Source of the DNA: Curvibacter sp. PAE-UM
GTDB lineage: Bacteria; Pseudomonadota; Gammaproteobacteria; Burkholderiales; Burkholderiaceae_C
Assembly: GCF_001432305.1 (NCBI RefSeq)
Contig: NZ_KQ483358.1
Span: 1,186,881-1,250,880 of the forward strand
Direction of reading: 5' to 3'
DNA: 64,000 nt
In this document: positions 1 to 64,000 of the stretch, in pieces
How positions within the stretch are numbered: position 1 is the stretch's first letter
How the letters are laid out: every line of letters begins with the position of its first letter
Translations under genes and position numbers: made by a program
The notes under the pieces: generated by a model
The model's database searches: none
Told to the model about the DNA's origin: nothing
The model's input: the letters and a program-made list of their open reading frames with translations, nothing else

Positions 1-137
1 GGGTGGCGCGCGCCTTCGATGCGCCGCTGGGCTGGCGTTCGGCGCTGGTCTGTGGCGCGATTGCCTCCGTGTTCTGGCTGGTGTTTGCCCAGTTGCTGGG
101 CATCGGCCTGGGACCGGCCTTGCGCTGGCCTTTCTGA
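1..137 (+). CDS. tctB: Tripartite tricarboxylate transporter small subunit TctB, C-terminal end (partial)
   Basis: This frame is open from the left edge and stops at TGA 135-137. Its last 44 residues hold one long hydrophobic stretch and end in LRWPF. The gene lies 27 bases before tctA, where the small four-helix membrane subunit of tricarboxylate transporters normally sits. The sequence itself shows only a terminal membrane helix; the TctB name rests on that size, hydrophobicity and position. The remainder of the gene, and probably the substrate-binding subunit tctC, lie to the left of the window. Confidence 0.7.
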   Translation, partial: VARAFDAPLGWRSALVCGAIASVFWLVFAQLLGIGLGPALRWPF

Positions 138-164
138 TTCCCTGTTTCTGCGAGTGGAGCGAGC

Positions 165-1658
165 ATGCAAGCCTTTGACGCCCTGCTGACCGGTTTCGGC
201 AGCGCCCTGCAACCCCTGACCCTGATGTGGGGCTTCGCGGGCTGCCTGATCGGCACCCTGGTGGGGGTGTTGCCGGGCATCAGCCCCGCGCTGACCATCG
301 CCCTGTTGCTGCCCCTGACCTACCAGGTGCCGGCCACCAGCATGTTCGTGATGTTCGCCGGCATCTACTACGGTGCCGCCTATGGCGGCTCCACCACCTC
401 CATCCTGCTCAACACGCCGGGCGAATCCGGTTCGGTGGTGACGGCGCTGGAAGGCAACAAGATGGCGCGGCGCGGCCGGGCCGGCCAGGCCTTGGCCACG
501 GCTGCCATCGGCAGCTTCGTGGCGGGCACCATCGGCACCCTGGCGCTGACTTTCTTTGCCCCCTGGGTGGTGGAGGCGGCGCTGGCCTTCGGCCCGGCGG
601 AGTACTTCAGCCTCATGGTGCTGTCGCTGGTGGCCGTGTCCGCGGTGCTGGGCAGCTCTGTGCTGCGCGGCCTGCTGAGCCTGTGCGCCGGTCTGCTCTG
701 CGGTCTGGTGGGCATCGACCTGCAGACCGGCCAGCCACGTTTCACCTTCGGGCGGGCCGAGTTGCTCGACGGGCTGGAGGTGACGGTGGTAGCGGTGGGC
801 CTGTTCGCCGTGGGCGAGGCCCTCTACCTGGCCTGGCAGGGGCGTGAGTCGCGCAGCGGCGAGGTGATGAAACTCACGGGCAGCCTGCGCCTGAGCCGCG
901 AGGACTGGGCGCGCTCCTGGAAACCCTGGATCCGCGGTTCGCTGTTTGGTTTTCCCATCGGCGCGCTGCCGGCGGGCGGCGCCGAGCTGCCCACCATGCT
1001 GTCCTACTACACCGAGAAAAAACTTTCCAAACATCCCGAGGAGTTCGGCCACGGCGCGATCGAGGGGGTGGCCGGGCCGGAGGCGGCCAACAATGCTGCT
1101 GCGGCCGGTGTGCTCATGCCCCTGCTCACGCTGGGCATTCCCACCTCGGCCACGGCGGCCATCATGCTCTCGGCTTTCGAGGGTTATGGCATCCAGACCG
1201 GTCCGCAGCTGTTCAGCCAGCAGGGCGCTCTGGTCTGGACGCTGGTTGCCAGTCTCTACATCGGCAACGTCATCCTGCTGGTGCTCAACCTGCCCCTGGT
1301 GCACCTGTGGGTGCGGCTGCTGAAGATCCCGCCGCCCTGGCTCTACGCCGGCATCATCGTGATCTCCACGGCCGGGGTTTACGGCGCGGGCAACTCGGTG
1401 TTCAACGTGGGCCTGCTGTTCTTCTTCGGGCTGATCGGTTTTCTGATGCGGCGCTTCGACTTTCCCGCGGCACCGCTGATCGTGGGCATGATCCTGGCGC
1501 CCATGGCCGAGCAGTCCATGCGGCAGGCGCTCACCATCAGCCAGGGGGACTGGTTCACCTTCTTCACGCGGCCGCTGTCCGGCTCGCTGATGGCCGTGGC
1601 CATGCTGCTGCTGGTGTTGCCGCCGCTGATCCGGCGTTGGCGTCGGGCTAGAAGCTGA
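165..1658 (+). CDS. tctA: Tripartite tricarboxylate transporter large permease TctA
   Basis: This 497-residue integral membrane protein is the large permease of a tripartite tricarboxylate transporter, which takes up citrate-like or other carboxylates with a periplasmic TctC receptor. The family signatures are clear: [11 protein letters not shown] near residues 34-44, [14 protein letters not shown] near 74-87 and [13 protein letters not shown] near 303-315, with about ten or more hydrophobic segments. Its length is normal for the family. It follows the tctB fragment closely and is probably co-transcribed with it. Its 3' end overlaps the convergent DedA-like gene by 11 bases. The substrate cannot be read from the permease, and no receptor gene is visible here. 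Confidence 0.93.
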
Positions 1659-2130
1659 AGCCGCCCGGAAAGAGCCAGAGCAGCGCCACCGTCATGGTGA
1701 GGTAACGCGCCAGCTTGCCGATGGCCATGTAGAGCAGGCAGGGCCAGAAGGGCTGGCGCAGCCAACCCGCTACGGCGCACAGCGGGTCGCCGATCACCGG
1801 CAGCCAGCTCAGCAGACAGGCCCGGGGACCGATGCGTTCCAGCCAGTCGAGGGCGCGCAGATGCGTGTCGGAATGGCGGTACTTGTCTATGAGCTTGTGC
1901 GATTCCCAGCCCATGGCCCAGCTGACGGCGCCCCCCAGCGTGTTGCCGGCCGTGGCGACCAGGATGGCGGGCCAGAACAGTTCCGGGTTGAGCTTGAGCA
2001 GGCCGAAGAGCGCGGGCTCCGAACCCAGCGGCAGCAGCGTTGCCGAGACAAAGGCGATCAGGAACAGTGTGACCAGGCCGTATTCAGGCAGGGCCAATAG
2101 CGTCAGCAGCTGGGTGATCCAGTTCTCCAT
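1648..2130 (-). CDS. YqaA/DedA-like (VTT domain) membrane protein
   Basis: This is a 160-residue membrane protein of the DedA/SNARE-associated (VTT) superfamily, of the small YqaA type. It has four to five hydrophobic segments, an acidic and proline-bearing first loop ([13 protein letters not shown]) and the typical [13 protein letters not shown] motif near residues 61-73. Family members are linked to lipid flipping, membrane homeostasis and proton-motive-force maintenance. No substrate can be assigned. It is convergent with tctA, overlapping by 11 bases, and divergent from dusB. The ATG at 2130 gives the standard family length. Confidence 0.8.
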
Positions 2131-2273
2131 AGAGGGGCAGTATAGGCAGCGGCTTGCGACTGGCGGCGCCTGATTTCAATTGCTGAAATTTTGTGCAGCT
2201 AGAATACCCGGCCCGGCTGCTGCCAGTTCTGGCGGTGGCATCTTTCATTGGCGCCTTACTTTTCCACACCCGC

Positions 2274-3326
2274 ATGCACATCGGTTCCTTCGAACTGCCG
2301 AACACCCTGTTCGTGGCCCCGATGGCGGGCGTGACGGACCGGCCGTTTCGCCGCCTGTGCAAGGCCCTGGGCGCGGGGTATGCAGTCAGCGAGATGGTGA
2401 CTTCGCGCAAGGACCTTTGGAACACCCTGAAGACCTCGCGCCGCGCCAACCACGAGGGCGAGGCAGGCCCGATCGCCGTGCAGATCGCCGGCACCGACGC
2501 GCCCATGATGGCCGAGGCGGCGGTCTACAACATCGAGCGCGGCGCCCAGATCATCGACATCAACATGGGCTGCCCGGCCAAGAAGGTCTGCAACAAATGG
2601 GCCGGCTCGGCCCTGATGCAGGACGAGGCGCTGGCACTGGAGATCATCGAAGCCGTGGTGGCCGCCTGCGCGCCGTGCAACGTGCCCGTGACGCTCAAGA
2701 TGCGCACCGGCTGGTGCCAGACCGAAAAGAATGCCCTGACCATTGCACGTGCCGCCGAAAGCGCCGGTGTGCAGATGGTCACCGTGCATGGCCGCACCCG
2801 CGAGCAGGGCTACAAGGGCGCGGCCGAGTACGACACCATCGCCGCCGTCAAGGCCGCGCTGCGTATCCCCGTGGTGGCCAACGGTGACATCAACTCGCCC
2901 GAAAAGGCGCGGGCCGTGCTGCGCGCCACGGGCGCCGACGCGCTGATGATCGGCCGCGCGGCCCAAGGTCGGCCCTGGATCTTTCGCGAGATCGGCCACT
3001 TCCTGGCCACGGGTGAGCACCTGGCCCTGCCGCTGGTGGTCGAGGTCCGGCGCCTGCTGCTGGAGCATCTGGAAGACCACTACGCGCTCTACGGCGAATA
3101 CACCGGTGTGCGCAGCGCGCGCAAGCACATCGGCTGGTATCTCAAGACCCTGCCCGGGGGCGAGGCTTTCCGCGCCCGCATGAACCTGCTGGATGACAGC
3201 CGGACCCAGGTCCAGGCCGTCGCCGATTTTTTGGATGAACTGGGGACCCGCATGGACCGCATGCCGGTTGCCGGGACGGATGCCCTAGAAGACAGGGACG
3301 AGGAACAGATGGAGCTTGCCGCATGA
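2274..3326 (+). CDS. dusB: tRNA-dihydrouridine synthase B
   Basis: DusB is an FMN- and NADPH-dependent enzyme that reduces specific uridines in the tRNA D-loop. The 350-residue product has the TIM-barrel landmarks in order: APMAGVTDRPFRRLC near 16-30, INMGCPAKKVCNK near 96-108 with the catalytic cysteine expected at about residue 106, TLKMRTGW, VHGRTREQGYKG and IGRAAQGRPWIF. I chose ATG 2274 because MHIGSFELPN matches the usual start; an in-frame GTG at 2193 would add 27 unrelated residues. The stop overlaps the fis start as ATGA, giving the conserved dusB-fis pair, so the two are translationally coupled. Confidence 0.95.
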   Translation: MHIGSFELPNTLFVAPMAGVTDRPFRRLCKALGAGYAVSEMVTSRKDLWNTLKTSRRANHEGEAGPIAVQIAGTDAPMMAEAAVYNIERGAQIIDINMGCPAKKVCNKWAGSALMQDEALALEIIEAVVAACAPCNVPVTLKMRTGWCQTEKNALTIARAAESAGVQMVTVHGRTREQGYKGAAEYDTIAAVKAALRIPVVANGDINSPEKARAVLRATGADALMIGRAAQGRPWIFREIGHFLATGEHLALPLVVEVRRLLLEHLEDHYALYGEYTGVRSARKHIGWYLKTLPGGEAFRARMNLLDDSRTQVQAVADFLDELGTRMDRMPVAGTDALEDRDEEQMELAA

Positions 3327-3559
3327 GCAAAAAACAGATCGAAGAATGCGTGCGTACCAGCCTGGAAGGTTATTTCAAGGATTTGCGCGGCACCGAGCCG
3401 GACGGCATGTACGACATGCTGGTGCGCATCATCGAGAAGCCCTTGCTGGAAGTGGTGATGCAGCAGGCCGAGCACAACCAGTCGCGCGCCGCGCTCTGGT
3501 TGGGCCTGAACCGCAACACCTTGCGCAAGAAGCTGGTCGAACACAAACTTCTCAAATAA
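3323..3559 (+). CDS. fis: DNA-binding protein Fis
   Basis: Fis is a small nucleoid-associated protein that bends DNA and regulates rRNA and many growth-phase genes as a homodimer. The 78-residue product has the dimerisation region in its first half and a C-terminal helix-turn-helix (NQSRAALWLGLNRNTLRKKL, residues 53-72). It overlaps dusB by four bases, the arrangement known across many proteobacteria where dusB drives fis expression. purH follows 44 bases downstream. Betaproteobacterial Fis proteins have shorter N-termini than the 98-residue E. coli protein, so the length is normal. Confidence 0.95.
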   Translation: MSKKQIEECVRTSLEGYFKDLRGTEPDGMYDMLVRIIEKPLLEVVMQQAEHNQSRAALWLGLNRNTLRKKLVEHKLLK

Positions 3560-3603
3560 ACCTTGTGGGTCGGATCTTCAGCGCTGACCCCAACTGATCA
3601 AAA

Positions 3604-5184
3604 ATGAACGCACTCCTCTCCGTTTCCGACAAGACCGGCATCGTCGAATTCGCCCAGGCCCTGCATGCGCTGGGCATCAAGCTCATCTCCACCGGCGGTA
3701 CCGCCAAGCTGCTGGCCGATGCCAAGCTGCCCGTGACGGAAGTCGCCGAGCTCACCGCTTTCCCCGAGATGCTGGACGGTCGTGTCAAGACCCTGCATCC
3801 CAAGGTGCACGGCGGCCTGCTGGCCCGGCGTGACGTGCCCGAGCACATGGCCGCGCTGAAGGCGCACCAGATCGACACCATCGACCTGCTGGTGGTCAAT
3901 CTCTACCCCTTCGAGGCCACGGTGGCCAAGCCGGGCTGCACGCTGGAGGACGCGATCGAGAACATCGACATCGGCGGCCCGGCCATGGTGCGCAGCGCGG
4001 CCAAGAACTGGAAAGACGTGGGGGTGCTGACCGACGCTTCGCAGTACCCGGCGGTGCTGGATGAACTGAAGACGAACGGCAAGCTGTCGGACAAGCTGCG
4101 CTTCGCGCTGTCGGTGGCGGCCTTCAACCGCATCGCCAACTACGACGCGGCCATCAGTAACTACCTGTCAGCGATCAACGAGGACGGTACGCACGCCGCC
4201 TTCTCGGCCCAGGCCAACAGCAATATGGTCAAGCTGCAGGACCTGCGTTACGGCGAGAACCCGCACCAGTCGGCCGCTTTCTACCGCGACCTGTATCCGG
4301 CACCCGGTTCGCTGGTGACGGCCAGGCAGTTGCAGGGCAAGGAGTTGAGCTACAACAACATCGCTGACGGTGATGCCGCCTGGGAATGCGTGAAGAGCTT
4401 CGAGGTGCCGGCCTGCGTCATCGTCAAGCATGCCAACCCCTGCGGTGTGGCCATGGGCAAGGATGCGCTGGAGGCCTACAGCAAGGCCTTCCAGACCGAT
4501 CCGACCTCGGCCTTCGGCGGCATCATCGCCTTCAATCGTGTGGTGGATGGTGCAGCCGCCCAAGCCGTGAGCAAGCAGTTCGTCGAGGTGCTGATGGCGC
4601 CCGGCTATACGCCTGAAGCGCTGGCAGTGTTCAAGGCCAAGGCCAATGTGCGTGTGCTCGAGATATCGCTCGATGGCGTCAAGCGCGACGGCAAGAATGC
4701 CTGGGAGCGGGGCCAGAACTCGCACGACGTCAAGCGTGTGGGCTCGGGTCTGCTGATCCAGACTGCGGACAACCACGTGCTGCAACGCAGTGACCTGAAA
4801 GTGGTGACGAAGAAGGCGCCAACACCGCAGCAACTCGAAGACCTACTCTTCGCCTGGAAGGTGGGCAAGTTCGTCAAGAGCAATGCCATCGTCTTCTGCA
4901 AGGACGGCATGACCATGGGGGTGGGCGCCGGCCAGATGAGCCGACTGGACTCGGCGCGCATTGCCAGCATCAAGGCCCAGCACGCCAATCTGTCGCTGCA
5001 GGGCACGGTCGTGGCCAGCGACGCCTTCTTTCCCTTCCGCGACGGCCTGGATGTGGTGGTGGATGCCGGTGCGACCTGCGTGATCCAGCCCGGTGGCTCC
5101 ATGCGCGACCAGGAAGTCATCGATGCGGCCGACGAGCGCGGCGTGGCCATGGTGTTTTCAGGCGTGCGGCATTTCCGCCATTGA
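3604..5184 (+). CDS. purH: Bifunctional AICAR formyltransferase/IMP cyclohydrolase
   Basis: PurH carries out the last two steps of purine synthesis: formylation of AICAR and ring closure to IMP. The 526-residue product has the MGS-like cyclohydrolase domain in about residues 1-150 ([28 protein letters not shown]) and the transformylase domain after it, with the catalytic KHANPCG motif near residues 274-280. Length and both domains are complete. The region before the ATG has no clear Shine-Dalgarno sequence. In many Burkholderiales purH is followed by ruvC; here a terminator follows instead. Confidence 0.97.
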
Positions 5185-5201
5185 ATCGAGCCTCGGTGCA
5201 C

Positions 5202-5235
5202 ATGAAAAAAGCGGCCAGGAGGCCGCTTTTTTCAT
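5202..5235. terminator. Bidirectional intrinsic terminator between purH and hemL
   Basis: A perfect inverted repeat has arms ATGAAAAAAGCGGCC and GGCCGCTTTTTTCAT around an AGGA loop. The GC-rich core is flanked by A6 on one side and T6 on the other, so it can end transcripts from both directions. It sits 17 bases after the purH stop and 14 bases after the hemL stop on the opposite strand, exactly where a shared terminator is needed. Confidence 0.93.
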
Positions 5236-5249
5236 GGAAAAGGTGCGGA

Positions 5250-6560
5250 CTATTTCGCCAGCAGCTTGAATACTTCACGCGCCGCAGCCACGGTCTGTGC
5301 GATGTCTTCCTCGCTGTGCGCTGCGCTCACGAAGCCGGCTTCGTACAGCGCTGGCGCGATGTAGACGCCGCGATCCAGCAGGCCGTGGAACAGGGTGTTG
5401 AAGCGCGGGCTGTCGGTCTTCATGACCGTGGCGTAGTTCTGCGGCAGCTCGGACATCAGGAAGAAGCCGAACATGCCGCCCTGGCAGTCGGCGCTGAAAG
5501 CCACGCCTTCGGCTGCCGCGGCGGTTTTCAATCCCTCGACCAGCGAACGCGTCTTGCGTGACAGGGCCTCGAAGAAGCCCGGCTTGCTGATCTCGCGCAG
5601 GGTCGCCAGGCCGCAGGCCGTGGCCACCGGGTTGCCGGAGAGCGTGCCGGCCTGGTAGACCGGGCCCAGCGGGGCCATCTGTTCCATGAGCGTGCGCGGC
5701 CCGCCAAAGGCCGCCAGCGGCATGCCGCCGCCGATGACCTTGCCCAGCACCGTGATGTCGGGCTTGAAACCGGGGATGGCCTGGGCGTAGACGCTTTGTG
5801 CGCTGCCCAGGGCCACACGAAAACCCGTCATGACTTCGTCGAACACCAGCAGGGCGCCGTACTGCGTGCAGAGCTCGCGGCAGCGCTGCATGAAGGGCAC
5901 CGAGGCGCGCACGAAGTTCATGTTGCCGGCGATGGGCTCGATCATCAGGCAGGCGAGTTCCTTGCCGTGCAAGGCGAAGGCTTCCTCAAGCTGCTGCACG
6001 TTGTTGTACTCGAGCACCAGGGTGTGCTGCACCACCTCGGCCGGCACGCCAGCGCTGGTGGGGTTGCCGAAGGTGGCCAGGCCCGAACCGGCCTTGACCA
6101 GCAGGGCGTCGGCGTGCCCGTGGTAGCAGCCCTCGAACTTCATGATCTTGCTGCGGCCCGTGGCGCCGCGCGCCAGGCGGATGGCGCTCATGCCGGCTTC
6201 GGTGCCCGAGCTGACCAGGCGCACCATCTCCATGGACGGCACGTGCTTCAGGATTTCCTCGGCCAGCTCGATCTCGCGCTCGGTCGGTGCGCCGAAGGAG
6301 AAGCCCTCGGTTACGGCCTTCTGTACGGCGGCAACCACGGTCGGATGACCGTGGCCCAGGATCATGGGCCCCCAGGAGCCGATGTAGTCGATGTAGCGAC
6401 GGTCGTTGGCGTCCCAGAAATAGGCGCCTTGAGCCCGTTGCACGAAGCGCGGCGTGCCGCCGACGGCGCGAAAGGCGCGCACGGGCGAATTCACGCCGCC
6501 GGGGATGACGCGCTTGGCGCGCTCGAACAGGGTCTCGTTACGGTCAGTGCTGGGTGTCAT
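5250..6560 (-). CDS. hemL: Glutamate-1-semialdehyde 2,1-aminomutase
   Basis: HemL is a PLP enzyme that converts glutamate-1-semialdehyde to 5-aminolevulinate, the precursor of heme and other tetrapyrroles. The 436-residue product shows [16 protein letters not shown] near 117-132, [16 protein letters not shown] near 145-160, the DEVMTGFR motif near 241-248 and the PLP lysine in LGKVIGGG (about K274). I chose ATG 6560 ([22 protein letters not shown] begins the conserved part); a longer start at 6626 adds a non-conserved stretch. The start overlaps the thiD stop by 17 bases, so the two are likely co-transcribed. Confidence 0.96.
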
Positions 6561-7485
6561 GCGGGGGAAGTTCCAATTGGGAGGCCGGGCCCTGCGGCCC
6601 GTCGTCGGCGTCATCGCTGTCGTCAAGATCGGCCTGGGCCCAGAACAGGCGGTCGGGGATCACGTTGCCCATGCCGGGGCGAAAGCCGCCGTCCAGGCAG
6701 TGGTCCAGGTAGTCCAGCGCCTCGGTGAAGGCCTCCGTCAGGTCGCAGCCGCTGGCGATGAGGGCGGCGAGTGTGGCGGCCAGAGTGTCGCCAGCACCGG
6801 AGAACACCGCTTCGAAGCGTTCGAATTTTTCGCTGGCGAGCACGGTTTGTGGCGAGGTCAGCACGTTGTCGATGTACTGATCGGGCGCCGGGATGCCGGT
6901 GACCAGGGTATAGGGCACGCCATATTCGCCGGCAGCGCGGGCGATGTCGCGCGCGCTGGGGCTGCGCTCGCCGTTCCAGTCCGGCAGCAGCCAGCGCCAC
7001 AGGGTGCTGTGGTTTCCGACCAACACTGTGGTCTGGGGCAAAACCAGTTCCTGGAAGGCGTCCAGGTAGAGGTCGATCTGCACCTCGTTCCACCAGGACA
7101 GGTTGGGCATGTAGGCGATCAGCGGGATGTCCGGGTAGTCGGTGGCGATCCCGGCGATGGTGCTGAGGTTCTCGGGCGTGCCGGCAAATCCGACCTTGAT
7201 GGCTTGCACGCTCACATCTTCCAGCAGGCCGCGCGCCTGCTCGGCCACTACCTCTTCATCGAGGGGAAAATGGTCGAAAGTTTCCGCCGTGTCGCGGGCG
7301 TAGGTGCCGGTGATGACCGGCAGTGCGTGGGCACCGGCCGAGGCGATGGCGGACACGTCACTGGACAGGCCGCCCGCGCCGCTGGGGTCGTTGGCATTGA
7401 ACACCAGCACGCACGGCGGCTGGCTCGGATCGTGCGCTGTTTCCTCGGGGGCTGGGGTTTGCATGGGCTGGCCTGTGGTGGTCAT
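6544..7485 (-). CDS. thiD: Hydroxymethylpyrimidine/phosphomethylpyrimidine kinase family protein
   Basis: This 313-residue protein belongs to the PfkB-like ThiD family, which phosphorylates hydroxymethylpyrimidine in thiamine synthesis. It has the nucleotide and substrate site [18 protein letters not shown] near residues 22-39, close to the ThiD SGGAGIQADLK pattern, and the C-terminal anion-hole motif [10 protein letters not shown] with the catalytic aspartate. It is more diverged than standard ThiD and carries an acidic tail ([11 protein letters not shown]), so the exact substrate is less certain. ATG 7485 gives [14 protein letters not shown] 7464 is an alternative. Its position between hemL and a rubredoxin gene is typical of Comamonadaceae-like genomes. 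Confidence 0.8.
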
Positions 7486-7578
7486 CAGGCAGAATACGAC
7501 AAGTCGTTGCGCGAAAGCCGTTCGAGAGTGGTTTTCGCTTTGTACAATGTTGCATTCTATTCGAAGGTCCCGTAAGCT

Positions 7579-7752
7579 GTGAGTGATAAGAAAACCTGGA
7601 TGTGTCTGATTTGTGGCTGGATCTATGATGAGGCGGCCGGCGATCCGGAGCACGGCATAGCGCCGGGGACAGCATGGGCTGATGTGCCCATGAACTGGAC
7701 CTGCCCTGAATGCGGTGCGCGCAAGGAAGATTTCGAAATGGTCCAGATCTGA
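7579..7752 (+). CDS. rubA: Rubredoxin
   Basis: This 57-residue protein has two paired cysteine knuckles, MCLICGWIYDEAAGDPEHGI near residues 8-27 and WTCPECGARKEDFEMV near 39-54, which bind a single iron through four cysteines. Rubredoxins are small cytoplasmic electron carriers. The start is GTG at 7579, giving MSDKKTWMC. It is divergent from thiD with 93 bases between them, including a TACAAT hexamer at 7543-7548 that may be a -10 element. It could share a transcript with the pil genes, which begin 63 bases later. Confidence 0.95.
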   Translation: MSDKKTWMCLICGWIYDEAAGDPEHGIAPGTAWADVPMNWTCPECGARKEDFEMVQI

Positions 7753-7815
7753 GGCTTGGTCTGAAACATGGTGTCTGTCATCGTTTCAGCCGGCCGTAAT
7801 CAGGAGTAGCGTTCA

Positions 7816-8214
7816 GTGAGTACGCAAGAATCGCCCCTCAAGGTCCTCGTGATCGATGACAGCAATACGATCCGTCGCAGCGCCGAGATATTTCTCAAGC
7901 AGGGCGGGCACGAGGTGATGCTGGCTGAAGACGGCTTCGATGCCCTGGCCAAGGTCAACGACTACCAGCCCCATCTGATCTTTTGCGACATCCTGATGCC
8001 GCGCCTCGATGGCTACCAGACCTGCGCCATCATCAAGCGCAACGCCAAGTTCGCCTCGGTGCCGGTGGTCATGCTGTCATCCAAGGACGGGGTGTTCGAC
8101 AAGGCGCGTGGCCGCATGGTGGGTGCGCAGGACTACCTGACCAAACCATTTACCAAAGACCAGCTGTTGCAGGCCGTGCAGCAGTTTGGCATAGTCTCGC
8201 AAGGAGTGAATTGA
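7816..8214 (+). CDS. pilG: Twitching motility response regulator PilG
   Basis: PilG is a single-domain receiver protein that controls type IV pilus extension in the Pil-Chp system. The 132-residue product is a complete CheY-like domain: acidic pocket VIDDSNTIRRS near residues 12-22, phosphoacceptor D58 in FCDILMPRLDG and the conserved lysine in YLTKPF. There is no output domain. Translation starts at GTG 7816, ten bases after an AGGAG. The stop overlaps the pilH start (TGATG), so the two receivers are translationally coupled. Confidence 0.92.
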   Translation: MSTQESPLKVLVIDDSNTIRRSAEIFLKQGGHEVMLAEDGFDALAKVNDYQPHLIFCDILMPRLDGYQTCAIIKRNAKFASVPVVMLSSKDGVFDKARGRMVGAQDYLTKPFTKDQLLQAVQQFGIVSQGVN

Positions 8215-8579
8215 TGCCGATACGCAAAGTTTTGATCGTTGACGATTCCAAGACGGAATTGATGTTTCTGACGGATCTGCTCCAGAAAAACGGGATGGCC
8301 GTGAAGACCGCCGAGGACGCCGACGATGCGTTCCGTCGCCTGGCCGAAGACAAGCCGGACCTGATCCTGATGGATGTCGTGATGCCGGGTCAGAATGGTT
8401 TTCAGCTCACGCGCGCCATCAACCGCACGCCGGAGTACGCCGAGATCCCGATCATCATCTGCACCAGCAAGAACCTGGAAACCGACCGCGTCTGGGGCAT
8501 GCGCCAGGGCGCGCGTGATTACGTGACCAAGCCGGTGGACGAGGCTGAATTGCTGGGCAAGATCAAGGCGCTGGGCTGA
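8214..8579 (+). CDS. pilH: Twitching motility response regulator PilH
   Basis: PilH is the second CheY-like receiver of the Pil-Chp system, associated in Pseudomonas with pilus retraction and with acting as a phosphate sink. The 121-residue product has the pocket IVDDSKTELMF near residues 8-18, phosphoacceptor D54 in LMDVVMPGQNG and a lysine in YVTKPVDE. ATG 8214 overlaps the pilG stop; a longer frame starting inside pilG is not a plausible start. pilI follows after ten bases. Confidence 0.92.
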   Translation: MPIRKVLIVDDSKTELMFLTDLLQKNGMAVKTAEDADDAFRRLAEDKPDLILMDVVMPGQNGFQLTRAINRTPEYAEIPIIICTSKNLETDRVWGMRQGARDYVTKPVDEAELLGKIKALG

Positions 8580-8589
8580 TTCGCATCCC

Positions 8590-9117
8590 ATGGCCAATCG
8601 CGAAGCTCTCAGGGACCTGCAGTCACGACTTGCTAGCCGATTGCAAGCGGCCAAGGCCGAAGGTCTCTCCATTTCGTGGCTGGCGGTGCGTGCAGGCGGG
8701 CTTGATTACCTGCTGCCCCTGGCCCAGTCGGGTGAAATTTTCCCGCTGCCTGCGGTGCAGACGGTGCCTTACTCGCAGTCCTGGTTTCTGGGGGTCGTCA
8801 ACCTGCGTGGCGGCCTGTATGGCGTGGTGGATCTGGCGGCTTTCATTGCCGGCAAGGCGCCGGTGCGGACCGAGCAGTACTGGTCCGAGGCCAGTGTCGT
8901 CACGCTCAACGCCGCTCTGGAGCTCAATTGCTCCTTGCTGATCGATTCACTGGCGGGTTTGCGCCATGTCGGGGCGTTCTCGGGCTCCGAGCCGCCGCCG
9001 GAAGGCGCGCCACCCTATTTCGGTAACCGCTATGTCGACGCTGACGGCAGCCGCTGGCAGGAGATCAATCTCCAGCAGCTGTCGCAGATGAGCGAGTTTT
9101 TGAGCATCAGTGCCTAG
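8590..9117 (+). CDS. pilI: CheW-like adaptor PilI
   Basis: This 175-residue CheW-domain protein should couple the PilJ receptor to the ChpA kinase. After a helical N-terminal segment (about residues 1-30), the CheW fold is marked by SISWLAVRAGGLDYLLPL and WFLGVVNLRGGLYGVVDLAAF, the latter equivalent to the conserved NLRG motif of CheW. It lies between pilH and pilJ with short gaps, the order known from Pseudomonas and Burkholderiales. There is no membrane segment. I see nothing odd in length or residues. Confidence 0.9.
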   Translation: MANREALRDLQSRLASRLQAAKAEGLSISWLAVRAGGLDYLLPLAQSGEIFPLPAVQTVPYSQSWFLGVVNLRGGLYGVVDLAAFIAGKAPVRTEQYWSEASVVTLNAALELNCSLLIDSLAGLRHVGAFSGSEPPPEGAPPYFGNRYVDADGSRWQEINLQQLSQMSEFLSISA

Positions 9118-9147
9118 GGCCTGTCCATACTTTCCTAAGGTTGCATC

Positions 9148-11403
9148 ATGTCCGTCCTCAACAAACTGACCCATCTCTTTGCCAAAAAGACGCCCGACTC
9201 GGAGCAGAGTGTCGGTCTGAGCCTGGCCATGCCTGACGACCTGTCCGGCCTGCAGCCGCAACGTGCGTCGGCCCCCGGGAAGTCGGCCGACACGCAGCTG
9301 CAGGACCTGCCCGCGCCGGTCTCGCTGGATCAGGACGACATGGTCAACGTGCCCCTGCTGGGGCGCCGGCCGATTGCCGAGCAGCAGCGCCTGTTGTGGT
9401 GGCTGCTGGGCCTGGCCCTGGTCGTCCTGGGCGCGATCGCCTTCGTGGCGCTGACCGCTGCCGACCGCGTGGCGCAGCAGCTGAATGCCACCGGCCAGTC
9501 CCTGATGCAGTCGCAACGTCTGGCCAAATCGGTGTCGCAGGCCCTGGTGGGCGTGCCCCAGGCCTTCGCCGAAGTCAAGGAGAGTTCCAGCTACCTGGTG
9601 CGTTCCGTCAAGGGCCTGCGCGACAGCGATTACGCCCTGCGCCTGGAGCCGATCGATGCCGACCTGCTGCCGCAGCTCGAAAAGATCGTCCCGCTGATGG
9701 AGCGCGCCGAAAAGAGCGCCGGAGCCATCATGGCGCAGGAGAAGATCCTGACCCAGGTGGGCGCGGCCCTGCGCACCATCAACCGCCAGTCGTCCGACCT
9801 GCTGGAGATTGCCGAGACCGTGTCCTCGCTCAAGCTGCAGCAGAATGCCAGCGCCGCCGAGATCTCTGCGGCCGGCCAGCTGGTGATGCTGACCCAGCGT
9901 ATCGGCAAGTCGTCCAACGAGTTCCTGACGGCCGAAGGTGTGAGCCCGGAAGCCGTGTTCCTGCTGGGCAAGGATTTGAACTCGTTCAAGGAAATTGCAC
10001 AGGGTCTGCTCGACGGCAGCCCCGAGCTGCGCCTGAATGCCTCCAAGGACGCGCAGACACGTGAGCAGATCGAGGCGCTGATCAAGCTCTACGAGTTGAC
10101 CCGCACACAGGCCGGTGCCATTCTGGGCAATCTGCAAGGCCTGGTCTCGGCGCGTAGCGCCCAGATCACCATCATCAACGACTCGGAGCCGATGCGTCGC
10201 GACCTGGAAGAGTTGCAGGGCCAGCTGGCCACCCGTACCGGCCTGGGCCCGACCTCGCTGCTGTCCCTGGTGGGTGCAGCCATCTTCGCCCTGCTCTGCG
10301 CTGCCGGTCTGGCGCGTGTGCAGCTGATGGACAGCCGTCGCCGCCAGGTGATGGCCGAAGCGCAGCGACTGGAAGCCGAGCGCCAGGAGCAGGAGGCCAA
10401 GCGTGTCAACGACGCGAATCAGGCGGCCATTCTGCGGCTGATGAACGAACTGCAGACGGTGGCCGAGGGCGATCTGACGCAGGAAGCCACGGTGACCGAG
10501 GACATCACGGGCGCCATTGCCGACTCGGTGAACTACACGGTGGAAGAGTTGCGATTGCTGGTGGGTAACGTGCAGAACACGGCGGCCCAGGTGGCGCAGA
10601 CGACGGCCGAGGTGGACCAGACGTCCACTGAACTGCTGGCCGCTTCCAACGAACAGCTGCACGAGATTCGCGAAACCGGCCGTTCGGTGGTGGACATGTC
10701 GACCCGCATCAACCAGGTGTCGCACCAGGCGCAGGAATCTGCCGCGGTGGCGCGCCAGTCGCTGCAGGCTGCCGAGTCCGGCCTGAAGGCCGTGCAGGAC
10801 GCCATCGGCGGTATGAACTCCATCCGCGACCAGATCCAGGACACCTCCAAGCGGATCAAGCGCCTGGGCGAATCCTCGCAGGAGATCGGTGAAATTACCG
10901 AACTGATCTCGGACATTACCGAACAGACCAACGTGCTGGCCCTGAACGCTGCCATCCAGGCGGCGTCTGCCGGTGAAGCTGGCCGCGGCTTCTCGGTGGT
11001 GGCGGAAGAAGTGCAGCGACTGGCTGAACGTTCCGCAGACGCCACGCGCCAGATCTCGGCGCTGGTGAAGGCGATTCAGACCGACACGCAGGACGCCGTG
11101 GCCGCCATGGAGCGCTCCACCCAGGGTGTGGTCGAAGGGGCCCGACTGTCGGACAACGCCGGTACGGCGCTGACCGAGATTGACCGCGTGTCGCGCCGAC
11201 TCGCCGAGCTGATTGAGCAGATTTCCGACTCGACCTCCAAGGAAGCCGCGATGGCCAACGTGGTGGCCGACAACATCCAGCACATCTTCGCTGTGACCGA
11301 GCAGACTGGTGAAGGTACGCGGGCCACGGCCGCCCAGGTGCGTGAACTCTCGCGCATGGCTGAAGAGCTGCGCCAGTCGGTTGCGCGTTTCAAGATTTCC
11401 TGA
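9148..11403 (+). CDS. pilJ: Pilus chemosensory receptor PilJ (methyl-accepting chemotaxis protein)
   Basis: PilJ is the transmembrane receptor that feeds the ChpA kinase and controls twitching and surface sensing. The 751-residue product has a cytoplasmic N-terminal tail (about 1-82), a first membrane helix near 84-106, a long helical periplasmic region, a second membrane helix near 369-392, a HAMP-like segment and a signalling coiled coil with the hairpin tip EQTNVLALNAAIQAASAGEA near residues 592-611. It lies between pilI and chpA with short gaps. No cheR or cheB homologue is visible nearby, so any methylation enzymes are elsewhere or absent. Confidence 0.93.
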   Translation: MSVLNKLTHLFAKKTPDSEQSVGLSLAMPDDLSGLQPQRASAPGKSADTQLQDLPAPVSLDQDDMVNVPLLGRRPIAEQQRLLWWLLGLALVVLGAIAFVALTAADRVAQQLNATGQSLMQSQRLAKSVSQALVGVPQAFAEVKESSSYLVRSVKGLRDSDYALRLEPIDADLLPQLEKIVPLMERAEKSAGAIMAQEKILTQVGAALRTINRQSSDLLEIAETVSSLKLQQNASAAEISAAGQLVMLTQRIGKSSNEFLTAEGVSPEAVFLLGKDLNSFKEIAQGLLDGSPELRLNASKDAQTREQIEALIKLYELTRTQAGAILGNLQGLVSARSAQITIINDSEPMRRDLEELQGQLATRTGLGPTSLLSLVGAAIFALLCAAGLARVQLMDSRRRQVMAEAQRLEAERQEQEAKRVNDANQAAILRLMNELQTVAEGDLTQEATVTEDITGAIADSVNYTVEELRLLVGNVQNTAAQVAQTTAEVDQTSTELLAASNEQLHEIRETGRSVVDMSTRINQVSHQAQESAAVARQSLQAAESGLKAVQDAIGGMNSIRDQIQDTSKRIKRLGESSQEIGEITELISDITEQTNVLALNAAIQAASAGEAGRGFSVVAEEVQRLAERSADATRQISALVKAIQTDTQDAVAAMERSTQGVVEGARLSDNAGTALTEIDRVSRRLAELIEQISDSTSKEAAMANVVADNIQHIFAVTEQTGEGTRATAAQVRELSRMAEELRQSVARFKIS

Positions 11404-11436
11404 TCACCGTCCGTCATCCGCAGGAGCGACGTATCC

Positions 11437-14400
11437 ATGCAAGCCCTCGCAGCCGCTAGCGGCAACGACGATCAGCCGGTCAACGACCTGGGCCCCCTGG
11501 CCTGGGTGCTGGACGAGTTGCGCAAGTCGCTCGATGGCGCCAGCAAGGCCATCCGCCGTTTCGTGCGCGATGCCGAGCTGGCGCGCGGCTCCGACCTGGA
11601 GTCGCTCGATGCCAGCCAGCTGCGCATCGCGCGCCAGCAATTGCACCAGGCCGTCGGCGCCCTGGAGATGGTGGGCCTGCCCGAGCCGGCCAAGGTGCTG
11701 CGCGCCATGGAGGCGCTCGCGCAGAAATTCGTCGAGCGTCCCGAGTCCTGCAGCGAGGACGCTGCCACCAAGGTCGAGCGCGCCAGTTTTGCCCTGATCG
11801 AGTACCTGGAGAGCGTGCTGCGTGGCAAGTCGGCTTCGGCGGTGGCTCTGTTTCCGCAGTACCGCGATGTGCTGGAACTGGTCGGCGAGGAGCGGGTGCA
11901 CCCGGCCGAACTCTGGGGTCACGCCTGGCGCTGGATCGATGCCGATATGCCGGCGCCGGCGCAAGCCCTGGGCTATGACCCGGCCGTGCGTGCGCAGCTG
12001 GATTCGGCCGTGCTCAAGGTGGTCAAGACAGGCAGCGTCTCTTCGGCCAAGGCCCTGCGTGACATCTGCCTGGGGCTGGCGGCCGGCCGGCAGACGCTGG
12101 AGGAGCGCTCCTTCTGGAAGATCTGTGCCGCCTACTTCGAGGCCCTGTCGCTGAAGTTGTGCCCATCGGATGTCTACGTCAAGCGCGCGGCTTCGCGCGT
12201 GCTGATGCAGTTCACCACGCTGGCACGCGGCAAAAATGAAGTGTCGGACCGTCTGGCGCAGGACCTGCTGTTCTTCTGTGCCCAGGCTGCGCCGGCCGAT
12301 GCCCAGGCCGCTCCGGCCTTGACCGCGGTCAGGCTGGCCTACGGCTTGGTGCAGACCAAGCCTGTCAATTACGACACGCCGCAATATGGCCGTTTCGATC
12401 CGGCGGTTCTGGTACAGGCGCGCAAGCGCATTGCCACGGCCACCGAAACCTGGTCGGCCCTCTCCGGTGGCGACACCAACCGCCTCAAGGTGGTGTCCGA
12501 GCAGTTCAGCCTGGTGGGCGAGTCGCTGCTGAAGCTGCATCCCGAGAACAAGGAGCTGGCGCGTGCCCTGCTCAAGGCCGTGGACGGCACGGTGCGTTCG
12601 GGCGAGCCGCCGACCACACCGGTGGCCATGGAAGTGGCCACCTCCATCCTGTATCTGGATGCGGCCTACGAGGACATGGACCCGACCGAGTCCAGCATGA
12701 GCCAGCGCAGCGATCGCCTGGCGCGCCGGCTGGATCACGTCGTGGCCGGCGGCCAGCCCGAGGCGCTCGAAACCTGGATGGAGGAGCTGTACCGCCGCGT
12801 CAGCGATCGCCAGACCATGGGCAGCGTGGTCGAGGAACTGCGCACCAGCCTGACCGAGATCGAGAAGTCGCTCGACACCTTCTTCCGCAATCCGAAGGAC
12901 AAGGCGCCGCTCAACGACGTGCCCAACCAGTTGGCGCAGATGCGCGGCGTGTTCTCGGTGCTGGGCCTGGACCAGGCTTCGCTGGCCACCGTGCGCATGC
13001 GCGATACCGTCGAGAAGTTCCTGGTCGACAACATCGATGAGGACGCTGCGCGGACCGGCGTGTTCGAGAAATTCGGCAACAGCCTCGGTGCCCTGGGATT
13101 CCTGATCGACATGCTGAGCTATCAGCGCGCCCTGGCCAAGAAGCTGTTCGTCTATGACGAGGAACTGGGTGAGTTCAAGCCCCTGATGGGCCGCGAACGT
13201 GAGGTCGCCGCAGTGGCGCCCGAACCGACCCCGATGCCGGTGCCTGTTGCAGCTCCTGTGGCGGCGGCCCCCCGTCCGCCCGTTGCCGCACCGCAGCCTG
13301 CAGCTGCGCCGGCTGTCGTCGAGGACGATGGTGCCGAGTTGCGTGACATCTTCCTGGATGAAGCACGCGAAGTTGCGCGCAATGGGCTGGACGCCGTGTC
13401 GGCCCTGCTCGGGGATCCTGCGGATCTGTCCCAGCAGACCACCCTGCGTCGTGCCTTCCACACGCTCAAGGGCAGTTCGCGCATGGTCGGTTTCAACGAG
13501 TTTGGCGAAGCGGCCTGGGCCATGGAGCAGCTGATGAACAGCTGGCTGGCCGAGCAGAAGCCGGCCCGCCCCGAACTGTTGCAGCTCTCAAACGCGGCTC
13601 TACAGGCCCTGGGCCAGTGGGTCGAGGACATCGCTGCCGGCAGCGATGCTGGCTGGAGTGCCGTGCCTTTCCGGCAGTCGGCCGATGCCATGCGCCTGGA
13701 TGGCAAGTTCCTTGCGTTGGCCTTGCCCGGTCTTGCCGCACCGGCCCCTGCGGCAGCGCCCGTCGCCGTTCCCGAACTGCCCGCACTGTCCGACGAACCG
13801 CCGCCCATCGATTTCGAATCGACACAGATGTTCGATTTCGATCTGACCGATGCCAAGGCCCCGGGCAAGGCGGTGGCGCGGGCCGCCCCCGACTTGGGCG
13901 ATGTCGGGGACATCGACTTCAGCAGTCTGGCCGGTGTGCCTCCGGCCGCCCCCCCAGCCGCGCGTGTTGCCGAGACCGCGGCTGACAAGAGCAGCGATCT
14001 GTCCATCGACTGGGCTCCCACCAGTATGGCGGGGCCCGAGGATATGCTCTCCCTGACGGGCAAGGGCGCAAGCCAGGACTGGGCTCCCACCAGCTTGGCG
14101 GGCCCTGAGGACCTGCCACCGCCCAAAAAGGGTGCGGCCCAGGATTGGGCGGCGACCCGCATGGCCGGGCCGGACGAATTGCCCGCCTTCGAACTGCCGG
14201 AATTGCAGAACAACTGGGCTGACACGGCGACCGGCGCTCTCCAGGATCTGCCGGATGCGCCCGACACCCAGCCGGGCGGTATCGAGGGCTTCGAACTCGA
14301 CCTGCCAGAGGTCGCAGCGCCCGTCGAAACGGCGGACGAGCAGGTCAAGGTGATCGGCACGCTGCGCATCGGCATCCCGCTGTACAACGTCTTCCTCAAC

Positions 14401-17391
14401 GAGGCCGACGAGTGGTCACGCCGCCTGCTCACCGAACTCAACGAGTGGTCGCTTGAGTTGCACAACCCGGTCCCTGACACGGCCATCGCTCTGGCCCACT
14501 CGCTGGGCGGTAGTTCGGCGACCGTCGGCTTTTCCGCGCTTTCCGAAATTGCCCGCGCGCTTGAGCAGGCCATGCAGCACGTGCAGTTGCACGGTCAGGG
14601 GCAGTCCGAGCACGCCAAGGTCTTCGTGGCCGCTGCCGACAATATCCGTCACCTGCTGCATCAGTTCGCTGCCGGTTTCCTGAAGGCGCCGGAACCCGGG
14701 CTGGTCGAGGCGCTGAATGCGATCCACAGCACCGAATTTGCCCAGCTCGACGCCCTGGAATCAGACGGCCTGCGCGGCCATGAGGCGCTCACAGTCACAG
14801 AGGTGCCCGAGTTTGATCTGGGCGATCTGAACTTCGACTTCGAGCCTGCCAAGCCGGCGGCGCCTGTTGCGGCGCCTGCGCCCAAGCCCATGCCGGCGGC
14901 AGTCGCACCCCCGGTGGTGCCGGTCGCCACGCCCAGGCCGCCGGCAGCAGTTTTGCCCGGCGCGGCCAAGATCGTGGTGGACGACAGTGACGAAGAGATC
15001 GACGCCGTCGACGTGATCGATCCCGACCTGTTCCCGATCTTCGAGGAAGAGGCCGCCGAACTGATGCCCCAGATGGCGGCAGCACTGCGTCAGTGGTCGG
15101 AACAGCCCGATCACGCCGGCGCACGCCTGGACGTGCTGCGTGTGCTGCACACCCTCAAGGGCAGCGCCCGCCTGGCGGGTGCCATGCGCCTGGGCGAGAT
15201 GACGCACCGCATGGAATCGGCCATCGAGCAGATGGGCAGCGAGTTCCTCCAGGCCGCGCAGATCGAGCCCATGCTTACGCGCTACGACCGCCTGCAGCAG
15301 GTTTTTGACGAACTCTGCCGTGCACCGGTGGAAGAGGTCTACGTGCCCGAAGCACCGGCCCGCCCCAGCGTGGCTGCTGCAGCCCCCGCAGCGGCTCCTG
15401 TCGCCACGGCCCCTGTACCTGCTCCCGAGCCAGCTGCCAAGGCAGCCCAACGCCCCTTGGTGGCAGCGCGTCCCGCCATGGCGACACCTGTGCCGGCCAA
15501 GCTGCCGTCGGCCACGGCCCGGTCCACATCCGGCCAGACCGTCCGGGTGCGTTCGCAACTGCTCGACCGCCTGGTCAACCAGGCCGGCGAAGTCATGATC
15601 ACCCGCAGCCGACTCGACCAGCGGCTGGGCCAGCTCAACGGCTCCCTCGGTGAGTTGACGGCCAATCTGGACCGTCTGCGTACCCACCTGCGTGACGTGG
15701 AACTGCAAGCCGAATCGCAGATGCAGTCGCGTCTGGCCCAGGCCAAGGACACGGCGCAAGGTTTCGACCCGCTGGAGTTCGACCGTTTCACGCGCGTGCA
15801 GGAACTCACCCGCATGATGGCCGAGTCGGTCAACGACGTGGCCACCGTGCAGCGCAACCTGCAGCAGACCATCAGCGGCACCGAGGACGACCTGATCGCC
15901 CAGGCGCGCCAGACGCGCGAATTGCAGCGCGACCTGCTGCGCACGCGCATGATGGAGTTCGAAGGCATCTCCGAACGCCTCTACGGCGTGGTTCGCCAGG
16001 CGGCCAAGGACGCCGGCAAGCAGGTCAAGCTCGACATCACCGGCGGCTCCATGGAAATCGACCGCGGCGTGCTGGACCGCATGACGCCAGCCTTCGAGCA
16101 CATGCTGCGCAATTCCGTGGCGCACGGCATCGAAAGCCCGCAGCAGCGCGAAGCCGCCGGCAAGCCGGCGGCCGGCACCATCACCATCGGCCTGCACCAG
16201 GAAGGCAATGACGTCTCGGTCGTTTTCAGCGACAACGGCGCCGGCCTCAACCTGCCCCGCATCCGCGAGAAGGCACTGGCCCAGGGCCTGGTGGCGCCGG
16301 GCCAGCCGCTCAGCGATGCCGATGCCTCCAACATGATCTTCATGCCGGGCTTCTCCACCGCAGCCAGCGTGACCGAACTGGCCGGACGCGGCATCGGGAT
16401 GGATGTGGTGCGCTCCGAGGTGCAGGCCCTGGGCGGCCGCATCGAAACCGCCACCACGGCCGGCGCCGGCACCAGCTTCAAGCTGGTGCTGCCCCTGACC
16501 ACCGCCGTGACGCAGGTGATCATGCTGCGCATGGGTGAGTTGAGCGTCGGCGTGCCTGCCAACCTGGTCGAGATCGTGCGTCGTCTCACCTACGCCGAAC
16601 TCGATCAGGCTTATGCCAACGGCAGCATCGACTTTGGCGGAGAGGCCGTGCCTTTCTTCTGGTCCGGGGCACTCCTGCAGGCTTCGGTTCGCAGCCGCGA
16701 GCATGTGGGCAAGACGCAGCCGGTCGTGCTGCTGCGCAGCGCTGGCCAGCGCCTGGCCATCCACGTCGATGAAGTGCTGGGCAACCAGGAAGTCGTGGTG
16801 AAGAACCTCGGCCCGCAACTGGCGCGCATGCCCGGTCTGGCCGGCATGTCGGTGCTGGCTTCCGGTGCGGTGGTGCTGATCTACAACCCGGTGGCTCTGG
16901 CGACCGTGTTCGGCGACAAGGCCTATGAGTTGCAGCAGGCCAGCAGCGAACCGGCATCCGGCAAGCCGCACATTCCCGCGGCCGAGCAGGTGCTCCCGGG
17001 CACCGGTGGAGAACTGCCGCTCGTGCTGGTGGTGGACGACTCCATCACCGTGCGTCGTGTCACGCAGCGCCTGCTGCGACGCGAAGGTTATCGTGTGGCC
17101 ATGGCCGCCGACGGCCTGCAGGCGCTCGAACGCCTGGCGGAGGAACGCCCGGCGGTGGTGCTGTCCGACATCGAGATGCCGCGCATGGACGGCTTCGACC
17201 TGGCGCGCAACATCCGCGCCGATGCCAAGCTGCGCGACCTGCCCATCATCATGATCACCTCGCGCATTGCCGAAAAGCATCGCGAGCATGCCAAGGAACT
17301 GGGCGTTGACCATTACCTGGGCAAGCCTTACGGCGAAGACGAGCTGCTCGCCCTCGTGAAGCACTATTGCACCCAGACCGTCCCGGCCTGA
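11437..17391 (+). CDS. chpA: Hybrid chemosensory histidine kinase ChpA/PilL
   Basis: This very large 1984-residue hybrid kinase is the core of the pilus chemosensory system. In order it has a FimL-like N-terminal helical region (about 1-600), an Hpt domain with AFHTLKGSSRM (histidine near 674), an Hpt-like domain with AHSLGGSSATV (near 1021), a third Hpt with LHTLKGSARL (near 1237), a CheA dimerisation segment (LLDRLVNQAGEVM near 1371), an HATPase domain (HMLRNSVAHGIESP near 1554; GRGIGMDVV), a CheW domain (about 1690-1830) and a C-terminal receiver with phosphoacceptor in LSDIEMPRMDG near 1911. Ala/Pro linkers separate the domains. Translation starts at ATG 11437 after a GGAG. It phosphorylates PilG and PilH by family precedent. 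Confidence 0.93.
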   Translation: MQALAAASGNDDQPVNDLGPLAWVLDELRKSLDGASKAIRRFVRDAELARGSDLESLDASQLRIARQQLHQAVGALEMVGLPEPAKVLRAMEALAQKFVERPESCSEDAATKVERASFALIEYLESVLRGKSASAVALFPQYRDVLELVGEERVHPAELWGHAWRWIDADMPAPAQALGYDPAVRAQLDSAVLKVVKTGSVSSAKALRDICLGLAAGRQTLEERSFWKICAAYFEALSLKLCPSDVYVKRAASRVLMQFTTLARGKNEVSDRLAQDLLFFCAQAAPADAQAAPALTAVRLAYGLVQTKPVNYDTPQYGRFDPAVLVQARKRIATATETWSALSGGDTNRLKVVSEQFSLVGESLLKLHPENKELARALLKAVDGTVRSGEPPTTPVAMEVATSILYLDAAYEDMDPTESSMSQRSDRLARRLDHVVAGGQPEALETWMEELYRRVSDRQTMGSVVEELRTSLTEIEKSLDTFFRNPKDKAPLNDVPNQLAQMRGVFSVLGLDQASLATVRMRDTVEKFLVDNIDEDAARTGVFEKFGNSLGALGFLIDMLSYQRALAKKLFVYDEELGEFKPLMGREREVAAVAPEPTPMPVPVAAPVAAAPRPPVAAPQPAAAPAVVEDDGAELRDIFLDEAREVARNGLDAVSALLGDPADLSQQTTLRRAFHTLKGSSRMVGFNEFGEAAWAMEQLMNSWLAEQKPARPELLQLSNAALQALGQWVEDIAAGSDAGWSAVPFRQSADAMRLDGKFLALALPGLAAPAPAAAPVAVPELPALSDEPPPIDFESTQMFDFDLTDAKAPGKAVARAAPDLGDVGDIDFSSLAGVPPAAPPAARVAETAADKSSDLSIDWAPTSMAGPEDMLSLTGKGASQDWAPTSLAGPEDLPPPKKGAAQDWAATRMAGPDELPAFELPELQNNWADTATGALQDLPDAPDTQPGGIEGFELDLPEVAAPVETADEQVKVIGTLRIGIPLYNVFLNEADEWSRRLLTELNEWSLELHNPVPDTAIALAHSLGGSSATVGFSALSEIARALEQAMQHVQLHGQGQSEHAKVFVAAADNIRHLLHQFAAGFLKAPEPGLVEALNAIHSTEFAQLDALESDGLRGHEALTVTEVPEFDLGDLNFDFEPAKPAAPVAAPAPKPMPAAVAPPVVPVATPRPPAAVLPGAAKIVVDDSDEEIDAVDVIDPDLFPIFEEEAAELMPQMAAALRQWSEQPDHAGARLDVLRVLHTLKGSARLAGAMRLGEMTHRMESAIEQMGSEFLQAAQIEPMLTRYDRLQQVFDELCRAPVEEVYVPEAPARPSVAAAAPAAAPVATAPVPAPEPAAKAAQRPLVAARPAMATPVPAKLPSATARSTSGQTVRVRSQLLDRLVNQAGEVMITRSRLDQRLGQLNGSLGELTANLDRLRTHLRDVELQAESQMQSRLAQAKDTAQGFDPLEFDRFTRVQELTRMMAESVNDVATVQRNLQQTISGTEDDLIAQARQTRELQRDLLRTRMMEFEGISERLYGVVRQAAKDAGKQVKLDITGGSMEIDRGVLDRMTPAFEHMLRNSVAHGIESPQQREAAGKPAAGTITIGLHQEGNDVSVVFSDNGAGLNLPRIREKALAQGLVAPGQPLSDADASNMIFMPGFSTAASVTELAGRGIGMDVVRSEVQALGGRIETATTAGAGTSFKLVLPLTTAVTQVIMLRMGELSVGVPANLVEIVRRLTYAELDQAYANGSIDFGGEAVPFFWSGALLQASVRSREHVGKTQPVVLLRSAGQRLAIHVDEVLGNQEVVVKNLGPQLARMPGLAGMSVLASGAVVLIYNPVALATVFGDKAYELQQASSEPASGKPHIPAAEQVLPGTGGELPLVLVVDDSITVRRVTQRLLRREGYRVAMAADGLQALERLAEERPAVVLSDIEMPRMDGFDLARNIRADAKLRDLPIIMITSRIAEKHREHAKELGVDHYLGKPYGEDELLALVKHYCTQTVPA
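14008..14280 (+). repeat. In-frame degenerate tandem repeat in the ChpA linker
   Basis: Four copies of a unit beginning DWAPTSMAGPED, DWAPTSLAGPED, DWAATRMAGPDE and NWADTATGALQD start at 14008, 14077, 14143 and 14212, so the period is 69, 66 and 69 bases. The repeat is coding and lies in the disordered linker between the first two Hpt domains of ChpA, at about residues 858-948. The first two units are close at the DNA level, which suggests fairly recent duplication by slippage or recombination. Confidence 0.85.
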
Positions 17392-17401
17392 GTTCAGACC
17401 A

Positions 17402-17424
17402 CCCTGCAGGCTCGGCCTGCAGGG
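17402..17424 (+). terminator. Hairpin after chpA, probable intrinsic terminator
   Basis: A perfect nine-base stem (CCCTGCAGG and CCTGCAGGG) encloses a CTCGG loop 10 bases after the chpA stop. A pyrimidine-rich tract with T5 at 17435-17439 follows about ten bases later, so it is a plausible but not textbook intrinsic terminator. It also lies immediately beyond the stop codon of the convergent photolyase gene, where no T-run follows on that strand. Confidence 0.55.
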
Positions 17425-17425
17425 G

Positions 17426-18907
17426 TCAGTCTTCTTTTTCTCCCGGCTTCTTGACCACCGCGTAACGCGCCAACGTGCTTGCCCGCGCTTCATCGTGTGC
17501 CACCAGCGGCAGCGGGTAGCCGCTGCCCAGCGTGACGCCGGCTCCCGCCAACTCCACCGGGCTGGCCAGCCAGGGGGCGTGCAGGGCCGCATCGGGCAGG
17601 GCGGCCAGCTGCGGCAGGTAACGGCGGATGAAACGGCCCTGCGGGTCGAACTTCCTGCTCTGGCTGATCGGGTTGAAGATGCGGAACCAGGGCTGGGCAT
17701 CGCAGCCGCTGGAGGCTACCCACTGCCAGCCGCCGTTGTTGGCCGCCAGATCGTAGTCATTGAGCTTTTCGGCAAAGTAGCGCTCGCCCCAGCGCCAGTC
17801 GATCCCGAGGTCTTTCACCAGGAAGCTGCCAGCCACCATCCGCAGGCGGTTGTGCATGTAGCCGCTCTGGTTGAGCTGGGCCATGGCGGCATCCACGATG
17901 GGATAACCCGTGCGGCCCTCGCACCAGGCGGTGTACAGCGCCTCGGCATGCGCGTCCTGTTCCCAGTGGATCGCGTCGTAGGCCGGTTTGAAGGAATGAC
18001 TCGCCACATGCGGGAAATTGGCCAGGATCTGGAAGTAGAACTCGCGCCAGACCAGCTCGCTGAGCCAGGTGGCTGCACCCGGGCTGCCTTCCAGGCTGCG
18101 CTGCTGTGCCGTGGTCACCAGGCGGCGCAGCGAGACCGTGCCAAAGCGCAGGTGCACTCCCAGGTAGCTCGGGCCCTTGAGGGCAGGGAAATCGCGCGTG
18201 GCGTGGTACTGGTCCATGCGGCTGAAGAACTCCTCGAACAGCTGGCGGGCGCCACTGCTGCCCGTGGGAATCCTGAGCTGGGTCAGGTTGCTGGGCTCGA
18301 AGCCGAGTTCGGCCAGGGTGGGTACGGTACTGCGCAGGGGCTCGGGCCGTGAGGCCAGGCCGGCAGCCAGCGGTGCGCAGTCGAACACCGGCAGCTGGGT
18401 GGCTTGCAGCCGCGCCAGCCAGGTCCGCTTGTAGGGCGTGAAGACCGTGTAGGGCGTGCCGCCGCCCGTGAGGATCTCGCGGCCCTCGAAGATCACGTGG
18501 TCCTTGCAGGTGTGCAGGGCGATGCCCAGGCTGGACAAGGTGCCGCGCACGCGGGCATCGCGTGCCTGGGCTTGCGGCTCGTAGTCGTGCGCGGCGTAGA
18601 CGGCCTGCACGCCCAAAGCCTGGGCCAGGGCCGGCAGCGTTTCGGCGGCGTGGCCGTGCTGGACGATCAGGCCGGCCTCCTCCTGGCCAGCCAGGGCGCG
18701 CAGGTCCGCATCCAGCTCGACCAGGCTGCTGCGGATGAACTCCACCCGGCGGTCGGCGCGCGGCAGCGGGTCGAGGATGTCGCGGTCGAAAATGAAGGCG
18801 CAATACACGCGCCGGCACTGCTGCAGGGCCAGGTGGAGGGCGGCGTGGTCATCCACCCGCAGGTCGCGCCGGAACCAGACCAGACCGGAATCCAGGTTTT
18901 TTTTCAT
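17426..18907 (-). CDS. phrB: Deoxyribodipyrimidine photolyase
   Basis: DNA photolyases use FADH- and blue light to split cyclobutane pyrimidine dimers. The 493-residue product has the N-terminal antenna domain signature LVWFRRDLRVDDHAAL near residues 9-24 and the C-terminal FAD domain with WLSELVWREFYFQIL, YPIVDAAMAQL and the region around WQWVASSGCDAQPWFRIFNP. This is the class I CPD photolyase pattern. I chose ATG 18907 (MKKNLDSGLVW). It is divergent from yqgE with only 20 bases between the starts, and convergent with chpA. Confidence 0.93.
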   Translation of the reverse strand: MKKNLDSGLVWFRRDLRVDDHAALHLALQQCRRVYCAFIFDRDILDPLPRADRRVEFIRSSLVELDADLRALAGQEEAGLIVQHGHAAETLPALAQALGVQAVYAAHDYEPQAQARDARVRGTLSSLGIALHTCKDHVIFEGREILTGGGTPYTVFTPYKRTWLARLQATQLPVFDCAPLAAGLASRPEPLRSTVPTLAELGFEPSNLTQLRIPTGSSGARQLFEEFFSRMDQYHATRDFPALKGPSYLGVHLRFGTVSLRRLVTTAQQRSLEGSPGAATWLSELVWREFYFQILANFPHVASHSFKPAYDAIHWEQDAHAEALYTAWCEGRTGYPIVDAAMAQLNQSGYMHNRLRMVAGSFLVKDLGIDWRWGERYFAEKLNDYDLAANNGGWQWVASSGCDAQPWFRIFNPISQSRKFDPQGRFIRRYLPQLAALPDAALHAPWLASPVELAGAGVTLGSGYPLPLVAHDEARASTLARYAVVKKPGEKED

Positions 18908-18927
18908 ATCGCCGTTAAAATCAGAAC

Positions 18928-19527
18928 ATGGCCGATGATTCTGCACCCATCAACCTCACGAATCATTTCCTGATCGCCATGCCCGGTCTGGCCGACGAGA
19001 CTTTTTCCAAAAGTGTGGTCTACCTCTGCGAACACAGTGAGCGCGGGGCACTGGGTCTGATGATCAACAAACCCACCGACATCAAGCTGCAAGGCCTGTT
19101 CGACAAGGTCGAGCTGCCCCTGGGGCGTGCCGACCTCAAGGACGCTCCGGTCTTCCACGGTGGCCCGGTGCAGACCGAGCGCGGCTTCGTGCTGCACGAG
19201 GCCCTGCAGGAGCCGGCAGCCGAGAAGCCTGAGCCGGTCTACGCCTCCACCATGATGATCCCCGGTGGACTGGAGATGACCACCTCGCGCGACGTGCTCG
19301 AAGCCCTGTCCACTGGCGCCGGCCCCAGCCGCGTGCTGGTCTCCCTGGGCTATTCGGCCTGGGGCCAGGGCCAGCTCGAATCGGAGATCGGCGAAAACAG
19401 CTGGCTCACTGTCCACGCCGACCCGATCGTGATCTTCGAGACGCCGGTGGCCCAGCGCTACGACAAGGCCCTGTCCCTGCTGGGCCTGCAGGCCTGGATG
19501 CTCTCACCGGATGCGGGGCACGCATGA
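18928..19527 (+). CDS. yqgE: YqgE/AlgH family protein
   Basis: This 199-residue protein belongs to the YqgE/AlgH (UPF0301) family, conserved but without an assigned biochemical activity. The pattern is typical: LTNHFLIAMPGLADETFSKS near residues 10-29, VVYLCEHSERGALGLMINKP near 30-49, VFHGGPVQTERGFVLH and an LGYSAWGQGQLESEI segment. It overlaps ruvX by four bases (ATGA), an association kept in many proteobacteria. A TAAAAT hexamer at 18916-18921 sits just before the ATG, so the transcript might have almost no leader. Confidence 0.93.
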   Translation: MADDSAPINLTNHFLIAMPGLADETFSKSVVYLCEHSERGALGLMINKPTDIKLQGLFDKVELPLGRADLKDAPVFHGGPVQTERGFVLHEALQEPAAEKPEPVYASTMMIPGGLEMTTSRDVLEALSTGAGPSRVLVSLGYSAWGQGQLESEIGENSWLTVHADPIVIFETPVAQRYDKALSLLGLQAWMLSPDAGHA

Positions 19528-19949
19528 GCGCCATGCCTGCGCTTGCCGTGACGTCCGTACCCGCCGCTCAGCAAACCTTTCTCGCTCTGGATTTCGGTCT
19601 CAAGCGCACCGGCGTGGCTGTGGGCAACCGCCTGCTGCGCCAGGCCCAGCCCCAGCCCACCATCCGGGCCGAAGGGGACGCCCGCTTCGAGCGCATCGCC
19701 GAGCGCCTCAAGGAATGGCAGCCCGACGCCCTGGTGGTGGGTGTGCCTTTCCACCCCGATGGCGTGCCGCATGAGAATACGGCGCGGGCGCAGAAGTTTG
19801 CGCGCCAGCTGCGCGGGCGTTTCGGCCTGCCGGTCTACGAGGTCGACGAACGCTACAGCACCACCGAGGCCCTGGCCGATGGCGCGGCCGACGCCGATGC
19901 GGGGGCGGCCTGCGTGATCCTGGAACAATTCTTGAGGAACCTGGAATGA
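19524..19949 (+). CDS. ruvX: Holliday junction resolvase-like nuclease RuvX/YqgF
   Basis: RuvX/YqgF has an RNase H fold and is implicated in 16S rRNA 5'-end processing and possibly Holliday junction cleavage. The 141-residue product shows the first active-site strand in LALDFGLKRTGVAVGN near residues 16-31, LVVGVPFHPDG, YEVDERYSTTEA and a C-terminal aspartate in DADAGAACVILEQFL. All acidic positions expected for activity appear to be present. It overlaps yqgE upstream and pyrR downstream by four bases each, so the three genes are coupled. Confidence 0.92.
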   Translation: MSAMPALAVTSVPAAQQTFLALDFGLKRTGVAVGNRLLRQAQPQPTIRAEGDARFERIAERLKEWQPDALVVGVPFHPDGVPHENTARAQKFARQLRGRFGLPVYEVDERYSTTEALADGAADADAGAACVILEQFLRNLE

Positions 19950-20443
19950 GCGTACTCACCCTGGATGCCGAAGCCCTCTACGGCGAACTGCTACGCGGCG
20001 TGCGTGGCCTTTGCACCGCAGAAACCCGCCTGGTCGGTGTGACCTCGGGCGGCGCCTGGCTGGCCGAGCGCCTGCAGCGTGACCTCAAGCTTCCCGGCGA
20101 GCACGGGGCGATCTCCTCGGCCATGCACCGCGACGATTTCGCCCAGCGCGGCCTGGCAGGGGGCGGCCAGACCGTGCTGCCCTTCGATGTCAACGAGGCG
20201 CAGATCATCGTGCTCGACGACGTGCTCTACACCGGCCGCACCATCCGCGCCGTCATCAACGAGCTGTTCGATTACGGCCGCCCGGCCGGCATCAAGCTGG
20301 CCGTCCTGGTGGACCGCGGCGGACGCGAACTGCCCATCCAGGCCGACTTCGCCGCTGCGCGCGTGGCGTTGGCGAGCGACCAGTCGCTGGCACTGGCGCG
20401 CGACAAGAACGACCGCTTCAGCTTCAAGGTGGAGGCGGCATGA
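19946..20443 (+). CDS. pyrR: PyrR: uracil phosphoribosyltransferase/pyrimidine regulator
   Basis: PyrR-type proteins have a PRTase fold and in Gram-positive bacteria control pyr mRNA attenuation; in proteobacteria the regulatory role is less clear. The 165-residue product has the PRPP-binding motif [16 protein letters not shown] near residues 88-103 and the [10 protein letters not shown] loop near 35-44. It begins within the ruvX stop (ATGA). pyrB starts 52 bases downstream, so it heads the pyrimidine segment. I do not see a convincing PyrR-type antiterminator hairpin between it and pyrB. Confidence 0.92.
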
Positions 20444-20472
20444 AGCACATCACCTGCTCCCTGCCTTACTGA
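20440..20472 (+). CDS. Possible 10-codon leader peptide upstream of pyrB
   Basis: An ATG overlapping the pyrR stop as ATGA is preceded by GGAGG and opens a frame encoding [10 protein letters not shown] before TGA. It ends 23 bases before pyrB, whose own start lacks a strong Shine-Dalgarno sequence. It could be a leader peptide that couples pyrR and pyrB translation or senses pyrimidine supply, or it could be chance. There is no recognised family. Confidence 0.3.
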
Positions 20473-20495
20473 GCGAACCGAACCAGGCCAGACCC

Positions 20496-21458
20496 ATGCT
20501 GTACAAACGCAACCCCCAACTCAACAAGCACGGCGAGCTGATCCACCTGCTGTCCACCGAAGGGCTGCCGCGCGAGATCCTCACCCACATCCTGGACACC
20601 GCGGCCAACTTCGTCAGCGTCAGCGACCGCGAGGTGAAGAAGGTGCCGTTGCTGCGCGGTAAAAGCGTGTTCAACCTGTTCTTCGAGAACTCTACGCGCA
20701 CCCGCACCACCTTCGAGATCGCGGCCACGCGTCTGAGTGCCGATGTCATCAACCTGGACATCGCGCGCTCCTCGGCCTCCAAGGGTGAGAGCCTGCTCGA
20801 CACCATCGCCAACCTGAGCGCCATGGCGGCCGACCTCTTTGTGGTGCGCCACAGCGAATCGGGCGCGCCCTACCTGATCGCCCAGCACGTGGCACCGCAC
20901 GTGCACGTGATCAACGCCGGCGACGGTCGCCACGCGCACCCCACGCAGGGCCTGCTGGACATGTACACGATCCGGCACTACAAGAAGGATTTCAGCAACC
21001 TCACGGTGGCCATCGTCGGTGACGTGCTCCACTCGCGCGTGGCGCGCTCCGACATCCACGCCCTCACCACCCTGGGCTGCGCCGAAGTGCGTGTGGTCGG
21101 CCCCAAGACCCTGGTGCCGGCCACCATGGCGCCCATGGGCGTGCGCGTCTGCCACACACTGGAAGAAGGCATCAAGGGAGCGGACGTCATCATCATGCTG
21201 CGCCTGCAGAACGAGCGCATGAGCGGCGCGTTGCTGCCCTCCAGCCAGGAATACTTCAAGAGCTTCGGCCTGACGCCCGAGAAGCTGCAGCTGGCCAAGC
21301 CTGACGCCATCGTCATGCACCCGGGCCCTATCAATCGCGGCGTCGAGATCGATTCCAACGTGGTGGATGGCAAGCAGAGCGTGATCCTGCCGCAGGTCAC
21401 CTTCGGTATCGCGGTGCGCATGGCGGTCATGAGCATCGTCGCAGGGAACGAGGCATAA
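20496..21458 (+). CDS. pyrB: Aspartate carbamoyltransferase catalytic subunit
   Basis: PyrB catalyses the first committed step of pyrimidine synthesis, joining carbamoyl phosphate and aspartate. The 320-residue product has the carbamoyl-phosphate motif [13 protein letters not shown] (STRTR at 66-70), [12 protein letters not shown], the HPTQG motif and LRLQNER. I chose ATG 20496 because a longer in-frame reading lies inside pyrR. pyrC' starts two bases after its stop. No pyrI regulatory subunit is present; in this class the catalytic trimers are held together by an inactive dihydroorotase-like partner. Confidence 0.96.
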
Positions 21459-21459
21459 G

Positions 21460-22755
21460 ATGAAACTGTTGATCAAGGGCGGCCGCGTCATCGACCCCGC
21501 CAGCAATCGCGACGAGATCGCCGACGTGGCCATCGCCGCCGGGCGCATCGTGGCCATCGGCAAGGTGCCGGCCGATTTCGCGCCCAACCGCGTGGTCGAG
21601 GCGACGGGTTGCGTTGTCGCCCCGGGTCTCATGGACCTGGCCGTGCGCCTGCGCGAGCCCGGCCATGAGCACGAGGGCATGCTCGAATCCGAGATGGCCG
21701 CCGCCGTGGCCGGTGGCGTCACCGGTCTGGCCTGCCCGCCCGACACCGACCCCGTGCTGGACGAGCCGGGCCTGGTCGAGATGCTCAAGTTCCGCGCCGA
21801 GAAGCTGCACCAGGCACGTGTCTTCCCCATCGGCGCGCTCACGCGCAACCTGCAGGGCGAGATCCTGACCGAGATGGCCGAGCTCACCGAATCCGGCTGT
21901 GTGGCCTTCAGCCAGGCCGACGTGCCCCTGGTCAACACCCAGATCCTGCAGCGCGCCTTCCAGTACGCCAGCACCTTCGGTTACGCGGTCTGGCTGCGTC
22001 CGAACGACCACTACCTGGGTCAGGGTGTGGCAGCCAGCGGTGCGCTGGCCACGCGCCTGGGCCTCTCGGGGGTGCCGGTGGCGGCCGAGACCGTCGCCCT
22101 GCACACCATCTTCGAGCTGATGCGTGCCAGCGGTGCCCGCGTGCACCTGTGCCGCCTCAGCAGCGCCGCCGGCCTGGCCCTGGTGCGCCAGGCCAAGGAC
22201 GCGGGCCTGCCGGTCACTTGTGATGTGAGCATCAACTCCCTGCACCTGACCGACAACGACATCGGCTACTTCGACAGCCGCATGCGCCTCAACCCGCCGC
22301 TGCGCCAGCAGGCCGACCGCGAAGCCCTGCGCGAAGGCCTGGCCGACGGCACCATCGACGCGCTGGTCTCCGACCACACGCCGGTGGACGAGGACGCCAA
22401 GATGCTGCCTTTTGCCGAGGCCGAACCTGGTGCTACCGGCGTCGAGCTGCTGCTGAGCCTGGCGCTCAAATGGGGCCAGGAAAGCGGTGTGGGCCTTACC
22501 CGCGCCCTGGCCGTGCTGACCAGCGAACCGGCGCGCGTGCTGGGCAGTGCCCTGGGCACACTGCAGGCCAGCGCCGGCCAGCTGGTGGTGGGGGGGGTGG
22601 CCGACGTCTGTGTGTTCGACCTGCAGGCCGAGTGGACGGTGCAACCCGAGGCCCTGCGCAGCCAGGGCAAGCACACGCCCTTTGCCGGTTACGAGTTGCC
22701 CGCGCGCGTGCGCTGCACCATCGTGGGTGGGCAGATTGCATACCAGGCAGCCTGA
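21460..22755 (+). CDS. pyrC': Inactive dihydroorotase-like subunit PyrC' of aspartate carbamoyltransferase
   Basis: The 431-residue product is a class I dihydroorotase homologue, but its active site is gone. Where active enzymes have DLHVHLREPG, this one has DLAVRLREPG, with A61 and R63 replacing both metal-binding histidines. The HLCHIS-type histidine is Arg in VHLCRLSS, and the TPHH segment reads SINSLHLT. The SDHTP segment remains. In Pseudomonas such PyrC' proteins are structural partners that form a dodecamer with PyrB. The gene begins two bases after pyrB, which fits that role. An active dihydroorotase must be encoded elsewhere. Confidence 0.92.
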   Translation: MKLLIKGGRVIDPASNRDEIADVAIAAGRIVAIGKVPADFAPNRVVEATGCVVAPGLMDLAVRLREPGHEHEGMLESEMAAAVAGGVTGLACPPDTDPVLDEPGLVEMLKFRAEKLHQARVFPIGALTRNLQGEILTEMAELTESGCVAFSQADVPLVNTQILQRAFQYASTFGYAVWLRPNDHYLGQGVAASGALATRLGLSGVPVAAETVALHTIFELMRASGARVHLCRLSSAAGLALVRQAKDAGLPVTCDVSINSLHLTDNDIGYFDSRMRLNPPLRQQADREALREGLADGTIDALVSDHTPVDEDAKMLPFAEAEPGATGVELLLSLALKWGQESGVGLTRALAVLTSEPARVLGSALGTLQASAGQLVVGGVADVCVFDLQAEWTVQPEALRSQGKHTPFAGYELPARVRCTIVGGQIAYQAA

Positions 22756-23506
22756 GGTTTCTTTCTGGCGCGCCGTCTGGCGCCTGGGTCGTGCCTGCAC
22801 GCACATCGTCGCGGGCCTGCTGACCGTCCTGCTGCGTTTTCCACGCCTGAGCCCCGAGCAACGCGAAATACGTGTGCAGGTCTGGTCGCGCGAGATGCTC
22901 GCGCGCCTGGGGATCAAGCTGGAGGTGCAGGGCGACGCCACGCTGCCCGGCCCCCTGCTGCTGGTGGCCAATCATATTTCGTGGCTGGACATCACCTCGC
23001 TGCACGCGGCGCGTTTCTGCCGTTTTGTCTCCAAGGCCGACGTCAAAGCCTGGCCGCTGATCGGCGCCCTGGCCAGCGGCGTGGGCACCTTGTTCATCGA
23101 GCGCGAGTCGCGGCGAGATGCCATGCGCGTGGTGCACCACATGGCCGACAGCCTGCGCGCCGGCGATGTGCTGGCGGTGTTTCCCGAAGGCACGACCGGC
23201 GAAGGCATCGAGCTGCTGCCTTTCCACGCCAACCTGCTGCAGGCAGCGATCGCCGCGGGTGCGCCGGTGCAGCCGGTGGCCCTGCAGTTCATCGACACGC
23301 ACAGCGGCGAGCGCAGCCTGGCACCCTGTTACGTGGGTGACGACACCTTGCTGGGCTCGGTCTGGCGCACGGTGCGCGCGCGCGGCATCACGGTGCGCAT
23401 CGTTTTCGGTGAGCCGCAGACTGCCCAGGGGCGCGAGCGCCGGACCTGGGCGGCCGGTCTGCGCGAGACCATCGTGCAATTGCGCCAGCTGCCGGCGCCG
23501 CGCTGA
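22736..23506 (+). CDS. plsC: 1-acyl-sn-glycerol-3-phosphate acyltransferase family protein
   Basis: This 256-residue membrane-associated protein belongs to the PlsC family, which acylates lysophosphatidic acid in phospholipid synthesis. It has one N-terminal hydrophobic segment (about residues 12-34), the catalytic NHISWLD (H80 and D85 of the NHx4D motif) and FPEGTTGEG further on. The start is uncertain: TTG 22736 after GGTGG is my choice, GTG 22727 is possible; both overlap the end of pyrC'. It is convergent with the iron-transport ATPase gene. It could also be an ornithine-lipid type acyltransferase (OlsA), which sequence alone does not exclude. Confidence 0.85.
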   Translation: MHTRQPEVSFWRAVWRLGRACTHIVAGLLTVLLRFPRLSPEQREIRVQVWSREMLARLGIKLEVQGDATLPGPLLLVANHISWLDITSLHAARFCRFVSKADVKAWPLIGALASGVGTLFIERESRRDAMRVVHHMADSLRAGDVLAVFPEGTTGEGIELLPFHANLLQAAIAAGAPVQPVALQFIDTHSGERSLAPCYVGDDTLLGSVWRTVRARGITVRIVFGEPQTAQGRERRTWAAGLRETIVQLRQLPAPR

Positions 23507-23517
23507 GGCTTCAGCGC
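23500..23517. terminator. Short hairpin spanning two convergent stop codons
   Basis: GCGCTGA and TCAGCGC form a seven-base stem around a GGCT loop. The stem contains the stop codons of both plsC (rightward) and fbpC (leftward). There is no T-run, so it is at best a weak or factor-assisted terminator, but it is the only structure in the four-base gap between these genes. Confidence 0.4.
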
Positions 23518-24647
23518 AAGTCTTCGCAGGCGACCGTCTGCCCGGAACAGGGCTTCTCGCACATCGCACCGCCGCGCAGCGAACATGAGCGGTTGAAGGT
23601 CACCACATGGTCCACCTGGGGCCGGATGCCGATCCACTCGCCTATTTTGTGGTCGTGGTGGCTGGGCACATGGGCCAGCACGGTCTGGCCGCCGGCCAGG
23701 CGCAGGGTGTAGAGGAACTCCGAGCCGCGGAAGGCCTTGCGCACGATCTCGGCCTTCACCGGCGCCTCGTCGTCGTGCACGATGTCGTCGGCGCGCAGCA
23801 GCACGTCGCATTCGCCGCCGGCAAACGCACAGGGCAGGGGGCATTCGGCCACGTCGGTCAGTTCGCCCAGCGGTGTCTGCACCACGATCTGCTGGTCGAC
23901 TTCGCGGATGGTGGCCGGTGCAAAGACGCCATGGCCGATGAAGTCGGCCACGAAGCGCGTGGCCGGGCGGTGGTAGAGCGTGTACGCGTCGTCCCACTGG
24001 TGCAGGCGGCCTTCGTGCATGACACCGATGGTGTCGCCGATGGCGAACGCCTCCAGCTGGTCGTGTGTGACGAACAGGGCCGTGGCCTGGGCCGCTTTCA
24101 GGATGTTGCGAACCTCGTGCGCCAGCCGCTCGCGCAGCTCGACGTCGAGGTTGGAGAAAGGTTCGTCCAGCAACAGCAGTTGCGGGCGTGGGGCCAGCGC
24201 GCGTGCCAGCGCCACGCGCTGTTGCTGGCCGCCCGAGAGCTCATGCGGGTAGCGCGTTTCGCTGCCTTCCAGGCCCACCAGGGCCAGGACTTCCTGCACG
24301 CGTGCCGCACGCTCGGCGCGCGGCAGGTGGGCGATGCCGAAGGCCACGTTGCGGCCCACGTCCAGGTGCGGGAACAGCGCGTAGTCCTGGAACACCATGC
24401 CGATGCGGCGCTCTTCCGGCGCCAGTTGCGTGCTGGCGCTGCCGACCACCTGGCCCGAGAGGCGGATCTCGCCGCCGCTGACCGGCTCCAGCCCGGCCAC
24501 GGCACGCAACAGTGTTGTTTTGCCGCAGCCCGAGGGCCCGATCAGCACGCCGATATCTCCGGCGCGCAGGCCCAGCGACACACCCTGGACGGCGGCCTGG
24601 GCCGCGCCGGGATAACGCACATCGAGCTTGGAGACTTCAAGGAACAT
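23511..24647 (-). CDS. fbpC: Ferric iron ABC transporter ATP-binding protein FbpC with cysteine-rich tail
   Basis: This 378-residue ATPase energises an FbpABC/AfuABC-type ferric iron importer. It has Walker A GPSGCGKTT near 38-46, the Q-loop MVFQDYALFPH, signature LSGGQQQR, Walker B LLLLDEP and the switch histidine in FVTHDQLEA, followed by a TOBE-type C-terminal domain. Unusually it ends with a tail containing four cysteines (C355, C363, C367, C374; spacing Cx7Cx3Cx6C), which I do not recall in this family. It is divergent from the permease fbpB, with a Fur-like sequence between them. No fbpA receptor is nearby, so the substrate is inferred. Confidence 0.85.
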   Translation of the reverse strand: MFLEVSKLDVRYPGAAQAAVQGVSLGLRAGDIGVLIGPSGCGKTTLLRAVAGLEPVSGGEIRLSGQVVGSASTQLAPEERRIGMVFQDYALFPHLDVGRNVAFGIAHLPRAERAARVQEVLALVGLEGSETRYPHELSGGQQQRVALARALAPRPQLLLLDEPFSNLDVELRERLAHEVRNILKAAQATALFVTHDQLEAFAIGDTIGVMHEGRLHQWDDAYTLYHRPATRFVADFIGHGVFAPATIREVDQQIVVQTPLGELTDVAECPLPCAFAGGECDVLLRADDIVHDDEAPVKAEIVRKAFRGSEFLYTLRLAGGQTVLAHVPSHHDHKIGEWIGIRPQVDHVVTFNRSCSLRGGAMCEKPCSGQTVACEDLR

Positions 24648-24691
24648 GATGAGGACCTGTTCACACTTTGAGTGCGTGAGACGGAGTCTTA

Positions 24692-24715
24692 TTGTAGATG
24701 CTTACAATTCTCATT
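24692..24715. promoter_or_regulatory. Possible Fur-binding site between fbpC and fbpB
   Basis: The divergent gap between the iron-transport ATPase and permease genes has an AT-rich patch unlike its surroundings. On the minus strand it reads AATGAGAATTGTAAGCATC, whose AATGAGAAT half matches the Fur-box half-site. The second half is degenerate. A Fur site here would control both genes, which suits their function, but the match is partial. Confidence 0.4.
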
Positions 24716-24744
24716 CCGCCTCCCCAGTCTTTTTGGGTCACCCC

Positions 24745-26370
24745 ATGCCCCTGCGCCGGCTCCGACATCTTTTCCTGCTGCTCCTGACCGCTGCCCTGAT
24801 GCTGCCCGTGCTGGCCCTGCTGGGGGCCTGGCTGCCCGGTGGTGCGCCCGGTGCCCAGGCAACGGAGATCCTGCTGGAGATGGCGCGCACCGTCTTGCCC
24901 GATTACCTGGCCACCACCTTCTGGCTCTGCCTGCTGGTGACGGTCGGTGTCATCACGGTGGGGCTTTCTTCGGCGGCGGCGGTCACGCTGTTCGACTTCC
25001 CCGGCCGGCGCTTTTTCGAATGGGCACTGCTGCTGCCCCTGGCCATGCCGGCCTATGTGGTGGCCTATGCCTACACCGACTTCCTGCAGTACAGCGGGCC
25101 CTTGCAGACGTGGCTGCGTGCGATCACCGGCCTGCAGGGGCGGGTCTTTCCCGAGATCCGCAACACGGCGGGGGCGGCCTGGGTGCTGACCTTCGCGCTG
25201 TATCCCTACGTCTACCTGCTGGCGCGCACGGCCCTGGCCGAGCGTGCCAGCCACCTCATGGAAGCAGCCCGTCTGCTGGGCGCGCCCCTGTCGCGCCGCA
25301 TCCGCGAAGTGGCGCTGCCGCTGGCGCGACCGGCCGTGGCCGCCGGTGTGGCACTGGCGCTGATGGAGACGCTGGCCGACTTCGGTGTGGCCAGCTACTT
25401 CGGCATCCAGACCTTCACCGCCGGCATCTACAAGGCCTGGCTGGCCATGGACAACCGCATCGCCGCAGCCCAGCTGGCTACCGTGCTGCTGGCCCTGGTG
25501 GCTTTGCTGCTGTGGCTGGAGCACCGGTCGCGCCAGCGCCTGCGCTTCGTCAGCTCGCGCACCGCACGCCAGGCCGGTGCGGAAGCACGGCCGGTGCCCT
25601 TGAAGGGCATGCGCCTGGCGGCAGCCTGGGCCGTGTGCGGTCTGCCGCTCGCGATGGGTTTCGTGGCGCCGGTGCTCTTCATGTTCCGTCCGCTGCTGGC
25701 GGACTGGGGGGAATTGCCCTGGGATCGCTTCCTCGGCTGGGCCGCCAACAGCGTGCGCCTGGGCCTGCTCAGTGCCGTGCTGGCCGTGGCGCTGGCCCTG
25801 CTGCTGGCCTACGCCCTGCGGCGCCTGCCCGATGTGCTGACGCGTGCCGTGGTCTGGCTGGCAGGCCTGGGGTATGCCGTGCCGGGCGCCGTGATTGTGG
25901 TGGGCCTGCTGCTGCCCGTGGGCTGGGTGCAGGCCCGCTGGCCCGAGGCCGACGCGGCCTACTGGGTGACGGCCACCTCGCTGGGCCTGGTCTGGGCCTA
26001 TCTGGTGCGCTTTGTCGCAGTGGCCCTGCAGTCGGTGCAAAGCGGCTACGCCCGCATTCCGGCCAGCCTGGACGACAGCGCCCGCATGCTGGGCAGCAGC
26101 GGTTTCGGACTCCTGCGTCGTGTGCACTGGCCCCTGCTGCGCCGCTCGGTGGTGGCCGCCACCCTGCTGGTCTTTGTCGACGTCATGAAGGAACTGCCGG
26201 CCACCCTGGTGCTGCGGCCCTTTGACAGCGACACCCTGGCCGTGGTGGCCTACCAGCTGGCGCGCGACGAGCGCCTGGGCGAGGCGGCCCTGCCTTCGCT
26301 GGCCCTGGTACTGGTGGGCTTGATCCCGGTGTTGTTGCTCAGCCGCACCTTGCGTGCTCGAAATGCCTGA
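24745..26370 (+). CDS. fbpB: Ferric iron ABC transporter permease FbpB
   Basis: This 541-residue inner-membrane protein is a fused permease of the FbpB/AfuB type, with two homologous six-helix halves in one chain. Each half has an EAA-type loop: EAARLLGAPLSRRIREVALP near residue 174 and DDSARMLGSSGFGLLRRVHW near 444. Twelve or so hydrophobic segments are visible. I chose ATG 24745 (MPLRRLRHLF) because the upstream in-frame stretch crosses the divergent promoter region. It pairs with fbpC on the other strand. Its stop codon lies inside a 24-base perfect palindrome. Confidence 0.88.
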   Translation: MPLRRLRHLFLLLLTAALMLPVLALLGAWLPGGAPGAQATEILLEMARTVLPDYLATTFWLCLLVTVGVITVGLSSAAAVTLFDFPGRRFFEWALLLPLAMPAYVVAYAYTDFLQYSGPLQTWLRAITGLQGRVFPEIRNTAGAAWVLTFALYPYVYLLARTALAERASHLMEAARLLGAPLSRRIREVALPLARPAVAAGVALALMETLADFGVASYFGIQTFTAGIYKAWLAMDNRIAAAQLATVLLALVALLLWLEHRSRQRLRFVSSRTARQAGAEARPVPLKGMRLAAAWAVCGLPLAMGFVAPVLFMFRPLLADWGELPWDRFLGWAANSVRLGLLSAVLAVALALLLAYALRRLPDVLTRAVVWLAGLGYAVPGAVIVVGLLLPVGWVQARWPEADAAYWVTATSLGLVWAYLVRFVAVALQSVQSGYARIPASLDDSARMLGSSGFGLLRRVHWPLLRRSVVAATLLVFVDVMKELPATLVLRPFDSDTLAVVAYQLARDERLGEAALPSLALVLVGLIPVLLLSRTLRARNA

Positions 26371-26386
26371 TACATGTATCAGGCAT
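26363..26386. promoter_or_regulatory. 24-base perfect palindrome at the fbpB end, upstream of the arsR-type gene
   Basis: Positions 26363-26386 read the same on both strands with no spacer (arm ATGCCTGATACA). It includes the fbpB stop codon and lies 40 bases before the ArsR-type regulator. There is no T-run, so it is not a standard terminator. A second AT-rich imperfect repeat (GAATATGTTC and TATATT, about 26396-26412) lies between it and the regulator. Either could be the operator of the regulator; a spacer-free dyad of this length is typical of a protein-binding site. Confidence 0.5.
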
Positions 26387-26426
26387 ATGTAGAATGAATA
26401 TGTTCTTATATTAGGATCAGCTAGTC

Positions 26427-26801
26427 ATGAGCAAGCGTTCCATCCAGGCGACCCCGTCCACTGTCACCGAGCCGGACCAGGTTTTCGAGCTGGCAGCGGA
26501 GGTTTTTCGTGTCATGTCGGCGCCCATGCGGCTCAAGATCATCAGCCACCTCTGTGATGGCGAGCGCAACGTGAGTTATCTGCTGAGCAAGATCGACACC
26601 ACCCAGCCCAATATGTCGCAGCACCTGACCACGCTGTACCAGGCCGGCGTGCTGGGCAAGCGGCGCGAGGGCGTGCAGATCTACTACCGCATCATCGACG
26701 ACCGTGTCTCATCGCTGTGCCGTGCTGTGTGCACCCAGATCGCCATGGATGCGGACTTCGAGTCCCCCATGGCCGAACCTACGGCCTCGCCGGCGACCTG
26801 A
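26427..26801 (+). CDS. ArsR-family transcriptional regulator, probable sulfur/persulfide sensor
   Basis: This 124-residue winged-helix protein is of the ArsR family. Core features are APMRLKIISHL near residues 32-42, the recognition region QPNMSQHLTTLYQAGVLGKRREG near 60-82 and YYRIIDD near 86-92. It lacks the ArsR ELCVCD metal motif. Instead it has C43 in SHLCDGERNV and C98/C102 near the C-terminus. C43 and the C-terminal cysteines sit close to where SqrR/BigR-type persulfide sensors carry their redox pair. The sulfur genes that follow support that role, though the immediate neighbours are an iron permease and, across a terminator, a DsrE-like gene. The sensing function is inferred. Confidence 0.8.
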   Translation: MSKRSIQATPSTVTEPDQVFELAAEVFRVMSAPMRLKIISHLCDGERNVSYLLSKIDTTQPNMSQHLTTLYQAGVLGKRREGVQIYYRIIDDRVSSLCRAVCTQIAMDADFESPMAEPTASPAT

Positions 26802-26821
26802 GCGCTGGCACACGACCAAAG

Positions 26822-26846
26822 AAAAGGGGCCTGACAGGCCCCTTTT
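26822..26846. terminator. Bidirectional intrinsic terminator after the ArsR-family gene
   Basis: AAAAGGGGCCTG and CAGGCCCCTTTT pair around a single A. The GC core is flanked by A4 and T4, so it can work for the regulator on the plus strand and for the DsrE-like gene on the minus strand, ending 20 bases after the first stop and 18 bases after the second. Confidence 0.88.
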
Positions 26847-26864
26847 CGCTGCGTATCTTTGCGC

Positions 26865-27302
26865 TCAGGGCTTCAGGTAGACGTAACCTTCTTGCGCTTG
26901 CAGACGTGCTACCTCGGCCACGCCCGAGGGCACGATCTTGGTTTCCATCAGCAGGCGATCCGGGTTGATGTTGCGCACCGTCAGCGTGTTGTTGCAGACG
27001 CGGAACTCGACGCCCTTGCCAGCCAGGTCGCTGACGGTGCCGCTGAATTCCCGGCCCTGGCTGTCCTTGGCGTCCTGCAGCAGGAAATTGATGCCCGGGC
27101 CGTGCGTCACCACCACGATCTTGGCTTTCGGATCCGCGTTCATGTGATTGCGGATGTTGTTCAGGATGGCCGGGACCGTGTTGACATCGGTGTTGACGTG
27201 GTAGACCGCCTTGACCTGCTGCGTGGCCTGGGCCTGTGCCGCAGACGTGAAACCCAAGGTGGCCGCGCAGGCCAGGGCAAGGGTGGCGATGAATTTGTAC
27301 AT
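26865..27302 (-). CDS. Exported DsrE/DsrF-like sulfur-relay protein
   Basis: This 145-residue protein has a clear signal peptide (about residues 1-25, ending AAQAQA) followed by a DsrE-like fold: VYHVNTD, NNIRNHM, IVVVTHGPGINFLLQ, GVEFRVCNNTL and a C-terminal GYVYLKP. A single cysteine, C103, matches the position of the sulfur-carrying cysteine in DsrE-like proteins. Most characterised DsrE proteins are cytoplasmic, so the signal peptide implies periplasmic sulfur carriage. ATG 27302 is preceded by AGGAG. It lies downstream of the sulfide dehydrogenase flavoprotein, separated by a terminator-like structure. Confidence 0.78.
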   Translation of the reverse strand: MYKFIATLALACAATLGFTSAAQAQATQQVKAVYHVNTDVNTVPAILNNIRNHMNADPKAKIVVVTHGPGINFLLQDAKDSQGREFSGTVSDLAGKGVEFRVCNNTLTVRNINPDRLLMETKIVPSGVAEVARLQAQEGYVYLKP

Positions 27303-27328
27303 GAGCAACTCCTGAACTCGTCGACAAG

Positions 27329-27377
27329 AAAAAGCCGGCCACGCCGGCAGGGATGGGCCCGGTGTGCCACCGGGCCC
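27329..27377 (-). terminator. Tandem hairpins with T-run between fccB and the DsrE-like gene
   Basis: Reading leftward, the first hairpin pairs GGGCCCGGT with ACCGGGCCC at 27355-27377. The second pairs GCCGGC with GCCGGC at 27334-27348 and is followed by T5. This is a good intrinsic terminator for the sulfide dehydrogenase transcript. The DsrE-like gene starts only 26 bases further on, leaving little room for its own promoter, so partial read-through or attenuation is likely. Confidence 0.72.
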
Positions 27378-27384
27378 GGCAGTA

Positions 27385-28671
27385 TCAGAGCAGTGTATCC
27401 GCCCAGATGTTCTGCGCCCAGTTCATGGCGTAGATACCCTCGAGCTCGTTGGGGGCGCTGGACACGCCACCCGAACCCGCCACGGTCTTGAAGGTCTTTT
27501 CTTCGGCAACGTACTGATGGACCGAGGCCACGTGCACCACCAGCTTGTCGTTGACGAAGCTGTAGCAGGTGTTGGTCAGCAGCGGCTGCGGGTTCACGTC
27601 CATGCCCGAGAGCTGGGCCACCACGGCTGCGGCGACCACCTTGCCGTGCGAGTTGGCCATGTGTCCGGACTTGGGCATCAGCGGGGCGGCGAGCACCGAG
27701 TCGCCGATCACGTGCACATCCTTGGCGGCGGTGGACTCGAAGGTCTGGTAGTTCACGTTGCACCAGCGGCCGTTGGCGTTGGCCAGGCCCGATTGCATGG
27801 CGATGAGACCGGCGCTCATATTGGGCAGCACGTTGAGCACGTCGGCCTTCACGTCGTCCGAAGTCTCGAACTTGACGGTCTTCGTCTTCGCGTCGACGGC
27901 GACGGCCTTGTGGTTGCCGCGGAACTCCAGCATGCCGGCGTAGTTCTCGGCCCAGAACTTCTTGAACAGCGGGCCCTTGGAGGTCACGTCCGGGTTGGCA
28001 TCCAGGATCAGCACCTTGGATTTGGGCTTGGCCTTCTTGAAGTAGCTGGCCACCTGGCTGGCGCGTTCGTAGGGGCCGGGCGGGCAACGGTAGGGCGCCA
28101 ACGGGACCGAGATGGCGTAGACGCCGCCGTCGGGCATGGCTTCGAGCTGGCGACGCAGCGCGATGGTCTCGGGACCGGCTTTCCAGGCCTGCAGGATCTG
28201 GCCCGAGGCGCTGGCGTCCTTCAGCCCCTCGATGCTGCCCCACATGAAGTCGACGCCGGGCGAGACGATCAGCTTGTCGTAGCCGATGGTGGCGCCGCCG
28301 GCCAGGGTGACCGTCTTCTTGCCGCGGTCGATTTCCGTGACGCGGTCGCGCGCGTGGATCACGCCATGCTTGCTCTTGAGGTTGTCATAGGGCGTGGTGA
28401 TGTCGCCCATGGTCTTGGAGCCGCCGATCACCAGGTTGGAGATCGGGCAGGAGATAAAGCTGTCGTTGGGCTCCACCAGCACCACGTCGATCTGGTAGTT
28501 GGAGAGCATGCGCACGTATTTGGCGGCGGTGGCACCACCATAACCGCCGCCGATCACCACCACCTTGGCCTTCGAAGGGATGGTGGCGGTGGTGGCACAA
28601 CCCACCATGGAAAGGCTGCCGCCCAGGGTGCCGAGCGCGAGGGAGGCCTGTACAAAACTGCGTCGTTTCAT
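27385..28671 (-). CDS. fccB: Flavocytochrome c sulfide dehydrogenase flavoprotein subunit (FccB/SoxF type)
   Basis: This 428-residue periplasmic flavoprotein should oxidise sulfide and pass electrons to a cytochrome c. It starts with a Tat-type signal (MKRRSFVQASLALG), then the FAD dinucleotide fold VVVIGGGYGGATAAKYVR near residues 37-54. The redox cysteines of the family are present: C75 in SFISCPISNLVIGG and C369 in LTNTCYSFVND. FAD-binding VIGDS follows the expected order. The cytochrome gene lies 13 bases upstream, the normal two-subunit arrangement. SoxF-like function with other thiol substrates is also possible. Confidence 0.9.
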   Translation of the reverse strand: MKRRSFVQASLALGTLGGSLSMVGCATTATIPSKAKVVVIGGGYGGATAAKYVRMLSNYQIDVVLVEPNDSFISCPISNLVIGGSKTMGDITTPYDNLKSKHGVIHARDRVTEIDRGKKTVTLAGGATIGYDKLIVSPGVDFMWGSIEGLKDASASGQILQAWKAGPETIALRRQLEAMPDGGVYAISVPLAPYRCPPGPYERASQVASYFKKAKPKSKVLILDANPDVTSKGPLFKKFWAENYAGMLEFRGNHKAVAVDAKTKTVKFETSDDVKADVLNVLPNMSAGLIAMQSGLANANGRWCNVNYQTFESTAAKDVHVIGDSVLAAPLMPKSGHMANSHGKVVAAAVVAQLSGMDVNPQPLLTNTCYSFVNDKLVVHVASVHQYVAEEKTFKTVAGSGGVSSAPNELEGIYAMNWAQNIWADTLL

Positions 28672-28684
28672 GATGCTGGTCTCC

Positions 28685-29008
28685 TTAGCGCTTGAGGGTC
28701 GAGAAATAGGTGGAGACAGTCTCGATCTGCTGGTCGGTCAGTCCCTTGGTCAGCTGGTGCATCACGGTGGCCGGACGCGTGCCTTCGCGGAAGGCCTTCA
28801 TCTGCGCCACCATGTATTCACGCGGCATGCCGGCCAGCGAAGGGATGGCCGAACCTTCGGTGGTACGGCCCTCGGTGCCGTGGCAATTGGCGCAGGTGGC
28901 GGCCAGCGCACGCTGGTGCAGCTTGACGGTGTCCTGCGGCGTCGCGGCAAAGGCGGTGCAGGCAAAGCCGCCAAGTAGCAGCGCTGCCCAATGGGATTTG
29001 AAGTGCAT
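28685..29008 (-). CDS. fccA: Small monohaem cytochrome c (sulfide dehydrogenase cytochrome subunit)
   Basis: This 107-residue exported cytochrome has a signal peptide (about residues 1-22) and one haem site, CANCH at 39-43, with a likely methionine ligand near residue 63 or in the REYMVAQM segment. It resembles the single-haem cytochrome partner of flavocytochrome c sulfide dehydrogenase rather than the larger dihaem form. It starts the fccAB pair and should accept electrons from the flavoprotein encoded 13 bases downstream. I chose ATG 29008 because the longer in-frame start adds a non-signal stretch. Confidence 0.85.
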   Translation of the reverse strand: MHFKSHWAALLLGGFACTAFAATPQDTVKLHQRALAATCANCHGTEGRTTEGSAIPSLAGMPREYMVAQMKAFREGTRPATVMHQLTKGLTDQQIETVSTYFSTLKR

Positions 29009-29075
29009 GGTGGTCTCCTCGACTCGTTTCAGAAAAGCTACTGCCAATTTACAGAGTGGCCAGCGCGATGGGCGT

Positions 29076-29087
29076 GGGTATTTACCC
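29076..29087. promoter_or_regulatory. Inverted repeat upstream of fccA
   Basis: GGGTATTTACCC is an inverted repeat (GGGTA, TT, TACCC) in the 130-base gap between the YeeE gene and fccA, about 70 bases before the fccA start. A related arrangement, GGGTATATTCACCC, occurs at 31885-31898 upstream of the half-size YeeE genes. It may be a common operator of the sulfur cluster, but two loosely similar sites are weak evidence. Confidence 0.35.
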
Positions 29088-29138
29088 TCGCTAATCCCTT
29101 CGGGTAGTGCCACGCATTCGAAGGGCAGCTGTCCAGGG

Positions 29139-30251
29139 TCAGGGTGCCTGCATGTTAGCGGTTGTTCCGGCGACTTGCTGGGCGGCTGTCGGCACGGTTG
29201 CCTGACTGTCCATCAGGCGGTCGGTCAGGCCGGCGCCGGCCCACATGCCGATCAGCGCCAGCCAGGCGGTGAGCGCGAACACCGCACCGCCGGTCATGCC
29301 GGCGCCCACGGCGCAGCCGCCCGCCAGCATGGAGCCGAAGCCCATGAGCATGGCGCCCGCGATGTAACGACGCATGCTGTAGCCATCCTGGAAGCCTTCG
29401 AGTTTGAACTCCTTGCCCACCAGGGCGCCGATGAAGGAACCGGCGAACACCCCGGGCAGCAGGCCGAAGTCGAAACCGATGTGCGGCGCCGGCGAGGACA
29501 GCACGCGCATCAGCCATTCGGCCGAGGGCCCGCTGAAGGTCAGTCCCTGCACTTGCACGGCCACCGCGCCAAAGCTGTTGGAAGAGATCAGGTGGGTGTA
29601 CCACCAGCCGGCTGCCACGGCCAGGCCGGTGCCGATGCCGCCCACCCATTTCCACAAACCCCAGCCGCTGCGGATGGCAAAGTAGAGCGCGGCGGCAAAC
29701 CACAGCAGGCCAAAGGCCAGGCCGCCCCAGTGGCCGATGCCCGTGATGGCCAGCAGGTCGCGCGTGGGGCCGCCTTCCACCGTCCACCAGCTGCTGATGG
29801 TGTTGCGCAGCGGCGCCAGCGAGCCCGAGAGCGCGGCCTGTGCCGTGACGGCGAAGATCAGGCCCGAGAGCAGGGCGCGCAGATTGCCGTTGGCCGAGAG
29901 CACCAGCAGGCGGCTGGCGCAGCCGCGCGTCATGATCATGCCGGCGCCGAAGAGCAGGCCGCCGATCAGCGCGCCCGACAGGCTGCCGCGCGCGGCGATC
30001 TGGCGTGCCGTGCTGGTGTCCAGCGCCTGCAGCACGATCAGCCCCTGCACCAGCACCACCGCGGTGGAGAAGGCCAGCAGCCAGACCGAGAGCTTTTCGC
30101 CGAATTTTTGGTGCCAGAACTCGATGGTGGCGGCGCGCAGGCAGAATTTGGAGCGCTGGGCGAAAAACCCGAACAGCAGGCCGATGACGCCGCCGCCGAT
30201 GGCGAGCACCAGGCTTTCGCCATGCTGCTCAAGAATGGTTGCCAGGTTCAT
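29139..30251 (-). CDS. YeeE/YedE-family sulfur transporter (SoxT/TsuA-like)
   Basis: This 370-residue membrane protein belongs to the YeeE/YedE family, whose bacterial member TsuA imports thiosulfate through conserved cysteines. Three such cysteines are visible: C37 in AQRSKFCLRAA, C111 in MTRGCASRL and C313 in AGGCAVGAGMTGG. About ten hydrophobic segments are present. Its size matches SoxT proteins found with sulfur-oxidation genes. It lies upstream of fccA on the same strand, and its promoter region is shared with the divergent metallo-beta-lactamase-fold gene. Thiosulfate is the best-supported substrate by analogy only. Confidence 0.88.
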   Translation of the reverse strand: MNLATILEQHGESLVLAIGGGVIGLLFGFFAQRSKFCLRAATIEFWHQKFGEKLSVWLLAFSTAVVLVQGLIVLQALDTSTARQIAARGSLSGALIGGLLFGAGMIMTRGCASRLLVLSANGNLRALLSGLIFAVTAQAALSGSLAPLRNTISSWWTVEGGPTRDLLAITGIGHWGGLAFGLLWFAAALYFAIRSGWGLWKWVGGIGTGLAVAAGWWYTHLISSNSFGAVAVQVQGLTFSGPSAEWLMRVLSSPAPHIGFDFGLLPGVFAGSFIGALVGKEFKLEGFQDGYSMRRYIAGAMLMGFGSMLAGGCAVGAGMTGGAVFALTAWLALIGMWAGAGLTDRLMDSQATVPTAAQQVAGTTANMQAP

Positions 30252-30366
30252 GGAGCTGCACCATAATTTAGTAATTGCTTATATTGGATGCTAAACATAA
30301 TTGCATCGTAGCGGCTTGACCCACCTCAAGACAAGGCTGGTCTTGCGGTCCCGGAATGGAGTTGGA
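30252..30366. promoter_or_regulatory. Divergent promoter region between YeeE and MBL-fold genes
   Basis: This 115-base gap is markedly AT-rich in its first half. On the minus strand a TATAAG hexamer is visible at 30278-30283, a fair -10 element. On the plus strand CATAAT at 30296-30301 is a candidate -10. The sequence CTTATATTGGAT here resembles CTTATATTAGGAT just upstream of the ArsR-family gene (26405-26417), so the same regulator may act at both. No strong -35 element is seen. Confidence 0.4.
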
Positions 30367-31335
30367 ATGCGTACGAGTGGAATGGATGCCCGCCCCTGGG
30401 GGGCCAGGCTGATGGCGGCCGCTCTGGGCCTGCTGCTGGTGGCCGGGGTTCGGGCCGAAGCGCCCGCCATGGTGGCGCAGCAGGTGGCGCCCTCGGCCTG
30501 GTACGTCGAAGGCGTCTCGGCCCTGGGCTCGTCGGCCAACCAGAACTTCATCTCCAACGCCGCCTTCGTGGTGACGCCGGCCGGTGTGGTGGTGATCGAC
30601 GCCCTGGGCTCGCCGGCGCTGGCCGAGCGCCTGCTGGCCGAGATCCGCAAGGTCACGCCCCGGCCCGTCACGCACGTCATCGTCACGCATTACCACGCCG
30701 ACCACATCTACGGCCTGCAGACCTTCAAGGCCAAGGGGGCGCGCATCATCGCGCATGGTGCCGCCAAGGCCTACATGAACTCCGAAACCGCGCGCCTGCG
30801 CCTGGAGGCCTCGCGCGTGGAACTCGCGCCCTGGGTCGATGAGGACACCCGCCTGGTCGAGGCCGACGAATGGCTCGATGGTGACAGGACGCTCACGATC
30901 GGCGGGGTGGATTTCCAGATCCGCATCGTCGGCCCTTCGCACACGCCGGAAGACCTGGTGGTCTACCTGCCCTCGGAGAAGGTGCTGTTCGCCGGCGACC
31001 TGGTCTTCCGCAGCCGCATCCCCTACGTGGGCCAGGCCGACAGCCGGCACTGGATCCTGGCGCTGGAAAAGCTGCTGGCCTTCGATGCCACCGTCATCGT
31101 GCCCGGGCACGGCCCGCTCTCGTACGAGGCGCGCAAGGACATGCAGCTCACGCGCGACTACCTGGTCTACCTGCGCGCCAGCATGGGCAAGGCCGCGGCC
31201 AACCTGGAGCCCTTCGACGAGGCCTACCAGAACACCGACTGGAGCCAGTTCGAACACCTGCCCCTGTTCCGCGTGGCCAACCGCATGAACGCCTACAACA
31301 CCTACCTGCTGCTCGAACAGGAGGGGGGCAAATGA
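30367..31335 (+). CDS. Exported metallo-beta-lactamase-fold hydrolase (SoxH-like)
   Basis: This 322-residue protein has an N-terminal signal segment (about residues 12-32) and a metallo-beta-lactamase fold. The metal-binding motif is VTHYHADH (H108, H110, D112, H113), with a downstream histidine in GPSHTPEDL, an aspartate in LFAGDLVF and a final histidine in VPGHGP. Exported MBL proteins of this type, such as SoxH, occur in sulfur-oxidation clusters, but their substrate is not established. ATG 30367 follows GGAG. Its stop overlaps the next start, so it is coupled with the thioredoxin-like gene. Confidence 0.82.
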   Translation: MRTSGMDARPWGARLMAAALGLLLVAGVRAEAPAMVAQQVAPSAWYVEGVSALGSSANQNFISNAAFVVTPAGVVVIDALGSPALAERLLAEIRKVTPRPVTHVIVTHYHADHIYGLQTFKAKGARIIAHGAAKAYMNSETARLRLEASRVELAPWVDEDTRLVEADEWLDGDRTLTIGGVDFQIRIVGPSHTPEDLVVYLPSEKVLFAGDLVFRSRIPYVGQADSRHWILALEKLLAFDATVIVPGHGPLSYEARKDMQLTRDYLVYLRASMGKAAANLEPFDEAYQNTDWSQFEHLPLFRVANRMNAYNTYLLLEQEGGK

Positions 31336-31808
31336 AGCGCCAGGGCCTTGCGCGGCGCGACCTGCTGCTGGTCGCGGCCACGCTGCCGCTGGCCCTGGCC
31401 CTGGGCCCGGCACAGGCGGCCGAACTGCCGGCGGCGCACAACCTCAAGGAAGAGCTGGCCTCTGCGCTGGCCCGGCGTGAACCGCTGGTCGTCATGGTGA
31501 GCCTGGAGGGCTGCCCCTTCTGCAAGATCGCGCGCAACAACTACCTGGCGCCCATGCACCAGCAGGATGGCCTGCACGTGGCGCAGGTGGACATGCGCAG
31601 CCGCACCCGCGTGCTGGACTTCCAGGGCAAGGCCGTCACGCACGACGACTTGGTCAGACAGTGGAAAATCCGCATCGCACCCACGGTGCTTTTTTTCGGG
31701 CGGGGCGGCGCCGAGGTGGCCGAGCGACTGGTGGGCGGCTACATCCCCGATTTCTACGGCGCCTACCTCGACCAGCGCCTGGAGCAGGCGCGCGCCAGCC
31801 TGCGCTGA
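31332..31808 (+). CDS. Exported thioredoxin-like protein (SoxW-like)
   Basis: This 158-residue protein has a signal peptide (about residues 1-30) and a thioredoxin fold with active site CPFC at 61-64 in SLEGCPFCKIARNNYL, plus the cis-proline segment RIAPTVLFFG. It is probably a periplasmic thiol-disulfide reductant, comparable to SoxW, which keeps sulfur-carrier cysteines reduced. It overlaps the upstream MBL-fold gene by four bases. Other DsbC/DsbD-linked roles cannot be excluded from sequence. Confidence 0.82.
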   Translation: MKRQGLARRDLLLVAATLPLALALGPAQAAELPAAHNLKEELASALARREPLVVMVSLEGCPFCKIARNNYLAPMHQQDGLHVAQVDMRSRTRVLDFQGKAVTHDDLVRQWKIRIAPTVLFFGRGGAEVAERLVGGYIPDFYGAYLDQRLEQARASLR

Positions 31809-31834
31809 ACCCGTCCCTTCGCCGGCACGGCCGC

Positions 31835-31863
31835 CTGGCAAAAGCGCCGGATATCCCTATACT
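31835..31863 (+). promoter_or_regulatory. Probable sigma-70 promoter of the half-size YeeE operon
   Basis: CTGGCA at 31835-31840 and TATACT at 31858-31863 are separated by 17 bases, a good match to the consensus spacing. The predicted start is near 31870, about 58 bases before the first half-size YeeE gene. A near-perfect inverted repeat lies just downstream of the -10 element. Confidence 0.65.
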
Positions 31864-31871
31864 GGGTGTTT

Positions 31872-31893
31872 AATATGCCCCCTAGGGTATATT
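31872..31893. promoter_or_regulatory. Putative operator downstream of the YeeE promoter
   Basis: The arms AATATGCCC and GGGTATATT form a near-perfect 22-base inverted repeat centred about 12 bases beyond the predicted transcription start. Its position would block transcription when bound, as expected for a repressor. The AT-rich outer arms fit ArsR-family operators. The ArsR-type regulator at 26427 is the obvious candidate. Confidence 0.55.
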
Positions 31894-31927
31894 CACCCCT
31901 GTTCATCTCATTGTTGGAGTAGACCGA

Positions 31928-32464
31928 GTGGAAATTTCCAATGCCTGCGAAGCGCCAGGCAGCAAGCCCTACTGGCCGGCCTGGCTGGCCGGTCTCGCGC
32001 TGGGCGTGGTGCTGCTGCTGACCTTCATCCTGACCGGCCATGGCCTGGGCGCCACCGGTTTCACCACCCGTCTGACGGCCTGGCTTGGCGACATCGCCGC
32101 GCCGCAGTGGACCCTGGCCAATGATTACCTCGGCCCCATGGTCGAAGACGGCGCCGTGCTGTCCTCTTGGATCAGCTGGCAGGTGCTGGGTGTCTTCCTT
32201 GGCGCGCTGGTCTCGGCCTGGCTGGCCGGCCGCCTGGCCTGGCGCATCGAAGGCGCGGCGAGTTCCGGCCGTACCGGCCGCCTGCTCAAGGCCCTGGCCG
32301 GCGGCATCCTGGCCGGCATCGGCGCGCGCATCGCCGCCGGCTGCACCAGCGGTGTAGGCCTGTCGGGCGCAGCGGTGCTCAGCGTGGCCGGTTTCGTTTT
32401 TCTCGGTGCCTTCTTCGCCGCCGGCCTGATCGCCGCGCGCCTGAGCGGTGGAGGTGTCAAATGA
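31928..32464 (+). CDS. Half-size YeeE/YedE-family membrane protein, first subunit
   Basis: This 178-residue membrane protein is one half of a YeeE/YedE-type transporter. It has four to five hydrophobic segments and the family cysteine in GARIAAGCTSGVGLSG. Translation starts at GTG 31928 after a TTGGAG. Its TGA overlaps the ATG of the next gene (ATGA). Paired half-size YeeE genes are known, for example as PmpA/PmpB, so this is not a frameshifted long gene. The partner supplies the matching cysteine motifs. It probably moves a sulfur species across the inner membrane. Confidence 0.85.
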   Translation: MEISNACEAPGSKPYWPAWLAGLALGVVLLLTFILTGHGLGATGFTTRLTAWLGDIAAPQWTLANDYLGPMVEDGAVLSSWISWQVLGVFLGALVSAWLAGRLAWRIEGAASSGRTGRLLKALAGGILAGIGARIAAGCTSGVGLSGAAVLSVAGFVFLGAFFAAGLIAARLSGGGVK

Positions 32465-33021
32465 TCGAGACGTTCATCGCCATCCTGCTGGGTTTCGGTT
32501 TCGGATTCGTGCTCGAGCGCGCCGGTTTCGGCAGCGGCTGCAAGCTCACCGCCCAGTTCCGCCTGACCGACTGGTCGGTCTTCAAGGTCATGTTCGGCGC
32601 CATCGTCTTCACGGCGGTCGGTCTTTATGTGCTGGAGCTGGCCGGCCTGGTGGAAGCCGCAGGCATCTACGTGCCCATCCCCTATCTGTGGGCCATCGCC
32701 GCCGGTGGCGCGCTGATCGGCGCCGGTTTTGCCGTGGGTGGCTATTGCCCCGGTACCTCGGCCGTGGGCCTGATGACCGGCCGCATCGATGCCATCGTGT
32801 TTTTTGTCGGCCTGTTCATCGGCACCTTCATTTTTGCCGGCTTCTTCCCGCAGTTCGACGCGCTCACGACCGCCGGCGAGTTCACCAAGGGCGACCGTCT
32901 GCCCGAAGCGTTGGGTGTGCCCGAGTGGCTGGTGCTGGTCGCCATGGTGGGCGCAGCCGTGGGCGTGTTCGTGCTCGGCGGCTGGTTCGAGCGCCGCGCG
33001 CGTGCGGCCGGCCAGGTCTGA
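32461..33021 (+). CDS. Half-size YeeE/YedE-family membrane protein, second subunit
   Basis: This 186-residue partner of the preceding protein has cysteines in ERAGFGSGCKLTAQFR near residue 27 and VGGYCPGTSAVGL near residue 94, both characteristic of the family. Five or so membrane segments are visible. It starts inside the stop codon of the first half, so the two are made in a fixed ratio. The secreted NPC-repeat protein follows 25 bases later with a good AGGAG site, suggesting one transcript. Confidence 0.85.
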   Translation: MIETFIAILLGFGFGFVLERAGFGSGCKLTAQFRLTDWSVFKVMFGAIVFTAVGLYVLELAGLVEAAGIYVPIPYLWAIAAGGALIGAGFAVGGYCPGTSAVGLMTGRIDAIVFFVGLFIGTFIFAGFFPQFDALTTAGEFTKGDRLPEALGVPEWLVLVAMVGAAVGVFVLGGWFERRARAAGQV

Positions 33022-33046
33022 ACGAATTTTTTCAGGAGAACTTTCC

Positions 33047-33358
33047 ATGAAGCATCCCCGCAACACCCTGGCCCCGCTGGTCTCGGCCCTGGCCCTCGCC
33101 CTGGGCGCCGTGCCTGTCGCCGCCGTGGCGCAGTCTGCTGAAACCCCGGCCCGCGCCGCCAACCCCTGCGCGGGCAACCCCTGCGCCGGCAGCAAACGCC
33201 GCAGCCGCGCCGACAACCCCTGCAGTGGCAATCCCTGCGCCGGTTCCAAGCGTCGCAGCCGTGCCGACAACCCGTGTGCGGGCAACCCCTGTGCCGGCAA
33301 GAGCCGCCGCCGCAGTGGTGACGACAGCGCTCCCGAGGCCGGCAAGAAGAGCCGCTGA
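33047..33358 (+). CDS. Secreted small protein with three NPCxGNPCAG repeats
   Basis: This 103-residue protein has a signal peptide (about residues 1-29) and a mature part built from three repeats of NPCxGNPCAG joined by basic SKRRSRAD linkers. Its six cysteines lie at 41/46, 59/64 and 77/82, so each pair is Cx4C with an 18-residue period. Nothing else in the protein looks folded. I do not recognise a characterised family. The clean signal peptide, AGGAG site and position between YeeE transporters and an exported rhodanese suggest a periplasmic sulfur or metal carrier, but this is inference. Confidence 0.75.
   Translation: MKHPRNTLAPLVSALALALGAVPVAAVAQSAETPARAANPCAGNPCAGSKRRSRADNPCSGNPCAGSKRRSRADNPCAGNPCAGKSRRRSGDDSAPEAGKKSR
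33161..33310 (+). repeat. 54-base in-frame tandem repeat encoding NPCxGNPCAG units
   Basis: Three copies of a 54-base unit encode the cysteine repeats of the secreted protein at 33047-33358. Synonymous differences between copies (for example in the NPC and CAG codons) show the repeats are maintained as protein rather than as identical DNA. The third copy has a shorter basic linker. Confidence 0.8.
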
Positions 33359-33369
33359 GCGGAGCCATC

Positions 33370-34023
33370 GTGGCCGCCCTCGCCTCGCATGACGTCACCG
33401 GGCGCGCCGCGCATGGTGCGCTCGCGCGGCAGTTGCGCCTGGCCCGCCAGGGGCGCTCCATGCTGTTTCCCTTCATCGGGCGCAGCGCACGCTTCGAGAT
33501 CTGGGCGCACTACCCGCGCCACGACGCCATCGATACCAGCGGTCGCTGGCAGTTCTATTTCCATGCGCATGACCGCTCTGAGCCGGACAGCGCACGCCAT
33601 CCGCAGGAGCATGGCCACATCCACCTGTTCCGCCGCAGCCCGCAGGGCAAGCTCACGCACTTCGCCGGCCTGGCGCTGGACGCACGTGGCCTGCCCCTGT
33701 GCTGGTTCGCCACCAACCAGTGGGTGACCGGCGAACGCTGGGCGGATGCAAGCTCGCTGGGGCGCGAGCTGCCCGGCTTCGAGTTGCGCCTGCGCGGCCC
33801 GCTGAGTGGCGCCGGCCTCTGGCTGGGCGACATGGTGCGTTTTTATGCCGCGCCGCTGCGCCAGATGCTGCTGCAGCGTGACCAGGCTTTGGAGCGGCAT
33901 TGCACGCGCCATCGTCAGACCCGGGCGCAAGCCTGGGCTGACCGGCGCGTGGCTGTCTGGAGTTCCCACCCCGTGAACTGGCCGCACGACGCCTTGCTGG
34001 CAGCCGGTTCCCTGACTCAATGA
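33370..34023 (+). CDS. Uncharacterised His-rich protein in the sulfur cluster
   Basis: This 217-residue protein has no signal peptide or membrane helix, so it is probably cytoplasmic. Its most striking part is a histidine-rich centre, WQFYFHAHDRSEP near residues 60-72 and EHGHIHLFRR near 80-89, which looks like a metal site. Tryptophans in CWFATNQWVTGE and a basic C-terminal helix follow. It may belong to the uncharacterised family I know as DUF6969, but I cannot verify that. It starts at GTG 33370, 11 bases after the NPC-repeat gene, and is followed 19 bases later by the rhodanese, so it is part of the operon. Confidence 0.65.
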   Translation: MAALASHDVTGRAAHGALARQLRLARQGRSMLFPFIGRSARFEIWAHYPRHDAIDTSGRWQFYFHAHDRSEPDSARHPQEHGHIHLFRRSPQGKLTHFAGLALDARGLPLCWFATNQWVTGERWADASSLGRELPGFELRLRGPLSGAGLWLGDMVRFYAAPLRQMLLQRDQALERHCTRHRQTRAQAWADRRVAVWSSHPVNWPHDALLAAGSLTQ

Positions 34024-34042
34024 TTCTTAACAGGAGATGCAG

Positions 34043-35041
34043 ATGAAGACACACATCCGTTACCTAAGCGCCGCTGCCCTGCTGGGCCTGGCTACGCTGG
34101 TCCCGACCTTGGCCCTGGCCTTGAACGTGCCCGGCCCCGTGGTCGACGGCGCATGGCTGGCCCAGAACCGCGCAGACGTCACCGTGCTCGACGTGCGCGC
34201 CAATCCCAAGACTTTCACGCTCACGCCCGAGTTCGAGACCGACAAGAAGACCGGCAAGAAATTCCTGGTCGAACTGGGTGGCCACATCGATGGCGCCGTG
34301 CTGGTGGACAACAAGAAGGTGCGCGTGGACCGCACCATCAACGGCCTGACCGTCAAATCCATGATCCCCGAACGCGCCGACTTCGAGAAGCTGGTGCGCA
34401 GCTGGGGTGTGTTGGCCGGCCGTCCCATCGTGATCGTCTCGGCCGGCATGGAGCCGATCGACTTCAACGATGCCGCTCGCCTGTACTGGCAGTTCAAGGT
34501 CTACGGTGAAGACAACATCGCCGTGCTCAACGGCGGTACCGCCGGCTGGATCGCCCAGGGGCGTGAAGTCAGCAGCGCCGCCGTCAAGGCCGCCGAAGGC
34601 AACTGGGCTTCCAAGGCCGACCGCACGGCCGAACTGATGGCCACTTCCGACGACGTGGCCAAGGCCCAGGCCGACAAGTCGGCCCAGCTGGTCGATGCCC
34701 GTGACGATGCCCATTACCTGGGCCTGAGCAAGAGCAGCAGCACCAGCGCCGCCGGCCACGTGGCGGGTGCCAGGAACGTCTTCACCGGCCTGATGTCCAC
34801 CCAGGGCGGCGACGCTGCACGCCTGCTGGGTGCCGACACCTATCGCGATGTCTTCAAGCTCAGCGGCCTCGATGCGCAGGCAGCTTCGATCGCCTACTGC
34901 AACACCGGTCACCAGGCTTCGGGCACATGGTTCGTGCTCCACGAGATCGTCGGCAACAAGAACGTCAAGCTCTACGACGGTTCCATGCACCAGTGGACCC
35001 TGGAGAAGCGTCCCACCGTCTCGGTGTCGCTCGCCAAATAA
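34043..35041 (+). CDS. Exported tandem rhodanese (thiosulfate sulfurtransferase)
   Basis: This 332-residue protein has a signal peptide (about residues 1-28) and two rhodanese domains. The N-terminal domain lacks a catalytic cysteine (IVSAGMEPID), as in structural rhodanese halves. The C-terminal domain has C286 in AYCNTGHQASGTW, the active loop. It should transfer sulfane sulfur from thiosulfate or persulfides to acceptors in the periplasm. ATG 34043 follows AGGAG; an ATG two codons earlier is less well placed. It ends the rightward sulfur operon, and no clear terminator follows. Confidence 0.87.
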   Translation: MKTHIRYLSAAALLGLATLVPTLALALNVPGPVVDGAWLAQNRADVTVLDVRANPKTFTLTPEFETDKKTGKKFLVELGGHIDGAVLVDNKKVRVDRTINGLTVKSMIPERADFEKLVRSWGVLAGRPIVIVSAGMEPIDFNDAARLYWQFKVYGEDNIAVLNGGTAGWIAQGREVSSAAVKAAEGNWASKADRTAELMATSDDVAKAQADKSAQLVDARDDAHYLGLSKSSSTSAAGHVAGARNVFTGLMSTQGGDAARLLGADTYRDVFKLSGLDAQAASIAYCNTGHQASGTWFVLHEIVGNKNVKLYDGSMHQWTLEKRPTVSVSLAK

Positions 35042-35083
35042 GCCGAGGCCCGGGGGGCTGGCGCGCCGCGGTATAAACACCGC

Positions 35084-35524
35084 ATGCTCGCCCTGCTCCA
35101 ACGTGTCAGACAGGCCCGCGTCGAGGTCGATGGTCACACCATCGGCCAGATCGACGCGGGCTTGCTCGTTCTGGTGTGCGCAGAACGCGGCGACACCGAA
35201 GCCATAGCCGACAAGCTGCTGACCAAGATCCTCAAGCTGCGCATCTTTGCCGACGAAGCCGGCAAGATGAACAGGAGCGTGCAGGATGTGGGTGGTGGTC
35301 TATTGGTCGTGAGCCAGTTCACTTTGGCTGCTGACACTTCGGGCGGCAACCGCCCCAGCTTCACCAACGCCGCGCCGCCGGACGAGGGGCGGCGGTTGTA
35401 TGACTACTTCGTGGAACAGGCCCGGGCTTCACACCTCGTGGTGCAAACCGGGCAATTTGCTGCCGACATGCAGGTGCACTTGATCAATGATGGGCCGGTG
35501 ACCATTCCTATGATGGTGCGGTAA
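35084..35524 (+). CDS. dtd: D-aminoacyl-tRNA deacylase
   Basis: Dtd removes D-amino acids (and glycine) mistakenly attached to tRNA. The 146-residue product has the family motifs VSQFTLAAD near residues 77-85 and the NDGPVTIPM segment near 135-143, which form the active site across the dimer. Length is standard. A TATAAA hexamer at 35072-35077 lies only six bases before the ATG, which would give a transcript with almost no leader; no clear -35 element is seen. It separates the sulfur cluster from the islet that follows. Confidence 0.95.
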
Positions 35525-35544
35525 CTTTCGCCATACAAAAAGCC

Positions 35545-35556
35545 ATACATTTGTAT
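35545..35556. promoter_or_regulatory. Inverted repeat upstream of brnT, possible BrnA operator
   Basis: ATACA and TGTAT flank a TT centre, 36 bases before brnT, in an AT-rich stretch that also holds two direct copies of GCCATACA and a TATAAG hexamer at 35560-35565. BrnA-type antitoxins repress their own operons through such palindromes. The site is short, so the assignment is tentative. Confidence 0.4.
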
Positions 35557-35592
35557 TGCTATAAGGTGCCAGGCGTGCTAGCCTGAGACTCC

Positions 35593-35883
35593 ATGAGCGG
35601 AGCTCGTTTTGAGTGGGATGCCAGCAAGGATGCCGAGAACCAGCGCAAGCATGGCGTGAAGTTTGCGCTGGCGCAGTACGCGTTCGCCGATCCTCGCCGG
35701 GTGATCGCGGAAGACCTGACGCACAGCCAGGACGAACCGCGGCACTACTGCTTCGGTGAGGTGGACGGCGGCATCCTGACGGTGCGCTTCACCTGGAGAG
35801 ACGGCGTAATCCGTATTTTTGGCGCCGGTTACTGGCGCAAAGGCAAGGCTATTTATGAACGCGAAAATCAAATACAGCAATGA
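35593..35883 (+). CDS. brnT: BrnT-family toxin
   Basis: This 96-residue protein matches the BrnT toxin family, RelE-fold ribonucleases that block translation. Typical parts are FEWDASKDAENQRKHGVKFA near residues 6-25, the DPRRVIAED segment, and the C-terminal TVRFTWRDGVIRIFGAG stretch. The usual RISARRA ending is modified to RIFGAGYWRKGKAIYE. It overlaps the downstream antitoxin gene by 29 bases, the expected toxin-first order of brnTA. The toxin is probably functional, though the variant end is worth noting. Confidence 0.82.
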   Translation: MSGARFEWDASKDAENQRKHGVKFALAQYAFADPRRVIAEDLTHSQDEPRHYCFGEVDGGILTVRFTWRDGVIRIFGAGYWRKGKAIYERENQIQQ

Positions 35884-36124
35884 GCCACTGGGCGAGGTTC
35901 GCGTGGTGCGTGACTTTCTGCCGCCGCCCGAAGAACTGGCCTACCGCGAAGAAGGCGTCAAGGTCACGCTGGCCTTGAGCAAGAGGAGTGTGGATTTTTT
36001 CAAGGCTGAGGCCGAGAAACACCACACGCAGTACCAGCGCATGATCCGGCGCCTGGTGGATGCCTATGTGGAGGGGCATGTAGCTGCGAAGAAATCCCGA
36101 CCGACCAGTCGAGCGAAATCATGA
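35855..36124 (+). CDS. brnA: BrnA-family antitoxin
   Basis: This 89-residue protein should neutralise BrnT and repress the operon. Its C-terminal half has the ribbon-helix-helix pattern VKVTLALSKRSVDFFKAEAE near residues 34-53 followed by the YQRMIRRLVDAYV helix. ATG 35855 lies inside brnT, so the genes are coupled. It ends six bases before the GTG that could start the next gene. The N-terminal part would be the region wrapping around the toxin by family precedent. Confidence 0.8.
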   Translation: MNAKIKYSNEPLGEVRVVRDFLPPPEELAYREEGVKVTLALSKRSVDFFKAEAEKHHTQYQRMIRRLVDAYVEGHVAAKKSRPTSRAKS

Positions 36125-36179
36125 GTCTGTGAGCAAAAAGCATGACCTGGCCCCACTGCCGGGCCGTATTAGGAGTCAT

Positions 36180-36794
36180 ATGCGCCAGGAAGAACTCTTT
36201 GGACTCAGTTTCTCAAACATCCCGACAATGAATTTAAGGGATGAGTTCAATCAGACGTACGCATTTGTGTTCGGTGAGAACGCTGAGCAAGCACTTAAGC
36301 CACCCATAAAAGCGATTGAGACACCCATGTTTATCTGGTTCGGCATGCCAGACGACATGTTCACGCTATTACTTCAAAGAGCAATTTTAGGTGTGGAGGC
36401 TTACCTTCCCTTTGCCCTTAAGTTCAAATCAGCTCAACTCGGAGATGCATCAGAAGAGTTGTTTGCCAAGCTGGATGATCCCTTTAGTCTTGGCGGTAAA
36501 AAGGCTGTGACAAACATCTACCATCGGATGCCGGCTGAAGTTCATCCGGAACTTAGTCTGCAGTACCGTGACAAAGAGTTGTACGAGCGTACACAAAAGT
36601 TTTATTTGAGGATCAGAAATCCACTATTTCACGGATGTGAGCTACACGACACGGACGTGAATGCGCTGAGGCGAGTTTTCGATCATGTGGCGAAGCTCTA
36701 TGAGTGGATCGACGGCTGGTATGACCCAAATCATGTGATGAAGGGGTTCGGTAGCGTCAGTGGTATTCGAGGACGGCATCCAAAGATTAGTTAG
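36180..36794 (+). CDS. Unknown protein with a HEPN-like RxxxxH motif
   Basis: This 204-residue, mainly helical soluble protein is not one I recognise by name. Its codon use is clearly more AT-rich than that of neighbouring genes, suggesting transfer. Near the C-terminus it has FYLRIRNPLFHGCEL, with R146 and H151 in the Rx4H arrangement of HEPN-domain ribonucleases. I chose ATG 36180, four bases after AGGAG; an upstream GTG at 36129 would add 17 residues. Its position just after a brnTA toxin-antitoxin pair fits an accessory or defence role, which remains inference. Confidence 0.6.
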   Translation: MRQEELFGLSFSNIPTMNLRDEFNQTYAFVFGENAEQALKPPIKAIETPMFIWFGMPDDMFTLLLQRAILGVEAYLPFALKFKSAQLGDASEELFAKLDDPFSLGGKKAVTNIYHRMPAEVHPELSLQYRDKELYERTQKFYLRIRNPLFHGCELHDTDVNALRRVFDHVAKLYEWIDGWYDPNHVMKGFGSVSGIRGRHPKIS

Positions 36795-37180
36795 GGCAAT
36801 CCAGCCTAGCCCCAGGTTGCTCTAAACACTGTGGCTGGTCACTCGTACGGATTCCCGTACCCTATCCCCTCCATTAGCAGTACCTCCAGCGCCTCCATCT
36901 CCAGTGCGTCAACCTCGGTCGTCTCGTGTTCGTAGCCCTGCGCATGCAGGGTGCCGTGCATCAGCAGGTGGGCGTAGTGCGCTTCCAGGGCCTTGCCCTG
37001 TTTCTTCGCGGTTGAGCTTGTCGCCCTGGCCGCCAGAAAGCCGCCCTGCTGCGATGGCTGCCCTGACCCCTGATGTTCGTCAAGTTCGCGTCGAATAGTT
37101 GCTGATCGTCCGGTTTCACGGGGTGACGCAGATGTCCCTGCGGGAGAGAATGAAACGAGACGGCATCAACAGGAGCGAAC
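36795..37180. other. Gene-poor interval around the ybeY fragment
   Basis: This 386-base interval contains the ybeY fragment (36839-37010) and little else. Bases 36795-36838 and 37011-37170 hold no convincing gene, repeat or terminator. The AGGAG at 37171-37175 is the ribosome-binding site of the next gene. Confidence 0.6.
36839..37010 (-). pseudogene. Decayed 3' fragment of a second ybeY
   Basis: The minus strand encodes the last 57 or so codons of a YbeY-like protein, including the catalytic MHGTLHAQGYEHE segment and ending GIGYGNPYE with a stop at 36839-36841. It is closely similar at both DNA and protein level to the end of the intact ybeY at 41043-41498, but similarity stops abruptly at about 37010 and no start follows upstream. 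An in-frame ending is kept even though the rest of the gene is missing. Confidence 0.82.
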
Positions 37181-37567
37181 TTGAAAGAGATCTATTCGAA
37201 ACTGCCTTTGGTCTATGCGTGTTCCGGCTGCTCCAATGCAGCGCAGTTGGCCAATACGCTGGCGGTTCGTCTCGACCGGGAGCAAAAAGCAGAGATGTCC
37301 TGTAGTATCGCCGGGGTGGGTGGTGACGTCCGCGCCCTGCTGAAAACAGCCCGCTCCGGGCGCAAGATTCTGGTGCTGGACGGCTGCCCTCTGCATTGCG
37401 CCCGAAGCTGCCTGGCGCGCCATGCCATCGAGCCCAGCGCGCATGTCGACCTGTCGCAATTCGGCGTGAGGAAGAATTTCCACCAGGACGCCGAACCCCA
37501 GGTGGTGCAGGAAGTCTGGACCCGGGTTGTCCTTCCGGCGCTTGGCCAGTTGACGGCAGCGGCCTAA
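37181..37567 (+). CDS. Cysteine-rich putative zinc-binding protein (DGC family)
   Basis: This 128-residue protein matches the DGC-type putative zinc-binding family. It has LVYACSGCSNAAQ (C14, C17), MSCSIAGVGG (C41) and the name-giving LDGCPLHCARSC (C69, C73, C77). Its function is not established; family members are often next to metal or redox genes. Translation probably starts at TTG 37181, five bases after AGGAG, since no ATG fits. No signal peptide is present. Six cysteines in 128 residues suggest metal or sulfur chemistry in the cytoplasm. Confidence 0.8.
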   Translation: MKEIYSKLPLVYACSGCSNAAQLANTLAVRLDREQKAEMSCSIAGVGGDVRALLKTARSGRKILVLDGCPLHCARSCLARHAIEPSAHVDLSQFGVRKNFHQDAEPQVVQEVWTRVVLPALGQLTAAA

Positions 37568-37723
37568 GCCGGGCCCGCACCTTGCCGCTTCCATCTCCGG
37601 CGCGCCTCGCTGGTGTGAAGAATTCCCTGAAACCGAAACCGCTTTGAATCGCCAGGCCGGCGGAACTCCCCGTTCTTGACCTGGAGCAAATCCGGCTGGG
37701 CCCGCCGGACTTAAGGTGGTGGC

Positions 37724-38635
37724 ATGAAAACCTTCCTGCGCGCGCCTGTCCTGCTGTTGATGCTGTGCTTGGCCTTTGGCGTCGCGCATGCGGCCGACGC
37801 GCTGGACCGCGCCATCGCCCATGCCGAAACCCTGCAGACCCGGGCCCTGGGCGCTGTCGCCGCGGCGGAGCGGGCGGTGGCGGACGCGCAGGCCGACCTG
37901 CGGGTGGCGCGTGGCATTGAAGCCGATGCGCGCCGCGCACGTGACACGGCGGCCATCAGCGTGGCTGGCGAAGCGGTGCAGCAGGCGCAGGCGCTGGAGC
38001 GCGAGACCCAGCGCAACCTGGGCCTGGCGCGTTCCCTGCTGGCCACGCGCGGCAAGACCCTGGACGACCTGCGGGGCTGGACCCGTGCCGACCGCCGGCC
38101 ACGGGCCGTGATGGTGGTGGAAAGCGGTGAGGTGCGGCACCACACGCCGGGCGGTTATATGCCGAAGGATCTGGCCCCCGTGCGGGCTGGCGAACGTATC
38201 GAGACCGGCCCGGATGCCCGTGCCCGTCTTTTCGTCTCCGGCGGCGATGCCGAAGTCGCGCTGGGGGGCAATTCGTCCTATACCGTGACGCAGGACGACG
38301 CGGCCGGAAATTTCGTGGCGCAGCTGGAGACGGGGCTGATGCGCCTGCGCGGGCTGGTGAAAGCGAAAGTGGGCAAACGTTTTGAAGTGCGCACCCCGGC
38401 GGCCGTCACCTCGGTGCGCGGCACCGATTTTTCCATCGCCCGTACGGCGGCGGGTGATGTGGTCCAGGTCTACAGCGGCGTGGTCGCCGCGGCGCCGCCT
38501 GCCGGTGGTGCCGAGGTGCTGCTCAAGGCGGGCGAGCAATTGAGCGTGCCGGTGCAGGGGCCCTGGCCGGCGGCACAGCGTTTCAACGCCGACGCGGCCG
38601 AACTGCCCTGGGGTGCTGTGCATGCGGCGCCCTGA
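37724..38635 (+). CDS. Exported FecR-domain protein
   Basis: This 303-residue protein has a signal peptide (residues 1-23, ending GVAHA), an alanine-rich helical region up to about residue 125 that looks like a coiled coil, and a FecR-type beta domain near 130-280 with VRAGERIETGPDARARLFVSGG-like and RTPAAVTSVRGTDFSI-like segments. Standalone FecR domains of this kind are common in periplasmic or surface proteins and are not tied to iron signalling. The gene overlaps the next one by 14 bases, and a lipoprotein gene follows, so the three form a likely operon. Confidence 0.75.
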   Translation: MKTFLRAPVLLLMLCLAFGVAHAADALDRAIAHAETLQTRALGAVAAAERAVADAQADLRVARGIEADARRARDTAAISVAGEAVQQAQALERETQRNLGLARSLLATRGKTLDDLRGWTRADRRPRAVMVVESGEVRHHTPGGYMPKDLAPVRAGERIETGPDARARLFVSGGDAEVALGGNSSYTVTQDDAAGNFVAQLETGLMRLRGLVKAKVGKRFEVRTPAAVTSVRGTDFSIARTAAGDVVQVYSGVVAAAPPAGGAEVLLKAGEQLSVPVQGPWPAAQRFNADAAELPWGAVHAAP

Positions 38636-39566
38636 GCTTGGCGCCGGCCTGGCGCTGCTGCTGGCGATCCTGGCGCTGCCGGCGCAGGCCGAGTACTGCG
38701 TCAACTACTCCTCACGCGTGATGTCGCTGGCGCGCCAGGCCGGCTCCATGAATACGCGAGGCTGCGTGGCCACCGAGTCGCAATGCAATTCGGCTCGCAT
38801 GAGCCGCCCGGGCGACTACTCCGGCATCTGCTACTACGTGCCCGGCATGTACCCGCCCACACCGGGCAAGTCGGGCGGCGGTGCGCCGCCCGGTGATCAG
38901 GGGGCCAAGGCCAATGCCGAGGCGCAAAAGAAGATTCGCGCGCAACAGCAGGCGCAAGACCAGGCGGACCAGCGGGCAGCCCAGCAGACGCGCCAGGACC
39001 TGCTGGGCGGTCTCAAGGGCGTCGAGCCTTCCTCCACGGGGCTGACCATCAAGTTGCCGGCGGCCCCGGTGGGCGGCACGGCCCGTGCCCAGCTCGATTG
39101 CGTGACGCGCGCCTCGGCGTCTTCCTCGCGCGAGGACGCGGCCCGGCTCGGCCCCGGGGTGCCCGTACAAGGCGGCCAGGACGATTTCGAAAATGCCGAG
39201 GATTGCCGGCCCGTGGCGACGCCCGGTGTGCCCGAGGCCTCGCCGCCGGTGCCGGTGGCCGAAGAACTGCCACGTGATCCGGCGCTGCTGGCCCGGCTGC
39301 TCGCTTCCCTGCTGGCACGCCAGCGCGAGATGCAGCAGCAACTGGCCAGCCAGGACCGCGACATCGCGAGGCGCGAGGCCGAACTGGCGCGCGAGGAGCA
39401 GGCGCCCAAGGTGGATCTCAAGACCGCCCCTGCCGAGAGCGATGCCCTGCGCCGCGCGCGCGAGGCCCTGGCCAAGGCGCGGGCGGACCGGCAGAAGACG
39501 GCCGCCGAGTACGAGAAATTGCAGCAGCAGGCGCAACAAGCGCGCCAGCAGCAGTCTGCACCGTGA
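38622..39566 (+). CDS. Exported coiled-coil protein of unknown function
   Basis: This 314-residue protein has a signal peptide (residues 1-23, ending LPAQA) and a short Cys-containing N-terminal region (EYCVNYSS, RGCVATESQCNSAR, GICYYVPGMYPP). A Gln/Ala-rich helical stretch lies near 97-125, and a long charged coiled coil fills about residues 220-310. I do not recognise a family. ATG 38622 lies within the end of the FecR-domain gene; GTG 38613 is an alternative. The next gene starts 26 bases downstream. The three-gene order suggests a periplasmic or surface assembly. Confidence 0.6.
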   Translation: MRRPELGAGLALLLAILALPAQAEYCVNYSSRVMSLARQAGSMNTRGCVATESQCNSARMSRPGDYSGICYYVPGMYPPTPGKSGGGAPPGDQGAKANAEAQKKIRAQQQAQDQADQRAAQQTRQDLLGGLKGVEPSSTGLTIKLPAAPVGGTARAQLDCVTRASASSSREDAARLGPGVPVQGGQDDFENAEDCRPVATPGVPEASPPVPVAEELPRDPALLARLLASLLARQREMQQQLASQDRDIARREAELAREEQAPKVDLKTAPAESDALRRAREALAKARADRQKTAAEYEKLQQQAQQARQQQSAP

Positions 39567-39592
39567 GTCATGAACCAGTACGGAGGACCCCG

Positions 39593-40897
39593 ATGAAGAT
39601 AGATGCCCTGAAATCCAAGCACCTGGCCGCCTGGGCGGCCCTGGCCCTGCTGGCCGGCTGCGCCTCGGCGCCGGAGCCGCCGCCGCTGCGAAGCGCGTCC
39701 GCCGCAGCGCCCCAGGCCGCGGCCGTGGTCCAACCCCAGACGAGCGCACAGCCGCCTGCGCTGGTGTCACCAGCGGCGCCAGCCGCCGCCGACATGCCGG
39801 CGCGCGCCCGCGCCACCGGCTCGCCTGAAGACGCGCGGCGCCACATCGTGCGCGGTGCCGCGGCCATCGAGATGGCCAAGAGCGCGGACGACCTGGCCCT
39901 GGCGGCCGACGAGTTCCGCATGGCGGCCGAAATCGCGCCCGACATGGCTGTCGCCTGGTACAACCTGGGCGCTGTGCTGGCCAAGACCGGCAAGGTCGAC
40001 GAGGCCATTGCCGCCTACCGGCGCTACCTGGCCTTGTCGCCCGGCGCGGCTGACGCGCAGAAGGTGGCCGACGAGATCATCAAGCTCGAATTCCGCCAGG
40101 AGCGGCTGGCCAAGGAGCAGGCCAGCAGCGGCGTCTGGATCGAGAGTGACGGCACGACCTACCGCCTGCTGGTCAACGGCAACAAGTGGCAGCTGTCCAC
40201 AACGTTGCGTCCCATCCAGCCCGACGTGGAATACCGCTACGGCCCGGGCATCGGCTCGTTCGGCATGTCGATCCAGGATGTGGAGAAGATCGCCTTCAAC
40301 CTGGAATTGCGCGGCAACAAGCTGGTGGGCACCTGGCAGCGTGCCGAGACCCAGGTCGACAAGTGCACGCTGCCGGCCGAGACCGGCGATGCGCAAGGCG
40401 TGCTGGACGCTGCCAGCGGGACGGTGACGCTGGAGTTCAGCAAGGCGCGCTACCGGACCGTCACGTCCGCGCCGTTCCCGCTGTCTTTCGAGACCAAGGA
40501 CAAGTGCGTTGAAGTGACCGTGCTGGAGCGCCGGGCCGTGCGCTATGTCTTCCGTGGTCCCCTGCCCGTGGGCGGCATCGGGCTGCAGGTCACCTCAGCG
40601 CATGGTGCCATGATGACCCGGACCTGGATCGGTGAGTTGCGCGTGAACGGCACCGCCAAGGATGCACCGGCCGAGCAGGCCGGCCTGTACTCCCAGGACC
40701 TGGTGCTCGCCATCGATGGCGTGCCGGTCAACACCCTGTCGGCCGGAGAGGCCATCTTCCGACTGCGCGGCGCGCCGGGCAGCACCGTGCGTCTGACCAT
40801 CCAGCGGCGCAATGTCAAGGAGCCGGTCGATGTGACCCTGCGGCGCCAGCCCATGCCGGTGCAGGAGGGGCACAACACCGATCTCAACTACTACTGA
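39593..40897 (+). CDS. Lipoprotein with TPR and PDZ domains
   Basis: This 434-residue protein begins with a lipoprotein signal (ALALLAGCAS, cysteine near residue 23). A TPR-like helical region follows near 80-160 (DMAVAWYNLGAVLAKTGKVDEA). A central beta-rich domain has no obvious name, and a PDZ domain fills about residues 330-430 (LRVNGTAKDAPAEQAGLYSQ, DLVLAIDGVPVNTLSAGEA). It should be anchored in the periplasm or outer membrane and bind peptides or proteins. ATG 39593 follows GGAGG. It ends the cassette that starts with the FecR-domain protein. Confidence 0.75.
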   Translation: MKIDALKSKHLAAWAALALLAGCASAPEPPPLRSASAAAPQAAAVVQPQTSAQPPALVSPAAPAAADMPARARATGSPEDARRHIVRGAAAIEMAKSADDLALAADEFRMAAEIAPDMAVAWYNLGAVLAKTGKVDEAIAAYRRYLALSPGAADAQKVADEIIKLEFRQERLAKEQASSGVWIESDGTTYRLLVNGNKWQLSTTLRPIQPDVEYRYGPGIGSFGMSIQDVEKIAFNLELRGNKLVGTWQRAETQVDKCTLPAETGDAQGVLDAASGTVTLEFSKARYRTVTSAPFPLSFETKDKCVEVTVLERRAVRYVFRGPLPVGGIGLQVTSAHGAMMTRTWIGELRVNGTAKDAPAEQAGLYSQDLVLAIDGVPVNTLSAGEAIFRLRGAPGSTVRLTIQRRNVKEPVDVTLRRQPMPVQEGHNTDLNYY

Positions 40898-41029
40898 GTG
40901 GTGTCGCGCGGGAACGAAGTAAAGCGGACATCCAGCGACCCGGGGTGAAGGAACTTGTCACGACCACGCTGTGCCGATCGGTGCAGCGTGGGGTCGGACA
41001 AAACCTGGGCAGTTGGCGTGTGGTCGCGT

Positions 41030-41046
41030 ATGAGCGCAGCGCTCAT
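41030..41046. terminator. Hairpin over the ybeY stop codon
   Basis: ATGAGCGC and GCGCTCAT pair around a single A, and the stem includes the ybeY stop. A second dyad at 40965-40990 (CACGCTG, CCGATCGG, CAGCGTG) lies between ybeY and the convergent lipoprotein gene. Neither has a T-run, so they are at best weak or factor-assisted terminators. Confidence 0.35.
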
Positions 41047-41498
41047 TCGTAGGGGTTGCTGTAGCCCATCGCTTCCATCAACAAGACCTCCAGCGCCTCC
41101 ATCTCCAGCGCATCCACCTCGTTCGTCTCGTGCTCGTAACCCTGTGCATGCAGGGTGCCGTGCACCAGCAGGTGGGCGTAGTGTTCTTCCAGGGTCTTGC
41201 CCTGTTCCTTCGCTTCTTTGGCGACGACTGGCGCGCACAGCACCAGGTCGGCCATGACCACGGGCTCGATGGCGTAGTCGAAGGTCAGCACATTGGTGGC
41301 GTAGTCCTTGTGGCGGTACTCGCGGTTCAGCTGGCGGCCTTCGGCGGCGCCGACGACACGCACGGTGATCTCCGCGTCGCGTTGCAGGGCCATGCGCATC
41401 CAGCGTGTGACACGCGCTTTCGTCAAAAGCTTCTTGTGACTGTCCGGCACGGCCGCACCGAACTGCAGCGACAGGTCGAGTTCTGGCAAGGCGCTCAT
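41043..41498 (-). CDS. ybeY: Endoribonuclease/rRNA maturation factor YbeY
   Basis: YbeY is a metal-dependent RNase needed for 16S rRNA 3'-end maturation and ribosome quality control. The 151-residue product has the metal-binding HGTLHAQGYEHE segment near residues 113-124 and REYRHKDYATNVLTF near 60-74. It overlaps the phoH-like gene by four bases, the usual ybeZ-ybeY order. A decayed partial second copy of this gene lies about 4 kb to the left at 36839-37010. Confidence 0.94.
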   Translation of the reverse strand: MSALPELDLSLQFGAAVPDSHKKLLTKARVTRWMRMALQRDAEITVRVVGAAEGRQLNREYRHKDYATNVLTFDYAIEPVVMADLVLCAPVVAKEAKEQGKTLEEHYAHLLVHGTLHAQGYEHETNEVDALEMEALEVLLMEAMGYSNPYE

Positions 41499-42436
41499 GC
41501 GGCGTCTCCGGGCTTGCGTTTGTCGTAGGCGTCCACGATGCGCGCCACCAGCGGGTGGCGCACCACGTCGGCGCTGGTGAAGCGGCAGATGGCGATGCCC
41601 TTGATGCGCTTGAGCACGCGTTCGGCGTCGATCAGGCCGCTGAGCTGGGTCTTGGGCAGGTCGACCTGGCTCACGTCGCCAGTGACCACGGCGCGCGCGC
41701 CGAAGCCGATGCGCGTGAGGAACATCTTCATCTGCTCGGGGGTGGTGTTCTGCGCCTCGTCCAGGATGACAAAGGCGTTGTTCAGCGTGCGCCCGCGCAT
41801 GAAGGCCAGCGGGGCGATCTCCAGCGCGTTGCGCTCGAAGGCTTTCTGCACTTTCTCGTAGCCCATCAGGTCGTAGAGCGCGTCGTAGAGCGGGCGCAGG
41901 TAGGGGTCGATCTTTTGCGTCAGGTCGCCGGGCAGGAAACCCAGGCGCTCGCCGGCTTCCACGGCCGGGCGGGTGAGCACGATGCGCTGCACCGCGCTGC
42001 GCTCCAGCGCATCCACGGCGCAGGCCACGGCGAGATAGGTCTTGCCCGTGCCGGCCGGGCCGATGCCGAAGGTGATGTCGTTGCCGGCGATGCTCTCCAG
42101 GTAATGGGCCTGGTTGGGCGTGCGCGCGCGCAGCTCGTGGCGGCGCGTCTGCAGCGCTTCGCCGTCTTCAGTCAACGGCATGGAACTGTCGCTGGCCAGC
42201 AGCAGTTGCACGATGGCGTCGTCGATGGGCTTGGTCGCCATCTCGTAGAGCGCCTGCAGCACTTCCATGCCGCGCTGGGCCTGTTTCTTGGGGCCTTCCA
42301 CCTTGAACTGCTCGTGGCGGTGGGCGATCTTGACGTTCAGCGCCGTCTCGATGATGCGCAGGTGTTCATCGGCGGGGCCGCACAGGCGGGCCAGGCGCGC
42401 GTTGTTGGGCGGGGAGAAGAGGTGGCGCAGAATCAA
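41495..42436 (-). CDS. ybeZ: PhoH-like ATPase (PhoL/YbeZ)
   Basis: This 313-residue P-loop ATPase of the PhoH-like family works with YbeY in rRNA maturation. Walker A is GPAGTGKT at 126-133, Walker B is in FVILDEAQNTTPEQMKMFL, and an RNA-binding-like N-terminal region precedes them. It is divergent from ruvA with 40 bases between starts and overlaps ybeY by four bases. Length and motifs are normal. Confidence 0.94.
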   Translation of the reverse strand: MILRHLFSPPNNARLARLCGPADEHLRIIETALNVKIAHRHEQFKVEGPKKQAQRGMEVLQALYEMATKPIDDAIVQLLLASDSSMPLTEDGEALQTRRHELRARTPNQAHYLESIAGNDITFGIGPAGTGKTYLAVACAVDALERSAVQRIVLTRPAVEAGERLGFLPGDLTQKIDPYLRPLYDALYDLMGYEKVQKAFERNALEIAPLAFMRGRTLNNAFVILDEAQNTTPEQMKMFLTRIGFGARAVVTGDVSQVDLPKTQLSGLIDAERVLKRIKGIAICRFTSADVVRHPLVARIVDAYDKRKPGDAA

Positions 42437-42476
42437 CTGATAATTCCTGTAACGATTCCCCTAATGATAGGCCCCC

Positions 42477-43052
42477 ATGATCGGCAGACTGAGCGGCACC
42501 CTCCTCGAAAAAAATCCTCCCCACGTCCTGGTGGACTGCAATGGCGTGGGTTATGAAGTCCAGGTCTCCATGAGCACCTTCTACAACCTGCCCCATCTGG
42601 GCGAGAAGGTCGCCCTGCTCACGCATTTCGTGGTGCGCGAGGACGCGCAGCTGCTCTACGGCTTTGGCACGGCCGTCGAGCGCGAGGCCTTTCGTGAACT
42701 CATCAAGATCTCGGGCGTGGGCCCGCGCACCGCGCTGGCCGTGCTCTCGGGCATGAGCGTGGGCGAGCTGGCCCAGGCGGTCAGCCTGCAGGAGGCGGGG
42801 CGCCTGGTCAAGGTGCCGGGCATCGGCAAGAAGACGGCCGAGCGCCTGCTGCTCGAACTCAAGGGCAAGCTGGGGGCCGACATCGGCCTGCCCGGCGCGC
42901 AACCCGCCAGCGACGCGCAGGCCGACATCCTGCAGGCCCTGCTGGCCCTGGGCTACAGCGACAAGGAAGCCGCCGCCGCGCTCAAGGCCTTGCCCAAGGA
43001 CGTGGGCGTGAGCGAAGGCATCAAGCTCGCGCTCAAGGCGCTGGCCAAATAA
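42477..43052 (+). CDS. ruvA: Holliday junction branch migration protein RuvA
   Basis: RuvA binds four-way DNA junctions and loads the RuvB motor. The 191-residue product has the N-terminal OB fold ([20 protein letters not shown]), two helix-hairpin-helix motifs ([17 protein letters not shown] near 79-95 and [16 protein letters not shown] near 115-130) and the C-terminal RuvB-binding domain (about 140-191). ruvB is not directly next to it: an oppositely oriented carbonic anhydrase gene lies between. ruvC is not seen in the window. Confidence 0.96.
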
Positions 43053-43061
43053 AGTAGAGAC

Positions 43062-44159
43062 TCAGGGCCGCCCGCCCGGGGCGATCAGCACCGCGTCGCG
43101 CACGGGCCGGTCGTGGCGCGGCTGCATCGGGCGCGCATTGTTGGCATACAGCTGGCCAAACAGGCGCAGCTGCTCGCGGCTGATGCTGACCGGCTGCTTG
43201 AGGATGAGCCAGAGCACGCCCTCGGTGCAGGGGGGCGTGGTGAGCGAACCCATGTACTGGTAATAACGCTGGTCGCGCGGCAGGATCTCGCCCACGTGGA
43301 TCAGGTCCGGCGGCAGGCGCACGCTGTCGTTCACGTCCAGCGGCATATGCGTCCACACCTTCTGGATCAGGGCATTGGGCTCGCCCGGCTCCAGCAGCAC
43401 GGCCAGCACGGCCAGTTGCCCCACCTCGTTGCGGTGCACGAAGTGCGCCACCATGGGATAACCCTGGCCGTTGATGCGCTCCTCCGCCGGGTGGTGGAAG
43501 TGGAACTGCACCAGCTGGTAGGTATTGCCGCGCACGGTCAGGCTGTTCTCGCCATAGACCTTGACCTCGACGGTGTGGCCGTTGTTGACCACCGTGCCCT
43601 TGCTGGGCGCGTAGCGGAACTCGATGGCCTCGGCCGGGCCCCGGAGCGTTTCGCTGTCCTCGATATGGATGGGCGACTGGCGCTGGCCGCTGGCGCAGGT
43701 GGCGTAGTCGGCCTTGAGCTTGCCCCAGTTCGTCGGGGCGCCTTCGCCTTCGTAGCTCCAGTGGATGTCCTTGTGCGGCGCGGGGGCTGCGGCCGGCGCA
43801 GCGGGGCGCTGCTGGCGGATCACCAGGCCCGGTTCGCGCGGGCGCGGGCCGGCCACCGCGGGCGGTTTGTTGTCCACGGGGTTGACGGGCGGGGCGGCGC
43901 CGGGCGTGCTGGCCAGGCCAGCGCTGCTGCTCTTGCCGTCGATGATGAGGTTCAGGCGTTTGGTCTTGGGGTCGCCCCGGCTCATGGCGTCGCGCAGCTG
44001 GCTTTCGATGTCCGTGCGTGTGCCTTCCACCCGCGCCGGGGCCGAGGCCGCCTGCGCCGGGGGCGCTGCCACCGCCGGCTCGGCCGCCCGGGCATGCGGC
44101 AGCAGCATGGCTGCCAGCAGGCCGGCCAGCAAGGAGAGGGGGAGGGTGGTGGGCTTCAT
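43062..44159 (-). CDS. Periplasmic alpha-type carbonic anhydrase with long N-terminal extension
   Basis: This 365-residue protein has a signal peptide (about 1-25) and an Ala/Pro-rich extension to about residue 130. An alpha-carbonic anhydrase domain follows, starting HWSYEGEGAPTNWGKL. Zinc-site signatures are FHFHHPAEE near 216-224 and the MVAHFVHRNE segment, with GSLTTPPCTEGV later. It should interconvert CO2 and bicarbonate in the periplasm. The extension, with LRDAMSRGDPKTKRLNL, is longer than in most bacterial alpha-CAs and may be a docking or spacer region. It sits between ruvA and ruvB in the opposite direction, which is unusual. Confidence 0.88.
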   Translation of the reverse strand: MKPTTLPLSLLAGLLAAMLLPHARAAEPAVAAPPAQAASAPARVEGTRTDIESQLRDAMSRGDPKTKRLNLIIDGKSSSAGLASTPGAAPPVNPVDNKPPAVAGPRPREPGLVIRQQRPAAPAAAPAPHKDIHWSYEGEGAPTNWGKLKADYATCASGQRQSPIHIEDSETLRGPAEAIEFRYAPSKGTVVNNGHTVEVKVYGENSLTVRGNTYQLVQFHFHHPAEERINGQGYPMVAHFVHRNEVGQLAVLAVLLEPGEPNALIQKVWTHMPLDVNDSVRLPPDLIHVGEILPRDQRYYQYMGSLTTPPCTEGVLWLILKQPVSISREQLRLFGQLYANNARPMQPRHDRPVRDAVLIAPGGRP

Positions 44160-44296
44160 GGTGGGCAGTCTCAGGGCTATCGTCTTTCCATCCTATCGGC
44201 AATACGGCTTGATTACTTGAGTCGGCTATAGTCGGAATCGCTGTGCCAGACTGGCATAGCGTTGACTTACTTCCCTCAGCTTTCCCCATTCCGGCC

Positions 44297-45355
44297 GTGA
44301 GCATCCAGACCGACGACTTTGAAATGCCCTCCGGCCCGCGCGTGGTCTCGGCCGCGCCGGTCTCGCCCGGTGAAGAGGCCATCGAACGCGCGCTGCGGCC
44401 CAAGCTGCTCGACGAGTACGTGGGCCAGGTCAAGGTGCGCGAGCAGCTGGAGATCTTCATCGGCGCGGCGCGCAAGCGCGAAGAGGCGCTGGACCACGTG
44501 CTGCTGTTCGGCCCGCCCGGCCTGGGCAAGACCACGCTCTCGCACATCATCGCGCACGAACTCGGCGTCAACCTGCGCCAGACCAGCGGCCCCGTACTGG
44601 AAAAGCCCAAGGACCTGGCCGCGCTGCTGACCAATCTCGAGAAGAACGACGTGCTCTTCATCGACGAAATCCACCGCCTCTCGCCCGTGGTCGAGGAAAT
44701 CCTCTACCCCGCGCTGGAGGACTACCAGATCGACATCATGATTGGCGAAGGCCCGGCCGCGCGCAGCATCAAGCTCGATTTGCAGCCCTTCACCCTGGTG
44801 GGCGCCACCACCCGCGCCGGCATGCTGACCAACCCGCTGCGCGACCGTTTCGGCATCGTGGCGCGGCTGGAGTTCTATTCCGCCGAGGAGCTGGGCCGCA
44901 TCGTCACGCGCAGCGCCGGCCTGCTCAATGCCCCCATGGACCCCGAGGGCGGCTTCGAGATCGCGCGCCGTTCGCGCGGCACACCGCGCATCGCCAACCG
45001 CCTGCTGCGCCGCGTGCGCGACTACGCCGAGGTCAAGGGCACCGGCCGCATCACCGTGGAGATGGCGAACAAGGCGCTGGCCATGCTGGATGTGGACCCG
45101 CAGGGTTTCGACCTGATGGACCGCAAGCTGCTGGAGGCTGTCATCCACCGCTTCGACGGCGGCCCCGTGGGCCTGGACAACATCGCCGCCAGCATCGGCG
45201 AGGAAGCCGGCACCATCGAGGACGTGATCGAGCCCTACCTGATCCAGCAGGGTTTCCTGCAGCGCACGCCGCGCGGGCGCATCGCCACCCTGGCAGCCTA
45301 CCGCCACCTGGGCGTGGCACCGCCCAAGACCGACGGCAGCCTCTTCGAGGCCTGA
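44297..45355 (+). CDS. ruvB: Holliday junction branch migration ATPase RuvB
   Basis: RuvB is the hexameric motor that drives branch migration with RuvA. The 352-residue product has Walker [10 protein letters not shown] at 72-80, Walker B in [15 protein letters not shown], sensor 1 [11 protein letters not shown] and a C-terminal winged-helix domain ([18 protein letters not shown]). GTG 44297 gives MSIQTDDF, the usual start in this group; an in-frame ATG at 44243 is less likely. The next gene begins one base after its stop, so it may share a transcript with the efflux genes. Confidence 0.96.
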
Positions 45356-45356
45356 C

Positions 45357-46523
45357 ATGCTCAAGTTCCTCAAGCTCTCCGGCAAGGCGCGCTGGATCGT
45401 GCTGGCCGTCGTGCTCGTGCTGGCGCTGGCCTGGATGGCGGCGTTGGCCTGGCGCGCGCCGCGTGCCGAGGGGCTGCTCATGGCACCCGGCCCCTTGCTG
45501 CGCACCCTGCAGTTCTCGGCCCGCGTGGCCACGCTTTCGCGTGTCGAGGTGGGCAGCACCGTCACCGGCCGGGTGGAGCGGGTGCTGGTGCGCGAAGGCG
45601 CGCAGGTGAAGCGCGGCGAAGTGCTGGTGCGCCTGGAGACCGACGAACTCAGGGCCGCCGAGGCCCAGGCCGTAGCGGCCGAGCGCCAGGCCGAGGCCAC
45701 GCTGCAGGCCGCACGCGCCACCCTGGCCCGTGCCGAGCAGCTGGTCAAGCAGAATTTCTACAGCGCCGCGCAGCTCGACGAAGCAAAGCGTGCGGTCGAC
45801 GTGGCCGTGGCCCAGCAGGGCGCGGCGCGCGCCGCTGTCACCGCGGCGCGCGCGCGCCTGGAGCAGGCCAGCATCGAGGCGCCGGCCGACGCGCGCGTGC
45901 TGGCCCGCATGGTGGAGCCGGGCCAGATCGTGCAGCCGGGTAAGGCCCTGCTGAACCTGGCCCTGGCCGGGCCCACGCAACTCGTGGCCCAGGTGGACGA
46001 GCGTTTCCTCGACCAGCTGCAGGTGGGGCAGAGCGCCACCGTGGTGGCCGACGCCTTTGCCAGCCAGCGCTTTGCGGCCAAGGTGCTCAGCATTGCGCCG
46101 GTGGTCGACGCGCAGCGTGGTGCCATCGAGGTCAAGTTCACCGTGACGCAAGAGCCTCCGGCTTTCCTGCGCGAGGACATGACCTTGTCGGTGGAAGTGG
46201 AGACGGCCCGGCGCGAACAGGCCCTGGCCCTGCCGCTGAGCGTGCTGCGCCAGGCCGGAGCCGACAGCGCCAGCGTCTGGGTGGCCGTGGATGGCGTGGT
46301 GCAGGAGCGCCAGCTGCGCCTGGGCCTGCGCACGCTGGCTGCGGTGGAAGTGCTGGAGGGCCTGCGTGTCGGTGATGTGGTGCTGACCGGCACCACCTTG
46401 AAGTCCGGCCAGCGCGTCACCGTGCTGGTGGTCCCCTGGTTACCGTCTGGATTGTCCGCCGCACGCGGCGCCGATGGGGCGGGTAGCGCCGGTTCGGCAT
46501 TGACCAACGCCATGGGGCGCTGA
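45357..46523 (+). CDS. Periplasmic adaptor subunit of a tripartite efflux system (MacA/HlyD-like)
   Basis: This 388-residue protein has one N-terminal membrane anchor (about residues 13-33) and the membrane-fusion-protein layout: first lipoyl half (EVGSTVTGRVERVLVREGAQ near 60-79), a coiled-coil hairpin (about 95-170), second lipoyl half and a beta-barrel domain. Such adaptors link an inner-membrane ABC transporter to an outer-membrane channel. The next two genes encode a separate permease and ATPase, so the system resembles MacAB split into parts. The substrate is unknown. Confidence 0.85.
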   Translation: MLKFLKLSGKARWIVLAVVLVLALAWMAALAWRAPRAEGLLMAPGPLLRTLQFSARVATLSRVEVGSTVTGRVERVLVREGAQVKRGEVLVRLETDELRAAEAQAVAAERQAEATLQAARATLARAEQLVKQNFYSAAQLDEAKRAVDVAVAQQGAARAAVTAARARLEQASIEAPADARVLARMVEPGQIVQPGKALLNLALAGPTQLVAQVDERFLDQLQVGQSATVVADAFASQRFAAKVLSIAPVVDAQRGAIEVKFTVTQEPPAFLREDMTLSVEVETARREQALALPLSVLRQAGADSASVWVAVDGVVQERQLRLGLRTLAAVEVLEGLRVGDVVLTGTTLKSGQRVTVLVVPWLPSGLSAARGADGAGSAGSALTNAMGR

Positions 46524-46535
46524 GCCCGGGGACGC

Positions 46536-47767
46536 ATGGTGTCCTGGCTCGGCTTCGAACTCCGCGTCGCCTTGCGCTTCCTGCGCGAGGGTCGCATGCA
46601 GACCCTGCTCATCATCGTCGGTGTCGCCGCCGGCGTGGCCGTGGTGGCCTATATCTCGGCGCTCATCTCCGGCCTGCAGGGCAGCACCCTGACCAAGACC
46701 CTGGGCGCGCAGGCCCACATCACCCTGCGCTCGCTCGATGACGCGGTGACACCGGCCCGCCTGGCCGACGGCACCCCGGCCCTGACCGAAACGCAGCCGC
46801 GTGTGCAGCGCCTGCGCTCGGTGGCCAACTGGCAGGCCCTGCTGCCGCTGCTGGAGCAGATGGAGACCATCGCCGCCGTCTCGCCCATGGTCTCGGGCTC
46901 GGGCCTAGCGCTGCGCGGCGAGGCCACGCAGGCCATCGCCCTGATGGGCGTGGAGCTCGATCGTTACGACCGCATCGTCAGCCTGCGCAGCAAGGTCGTC
47001 AGCGGCACGGCGCGGCTGGACCCGGGTGAGGCCATCCTCGGGCGCGACCTCGCGGCCGACCTGGGTGTACGCGTGGGCGACCGCGTCACGCTGCAGACCA
47101 CGGTGGGTGGGCGCAACGTGAGCGACGCCCTGCGCGTGACCGCGCTGGTGGACCTGGGCGTGCGCGACCTCAACCGCCGCACCGTTTTCGTGCCGCTGCG
47201 CGCGGCGCAAAGCCTCTTGGGCCTGCCCGGCGGCGCCACCGTGCTGGACATGACGCTCAAGGACGTGTGGACCGCCAGTGAACTCGCCGCAAAGCTGCGC
47301 GAACGCTACCCCTACAAGGTCGAGAGCTGGCAGGAGAACAATGCGCAGCTGGTCTCGGCGCTCAACGCGCAATCGGTCAGCACTTCGCTGATCCGCGGCG
47401 TGGTGATGATCGTGGTGGTACTGGGCATTGCCAGTGTGCTGGTGGTGTCGGTGGTGCAGAAGCGCCGCGAGATCGGCATCCTGCGCGCCATGGGTGCCAC
47501 GCGCGGCCAGGTGCTGCGCATCTTCCTGCTGCAGGGCGCGGTGGTCGGCGCCATCGGCTCGGCGCTGGGCATCGTGCTGGCCGTGGCGCTGATCTGGCTG
47601 TTCACGCATTTCGTGCGCGGCTCGGACGGCCTGCCCCTGTTCTCCATCACCCTGCCGCTGGCCACTGCGCTGAAAGTGGCGGGCATCGCCCCCCTCTGCG
47701 GCGTGCTGGCTGCGATCGCCCCGGCGCGGCGCGCCGCGGCAATGGACCCGGCGCAAGCCATCCGGAT

Positions 47768-47771
<4 letters not shown>
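46536..47771 (+). CDS. ABC transporter permease (FtsX/MacB-type)
   Basis: This 411-residue inner-membrane protein has the FtsX/MacB layout: one N-terminal helix ([20 protein letters not shown] near 27-46), a large periplasmic domain (about 50-275) and three C-terminal helices around [20 protein letters not shown]. There is no fused ATPase; the ATPase is the next gene, overlapping by four bases. It may be an efflux or lipoprotein-type transporter. The adaptor gene directly upstream favours efflux. Confidence 0.87.
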
Positions 47772-48481
<710 letters not shown>

Positions 48482-48502
48482 CATCCTCTGACAACTGAAC
48501 AC

Positions 48503-49345
48503 ATGAACAAGCCGATGATTTTTCGCACCTTGCTGGGCCTGCTGCTTGTCCTGCCGGGCCTGTCCGCCCGGGCCGAACTCAAGCCCGAGTGGGAGCTGGG
48601 CATGGGCGTGGCCGCGGTCGACTTCCCGCTCTACCGCGGCGCGACCGAGCGACGCAGCTACCTGCTGCCCGCGCCCTATGTGCAGTACCGCGGCAAGTTC
48701 CTGCAGGTGGACCGCGAGCGCGTGCGCGGCCTGCTGTTCCGGCGCGACCGGGTGGAGCTGGACATCAGCGTCAACGGCTCGGTGCCGGTCAGCAGCAAGG
48801 ACTCCTCGGCGCGACGCGACATGCCCGACCTCGATCCCACGCTGGAGCTCGGCCCTGAACTGAACGTGCACCTCTACTACGACGAGCGCCGCCACACCAA
48901 CCTGGACCTGCGCCTGCCGATACGCGCGGTGTTCGCCGTCAGCACCCAGCGCTTCGAGCGCCAGGGCTGGCTGGCCCAGCCGCAACTCAACCTGGACCTC
49001 AAGAGCGTTGCGCGCAGCGGCTGGAACCTGGGCCTGGTGGCCGGCCTGCTCTACGGCGACCAGGGCTACCACGGTTATTTCTACGACGTGGCCCCGCAGT
49101 ACGCCACGGCCGTGCGCCCGGCCTACAGCGCGCCCGGCGGTTTTGCCGGCAAGCAGTTCATCGCCGCGCTGAGCCGGCGCCGCGGTGATGTCTGGATGGG
49201 GGCTTTCCTCAAGTGGGACGATCTCAGCGGCGCCGGCTTCGCCGACAGCCCGCTGGTGCAAAGCCGTCAGGCCTTTTCCGGCGGCTTCATGGTGGCTTGG
49301 GTGTTCGCCAAGTCGGACAAGCTGGTCGAGGTCAACGACGACTGA
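48503..49345 (+). CDS. MipA/OmpV-family outer membrane protein
   Basis: This 280-residue protein has a signal peptide (about 1-24) and a beta-barrel-like pattern typical of the MipA/OmpV family. Examples are [18 protein letters not shown] near residues 31-48 and [15 protein letters not shown] near 53-67, with a final aromatic-rich strand near 263-270. In E. coli MipA scaffolds peptidoglycan enzymes; other members are channels or adhesins. It may serve as the outer-membrane part of, or respond with, the efflux genes just upstream (21 bases). It overlaps the convergent hydroxylase gene by 14 bases. Confidence 0.85.
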
Positions 49346-51059
49346 TGGCGGTTGCTGCAGCAAGCATGCCGCGCACGATCAGCACCTGCGCGACGTAATA
49401 GGTGGACAGCACCCAGAGTTGCGAGAGCGGCAGCGGTGACACGAACTTGTTGAGTGCCAGCAGCGTGTCGCTGAGCATGAAAAAGCCCGCACCCACGGCA
49501 ACCCAGACGGCCGGCTTGTCACCCAGCACCGTGGCACGGCCGATGGCCTGCGCTGCCATCAACGCGATCACCAGCACATAGGCCGCCACCGGGCCGCGCA
49601 GGCCGGCGGGCAGGCCGCCGGTCCACAGCACCATGTACATGACCGCACCGAAACCCAGGGGAATGAACAGCGCCGGCCGGCTCGGGAACCAGGCCTGGCC
49701 GCGTTTGAACAGCGCGATATAGGCCAGGTGGGCGCAGAGGAAACTCACCAGGCCGGGGATGAAATAACCCGGCACCATCAGGAAAACATCGCCCGCCAGC
49801 GAGCCGACCAGGGCCAGCAGCAGGAGGCTGGCGCCGCGCAGGCCGGTGGGTGAGCGGCGCGTCACATGTGCTACCAAAACAATAGCAAGCAGCATGGTCA
49901 AGGGCTTGAAGATGCGGTGCAGTTCCAGCAGGCCAGTGGCCGCGCAGGCAGTGGACAGGGCCGCGGCCTCGATGAACAGCACCTCGGTCATGGTGAGCCG
50001 TCCCTGCAGCACGGCGCCGGTGCACCAGAGCACGGTGCTCAAGGCGGCCAGCCAGACCACGGACTCAACCAGCGGCAATGTGTCCGCAAACCAGAGGAAC
50101 ACCAACACGCCGCCCAGCAGGGCCAGGAAGTGCAGGCCGCCGAACCACAACACGGCGCGGCTGGCCGGCGGGTCGTAACGCTTCAGGTTTTCGATCTGGA
50201 AAGCGGGTTTGGGAAAACGCTGTGCCACATCGGCCGGGCGCCAGCCCGGCGGCTTGAACCAGACCCGCAGCTTGTCGCTCCAGGAGCGGGCGTGCCAGCT
50301 GTCCTTGAGCAGAGCCCAGTAGACCTCGCCATTGGCCCACAGCGGGTCCCAGCTGTCGAGCGGGCTGCGCGTGCCGTAGACGCAATGCTCGTCCTCTTCC
50401 TTGAAGCTGCCGAACAGCCGGTCCCAGACGATGAGGATGCCGCCGTAGTTGCGGTCGAGGTAGCGGTCGTTGACGGCGTGGTGCACGCGGTGGTTGGACG
50501 GGCTGCAGAACCAGCGGTCGAACCAGCCCAGCTTGCCCACGTGCTCGGTGTGCACCCAGAACTGGTAGAGCAGGTCGATCAGCGCCACGATGCCGAAGAC
50601 CAGCGGCGGCACGCCGGCCAATGCCATGGGCAGGTAGAAGACCCAGCCCAGCAGCGCGCCGCTGGAGGTCTGGCGCAGCGCGGTGGAAAGGTTGTAGTCC
50701 TGGCTCTGGTGGTGCACCACGTGCGCGGCCCAGAACACCGCCACCTCGTGCCCCGCGCGGTGCAGCCAGTAGTAGCAGAAGTCGTAGAACACGAGCGCGA
50801 GGACCCAGCCGTACCAGCTCATCCAGAAAGCATCGTTGTGCCAGAGTGCCACCCAGCCGTAGACCGCGGTGTAGATGCCCACCCGCAGCAGGCGGGTGAG
50901 CACGGCGCTGATCTGGCTCAGCATGCCCAGGCCGATGCTGTTGACGGCGTCGTTGAGGCGGTAGGTGTTGCGACCCTTGACCACGCCCCAGGCGTATTCA
51001 ATCGCGATCAGCAGCAGGAAGACTGGGGTGGCGAGGACGATGATCTGGCTGGGGCTCAT
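49332..51059 (-). CDS. Fusion of AGMO-like fatty acid hydroxylase and YhhN/TMEM86 lysoplasmalogenase-like domain
   Basis: This 575-residue membrane protein joins two lipid enzymes. The N-terminal part (about 1-290) is a di-iron sterol desaturase/fatty acid hydroxylase with histidine boxes at H100/H104 (LHRAGH), H113/H116/H117 (AAHVVHH), H170/H173 and H190/H193/H194 (NHRVHH). The sequence [20 protein letters not shown] is characteristic of alkylglycerol monooxygenase. The C-terminal part (about 360-570) has the YhhN/TMEM86 pattern [23 protein letters not shown] and [20 protein letters not shown]86 proteins cleave vinyl-ether lysolipids. ATG 51059 was chosen over a longer start. Joint action on ether lipids is inferred from the fusion. 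Confidence 0.82.
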
Positions 51060-51119
51060 GCCGCCATTCTGATCAGGTTCTGTCCTGGCCGACCCTCGCA
51101 AGAACCCTGATGCCGAGGC

Positions 51120-51830
51120 TTATTTGGCGCCTGCCGCCAGCAGCATCTTTTCCATGGCGCCATAACCGCGTGCGCGCGCCAGCGCCAACGGCGTCTGTCC
51201 CATGCGGTCCTTGAGCTGCAGGTTGGCGCCAGCGTCGATCAAGGCCTTGAGCGTGGCCTGGTGGCGCGCACCGCCGTCCCCCAATACGATGGATTCGATC
51301 ACGGCCGTCCAGTGCAGGTTGTTCACATGGTCCAGCGGGGCGCCGGCGGCGATCAGCTGGCGCACCACGCCGTCGTGGCCCAGGTGGGCGGCAGCTATCA
51401 GGGCCGTGCCGTCGTAGCGGCTGGTGGTCTGGCCGGCCTTGGCGCCGAGCTGCAGCAGCAGTCGTAACGTTTCTTCATCGTCCGCGACGGAGGCGATGGT
51501 GACGGCGTCGTAGCGGTCGTTCTCCAGCAGGTTGAGGTCGGCGCCGGCTTGGGCCAGCGCCTGGATGGCACCACGCTGGCGCGCATAGGTAGCCACGTGC
51601 AGGGGCGTGCGGCCATAGGGGTCGCGCGCGTTGAGCTTGGCCTTGTCCGCGGCGCTGATGAGCTGCTGCAGTCGCGGCAGGTCACCTGCCCAGGCGGCGG
51701 CATGCAGGCCGGTGTAGGCCGCGGCTTCGGCCGGTGAGGGTGGCACCTGGGCCTGCGCCGGCAGGCTGGCGACAGTCGCCAGGCCTGCCAGGGCCAGCAG
51801 GGAGATACCGAGTGTGCGACGGATAGTCAT
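51120..51830 (-). CDS. Exported ankyrin-repeat protein
   Basis: This 236-residue protein has a signal peptide (about residues 1-28, ending LPAQAQ) and four to five ankyrin repeats, visible as YGRTPLHVATYARQRGAIQA near 72-91, TALIAAAHLGHDGVVRQLIA near 146-165 and GQTPLALARARGYGAMEKML near 211-230. Periplasmic ankyrin proteins are often linked to catalase or other protection functions, but no partner is evident here except the HbpS-like gene 28 bases upstream, which it probably follows on one transcript. Confidence 0.85.
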   Translation of the reverse strand: MTIRRTLGISLLALAGLATVASLPAQAQVPPSPAEAAAYTGLHAAAWAGDLPRLQQLISAADKAKLNARDPYGRTPLHVATYARQRGAIQALAQAGADLNLLENDRYDAVTIASVADDEETLRLLLQLGAKAGQTTSRYDGTALIAAAHLGHDGVVRQLIAAGAPLDHVNNLHWTAVIESIVLGDGGARHQATLKALIDAGANLQLKDRMGQTPLALARARGYGAMEKMLLAAGAK

Positions 51831-51858
51831 AAGAAATCTCCTCTGCTGTGCTTGTTGC

Positions 51859-52350
51859 TTACTTCAGCTGATCCTGCACCTTGGCGATGGCGGCCACGGC
51901 ACATTGTTCGTCCAGATGGCCGCCGGGCGCACCGCCCACGCCCACGGCGCCGATGACTTCGTTGCCCACCTTCACGGGCACACCACCGCCGAGCAGCAGG
52001 TAACCGGGAATGTGGACCAGGTTGGCCGCGGCCGGGTTCTTCTGCGCGCCTTCCATCATGGCCAGGGTGGTGTTCTTGGCCGAGGCCGAGGTGTAGGCCT
52101 TCAGGCGGCTGGCTTCCAGGGTGTGGGGGCCGGCGTTGTCAGCGCGTTGCACGGCGCGCACGGTGCCGGCGCGGTCCACCACGGTGGCGGCGACGTTGTA
52201 GCCGGCGGCGGTGCAGGCGGCCACGGTGGCGCTGGCGATCTGGTTGGCCAGTTCCAGGGACATGTTCTTTTCGGTGCGCACGGATTGCGCGCTGGCGAGG
52301 CCGGCAACGAGGCTCAGGACGAGGACCGAGGACTTGGTGAGGGTGGACAT
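51859..52350 (-). CDS. Exported HbpS/GlcG-family haem-binding-like protein
   Basis: This 163-residue protein has a signal peptide (about residues 1-21) and a GlcG/HbpS-type fold with AGYNVAATVVDRAGTVRAVQ near 53-72, ASRLKAYTSASAKNTTLAMM and the glycine-rich VGNEVIGAVGVGGAPGGHLD near 128-147. HbpS in Streptomyces binds haem and tunes a sensor kinase. This gene lies just downstream of a histidine kinase-regulator pair on the same strand, with a perfect palindrome in its upstream region, so regulation by that pair is plausible. Confidence 0.85.
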   Translation of the reverse strand: MSTLTKSSVLVLSLVAGLASAQSVRTEKNMSLELANQIASATVAACTAAGYNVAATVVDRAGTVRAVQRADNAGPHTLEASRLKAYTSASAKNTTLAMMEGAQKNPAAANLVHIPGYLLLGGGVPVKVGNEVIGAVGVGGAPGGHLDEQCAVAAIAKVQDQLK

Positions 52351-52409
52351 GTGCAGTGCTCCTGTGAAGGTTTTGGGGTCTGGTCCGGCGCCCGCCGAAC
52401 CATGGATGC

Positions 52410-52415
52410 ACTGTA
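52410..52415 (-). promoter_or_regulatory. Candidate -10 element of the HbpS-like gene
   Basis: TACAGT on the minus strand lies 60 bases before the HbpS-like start. No good -35 hexamer is present, which would suit an activator-dependent promoter. The palindrome centred near 52468 would then sit at about -65, a normal position for an activating response regulator. Confidence 0.35.
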
Positions 52416-52459
52416 GGAAAACAAGGCGCGCGCCGCCATGCGGTCGGCTACGCGCGGGG

Positions 52460-52477
52460 CTCCGTAGAACTACGGAG
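52460..52477. promoter_or_regulatory. Perfect palindrome upstream of the HbpS-like gene
   Basis: CTCCGTAG and CTACGGAG flank an AA centre. It overlaps the stop codon of the FixJ-type regulator gene and lies 110 bases before the HbpS-like gene. It is not followed by a T-run, so it looks like a protein-binding site rather than a terminator. The regulator encoded immediately next to it is the natural candidate to bind. Confidence 0.5.
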
Positions 52478-53093
52478 AGGCTTCGACCAGGGCCGCGTAG
52501 GCGCGGATCAGCTGGGCCAGGGATTCGGCCTGCAGCTTGGCGAAGAGGTGGGCGCGGTGGGTTTCGACCGTGCGCGGTGACAGGTCCAGCGCGCGACCGA
52601 TCTCCTTGTTGGTCAGGCCCGCGACGATGAGCCCGAGCACCTCGCGTTCACGCTCGGACAGCTGGGCATAACGCTCGCGCGCCAGGCGGTCGGCCTGGTG
52701 CCGCTCGCGCGACTTCACATGCTGGCGCACGGCCTGCTGCAGGGCTTCGAGCAGCTGCTCGTCGTTGACCGGTTTTTCCAGGAACTCGGCTGCGCCGGCC
52801 TTGAAGGCGCGGCGGCACATCTCCACCGTGCCGTGGCCCGTGAGCATGAGGATGGGTTGGTCCACGCCCTGGGCAATCAGCGTGTCCAGCAGACTCAGGC
52901 CGCTGATGCCGGGCATGCGCACGTCCAGCACGATGGCGCCTATGCCCTGGCGGTCGAACTCGGCGAGGAAAGCATTGGGCCGGTCCCAGGTCTGCACACG
53001 CAGGCCCACGGTGGAAATCAGCAGGGCCAGGCTGTCACGCACAGCTGCGTCGTCGTCGATCAGGTGGATCAGCGGGGACTGGGGTGCGTTCAT
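52470..53093 (-). CDS. FixJ/NarL-type response regulator
   Basis: This 207-residue regulator has an N-terminal receiver (acidic pocket LIDDDAAVRDS, phosphoacceptor D57 in IVLDVRMPGISG) and a C-terminal LuxR-type helix-turn-helix (LSEREREVLGLIVAGLTNKE near 139-158). It overlaps the histidine kinase stop as ATGA, so the pair is co-translated. I chose ATG 53093 because the longer reading lies in the kinase gene. The family is known to activate from sites around -60. Its target genes are not known; the HbpS-like gene downstream is the nearest candidate. Confidence 0.9.
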   Translation of the reverse strand: MNAPQSPLIHLIDDDAAVRDSLALLISTVGLRVQTWDRPNAFLAEFDRQGIGAIVLDVRMPGISGLSLLDTLIAQGVDQPILMLTGHGTVEMCRRAFKAGAAEFLEKPVNDEQLLEALQQAVRQHVKSRERHQADRLARERYAQLSEREREVLGLIVAGLTNKEIGRALDLSPRTVETHRAHLFAKLQAESLAQLIRAYAALVEASP

Positions 53094-54562
53094 GCGTGGG
53101 CCAGGGGCAAATGCAGGCAAAAGCGCGTGCCGCGCGGGGGGACTGCGCTCACGCTGAGCCTGCCGGCCATGCCGCTGGCCAGGCTCTCGCACAGGCTGAG
53201 CCCCAGGCCCAGGCCGTCCTTGCGTGTGGTGTAGAAGGGCTCGAAGATGTGCGGCAGCACCTCGGGGGCGATGCCCGGCCCGCTGTCGGCTACGGCGAGT
53301 TCACCCTGGCCGTCCTGCGGCTGCAGGCTCAGCGTGAGGCGGCGTTCGCCGACCGGAACCTGCTCCAGGGCCTGCAAGGCGTTCATCAGCAGGTTGTGCA
53401 CGATCTGCTCCAGCGCGACCGGTTCGGCGAGTACCTGTACGTTGGCGTGCGACTGCACTTCGGGTGTGACCCCACGGCGCTGGCATTCGGGCTCCAGCAG
53501 GTAAAGCGCGCGGTGCACCGCCTCGTTCAGGCTCAGCGCCTGCACGTGTGCGCCGGGGTCGGGGCGTTCCACGCTGCGGCGCAGCCGGCCCAGCACCTCG
53601 GCCGCGCGGCGGGCCTGGGCGCTGGCCTGTTCCATGGCGCCACGGGCCGTGGCCAGTTCGGGCGGGTCTTCGGCCAGCAGGCGTTGCGCGGCCTGCGTGT
53701 TGGCCAGCACGGCCGTGAGCGGCTGGTTCAGTTCATGGGCCATGCCGGCGGCGAGTTCACCCAAGGTGTTGAGCCGGGCCACCTGGCCCAGGCGCAGCAG
53801 GGCCTGGCTGCGTTGCTGTTCGGCGCGCTGCTGCAGGAACTGGCGCAGCAGGGCCAGCACCGCGGCCACGGCCAGGGTCCACAGCAGCATGCGGGCCCAG
53901 GGCAGCTCGGCCCAGCCCACACGCTGCTGCGCCACGACTTCAAAAGGCTGGCTCTCGGCGGCCAGCTGCTTGCGGAATTCGAAGAACCAGCCCGAGGTCT
54001 TGTCAATGTTGACACCTGGCTGCAGCACCATCTGCTGCCCGCCATGTTCGAGTGCCACGCGCACGGGGCTGCGTTCACGTTCCATGGGCCAGTCGTTCCA
54101 GGGCGCGAGCGCGCGCAGGTCCAGGGTCAGCACAAAGCTGCTGGGCGTGGCGGCCATCAGCAGCTGGTACTGGCCGGTTGCGAAGTCCACCGCGCCGAGC
54201 GCCGGACGTTTGAGCCGGCGTGACTCGGCTTCGGTGTTGACGAGCTTCGCATCGGCCCAGGCCTGCCCCGGGTTGCGACGCTGCACCGAGAGGATCTGCG
54301 GATACAGCGCCGGCAGGCGCTGCTCCGGCGTACCGGCACGGGGGCCGTCGGCGGGGGGCTGCAGGAGGGCCAGCGTGTCCATGATGGCGTCGTGCTGCAC
54401 CACGCGCTGGCTCAGCAGGCGGTGCACGATGCGGGCGTTGGTCTCGAAGGCCTCGAACTGGCGGGTCAGCTCCAGACGCGCCAGGACCACGGCGCCGGTG
54501 GCAGCGAGCACTGCGCCGCCCAGGAGCCAGAGGAGTCGATGACGCAGGGCGGTGGCGGGCAT
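53090..54562 (-). CDS. Sensor histidine kinase (DctB-like)
   Basis: This 490-residue membrane kinase has a first membrane helix (about residues 9-27), a periplasmic sensing region to about residue 220, a second helix near 220-240 and a cytoplasmic kinase. The phosphoacceptor is H276 in ELAAGMAHELNQPLTAVL. The N-box LMNALQALEQ, ADSGPGIAPEVL and GLGLGLSLCESLASGM complete the ATPase domain. This is the DctB/FixL-like group. Its stop overlaps the regulator start. The upstream PLP-enzyme gene is 21 bases away, so the pair may be part of a longer operon. The signal sensed is unknown. Confidence 0.9.
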   Translation of the reverse strand: MPATALRHRLLWLLGGAVLAATGAVVLARLELTRQFEAFETNARIVHRLLSQRVVQHDAIMDTLALLQPPADGPRAGTPEQRLPALYPQILSVQRRNPGQAWADAKLVNTEAESRRLKRPALGAVDFATGQYQLLMAATPSSFVLTLDLRALAPWNDWPMERERSPVRVALEHGGQQMVLQPGVNIDKTSGWFFEFRKQLAAESQPFEVVAQQRVGWAELPWARMLLWTLAVAAVLALLRQFLQQRAEQQRSQALLRLGQVARLNTLGELAAGMAHELNQPLTAVLANTQAAQRLLAEDPPELATARGAMEQASAQARRAAEVLGRLRRSVERPDPGAHVQALSLNEAVHRALYLLEPECQRRGVTPEVQSHANVQVLAEPVALEQIVHNLLMNALQALEQVPVGERRLTLSLQPQDGQGELAVADSGPGIAPEVLPHIFEPFYTTRKDGLGLGLSLCESLASGMAGRLSVSAVPPRGTRFCLHLPLAHA

Positions 54563-54583
54563 GGTGAGACCTTGTGCCCGGGG

Positions 54584-55750
54584 TCAGTCCAGCGCGCCGC
54601 GGGCGTCGACCCGGATCAGTTCGGCCACGCTGCCGGCCTGCAGGCCACCCCGCACGCCGATCATCCAGTTGTGCAGATTGACCGTGGGGTCGCAGTGGCC
54701 GGGGATCAGCCACAGGGTGCTGCCCAGGGCCGGCAGCGGTGCCGCACCGGTGGCGCGCAGCGTGGTGTGCTCGTCGCTGCAGCCCGTGGCTTCCAGCGCT
54801 TCACCGTGCACACGCGGCAGGCCCGATTCGATGGCGTGGCTCTTGTGGCCCGCGTCCACCACCACATGGCCGGCGCTGGCGCTCATGACCTGGCTCTTGA
54901 CGAAAAGCGCATGCTCGAATTGCGGCTGTGCCAGGTCGGCCTCATTGCGCGCGTAGTCGGCATCCATGAAGAGGTAGGAGCCGGCCTGCAGTTCGCCGAA
55001 GACGCCACTGGTGGCTTCCAGGCCGAAGGTGCCGCTGCCGGCGCCCGTGACCAAGGGCAAGCTCAAGCTCAAGCCAGCGGCCTCGACGATGCGGCGTGCT
55101 TCCTGCACACGAGCGATCACCTCGTCCAGTGCGGCGCGGCGTTCGGTCACCGTGCGCAGGTGCTGGGCACGGCCGTTGTAGGCCTGCAGGCCGGCCAGGC
55201 GCAGGGACGGATGGCCGGCGATGGCTTGTGCGAGCGGCAGCACGTCGGCCGGTTCGGCCACGCCGCAGCGTTTCTGCCCGACATCGAGTTCCACAAATAC
55301 GTCGATCAGGTTCTCGCCGGGCCCCATGGCCTGCGCCAGCTGCTCGACGCCCAGCAGGCTGTCCACCGCGATCGCCAGGCGGCCGCCGCGCGCCTGCAGG
55401 CTGCGGGCCAATGCCGCCACGCGCTGCAGCTTCGGGAAAGCGATGACCTCGTTGCTGATGTAAAGGTTGTGCACGCCTGCCGCGGCCAGGGCCTCGGCTT
55501 CGGAGGTCTTCTGCACGCACAGGCCCACGGCACCGGCCTGCATCTGGCGCAGGCTCAGCGCCGCGCTCTTGTGCATCTTGGCGTGCGGGCGCAGCTTCAC
55601 GCCATGGGCCTGGGCGTAATCGGCCATCTTCTGCAGATTGCGCTCCATGGCGTCGAGGTCCACCACCAGGGCGGGGGTGTCGATCGTTGCCACGCTCTGG
55701 CCCAGCAAAGCGGCCAGATGGGGCGGGGCGGTGTCAGGTGCTGATTTCAT
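54584..55750 (-). CDS. D-threonine aldolase-like PLP enzyme (DSD1 family)
   Basis: This 388-residue protein has an alanine-racemase-type N-terminal barrel and a C-terminal metal-binding domain, the pattern of D-threonine aldolase and D-serine dehydratase. IDTPALVVDLDAMERN lies near residues 23-38 and RPHAKMHKS near 54-62, with the PLP lysine expected at K58. The C-terminal PGHCDPTVN motif matches the metal site. It probably cleaves or dehydrates a beta-hydroxy D-amino acid. Its start overlaps the phosphatase gene by 17 bases, indicating coupling. Confidence 0.87.
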   Translation of the reverse strand: MKSAPDTAPPHLAALLGQSVATIDTPALVVDLDAMERNLQKMADYAQAHGVKLRPHAKMHKSAALSLRQMQAGAVGLCVQKTSEAEALAAAGVHNLYISNEVIAFPKLQRVAALARSLQARGGRLAIAVDSLLGVEQLAQAMGPGENLIDVFVELDVGQKRCGVAEPADVLPLAQAIAGHPSLRLAGLQAYNGRAQHLRTVTERRAALDEVIARVQEARRIVEAAGLSLSLPLVTGAGSGTFGLEATSGVFGELQAGSYLFMDADYARNEADLAQPQFEHALFVKSQVMSASAGHVVVDAGHKSHAIESGLPRVHGEALEATGCSDEHTTLRATGAAPLPALGSTLWLIPGHCDPTVNLHNWMIGVRGGLQAGSVAELIRVDARGALD

Positions 55751-56378
55751 CGAGCGAGTTGTCTTCCAGATGCGAGGTGTCGGCCCAGCCCACCAGGGAC
55801 AGGCCCTCGGGCGTCCAGAGCAGGCGGTTGACGGCGGTGTTGCCGAGTTGCCAGGTGCGCGGGGCCTGCAGGTCCTGGCCGGTGGCGGCGCGGTAGAGCT
55901 GGTCCATCACGCCGCCGTGGGCTACCAGCACGATTTGCTGGCCTGGGTGGCGCGCTGCCAGTTCGCGCAGGGCGTGCGTGACGCGCTCGCGCACCTGCAG
56001 CAGCGATTCGCCGCCAGCGGGTGCCCAGTGCGGTGTGCGTTGGCGCCAGTGTTCGGATTCTTCGGGCCAGGTCTGTTCGATCTCGACGTAGGTCTTGCCT
56101 TCGAAGATGCCGAAGCCGCGCTCGCGCAGGCCGGTGTGGGTAGCCAGCGGCGCACCGGTGGCCGTGGCGATGGCGTTGGCGGTCTCGTGGGCGCGCTGCA
56201 GGTCGCTGCTGTAGACGGCGTGGATGGTGTCGCGCGCGGCCAGGGCGCGCGCCAGGCGCTGTGCCTGCCAGCGGCCGGTGTCGTTGAGCGGGATGTCCAG
56301 GTGACCCTGGATGCGCGTGTCGACGTTCCAGGCGGTTTCGCCGTGGCGGATCGCGAGGATGCGGGTGGTCTTATCCAT
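55734..56378 (-). CDS. Histidine phosphatase family protein (GpmB/CobC-like)
   Basis: This 214-residue protein has the phosphoglycerate-mutase/acid-phosphatase fold. The catalytic histidine is H12 in LAIRHGETAWN, with RIQGHLDIPLN, SSDLQRAHETA, the GFGIFEGKTY segment and the second histidine in LVAHGGVMDQ. It lacks features that would name a substrate; both GpmB-like and CobC-like phosphatases share these motifs. It starts right after the upstream lipoprotein stop and overlaps the PLP-enzyme gene, so it belongs to the long leftward operon. Confidence 0.87.
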   Translation of the reverse strand: MDKTTRILAIRHGETAWNVDTRIQGHLDIPLNDTGRWQAQRLARALAARDTIHAVYSSDLQRAHETANAIATATGAPLATHTGLRERGFGIFEGKTYVEIEQTWPEESEHWRQRTPHWAPAGGESLLQVRERVTHALRELAARHPGQQIVLVAHGGVMDQLYRAATGQDLQAPRTWQLGNTAVNRLLWTPEGLSLVGWADTSHLEDNSLDEIST

Positions 56379-56987
56379 TCAACGCGGTATTTCCACTTTC
56401 ACGCGGCGCGAACCGGCCGGCGGGTGGGGGAAATCCTTCAGGGCGGCGGCCAGCACCGCGCGCAGGATGTTGTAGCGGTCGTTCCAGGGGCCCTCGTGCT
56501 GGGCGCTGGTCTCGTAGATCACCTGGTTGCTGCCCAGGTCACGCAGCAGCAGGGTGGCTTCGTGGCGGTACTGGCTGGGCGGCGGGAAACGCATGCCCAT
56601 GCCCACCATATTGCCCATGCCTATGCCGATGTTGCCACTGCCGATCATGATGGAGCCGCCCACGCGCGGCCCGTTGTAGGGACGGCCCCAGTCGTCGACC
56701 ACATAGGTTTCCATGCGGGTCGTGATCTGCACGCTGTAGCGCGCGGCCGCGTCGTCGCGCACCAGGCCCACTTCGGCCAGCTCGGCTTCGGCGATGGCCT
56801 CCACCGAATCGGTCTCGACGGGGTCGGTCTGCGAGGGCAGGCGTTCGAAGCGGTAGCGTGCCCCGGCCTCGATCGGCCGCTCGGTGGTGGCCACCGCCGT
56901 CGAGCGCACCTGCGATTCGACCAGGCGCAAACCCGAGCAGCCGCCGAGCAGCAGCGCCAGGGTGAAGAGGGCCAGCAGGCGTTTCAT
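56379..56987 (-). CDS. DUF4136-type lipoprotein
   Basis: This 202-residue protein has a lipoprotein signal with LLGGC (cysteine at 17) and a beta-rich body. RYRFERLPSQTDPVETDSVE near 44-63 and VQITTRMETYVVDDWGRPYN near 86-105 fit DUF4136-like lipoproteins; a Gly/Met-rich patch (GNIGIGMGNMVGMGMRF) lies near 118-134. Function is unknown. It is packed between ttcA (gap of two bases) and the phosphatase (zero gap). Confidence 0.7.
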   Translation of the reverse strand: MKRLLALFTLALLLGGCSGLRLVESQVRSTAVATTERPIEAGARYRFERLPSQTDPVETDSVEAIAEAELAEVGLVRDDAAARYSVQITTRMETYVVDDWGRPYNGPRVGGSIMIGSGNIGIGMGNMVGMGMRFPPPSQYRHEATLLLRDLGSNQVIYETSAQHEGPWNDRYNILRAVLAAALKDFPHPPAGSRRVKVEIPR

Positions 56988-56989
56988 TT

Positions 56990-57916
56990 TTACAGCGTCA
57001 CCACCTGCACGCCACCGGGCAGGGCGGGCGCTGCGGGGAGCTCTTCCTCATCGAAGGCCAGGTCGCCGTTCTCGTCTGGCACGCCGGTGGCCTTCAGGTG
57101 CTTGAAGTCGTGCAGCTTGGCGTCCATCAGGTGCGATGGCACCACGTTCTGCAGCGCGGTGAACATGGTCTCCAGCCGGCCGGGGAATTTCTTGTCCCAC
57201 TCGCGCAGCAGGTTGCCGATCTGCTTGCGCTGCAGGTTCTCCTGGCTGCCGCACAGGGTGCAGGGGATGATGGGGAAAGCCTTGTGCTCGGCCCAGCGGA
57301 TCAGGTCCTTCTCGACCACATAGGCCATGGGGCGGATCACGATGAATTCGCCGTTGTCGCTGGTGAGCTTCGGCGGCATGCCCTTCAACTTGCCGCCGAA
57401 GAACATGTTGAGGAAAAAGGTCTGCAGCATGTCGTCGCGGTGGTGGCCCAGGGCGAGTTTGTTGCACTTGAGCTGGCGCGCCACGCTGTAGAGGATGCCG
57501 CGGCGCAGCCGGCTGCACAGGCTGCACATGGTCTTGCCCTCGGGGACCTTGTCCTTGACGATGGAGTAGGTGTCCTGGGTCTCGATGTGGAACTCGATGC
57601 CCAGGTTTTTCAGGTACTCGGGCAGGATGTGGTCGGGGAAACCGGGCTGTTTCTGGTCCAGGTTGACGGCCACCAGCGTGAAGTCGATCGGCGCACGGGC
57701 CTTGAGCTTCATGAGGATGTCGAGCATGCCGTAGCTGTCCTTGCCGCCGGACATGCAGACCATGACACGGTCGCCTTCCTCGATCATGTTGTAGTCCATG
57801 ATGGCCTGGCCGACGTTGCGGCACAGGCGCTTTTCGAGCTTGTGCGTTTCGCGCTCGATCTTCAGGGCCTTGTCATTGCTGACGGCCGGTTCATTGTCTA
57901 TCCAGACGGCACTCAT
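56990..57916 (-). CDS. ttcA: tRNA 2-thiocytidine biosynthesis protein TtcA
   Basis: TtcA thiolates cytidine 32 of certain tRNAs using an iron-sulfur cluster. The 308-residue product has the PP-loop SGGKDS at 56-61, [10 protein letters not shown] near 131 and the second CxxC in [10 protein letters not shown] near 222. Several ATGs lie near the start; I chose ATG 57916 (MSAVWIDNE), which has GGAG six bases upstream. Earlier ATGs at 57961, 57934 and 57928 are possible. The folB gene lies 63 bases upstream in the same direction. Confidence 0.95.
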
Positions 57917-57979
57917 CATTCTCTCCATGGGCATGTGCCCGACATGGGGTGGGAACCCCATTTCACCTGTTTGGTTCCG

Positions 57980-58345
57980 TCACCAGATGCCGGTTTCGGC
58001 GCGGATGGCGACTTCGCAGTCGTCGAAAATTTCCAGCTTGACGATCTTCACGCGCACGCCGATCACGCCGGGCAGCTGCAGCAGGCGGTCGGCCAGCTTG
58101 CCGATCATGCTTTCCAGCAGGTTCATGTGCTCGGAGCGGCATTCGTCGATGATGATCTGGCGCACCTTGCGGTAGTCCAGCACGTGGTTGATGTCGTCAT
58201 CGTGCGGCCGCAGGGGTTGCGGCCCGAGGTTGAGTTCGGCATCGACCTGGATGGGCTGCGGTGCGGCCTTCTCGTGGTCGAGGATGCCCAGGTTGGCGTC
58301 GAAGCGCAAACCGGTGAGCGTGAGGATCTGGGTGCCTTGGGTCAT
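57980..58345 (-). CDS. folB: Dihydroneopterin aldolase
   Basis: FolB converts dihydroneopterin to 6-hydroxymethyl-dihydropterin in folate synthesis. The 121-residue product has the TIM-like T-fold signature ILDHEKAAPQPIQVDAELNL near residues 21-40, LDYRKVRQIIIDEC near 57-70 and LLESMIGKLADRLL near 76-89, with the catalytic lysine near the C-terminus in VKIVKLEIF. It lies 12 bases after the folM-like gene, a functional pairing. Confidence 0.92.
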   Translation of the reverse strand: MTQGTQILTLTGLRFDANLGILDHEKAAPQPIQVDAELNLGPQPLRPHDDDINHVLDYRKVRQIIIDECRSEHMNLLESMIGKLADRLLQLPGVIGVRVKIVKLEIFDDCEVAIRAETGIW

Positions 58346-58357
58346 GACGCGCTGCGC

Positions 58358-59119
58358 TTACATCATCGAAAAGTCGCGCTGGAAGCGCATGAGGTGCTGG
58401 CCGCCGTCCACCAGCAGCGTGGTGCCGGTGATGGACGCGTTTTCCAGCGCGAATTTCACCGCGCCGGCTACGTCTTCGGGGGTGGAGGAGCGACCCAGCG
58501 GCGAGAGCTTGTGCAGGGCTTCGAACTTCTCCGGGCTCAGGTACTCGCTGGTCAGCGTGAGGCCGGGCGCCACGCCCACCACCCGCACATCGGGCGCCAG
58601 CGCCAGGGCCAGCATGGTGTTGGCCGCTTCCAGCGCGGCCTTGGACAGGGTGTAGCTCAGGAAGTCCGGGTTCTGGTTCCACAGCTTCTGGTCCAGCATG
58701 TTGACCACGACCCCCTTGCCCGCACGCTCCCGCACATGGGTGTGCAGGGCCTGCGCCAGCAGGATGGGCGCGCCCGTGTTGGCGCGCAGGTGCTTTTCGA
58801 GCGCGGCGTAGCCGAAGGTCGCGGCGCTGTCGTGCTCGAACAGGGCGGCGCTGTTGACCACCGCTTCGACCTGGCCGAAATGTGCGACCACCCGCGGCAG
58901 CAGCGCGCGCACGGCGGCCTCATCGGCCAGATCGGCGTCGAAGGCGGCAGCCTTGACGCCGAGTTGTTCACAGTCGGCCACGGTCAACATGGCCTCGTCC
59001 ACCGAGCCGCGGTAATGCACGGCCACCTGCCAGCCGGCCTGGGCCAGGGTGAGCGCGATTTCGCGGCCCAGGCGTTTGGCCGAGCCGGTCACGAGCACGG
59101 TGCGTGCGGGGGAGGACAT
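58358..59119 (-). CDS. folM: Short-chain dehydrogenase, probable dihydromonapterin/pteridine reductase
   Basis: This 253-residue SDR has the NADPH motif TGSAKRLGREIALTL at 11-25, where the KRLG pattern is like pteridine reductases, NSAALFEHD near 89-97 and the catalytic Y156-x3-K160 (SYTLSK). It lies 12 bases upstream of folB on the same strand, which supports a role in pterin or folate metabolism, as in FolM. General SDR roles remain possible. ATG 59119 was chosen because the upstream in-frame sequence crosses into the divergent methyltransferase promoter. Confidence 0.8.
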   Translation of the reverse strand: MSSPARTVLVTGSAKRLGREIALTLAQAGWQVAVHYRGSVDEAMLTVADCEQLGVKAAAFDADLADEAAVRALLPRVVAHFGQVEAVVNSAALFEHDSAATFGYAALEKHLRANTGAPILLAQALHTHVRERAGKGVVVNMLDQKLWNQNPDFLSYTLSKAALEAANTMLALALAPDVRVVGVAPGLTLTSEYLSPEKFEALHKLSPLGRSSTPEDVAGAVKFALENASITGTTLLVDGGQHLMRFQRDFSMM

Positions 59120-59139
59120 TGGGGGACAATTGCGGGGAA

Positions 59140-60231
59140 ATGACGACAGCCGACAGTTTAACGACCACCCTGACATCCCGCATGGTGCAAGCCATCCAGG
59201 CGGCCGGGGGCTGGATCGGCTTTGACGATTTCATGAGCCGGGCCCTGTACACGCCGGGCCTGGGTTATTACGCCAACGATCTGCGCAAGCTCGGGCTCAT
59301 GCCGGGTTCGGGCAGCGATTTCGTCACGGCGCCCGAGCTTTCGCCCCTGTTCGGCCGCGCGCTGGCGGTGCAGGTGGGGCAGGCGCTGGCGCACACGCAG
59401 ACCGACGAGGTCTGGGAGTTTGGTGCCGGCTCCGGCGCGCTGGCCCTGCAATTGCTGGGCGCCCTGGGCGAGCAGGTCCGCCGTTACACCATCGTGGATC
59501 TCTCGGGGGCGCTGCGCGCGCGCCAGCAGCAGACGCTGCAGTCCTTCGGCGACCGTGTGCAGTGGGTCAGCGAGCTGCCGGCCACGATGCAGGGCGTGGT
59601 GGTAGGCAACGAGGTGCTCGACGCCATGCCCGTGCAGCTGCTCGCGCGCGGGGACGGCGTCTGGTACGAGCGGGGTGTGGCACTGGCTGGTGAACGTTTT
59701 GCCTGGGCCGACCGGCCGACGGACTTGCGCCCGCCCGTGGAGATCGAGGGCAACTACGACTACCTGACCGAGATCCACTCGCAGGCCGAGGCTTTCATGC
59801 GCACCCTGGCCGAACGGCTGCAGCGCGGCGCGGCCTTCTTTCTCGACTACGGTTTTCCCGAGGCCGAGTATTACCACCCGCAACGCCACATGGGCACGGT
59901 GATGTGCCATCGCGGTCACCGGGCCGACGCCGACCCGCTCGTCGAGGTGGGTCTCAAGGACATCACGGCCCACGTCAATTTCACGGGCATCGCGCTGGCG
60001 GCGCAGGAGGCCGGCCTGTCCGTGCTGGGGTACAGCTCGCAGGCGCGTTTCCTGCTCAACTGCGGGCTGGCCCAGCTGATGGAGCAGGCCGAGCTGCCGC
60101 TGCGCGCCCAGGCGCACAAGCTGGTCATGGAGCACGAGATGGGCGAGCTGTTCAAGGTCATCGGCCTGAGCACCGGCGAGCCCTGGCTGGCTTCGGGCTT
60201 TTCCGCCGGCGACCGCACCCACACACTCTGA
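59140..60231 (+). CDS. SAM-dependent methyltransferase, MidA/NDUFAF7 family
   Basis: This 363-residue protein belongs to the MidA family, whose eukaryotic member NDUFAF7 methylates an arginine of complex I. It has SRALYTPGLGYYAND near residues 34-48, the SAM loop WEFGAGSGALALQLL near 91-105, GNEVLDAMPVQLL and FFLDYGFPEAEYYHPQR. I chose ATG 59140 (MTTADSLT). It is divergent from the folM-like gene with 20 bases between starts. The DUF2905 gene follows after 14 bases. Its substrate in bacteria is unknown. Confidence 0.88.
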   Translation: MTTADSLTTTLTSRMVQAIQAAGGWIGFDDFMSRALYTPGLGYYANDLRKLGLMPGSGSDFVTAPELSPLFGRALAVQVGQALAHTQTDEVWEFGAGSGALALQLLGALGEQVRRYTIVDLSGALRARQQQTLQSFGDRVQWVSELPATMQGVVVGNEVLDAMPVQLLARGDGVWYERGVALAGERFAWADRPTDLRPPVEIEGNYDYLTEIHSQAEAFMRTLAERLQRGAAFFLDYGFPEAEYYHPQRHMGTVMCHRGHRADADPLVEVGLKDITAHVNFTGIALAAQEAGLSVLGYSSQARFLLNCGLAQLMEQAELPLRAQAHKLVMEHEMGELFKVIGLSTGEPWLASGFSAGDRTHTL

Positions 60232-60245
60232 ACCCGACCTACACC

Positions 60246-60440
60246 ATGTTCCGCTGGCTGCTCGCCATTTTCATCATCCTGTTGCTTGTCAACGCTGTCA
60301 CGCCGTGGTTCAAGAAGATCGGTTTCGGCCGCCTGCCCGGTGACCTGAACTTCACGCTCTTCGGGCGCGAGTTCAATCTGCCTTTCACCACCACCATCAT
60401 CCTGAGCCTGGTGGCCGTGGGCATTGCAAAACTCATCTGA
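60246..60440 (+). CDS. DUF2905 small membrane protein
   Basis: This 64-residue protein has two membrane helices (about residues 3-19 and 45-63) separated by a loop with GFGRLPGDLNFTLFGREF, the DUF2905 signature. Its function is unknown. ATG 60246 was chosen from family size; longer in-frame readings overlap the methyltransferase gene. It sits between the methyltransferase and trxC genes in the same direction. Confidence 0.85.
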   Translation: MFRWLLAIFIILLLVNAVTPWFKKIGFGRLPGDLNFTLFGREFNLPFTTTIILSLVAVGIAKLI

Positions 60441-60496
60441 GCCAGGCTTGAAAGGGGTACCCCCGGCCCTATATGGTCAGGATGAAAGGGCCCACC

Positions 60497-60937
60497 ATGA
60501 GCGAAACGCGCCACATCGTCTGTCCACACTGCCACACCACCAACCGCGTCAAGGTCGAAGACCTGGGCAAGGCACCCGACTGCGGTGGCTGCCATCAGCC
60601 CCTGTTTGCCGGCCATCCTGTGGTGCTGGACGAAGCCGCCTTCGAGCGGCACATCGGCCGCAGCGAGGTGCCGGTGCTGGTGGATTTCTGGGCGCCCTGG
60701 TGCGGCCCCTGCCGCATGATGGCGCCTGCCTTCGAGCAGGCCGCAGCCCAGCTGGAGCCGCAGCTGCGCCTGGCCAAGGTCAACACCGAAGACGAACAGA
60801 ACCTCGCTGCGCGCTTCAACATCCGCAGCATCCCCACGCTGGCGCTGTTTGTCGGCGGGCGCGAGGTGGCACGCCAGCCCGGCGCCATGACCTCACCGGC
60901 GCAGATTGCTGCCTGGGTCAAGTCCCATCTGCGTTAA
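60497..60937 (+). CDS. trxC: Thioredoxin 2
   Basis: TrxC is a cytoplasmic disulfide reductase with an N-terminal zinc finger. The 146-residue product has four zinc-binding cysteines (C9, C12, C29, C32 in VCPHC and DCGGC) and the thioredoxin active site WCGPC at C69/C72, then the cis-proline segment SIPTLALFVGG. I chose ATG 60497 (MSETRHIVCP), six bases after AAAGGG. A short GGCCTG/CAGGCC dyad at 60940-60953 follows its stop, without a T-run. Confidence 0.95.
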   Translation: MSETRHIVCPHCHTTNRVKVEDLGKAPDCGGCHQPLFAGHPVVLDEAAFERHIGRSEVPVLVDFWAPWCGPCRMMAPAFEQAAAQLEPQLRLAKVNTEDEQNLAARFNIRSIPTLALFVGGREVARQPGAMTSPAQIAAWVKSHLR

Positions 60938-60946
60938 ACGGCCTGT

Positions 60947-61354
60947 TCAGGCCTCGATGGTCCACGTGCGTGTACAGGCGCGGCAGCGCACCTCGGTCTG
61001 GCTGCTGCGCCGGTCTTCGCCGAGCACCTCGAAACGGGCATAGGTGCCGCAGTCCGGGCAGTTGGCCTGGTTGGCCACTTCCTCGGCGTGCATGAGCAGG
61101 TAGAGGTAGCGACGCAGCGACCACAGGCCGATGGCGCCGCTGGCGATGAAGAGCAGCACGTCCAGCAGTTTTTCCTCCAGCGTGCCGCCCTTGAAGACTT
61201 CCAGCATGCCGATCAGCGCGATGCTGCACAGCAGGGTCAGCAGCAGGTGGGCGTGGCTGGAGAGCAGCTCGCGCTCGTACCACTTGCGAAAACCGAAACG
61301 GCGCACACCCTCGGCCAGTGGGGGGTTGAAGGGGTTGCGGGGCGGGGAGGCCAT
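60947..61354 (-). CDS. Membrane protein with C-terminal zinc ribbon, unknown function
   Basis: This 135-residue protein has two membrane helices (about residues 36-53 and 64-81) and a C-terminal zinc ribbon with C99/C102 (NCPDCG) and C124/C127 (RCRACTRT). I do not recognise a named family. ATG 61354 (MASPPRNPF) is chosen because the longer upstream reading crosses into the cca region with unlike composition. It is convergent with trxC, which shares zinc-cysteine features but no obvious functional link. Confidence 0.7.
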   Translation of the reverse strand: MASPPRNPFNPPLAEGVRRFGFRKWYERELLSSHAHLLLTLLCSIALIGMLEVFKGGTLEEKLLDVLLFIASGAIGLWSLRRYLYLLMHAEEVANQANCPDCGTYARFEVLGEDRRSSQTEVRCRACTRTWTIEA

Positions 61355-61421
61355 GCACCCATCATGCGGCCAGGATCGCTTGCATGGCGGGCCGTTTGCA
61401 GCACCCGAGCGGGCCGCTTGG

Positions 61422-62711
61422 TTATTCGGCCGGGGGGCTACCCTGTTCTTCGTGCGGCAGACCCAGGTGTTGCGCCACGGCCCCGGCACGGGCCGCATGA
61501 ATGATCTCGCCCACCTTCTTGCCGCTGTGACCCTGGGCCAGGGCGTGTTCGGCAATGGCCTGCGTGGGCAGGGCCAGCACGGTCTCCAGCACACCCTGCA
61601 GGCGTGTCGCCTGCGGATAGGGTTCCTGCTCCAGGCCCAGGCGACCTCGCGCATCGCACTCACAGGCCTGCAGTACCTCGGTAAAACGCTGCGGCTTGCG
61701 GATGGCGTCGCAGCGCTCCAGCAGGCGCAGCAGGGCGGTGGCGCCCAGCGTGCCGCTGCGGTGGATGTTGCCGTGCTCGCGTGCCACCACGTCGGCCAGT
61801 TCTGCGCAGGCTATGGGCACGCGCAGGCGCTCGCACAGGCCCTTGAGCAGGCGCGCGCTGCGGGCTTCATGGGCGATATGGCGCGGTAATTCCTCTACAG
61901 GCGTAGTGCCCTTGCCCAGGTCGTGGCCCAGGCAGGCGAAACGCACCGTCAGCGGCGCGTTCAACCTGGCCGCCATGTCCAGCACCATCATCAGGTGCAG
62001 ACCGGTATCGATCTCGGGGTGGTGCTGCTCGGGTTGCGGCACGCCCCAGAGGCGGTCCACTTCGGGCAGCAAGCGCTTGAGGGCGCCGCAGGCACGCAGC
62101 ACGTCGAACATGCGCGAAGGTTGTTCTTCCATCAGGCCGCGGCTGAGTTCCTGCCAGACGCGCTCGGCCACCAGGTGGTCGACTTCGCCGTCCTCCACCA
62201 TGTGGCGCATCAGCGCCATCGTTTCGGGCGCCACGGTGAAGTCGGTGAAGCGCGCGGACAGACGCGCCACGCGCAGGATGCGCACCGGGTCTTCGCGGAA
62301 GGCTGGCGTCACGTGGCGGAACACCCGCTGTTCGATGTCGCGCTGCCCGTGGTACGGGTCGGTGAGGTGCGTGGTGTCGAAGGAACCATCGGGCCGGCAC
62401 TGGCTGCTGTGCACGGCGATGGCGTTGACGGTCAGGTCGCGCCGCGCCAGGTCTTCCTCCAGCGTCACGTCGGGCGAGGTGTGGATGGCGAAACCCTTGT
62501 AGCCGCGTGCCGTCTTGCGCTCGGTACGCGCCAGCGCGTGCTCTTCCTTCGTCACCGGGTGCAGGAAGACCGGGAAGTCCTTGCCCACGGGCACGAAACC
62601 CTGGGCGACCATCTCCTCGGGGGTGGTTCCCACCACCACCCAGTCGTGGTCCTGGACCGGCAAGCCGAGCAGGGCGTCGCGCACCGCGCCACCCACCATG
62701 TAGATCTGCAT
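61422..62711 (-). CDS. cca: CCA tRNA nucleotidyltransferase (multifunctional, HD domain)
   Basis: Cca adds or repairs the 3' CCA of tRNA; proteobacterial forms also have a phosphohydrolase HD domain. The 429-residue product has MVGGAVRDALLG at 5-16, the catalytic DHD at 21-23, ARRDLTVNAIA, RILRVARLSARF and an HD-domain segment with HPEIDTGLHLMMVLDMA and CLGHDLGKGTTP. ATG 62711 was chosen; the longer reading extends into the glutathione transferase gene in another frame. The C-terminus ends in a short acidic tail. Confidence 0.95.
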   Translation of the reverse strand: MQIYMVGGAVRDALLGLPVQDHDWVVVGTTPEEMVAQGFVPVGKDFPVFLHPVTKEEHALARTERKTARGYKGFAIHTSPDVTLEEDLARRDLTVNAIAVHSSQCRPDGSFDTTHLTDPYHGQRDIEQRVFRHVTPAFREDPVRILRVARLSARFTDFTVAPETMALMRHMVEDGEVDHLVAERVWQELSRGLMEEQPSRMFDVLRACGALKRLLPEVDRLWGVPQPEQHHPEIDTGLHLMMVLDMAARLNAPLTVRFACLGHDLGKGTTPVEELPRHIAHEARSARLLKGLCERLRVPIACAELADVVAREHGNIHRSGTLGATALLRLLERCDAIRKPQRFTEVLQACECDARGRLGLEQEPYPQATRLQGVLETVLALPTQAIAEHALAQGHSGKKVGEIIHAARAGAVAQHLGLPHEEQGSPPAE

Positions 62712-62721
62712 GTCCGGAAGT

Positions 62722-63405
62722 CTAGCGCTTGAGGCGGTACGGTTCTTCGAAGGCGCGGAAGTCGGCCTCGGCTTTGGCGTCGGCGATCCACGCGGCCACG
62801 CCCGGCAGGGCGGCGACACGCTCCACGTAGGCGGCGATGGCCGGCGGTACGGGCAGGCCATAGGTCTTCAGGCGCATGCAGACCGGCGCAAAGTAGGCGT
62901 CGGCGATGGAGAAGTGGCCGAAGAGCAGCGGTCCGCCATGGGCCTGGAGCAGTTCGCTCCACATGGCCACCAGGCGCTCCACGTCGGCGCGTACGGCCGG
63001 TTGATCGCGCCAGATCAACGTGCCTACCTCGGGCAGGGACGCCTCGATGTTCTGCGGGCAGTGGCTGCGCAGGGCAGAGAAACCTGAGTGCATCTCGGCG
63101 CAGACGCTGCGCGCGCGGGCACGGGCCGCCTTATCGGCTGGCCAGAGTCGTTCCTCGGGGAACTGCTCGGCCAGGTATTCGGCGATGGCCAGGGTGTCCC
63201 AGATGACAAGTTCGCCATCCGTCAGCACCGGCACCTTGCCTACGGGGTTGAGCCGGGCCAGGGTCTGCTTGAACTGCGAGCCGGCGTCGAAGGAGTCGAA
63301 GCGCACCAGCACCTCTTCGAACGGGATGCCGGCCTGGCGCAGCAGCACCCAGGGCCGCATGGACCAGGACGAATAGTTCTTGTTGCCGATGGTGAGCTTG
63401 AGCAT
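62722..63405 (-). CDS. Glutathione S-transferase family protein
   Basis: This 227-residue protein has an N-terminal thioredoxin-like GST domain (KLTIGNKNYSSWSMRPWVLL near residues 3-22, with the likely catalytic serine in that segment; GKVPVLTDGELVIWDTLAIA near 56-75) and a helical C-terminal domain. It resembles the zeta-like or YfcF-type bacterial transferases. No substrate can be named. It lies 10 bases upstream of cca on the same strand and 33 bases after the epimerase-like gene. Confidence 0.88.
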   Translation of the reverse strand: MLKLTIGNKNYSSWSMRPWVLLRQAGIPFEEVLVRFDSFDAGSQFKQTLARLNPVGKVPVLTDGELVIWDTLAIAEYLAEQFPEERLWPADKAARARARSVCAEMHSGFSALRSHCPQNIEASLPEVGTLIWRDQPAVRADVERLVAMWSELLQAHGGPLLFGHFSIADAYFAPVCMRLKTYGLPVPPAIAAYVERVAALPGVAAWIADAKAEADFRAFEEPYRLKR

Positions 63406-63438
63406 GGGCCCCTCCTTGTCTGGAGGGCCATGTTAGCG

Positions 63439-64000
63439 CTAGCGGCGCCGGAAGCGGCTGCGCAGCGCCAGCAGCGGGTCGTCGTTGCCGAGGTAAGCCG
63501 GCGCCACAGCAGCCGGCCCGGTGGGCGTGATGCCCAGGGCAGCGAAACCGGGCACACGGCCGGTGAGCACGTTGTCGACTTTCATCGAATCGAGGTTGTC
63601 GCGGCTCATCAGCGGCTGGCCCGGGGTCAACTCCATCATCAGCGCCTGCAGCCGGCCGATGGCCATGGGCAGCGCGATCACGGGGCGCGGCACACCGGCG
63701 GCGCGGCCGGCCAGCTGCACCAGCGCCTTGAGCGTGTGGACGCCGGGGCCGCCGAGTTCGTAGGTCAGGCCGATGGTGCGCGTGTCCTGCAGGCAATGCA
63801 CCATGGCCCGGGCCACGTCCTCGACCCAGACCGGCTGGAAACGGGCGCCGGCACCGGCCAGCGGCATCACGGGGAAGACGCGCTGCAGCGCGGCGAAGAG
63901 GTTGAGGAAGCGGTCGTCGGCGCCGAAGATCACGCTGGGGCGCAACACGGTGAGTTGCAGGCCCTGGGCCGCGGCTTGCTGCAGCGCGGCTTCGCCGCGT
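63439..64000 (-). CDS. NAD(P)-binding complex I NDUFA9-like protein (partial)
   Basis: The frame is open to the right edge of the window, so the N-terminal Rossmann motif is missing. The visible 187 residues match the C-terminal part of SDR-type proteins related to the complex I NDUFA9 subunit. LTVLRPSVIFGADDRFLNLF gives the family signature, QPVWVEDVARAMVHCL follows, and the chain ends in a basic tail (LRSRFRRR). It probably encodes an NAD(P)H-binding epimerase-like enzyme. The stop is at 63439-63441. Confidence 0.82.
   Translation of the reverse strand, partial: RGEAALQQAAAQGLQLTVLRPSVIFGADDRFLNLFAALQRVFPVMPLAGAGARFQPVWVEDVARAMVHCLQDTRTIGLTYELGGPGVHTLKALVQLAGRAAGVPRPVIALPMAIGRLQALMMELTPGQPLMSRDNLDSMKVDNVLTGRVPGFAALGITPTGPAAVAPAYLGNDDPLLALRSRFRRR

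Follow-up and report, generated by a model that had tools for sequence, protein, structure and literature searches.

The window, i.e. the whole stretch of DNA that was analysed, comprises 64,000 nucleotides of the genome of Curvibacter sp. PAE-UM. As listed in Table 1, it holds a gene for a small, putatively exported protein with NPC repeats. The open reading frame starts with ATG at 33047, and the last base of its stop codon is 33358, giving 103 residues. The precursor N-terminus, MKHPRNTLAPLVSALALALGAVPVAAVA followed by Q, resembles a Sec signal by eye, and three NPCxGNPC blocks lie on a basic chain with a repeat step of 18 residues. Translation confirmed the preliminary description of 33047-33358, which had reported exactly this make-up of a signal peptide (by eye) and three NPCxGNPC blocks of period 18 on a basic chain. 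It had also placed the gene between half YeeE genes and a rhodanese gene. The YeeE halves do lie upstream and the rhodanese downstream, but a gene coding for a DUF6969 protein (33370-34023) had been overlooked and is the next one, starting 11 bases past the mini-protein stop, between the mini-protein and the rhodanese.

Table 1 Features of the mini-protein locus, with positions in the window
Feature	Position	Strand	Basis or remark
ArsR-family regulator, neighbour	26427..26801	+	Pfam
DsrE-like protein, neighbour	26865..27308	-	Pfam
Flavocytochrome c sulfide dehydrogenase (FCSD) flavoprotein, neighbour	27385..28671	-	Pfam
Cytochrome c, neighbour	28685..29008	-	Pfam
Full-length YeeE/YedE transporter, neighbour	29139..30251	-	Pfam
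SoxH-related metallo-beta-lactamase-fold protein, neighbour	30301..31335	+	TIGR04559 below cut-off
Thioredoxin-like protein, neighbour	31332..31808	+	Thioredoxin_2 26.6 bits, just below cut-off 27
Candidate operator TATGCCCCCTAGGGTAT, palindrome-like, upstream of operon	31874..31890	+	Once in genome
Half YeeE/YedE, PmpA-like	31928..32464	+	PF04143 C-terminal half, profile 175-308 of 310
Half YeeE/YedE, PmpB-like	32461..33021	+	PF04143 N-terminal half, profile 2-151 of 310
NPC-repeat exported mini-protein	33047..33358	+	103 aa precursor; ORF, translation, homologue comparison
Sec-type signal peptide, residues 1-28, cleavage between AVA and Q	33047..33130	+	By eye
Block 1 NPCAGNPC, C41 and C46	33161..33184	+	Sequence
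Block 2 NPCSGNPC, C59 and C64	33215..33238	+	Sequence
Block 3 NPCAGNPC, C77 and C82	33269..33292	+	Sequence
DUF6969 protein (PF22308), GTG start, 217 aa	33370..34023	+	152.1 bits, cut-off 27
Rhodanese, N-terminal signal by eye, loop CNTGHQAS	34037..35041	+	Pfam

The candidate operator TATGCCCCCTAGGGTAT lies downstream of a TATACT box, and a genome search allowing at most one mismatch returned this single site. By eye, 9 of 10 close relatives carry the site, with no more than one change, upstream of the YeeE half gene. GGGTATNTNACCC was considered as an operator common to the FCSD promoter and rejected, being not above chance. The SoxH-related protein (30301-31335) fell under the cut-offs of both quinoprotein-relay models. 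The own genome encodes SoxY, a family of known sulfur carriers, three times, which weighs against the reading favoured below.

To place the mini-protein among known families, it was compared with Pfam, in which no model matched at E ≤ 1, so that it has no SoxY/SoxZ domain. In NCBIfam, the only line at E ≤ 1 was BufA2, with 11.5 bits against a cut-off of 60 and an E-value of 0.27. The DNA pattern of NPCxGNPC occurs in three copies in the own genome, every one of them inside the mini-protein gene.

A family search (200 genomes, E ≤ 0.01) gave 45 match rows in 39 genomes, from which 30 loci were taken and 15 rows left out. An NPC-repeat homologue was found in 12 of the 30 loci (L004-L012 and L014-L016, own locus included), while the other 18 were without an NPC-repeat ORF. 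In all 12, the gene order was YeeE half, YeeE half, NPC protein, DUF6969 and rhodanese. A scan of named genomes by a DUF6969 pattern gave 414 stretches and 350 relatives, of which the best 80 were used. An NPC ORF was defined here by at least three [NKST]PC motifs, an end at most 700 bases upstream of DUF6969 and the same strand. Such an ORF was present upstream of DUF6969 in 80/80 loci, a set that is biased because the query alignment was built from loci derived from the NPC protein and the best 80 of 350 relatives were used; no further ORF in these loci satisfied the rule (10,789 ORFs scanned in all). The split YeeE pair was found in 74/80 loci and the rhodanese in 75/80, on the same strand and within 3.5 kb (again the best 80 of 350 relatives), so the sulfur-gene neighbourhood on which the preliminary description relied is conserved. 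Neither was seen in a Parvularcula MAG (L090), whose stretch begins about 440 bases before DUF6969 and thus leaves the upstream side unseen, or in three Coxiellaceae MAGs (L097, L102, L112).

The homologues also showed which part of the protein is kept. A hydrophobic, signal-like start was present in 79/80 by a simple hydrophobicity rule. The residues preceding Cys were NP in 337 of 384 cases whereas the linkers vary, and the cysteines are in this sense conserved between homologues, as had been anticipated. The regular cysteine pairs of the preliminary description did not hold up as fixed pairs: the repeat region has 3 to 13 Cys, with an odd number in 14 of 79 homologues (leaving out L090, whose ORF runs into the contig end), and fixed disulfide pairs were rejected on this account. 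The medians for the repeat region were a net charge of +7 and zero F, W, Y, I, L, V or M, and from such a composition the chain is expected to be disordered, with the cysteines as its main conserved chemistry. Among the 80 relatives, NPC is spelled by 16 codon combinations in 348 copies, indicating that a protein motif is kept and not a DNA repeat. A fast-evolving low-complexity ORF without function would suit the repeats and the lack of an expected fold. We give this explanation practically no credence and rejected a chance or low-complexity ORF, in view of the synteny in 12/12 family homologues, the 80/80 pairing in the biased set, the synonymous spelling of NPC and the confinement of the DNA pattern to the gene.

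The pairing with DUF6969 was further examined in 398 genomes drawn across the phylum (own included), of which 20 carried DUF6969, with 21 genes. Because the NPC-shaped rule missed a CGAKC ORF at one locus (L218), a motif-free rule was written, requiring a hydrophobic N-terminus, at least four Cys in 50 residues and a Cys-containing tripeptide occurring three times; it was drawn up after the phylum-sample loci had been viewed. The 21 stretches, of 2.4 to 16 kb each, contained 2,469 ORFs, and 18 of them matched. Fifteen of the 18 were on the DUF6969 strand at a distance of 1 kb or less and served 13 genes; another three were on the opposite strand at 1.26-1.45 kb, and none was found beyond 1.45 kb in these stretches. 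By this rule, 16 of the 21 DUF6969 genes have an exported Cys-repeat ORF within 1.5 kb. Two genomes (G438, G585) showed weaker Cys-repeat ORFs near DUF6969 by eye. In G279, DUF6969 is at a contig end and an NPC protein is close to the end of another contig. No Cys-repeat ORF was found near DUF6969 in G215, which has an NPC protein elsewhere in its genome, or in G360. The repeat types near DUF6969 differ (NPCAxx, KPCAAK, CGAKC), and the Cys-repeat proteins of G284, G570 and G585 resemble lipoproteins.

DUF6969 is also carried by plasmids, with 167 matching records. The pair was present in four of six plasmid loci examined (two from S. meliloti, one from Ciceribacter and one from B. glumae), the S. 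meliloti order being sulfurtransferase, YeeE, Cys-repeat ORF and DUF6969; no Cys-repeat ORF was seen near DUF6969 in the two Azospirillum plasmids. At the genome level, at least three NPC-pair matches occurred in 11/20 DUF6969 genomes versus 18/378 others (Fisher p 4.5e-9, with the threshold of three picked after seeing the data), and at least one in 14/20 versus 92/378 (Fisher p 3.9e-5), the genomes being not independent in either test. Across Pseudomonadota, the two genes were paired in most loci examined. The usual position of a Cys-repeat protein beside DUF6969 suggests that the two form a hitherto undescribed system for the production of a cysteine-rich carrier or buffer.

To characterise the partner, 68 diverse DUF6969 sequences were aligned, and P49, H65, H67, E80, G82, H83, H85, H97, N116, V119, R170 and D171 were invariant. 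No Cys was invariant in these sequences, which makes a role of DUF6969 as a sulfurtransferase unlikely. A known maturase or RiPP-recognition domain was likewise not found in the 68 trimmed members. An AlphaFold2 model from 64 of the 68 rows reached a pLDDT of 94.5 and a pTM of 0.90. In this model, a predicted strand carries H65, with H67 immediately past it; the next strand carries H83 and H85, and the one after that H97. Conservation together with strand position points to a putative clustered metal site. With neither DUF6969 model did Foldseek find a PDB entry at E ≤ 0.001; alpha-carbonic anhydrases recurred with the second model from E 0.26, which is not significant, and the best E-value of the DUF6969 profile against PDB sequences was 0.64. 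A search of the available literature found no mention of DUF6969, and NPC-repeat strings returned unrelated matches only. By eye, the DUF6969 protein (33370-34023) has no signal peptide, and its contact with the precursor would therefore have to precede export.

We tentatively favour the reading in which the mini-protein and DUF6969 form a two-gene module, with the mini-protein as its exported part; DUF6969 would mature a thiol carrier or buffer whose cargo here is probably sulfane sulfur. DUF6969 would be a cytosolic metalloprotein that acts on the precursor, at its Cys repeats, ahead of Sec export, by analogy with the MNIO enzymes that act on bufferins. That it acts on the precursor before export is likely. 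Its action would most plausibly be a chemical modification, for which the prospects are reasonable though short of good, and otherwise thiol loading or protection. In the periplasm, the exported chain, flexible and polycationic, would carry or buffer thiophilic cargo by means of its thiols. Sulfane sulfur would be the first candidate for the cargo in the own operon, an assignment that is possible and somewhat doubtful; it would be passed between sulfide/thiosulfate oxidation (FCSD, rhodanese) and the split YeeE importer of PmpAB type. Read in this way, the finding points to sulfur oxidation, and it offers a function hypothesis both for the uncharacterised Pfam family DUF6969 and for this type of exported Cys-repeat protein.

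The cysteines of the mini-protein might also carry persulfide, a role raised in the preliminary description, and do so unmodified; the protein would then be a periplasmic sulfane-sulfur carrier for which DUF6969 is only a chaperone or quality factor. The conserved YeeE pair and rhodanese and the adjoining FCSD and DsrE-like genes are in keeping with this explanation; however, a plain chaperone would not need the invariant His/Glu set of DUF6969, and the module is found in non-sulfur contexts too. We regard it as unlikely. The proposed carrier would resemble SoxYZ as an exported protein with sulfane sulfur on Cys. SoxYZ has one Cys, on a C-terminal arm, whereas the mini-protein has many on a chain without a hydrophobic core and without a SoxY/SoxZ domain.

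The two upstream genes are halves of the YeeE family, to which PmpA/PmpB and SoxT/TsuA belong; PmpA/PmpB correspond to the transporters adjoining the mini-protein gene, not to the mini-protein. The available part of a report on PmpA/PmpB (PMC11582611) describes them as YeeE halves, calls sulfur import into the cytoplasm poorly understood and mentions no such repeat protein. It also assigns one PmpAB/SoxH gene set to alcohol catabolism instead of sulfur, which calls for caution with arguments from context.

NPC repeats also occur apart from DUF6969. Eighteen NPC-rich genomes had no DUF6969, 15 of them in family f39, two in f37 and one in f38. When 13 NPC-rich genomes of f39 and f37, neither of which is the own family, were searched, none had DUF6969 over the cut-off: in 12 there was nothing at E ≤ 1, and the remaining one gave sub-threshold fragments. 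NPC repeats thus exist without DUF6969, which counts against the favoured reading. Nine of 11 loci from these genomes hold an NPC protein with a haem motif. The NPC-haem loci L192, L193, L195, L196, L197 and L211 are from genomes without DUF6969 over the cut-off, and by eye several NPC-haem genes of such genomes adjoin genes resembling multihaem cytochromes. We scanned 11 NPC-haem proteins, six from genomes with DUF6969 and five from genomes without it. The result showed that 10 of the 11 match PF21342 (SoxA/TsdA cytochrome c) over the cut-off. In five, a short stretch also matched CCP_MauG over the cut-off, and for three of these the E-value was better than that for SoxA/TsdA; the L115 protein weakly resembles cytochrome P460. 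SoxA and TsdA handle thiosulfate, and these matches are therefore a hint, not proof, of sulfur chemistry. The CCP_MauG matches make the thiosulfate link of the NPC-cytochrome fusions a weak one, and our estimate for sulfane sulfur as the cargo was lowered on their account.

Such fusions raise the possibility that the chain is a partner or tether of cytochromes: as a flexible basic tail, or as a protein on its own, it would dock redox proteins, and its cysteines would form reversible disulfides. NPC repeats are indeed fused to haem proteins of SoxA/TsdA or CCP_MauG type, also where DUF6969 is absent. But the mini-protein of the window has no haem motif and DUF6969 would be left unexplained, and we consider this explanation improbable. 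Other genes were seen at the NPC-cytochrome loci: a DUF3179 protein in L222 (Pfam) and L228 (by eye), a YiiX-like amidase in L229 (Pfam) and L228 (by eye), and an ECF-like sigma factor in L222 and L229 (both Pfam).

Sulfane sulfur, arsenite and mercury are alike in reacting with thiols, and genes for the latter two were found within about 6 kb of other members, namely ACR3 (L227), MerA with a MerR-family regulator (L228) and arsenosugar genes (L229, L182, L218). The interpretation given in the preliminary description was borne out in part: the sulfur neighbours are conserved, but DUF6969 is the most constant partner, and the module also lies beside arsenic, mercury and cytochrome genes. The arsenic and mercury genes suit metal binding equally well. 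As a soft-metal buffer, the thiol-rich chain would chelate Cu(I), As(III) or Hg(II) in the periplasm and shield sulfur and haem enzymes from harm. Apart from these gene contexts, this explanation could draw on the ArsR-family regulator nearby, which could sense metal, and on the copper buffering ascribed to bufferins, which are of similar make-up, in the available part of PMC12452194. However, no metal transporter or reductase was found among the 16 window proteins scanned with Pfam, and the local gene set is mostly sulfur-related. A soft-metal buffer, too, is not likely. Metallothionein-like Cys-rich chains have many thiols and little fold. The mini-protein is like them in both respects; it differs in being exported, in its NPC spacing, in having a partner gene and in matching no Pfam model.

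On the B. glumae plasmid (L182:5505-6597), an 89-aa exported ORF with CGAKC/CAPKC repeats and DUF6969 were found in an arsenosugar cluster, which also holds a thioredoxin, CcdA, a sigma factor and a zf-HC2 protein.

The system closest in design is that of the bufferins. The available part of PMC12452194 describes bufferins as Cys-containing precursors that are exported by Sec and undergo modification by MNIO together with DUF2063. Some members are cytochrome c fusions or lipoproteins, and CxxxxC motifs characterise one of the groups. The groups compared here were Buf1/DUF2282, Buf2, EGKCG and CxxxxC, with MNIO (PF05114) and DUF2063 as partners and oxidised, copper-binding cysteines as their feature. 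The mini-protein shares with them a Sec signal (by eye) on a Cys-motif precursor, and its blocks have the spacing C-x4-C, as in the CxxxxC group. In both systems the gene of a cytosolic partner adjoins, for a metal enzyme in bufferins and, in DUF6969, for a protein with a putative metal site. Cytochrome fusions and lipoprotein-like variants occur among the Cys-repeat proteins as well. Unlike in bufferins, DUF6969 takes the place of MNIO at the mini-protein locus, and the setting is sulfur, not copper.

Strict bufferin identity was rejected on the features tested. None of the available bufferin family models matched the mini-protein over the cut-off, BufA2 being the best, and neither DUF2063 nor DoxX turned up in the 16 window proteins searched with Pfam. 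MNIO is absent from the locus: the sole match in the genome is at 699,846, while the window starts at 1,186,881. The mini-protein could still be the substrate of an MNIO acting in trans. At a distance of 0.5 Mb, the own genome encodes a BufA1-like protein and an MNIO, and sizeable proportions of bufferin precursors are encoded away from MNIO genes according to the available part of PMC12452194. Against this, an MNIO match (E ≤ 1e-10) was found in 11/20 DUF6969 genomes and was missing from 9/20, compared with 134/378 other genomes having one; MNIO was present in 2 of 128 partly overlapping loci, and no available bufferin model matched. A substrate of MNIO in trans is thus very improbable.

A wider form of the favoured module can be proposed from these comparisons. 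DUF6969 may represent a class of cytosolic metalloenzyme that is new and has no relation to MNIO. It would post-translationally modify Cys in the NPC, KPC, CGAKC and CAAGC repeats of Sec-exported or lipid-anchored proteins, and the modified thiol proteins would form a new family that serves sulfane sulfur and soft metals across Pseudomonadota. We put this forward with reserve, as conceivable. If DUF6969 does modify cysteines, there would be a further route besides MNIO to exported modified Cys proteins.

Two loci show bufferin genes themselves. In the own genome, the separate locus L217 (G000:C1:699846-700688) has the BufA1-like ORF (by eye) beside MNIO. In L218:3110-7159, a DUF2282 bufferin, MNIO, DUF2063 and DoxX are directly followed by an exported ORF with CGAKC repeats and DUF6969, with ArsS near; a bufferin module and a DUF6969 module here lie side by side.

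Further downstream in the window, at 35593-36124, a BrnT-type toxin gene (PF04365) is followed by a small ORF, which had no Pfam match at E ≤ 0.001 and is presumably the antitoxin. A DGC-domain protein (PF08859) is encoded at 37181-37567.
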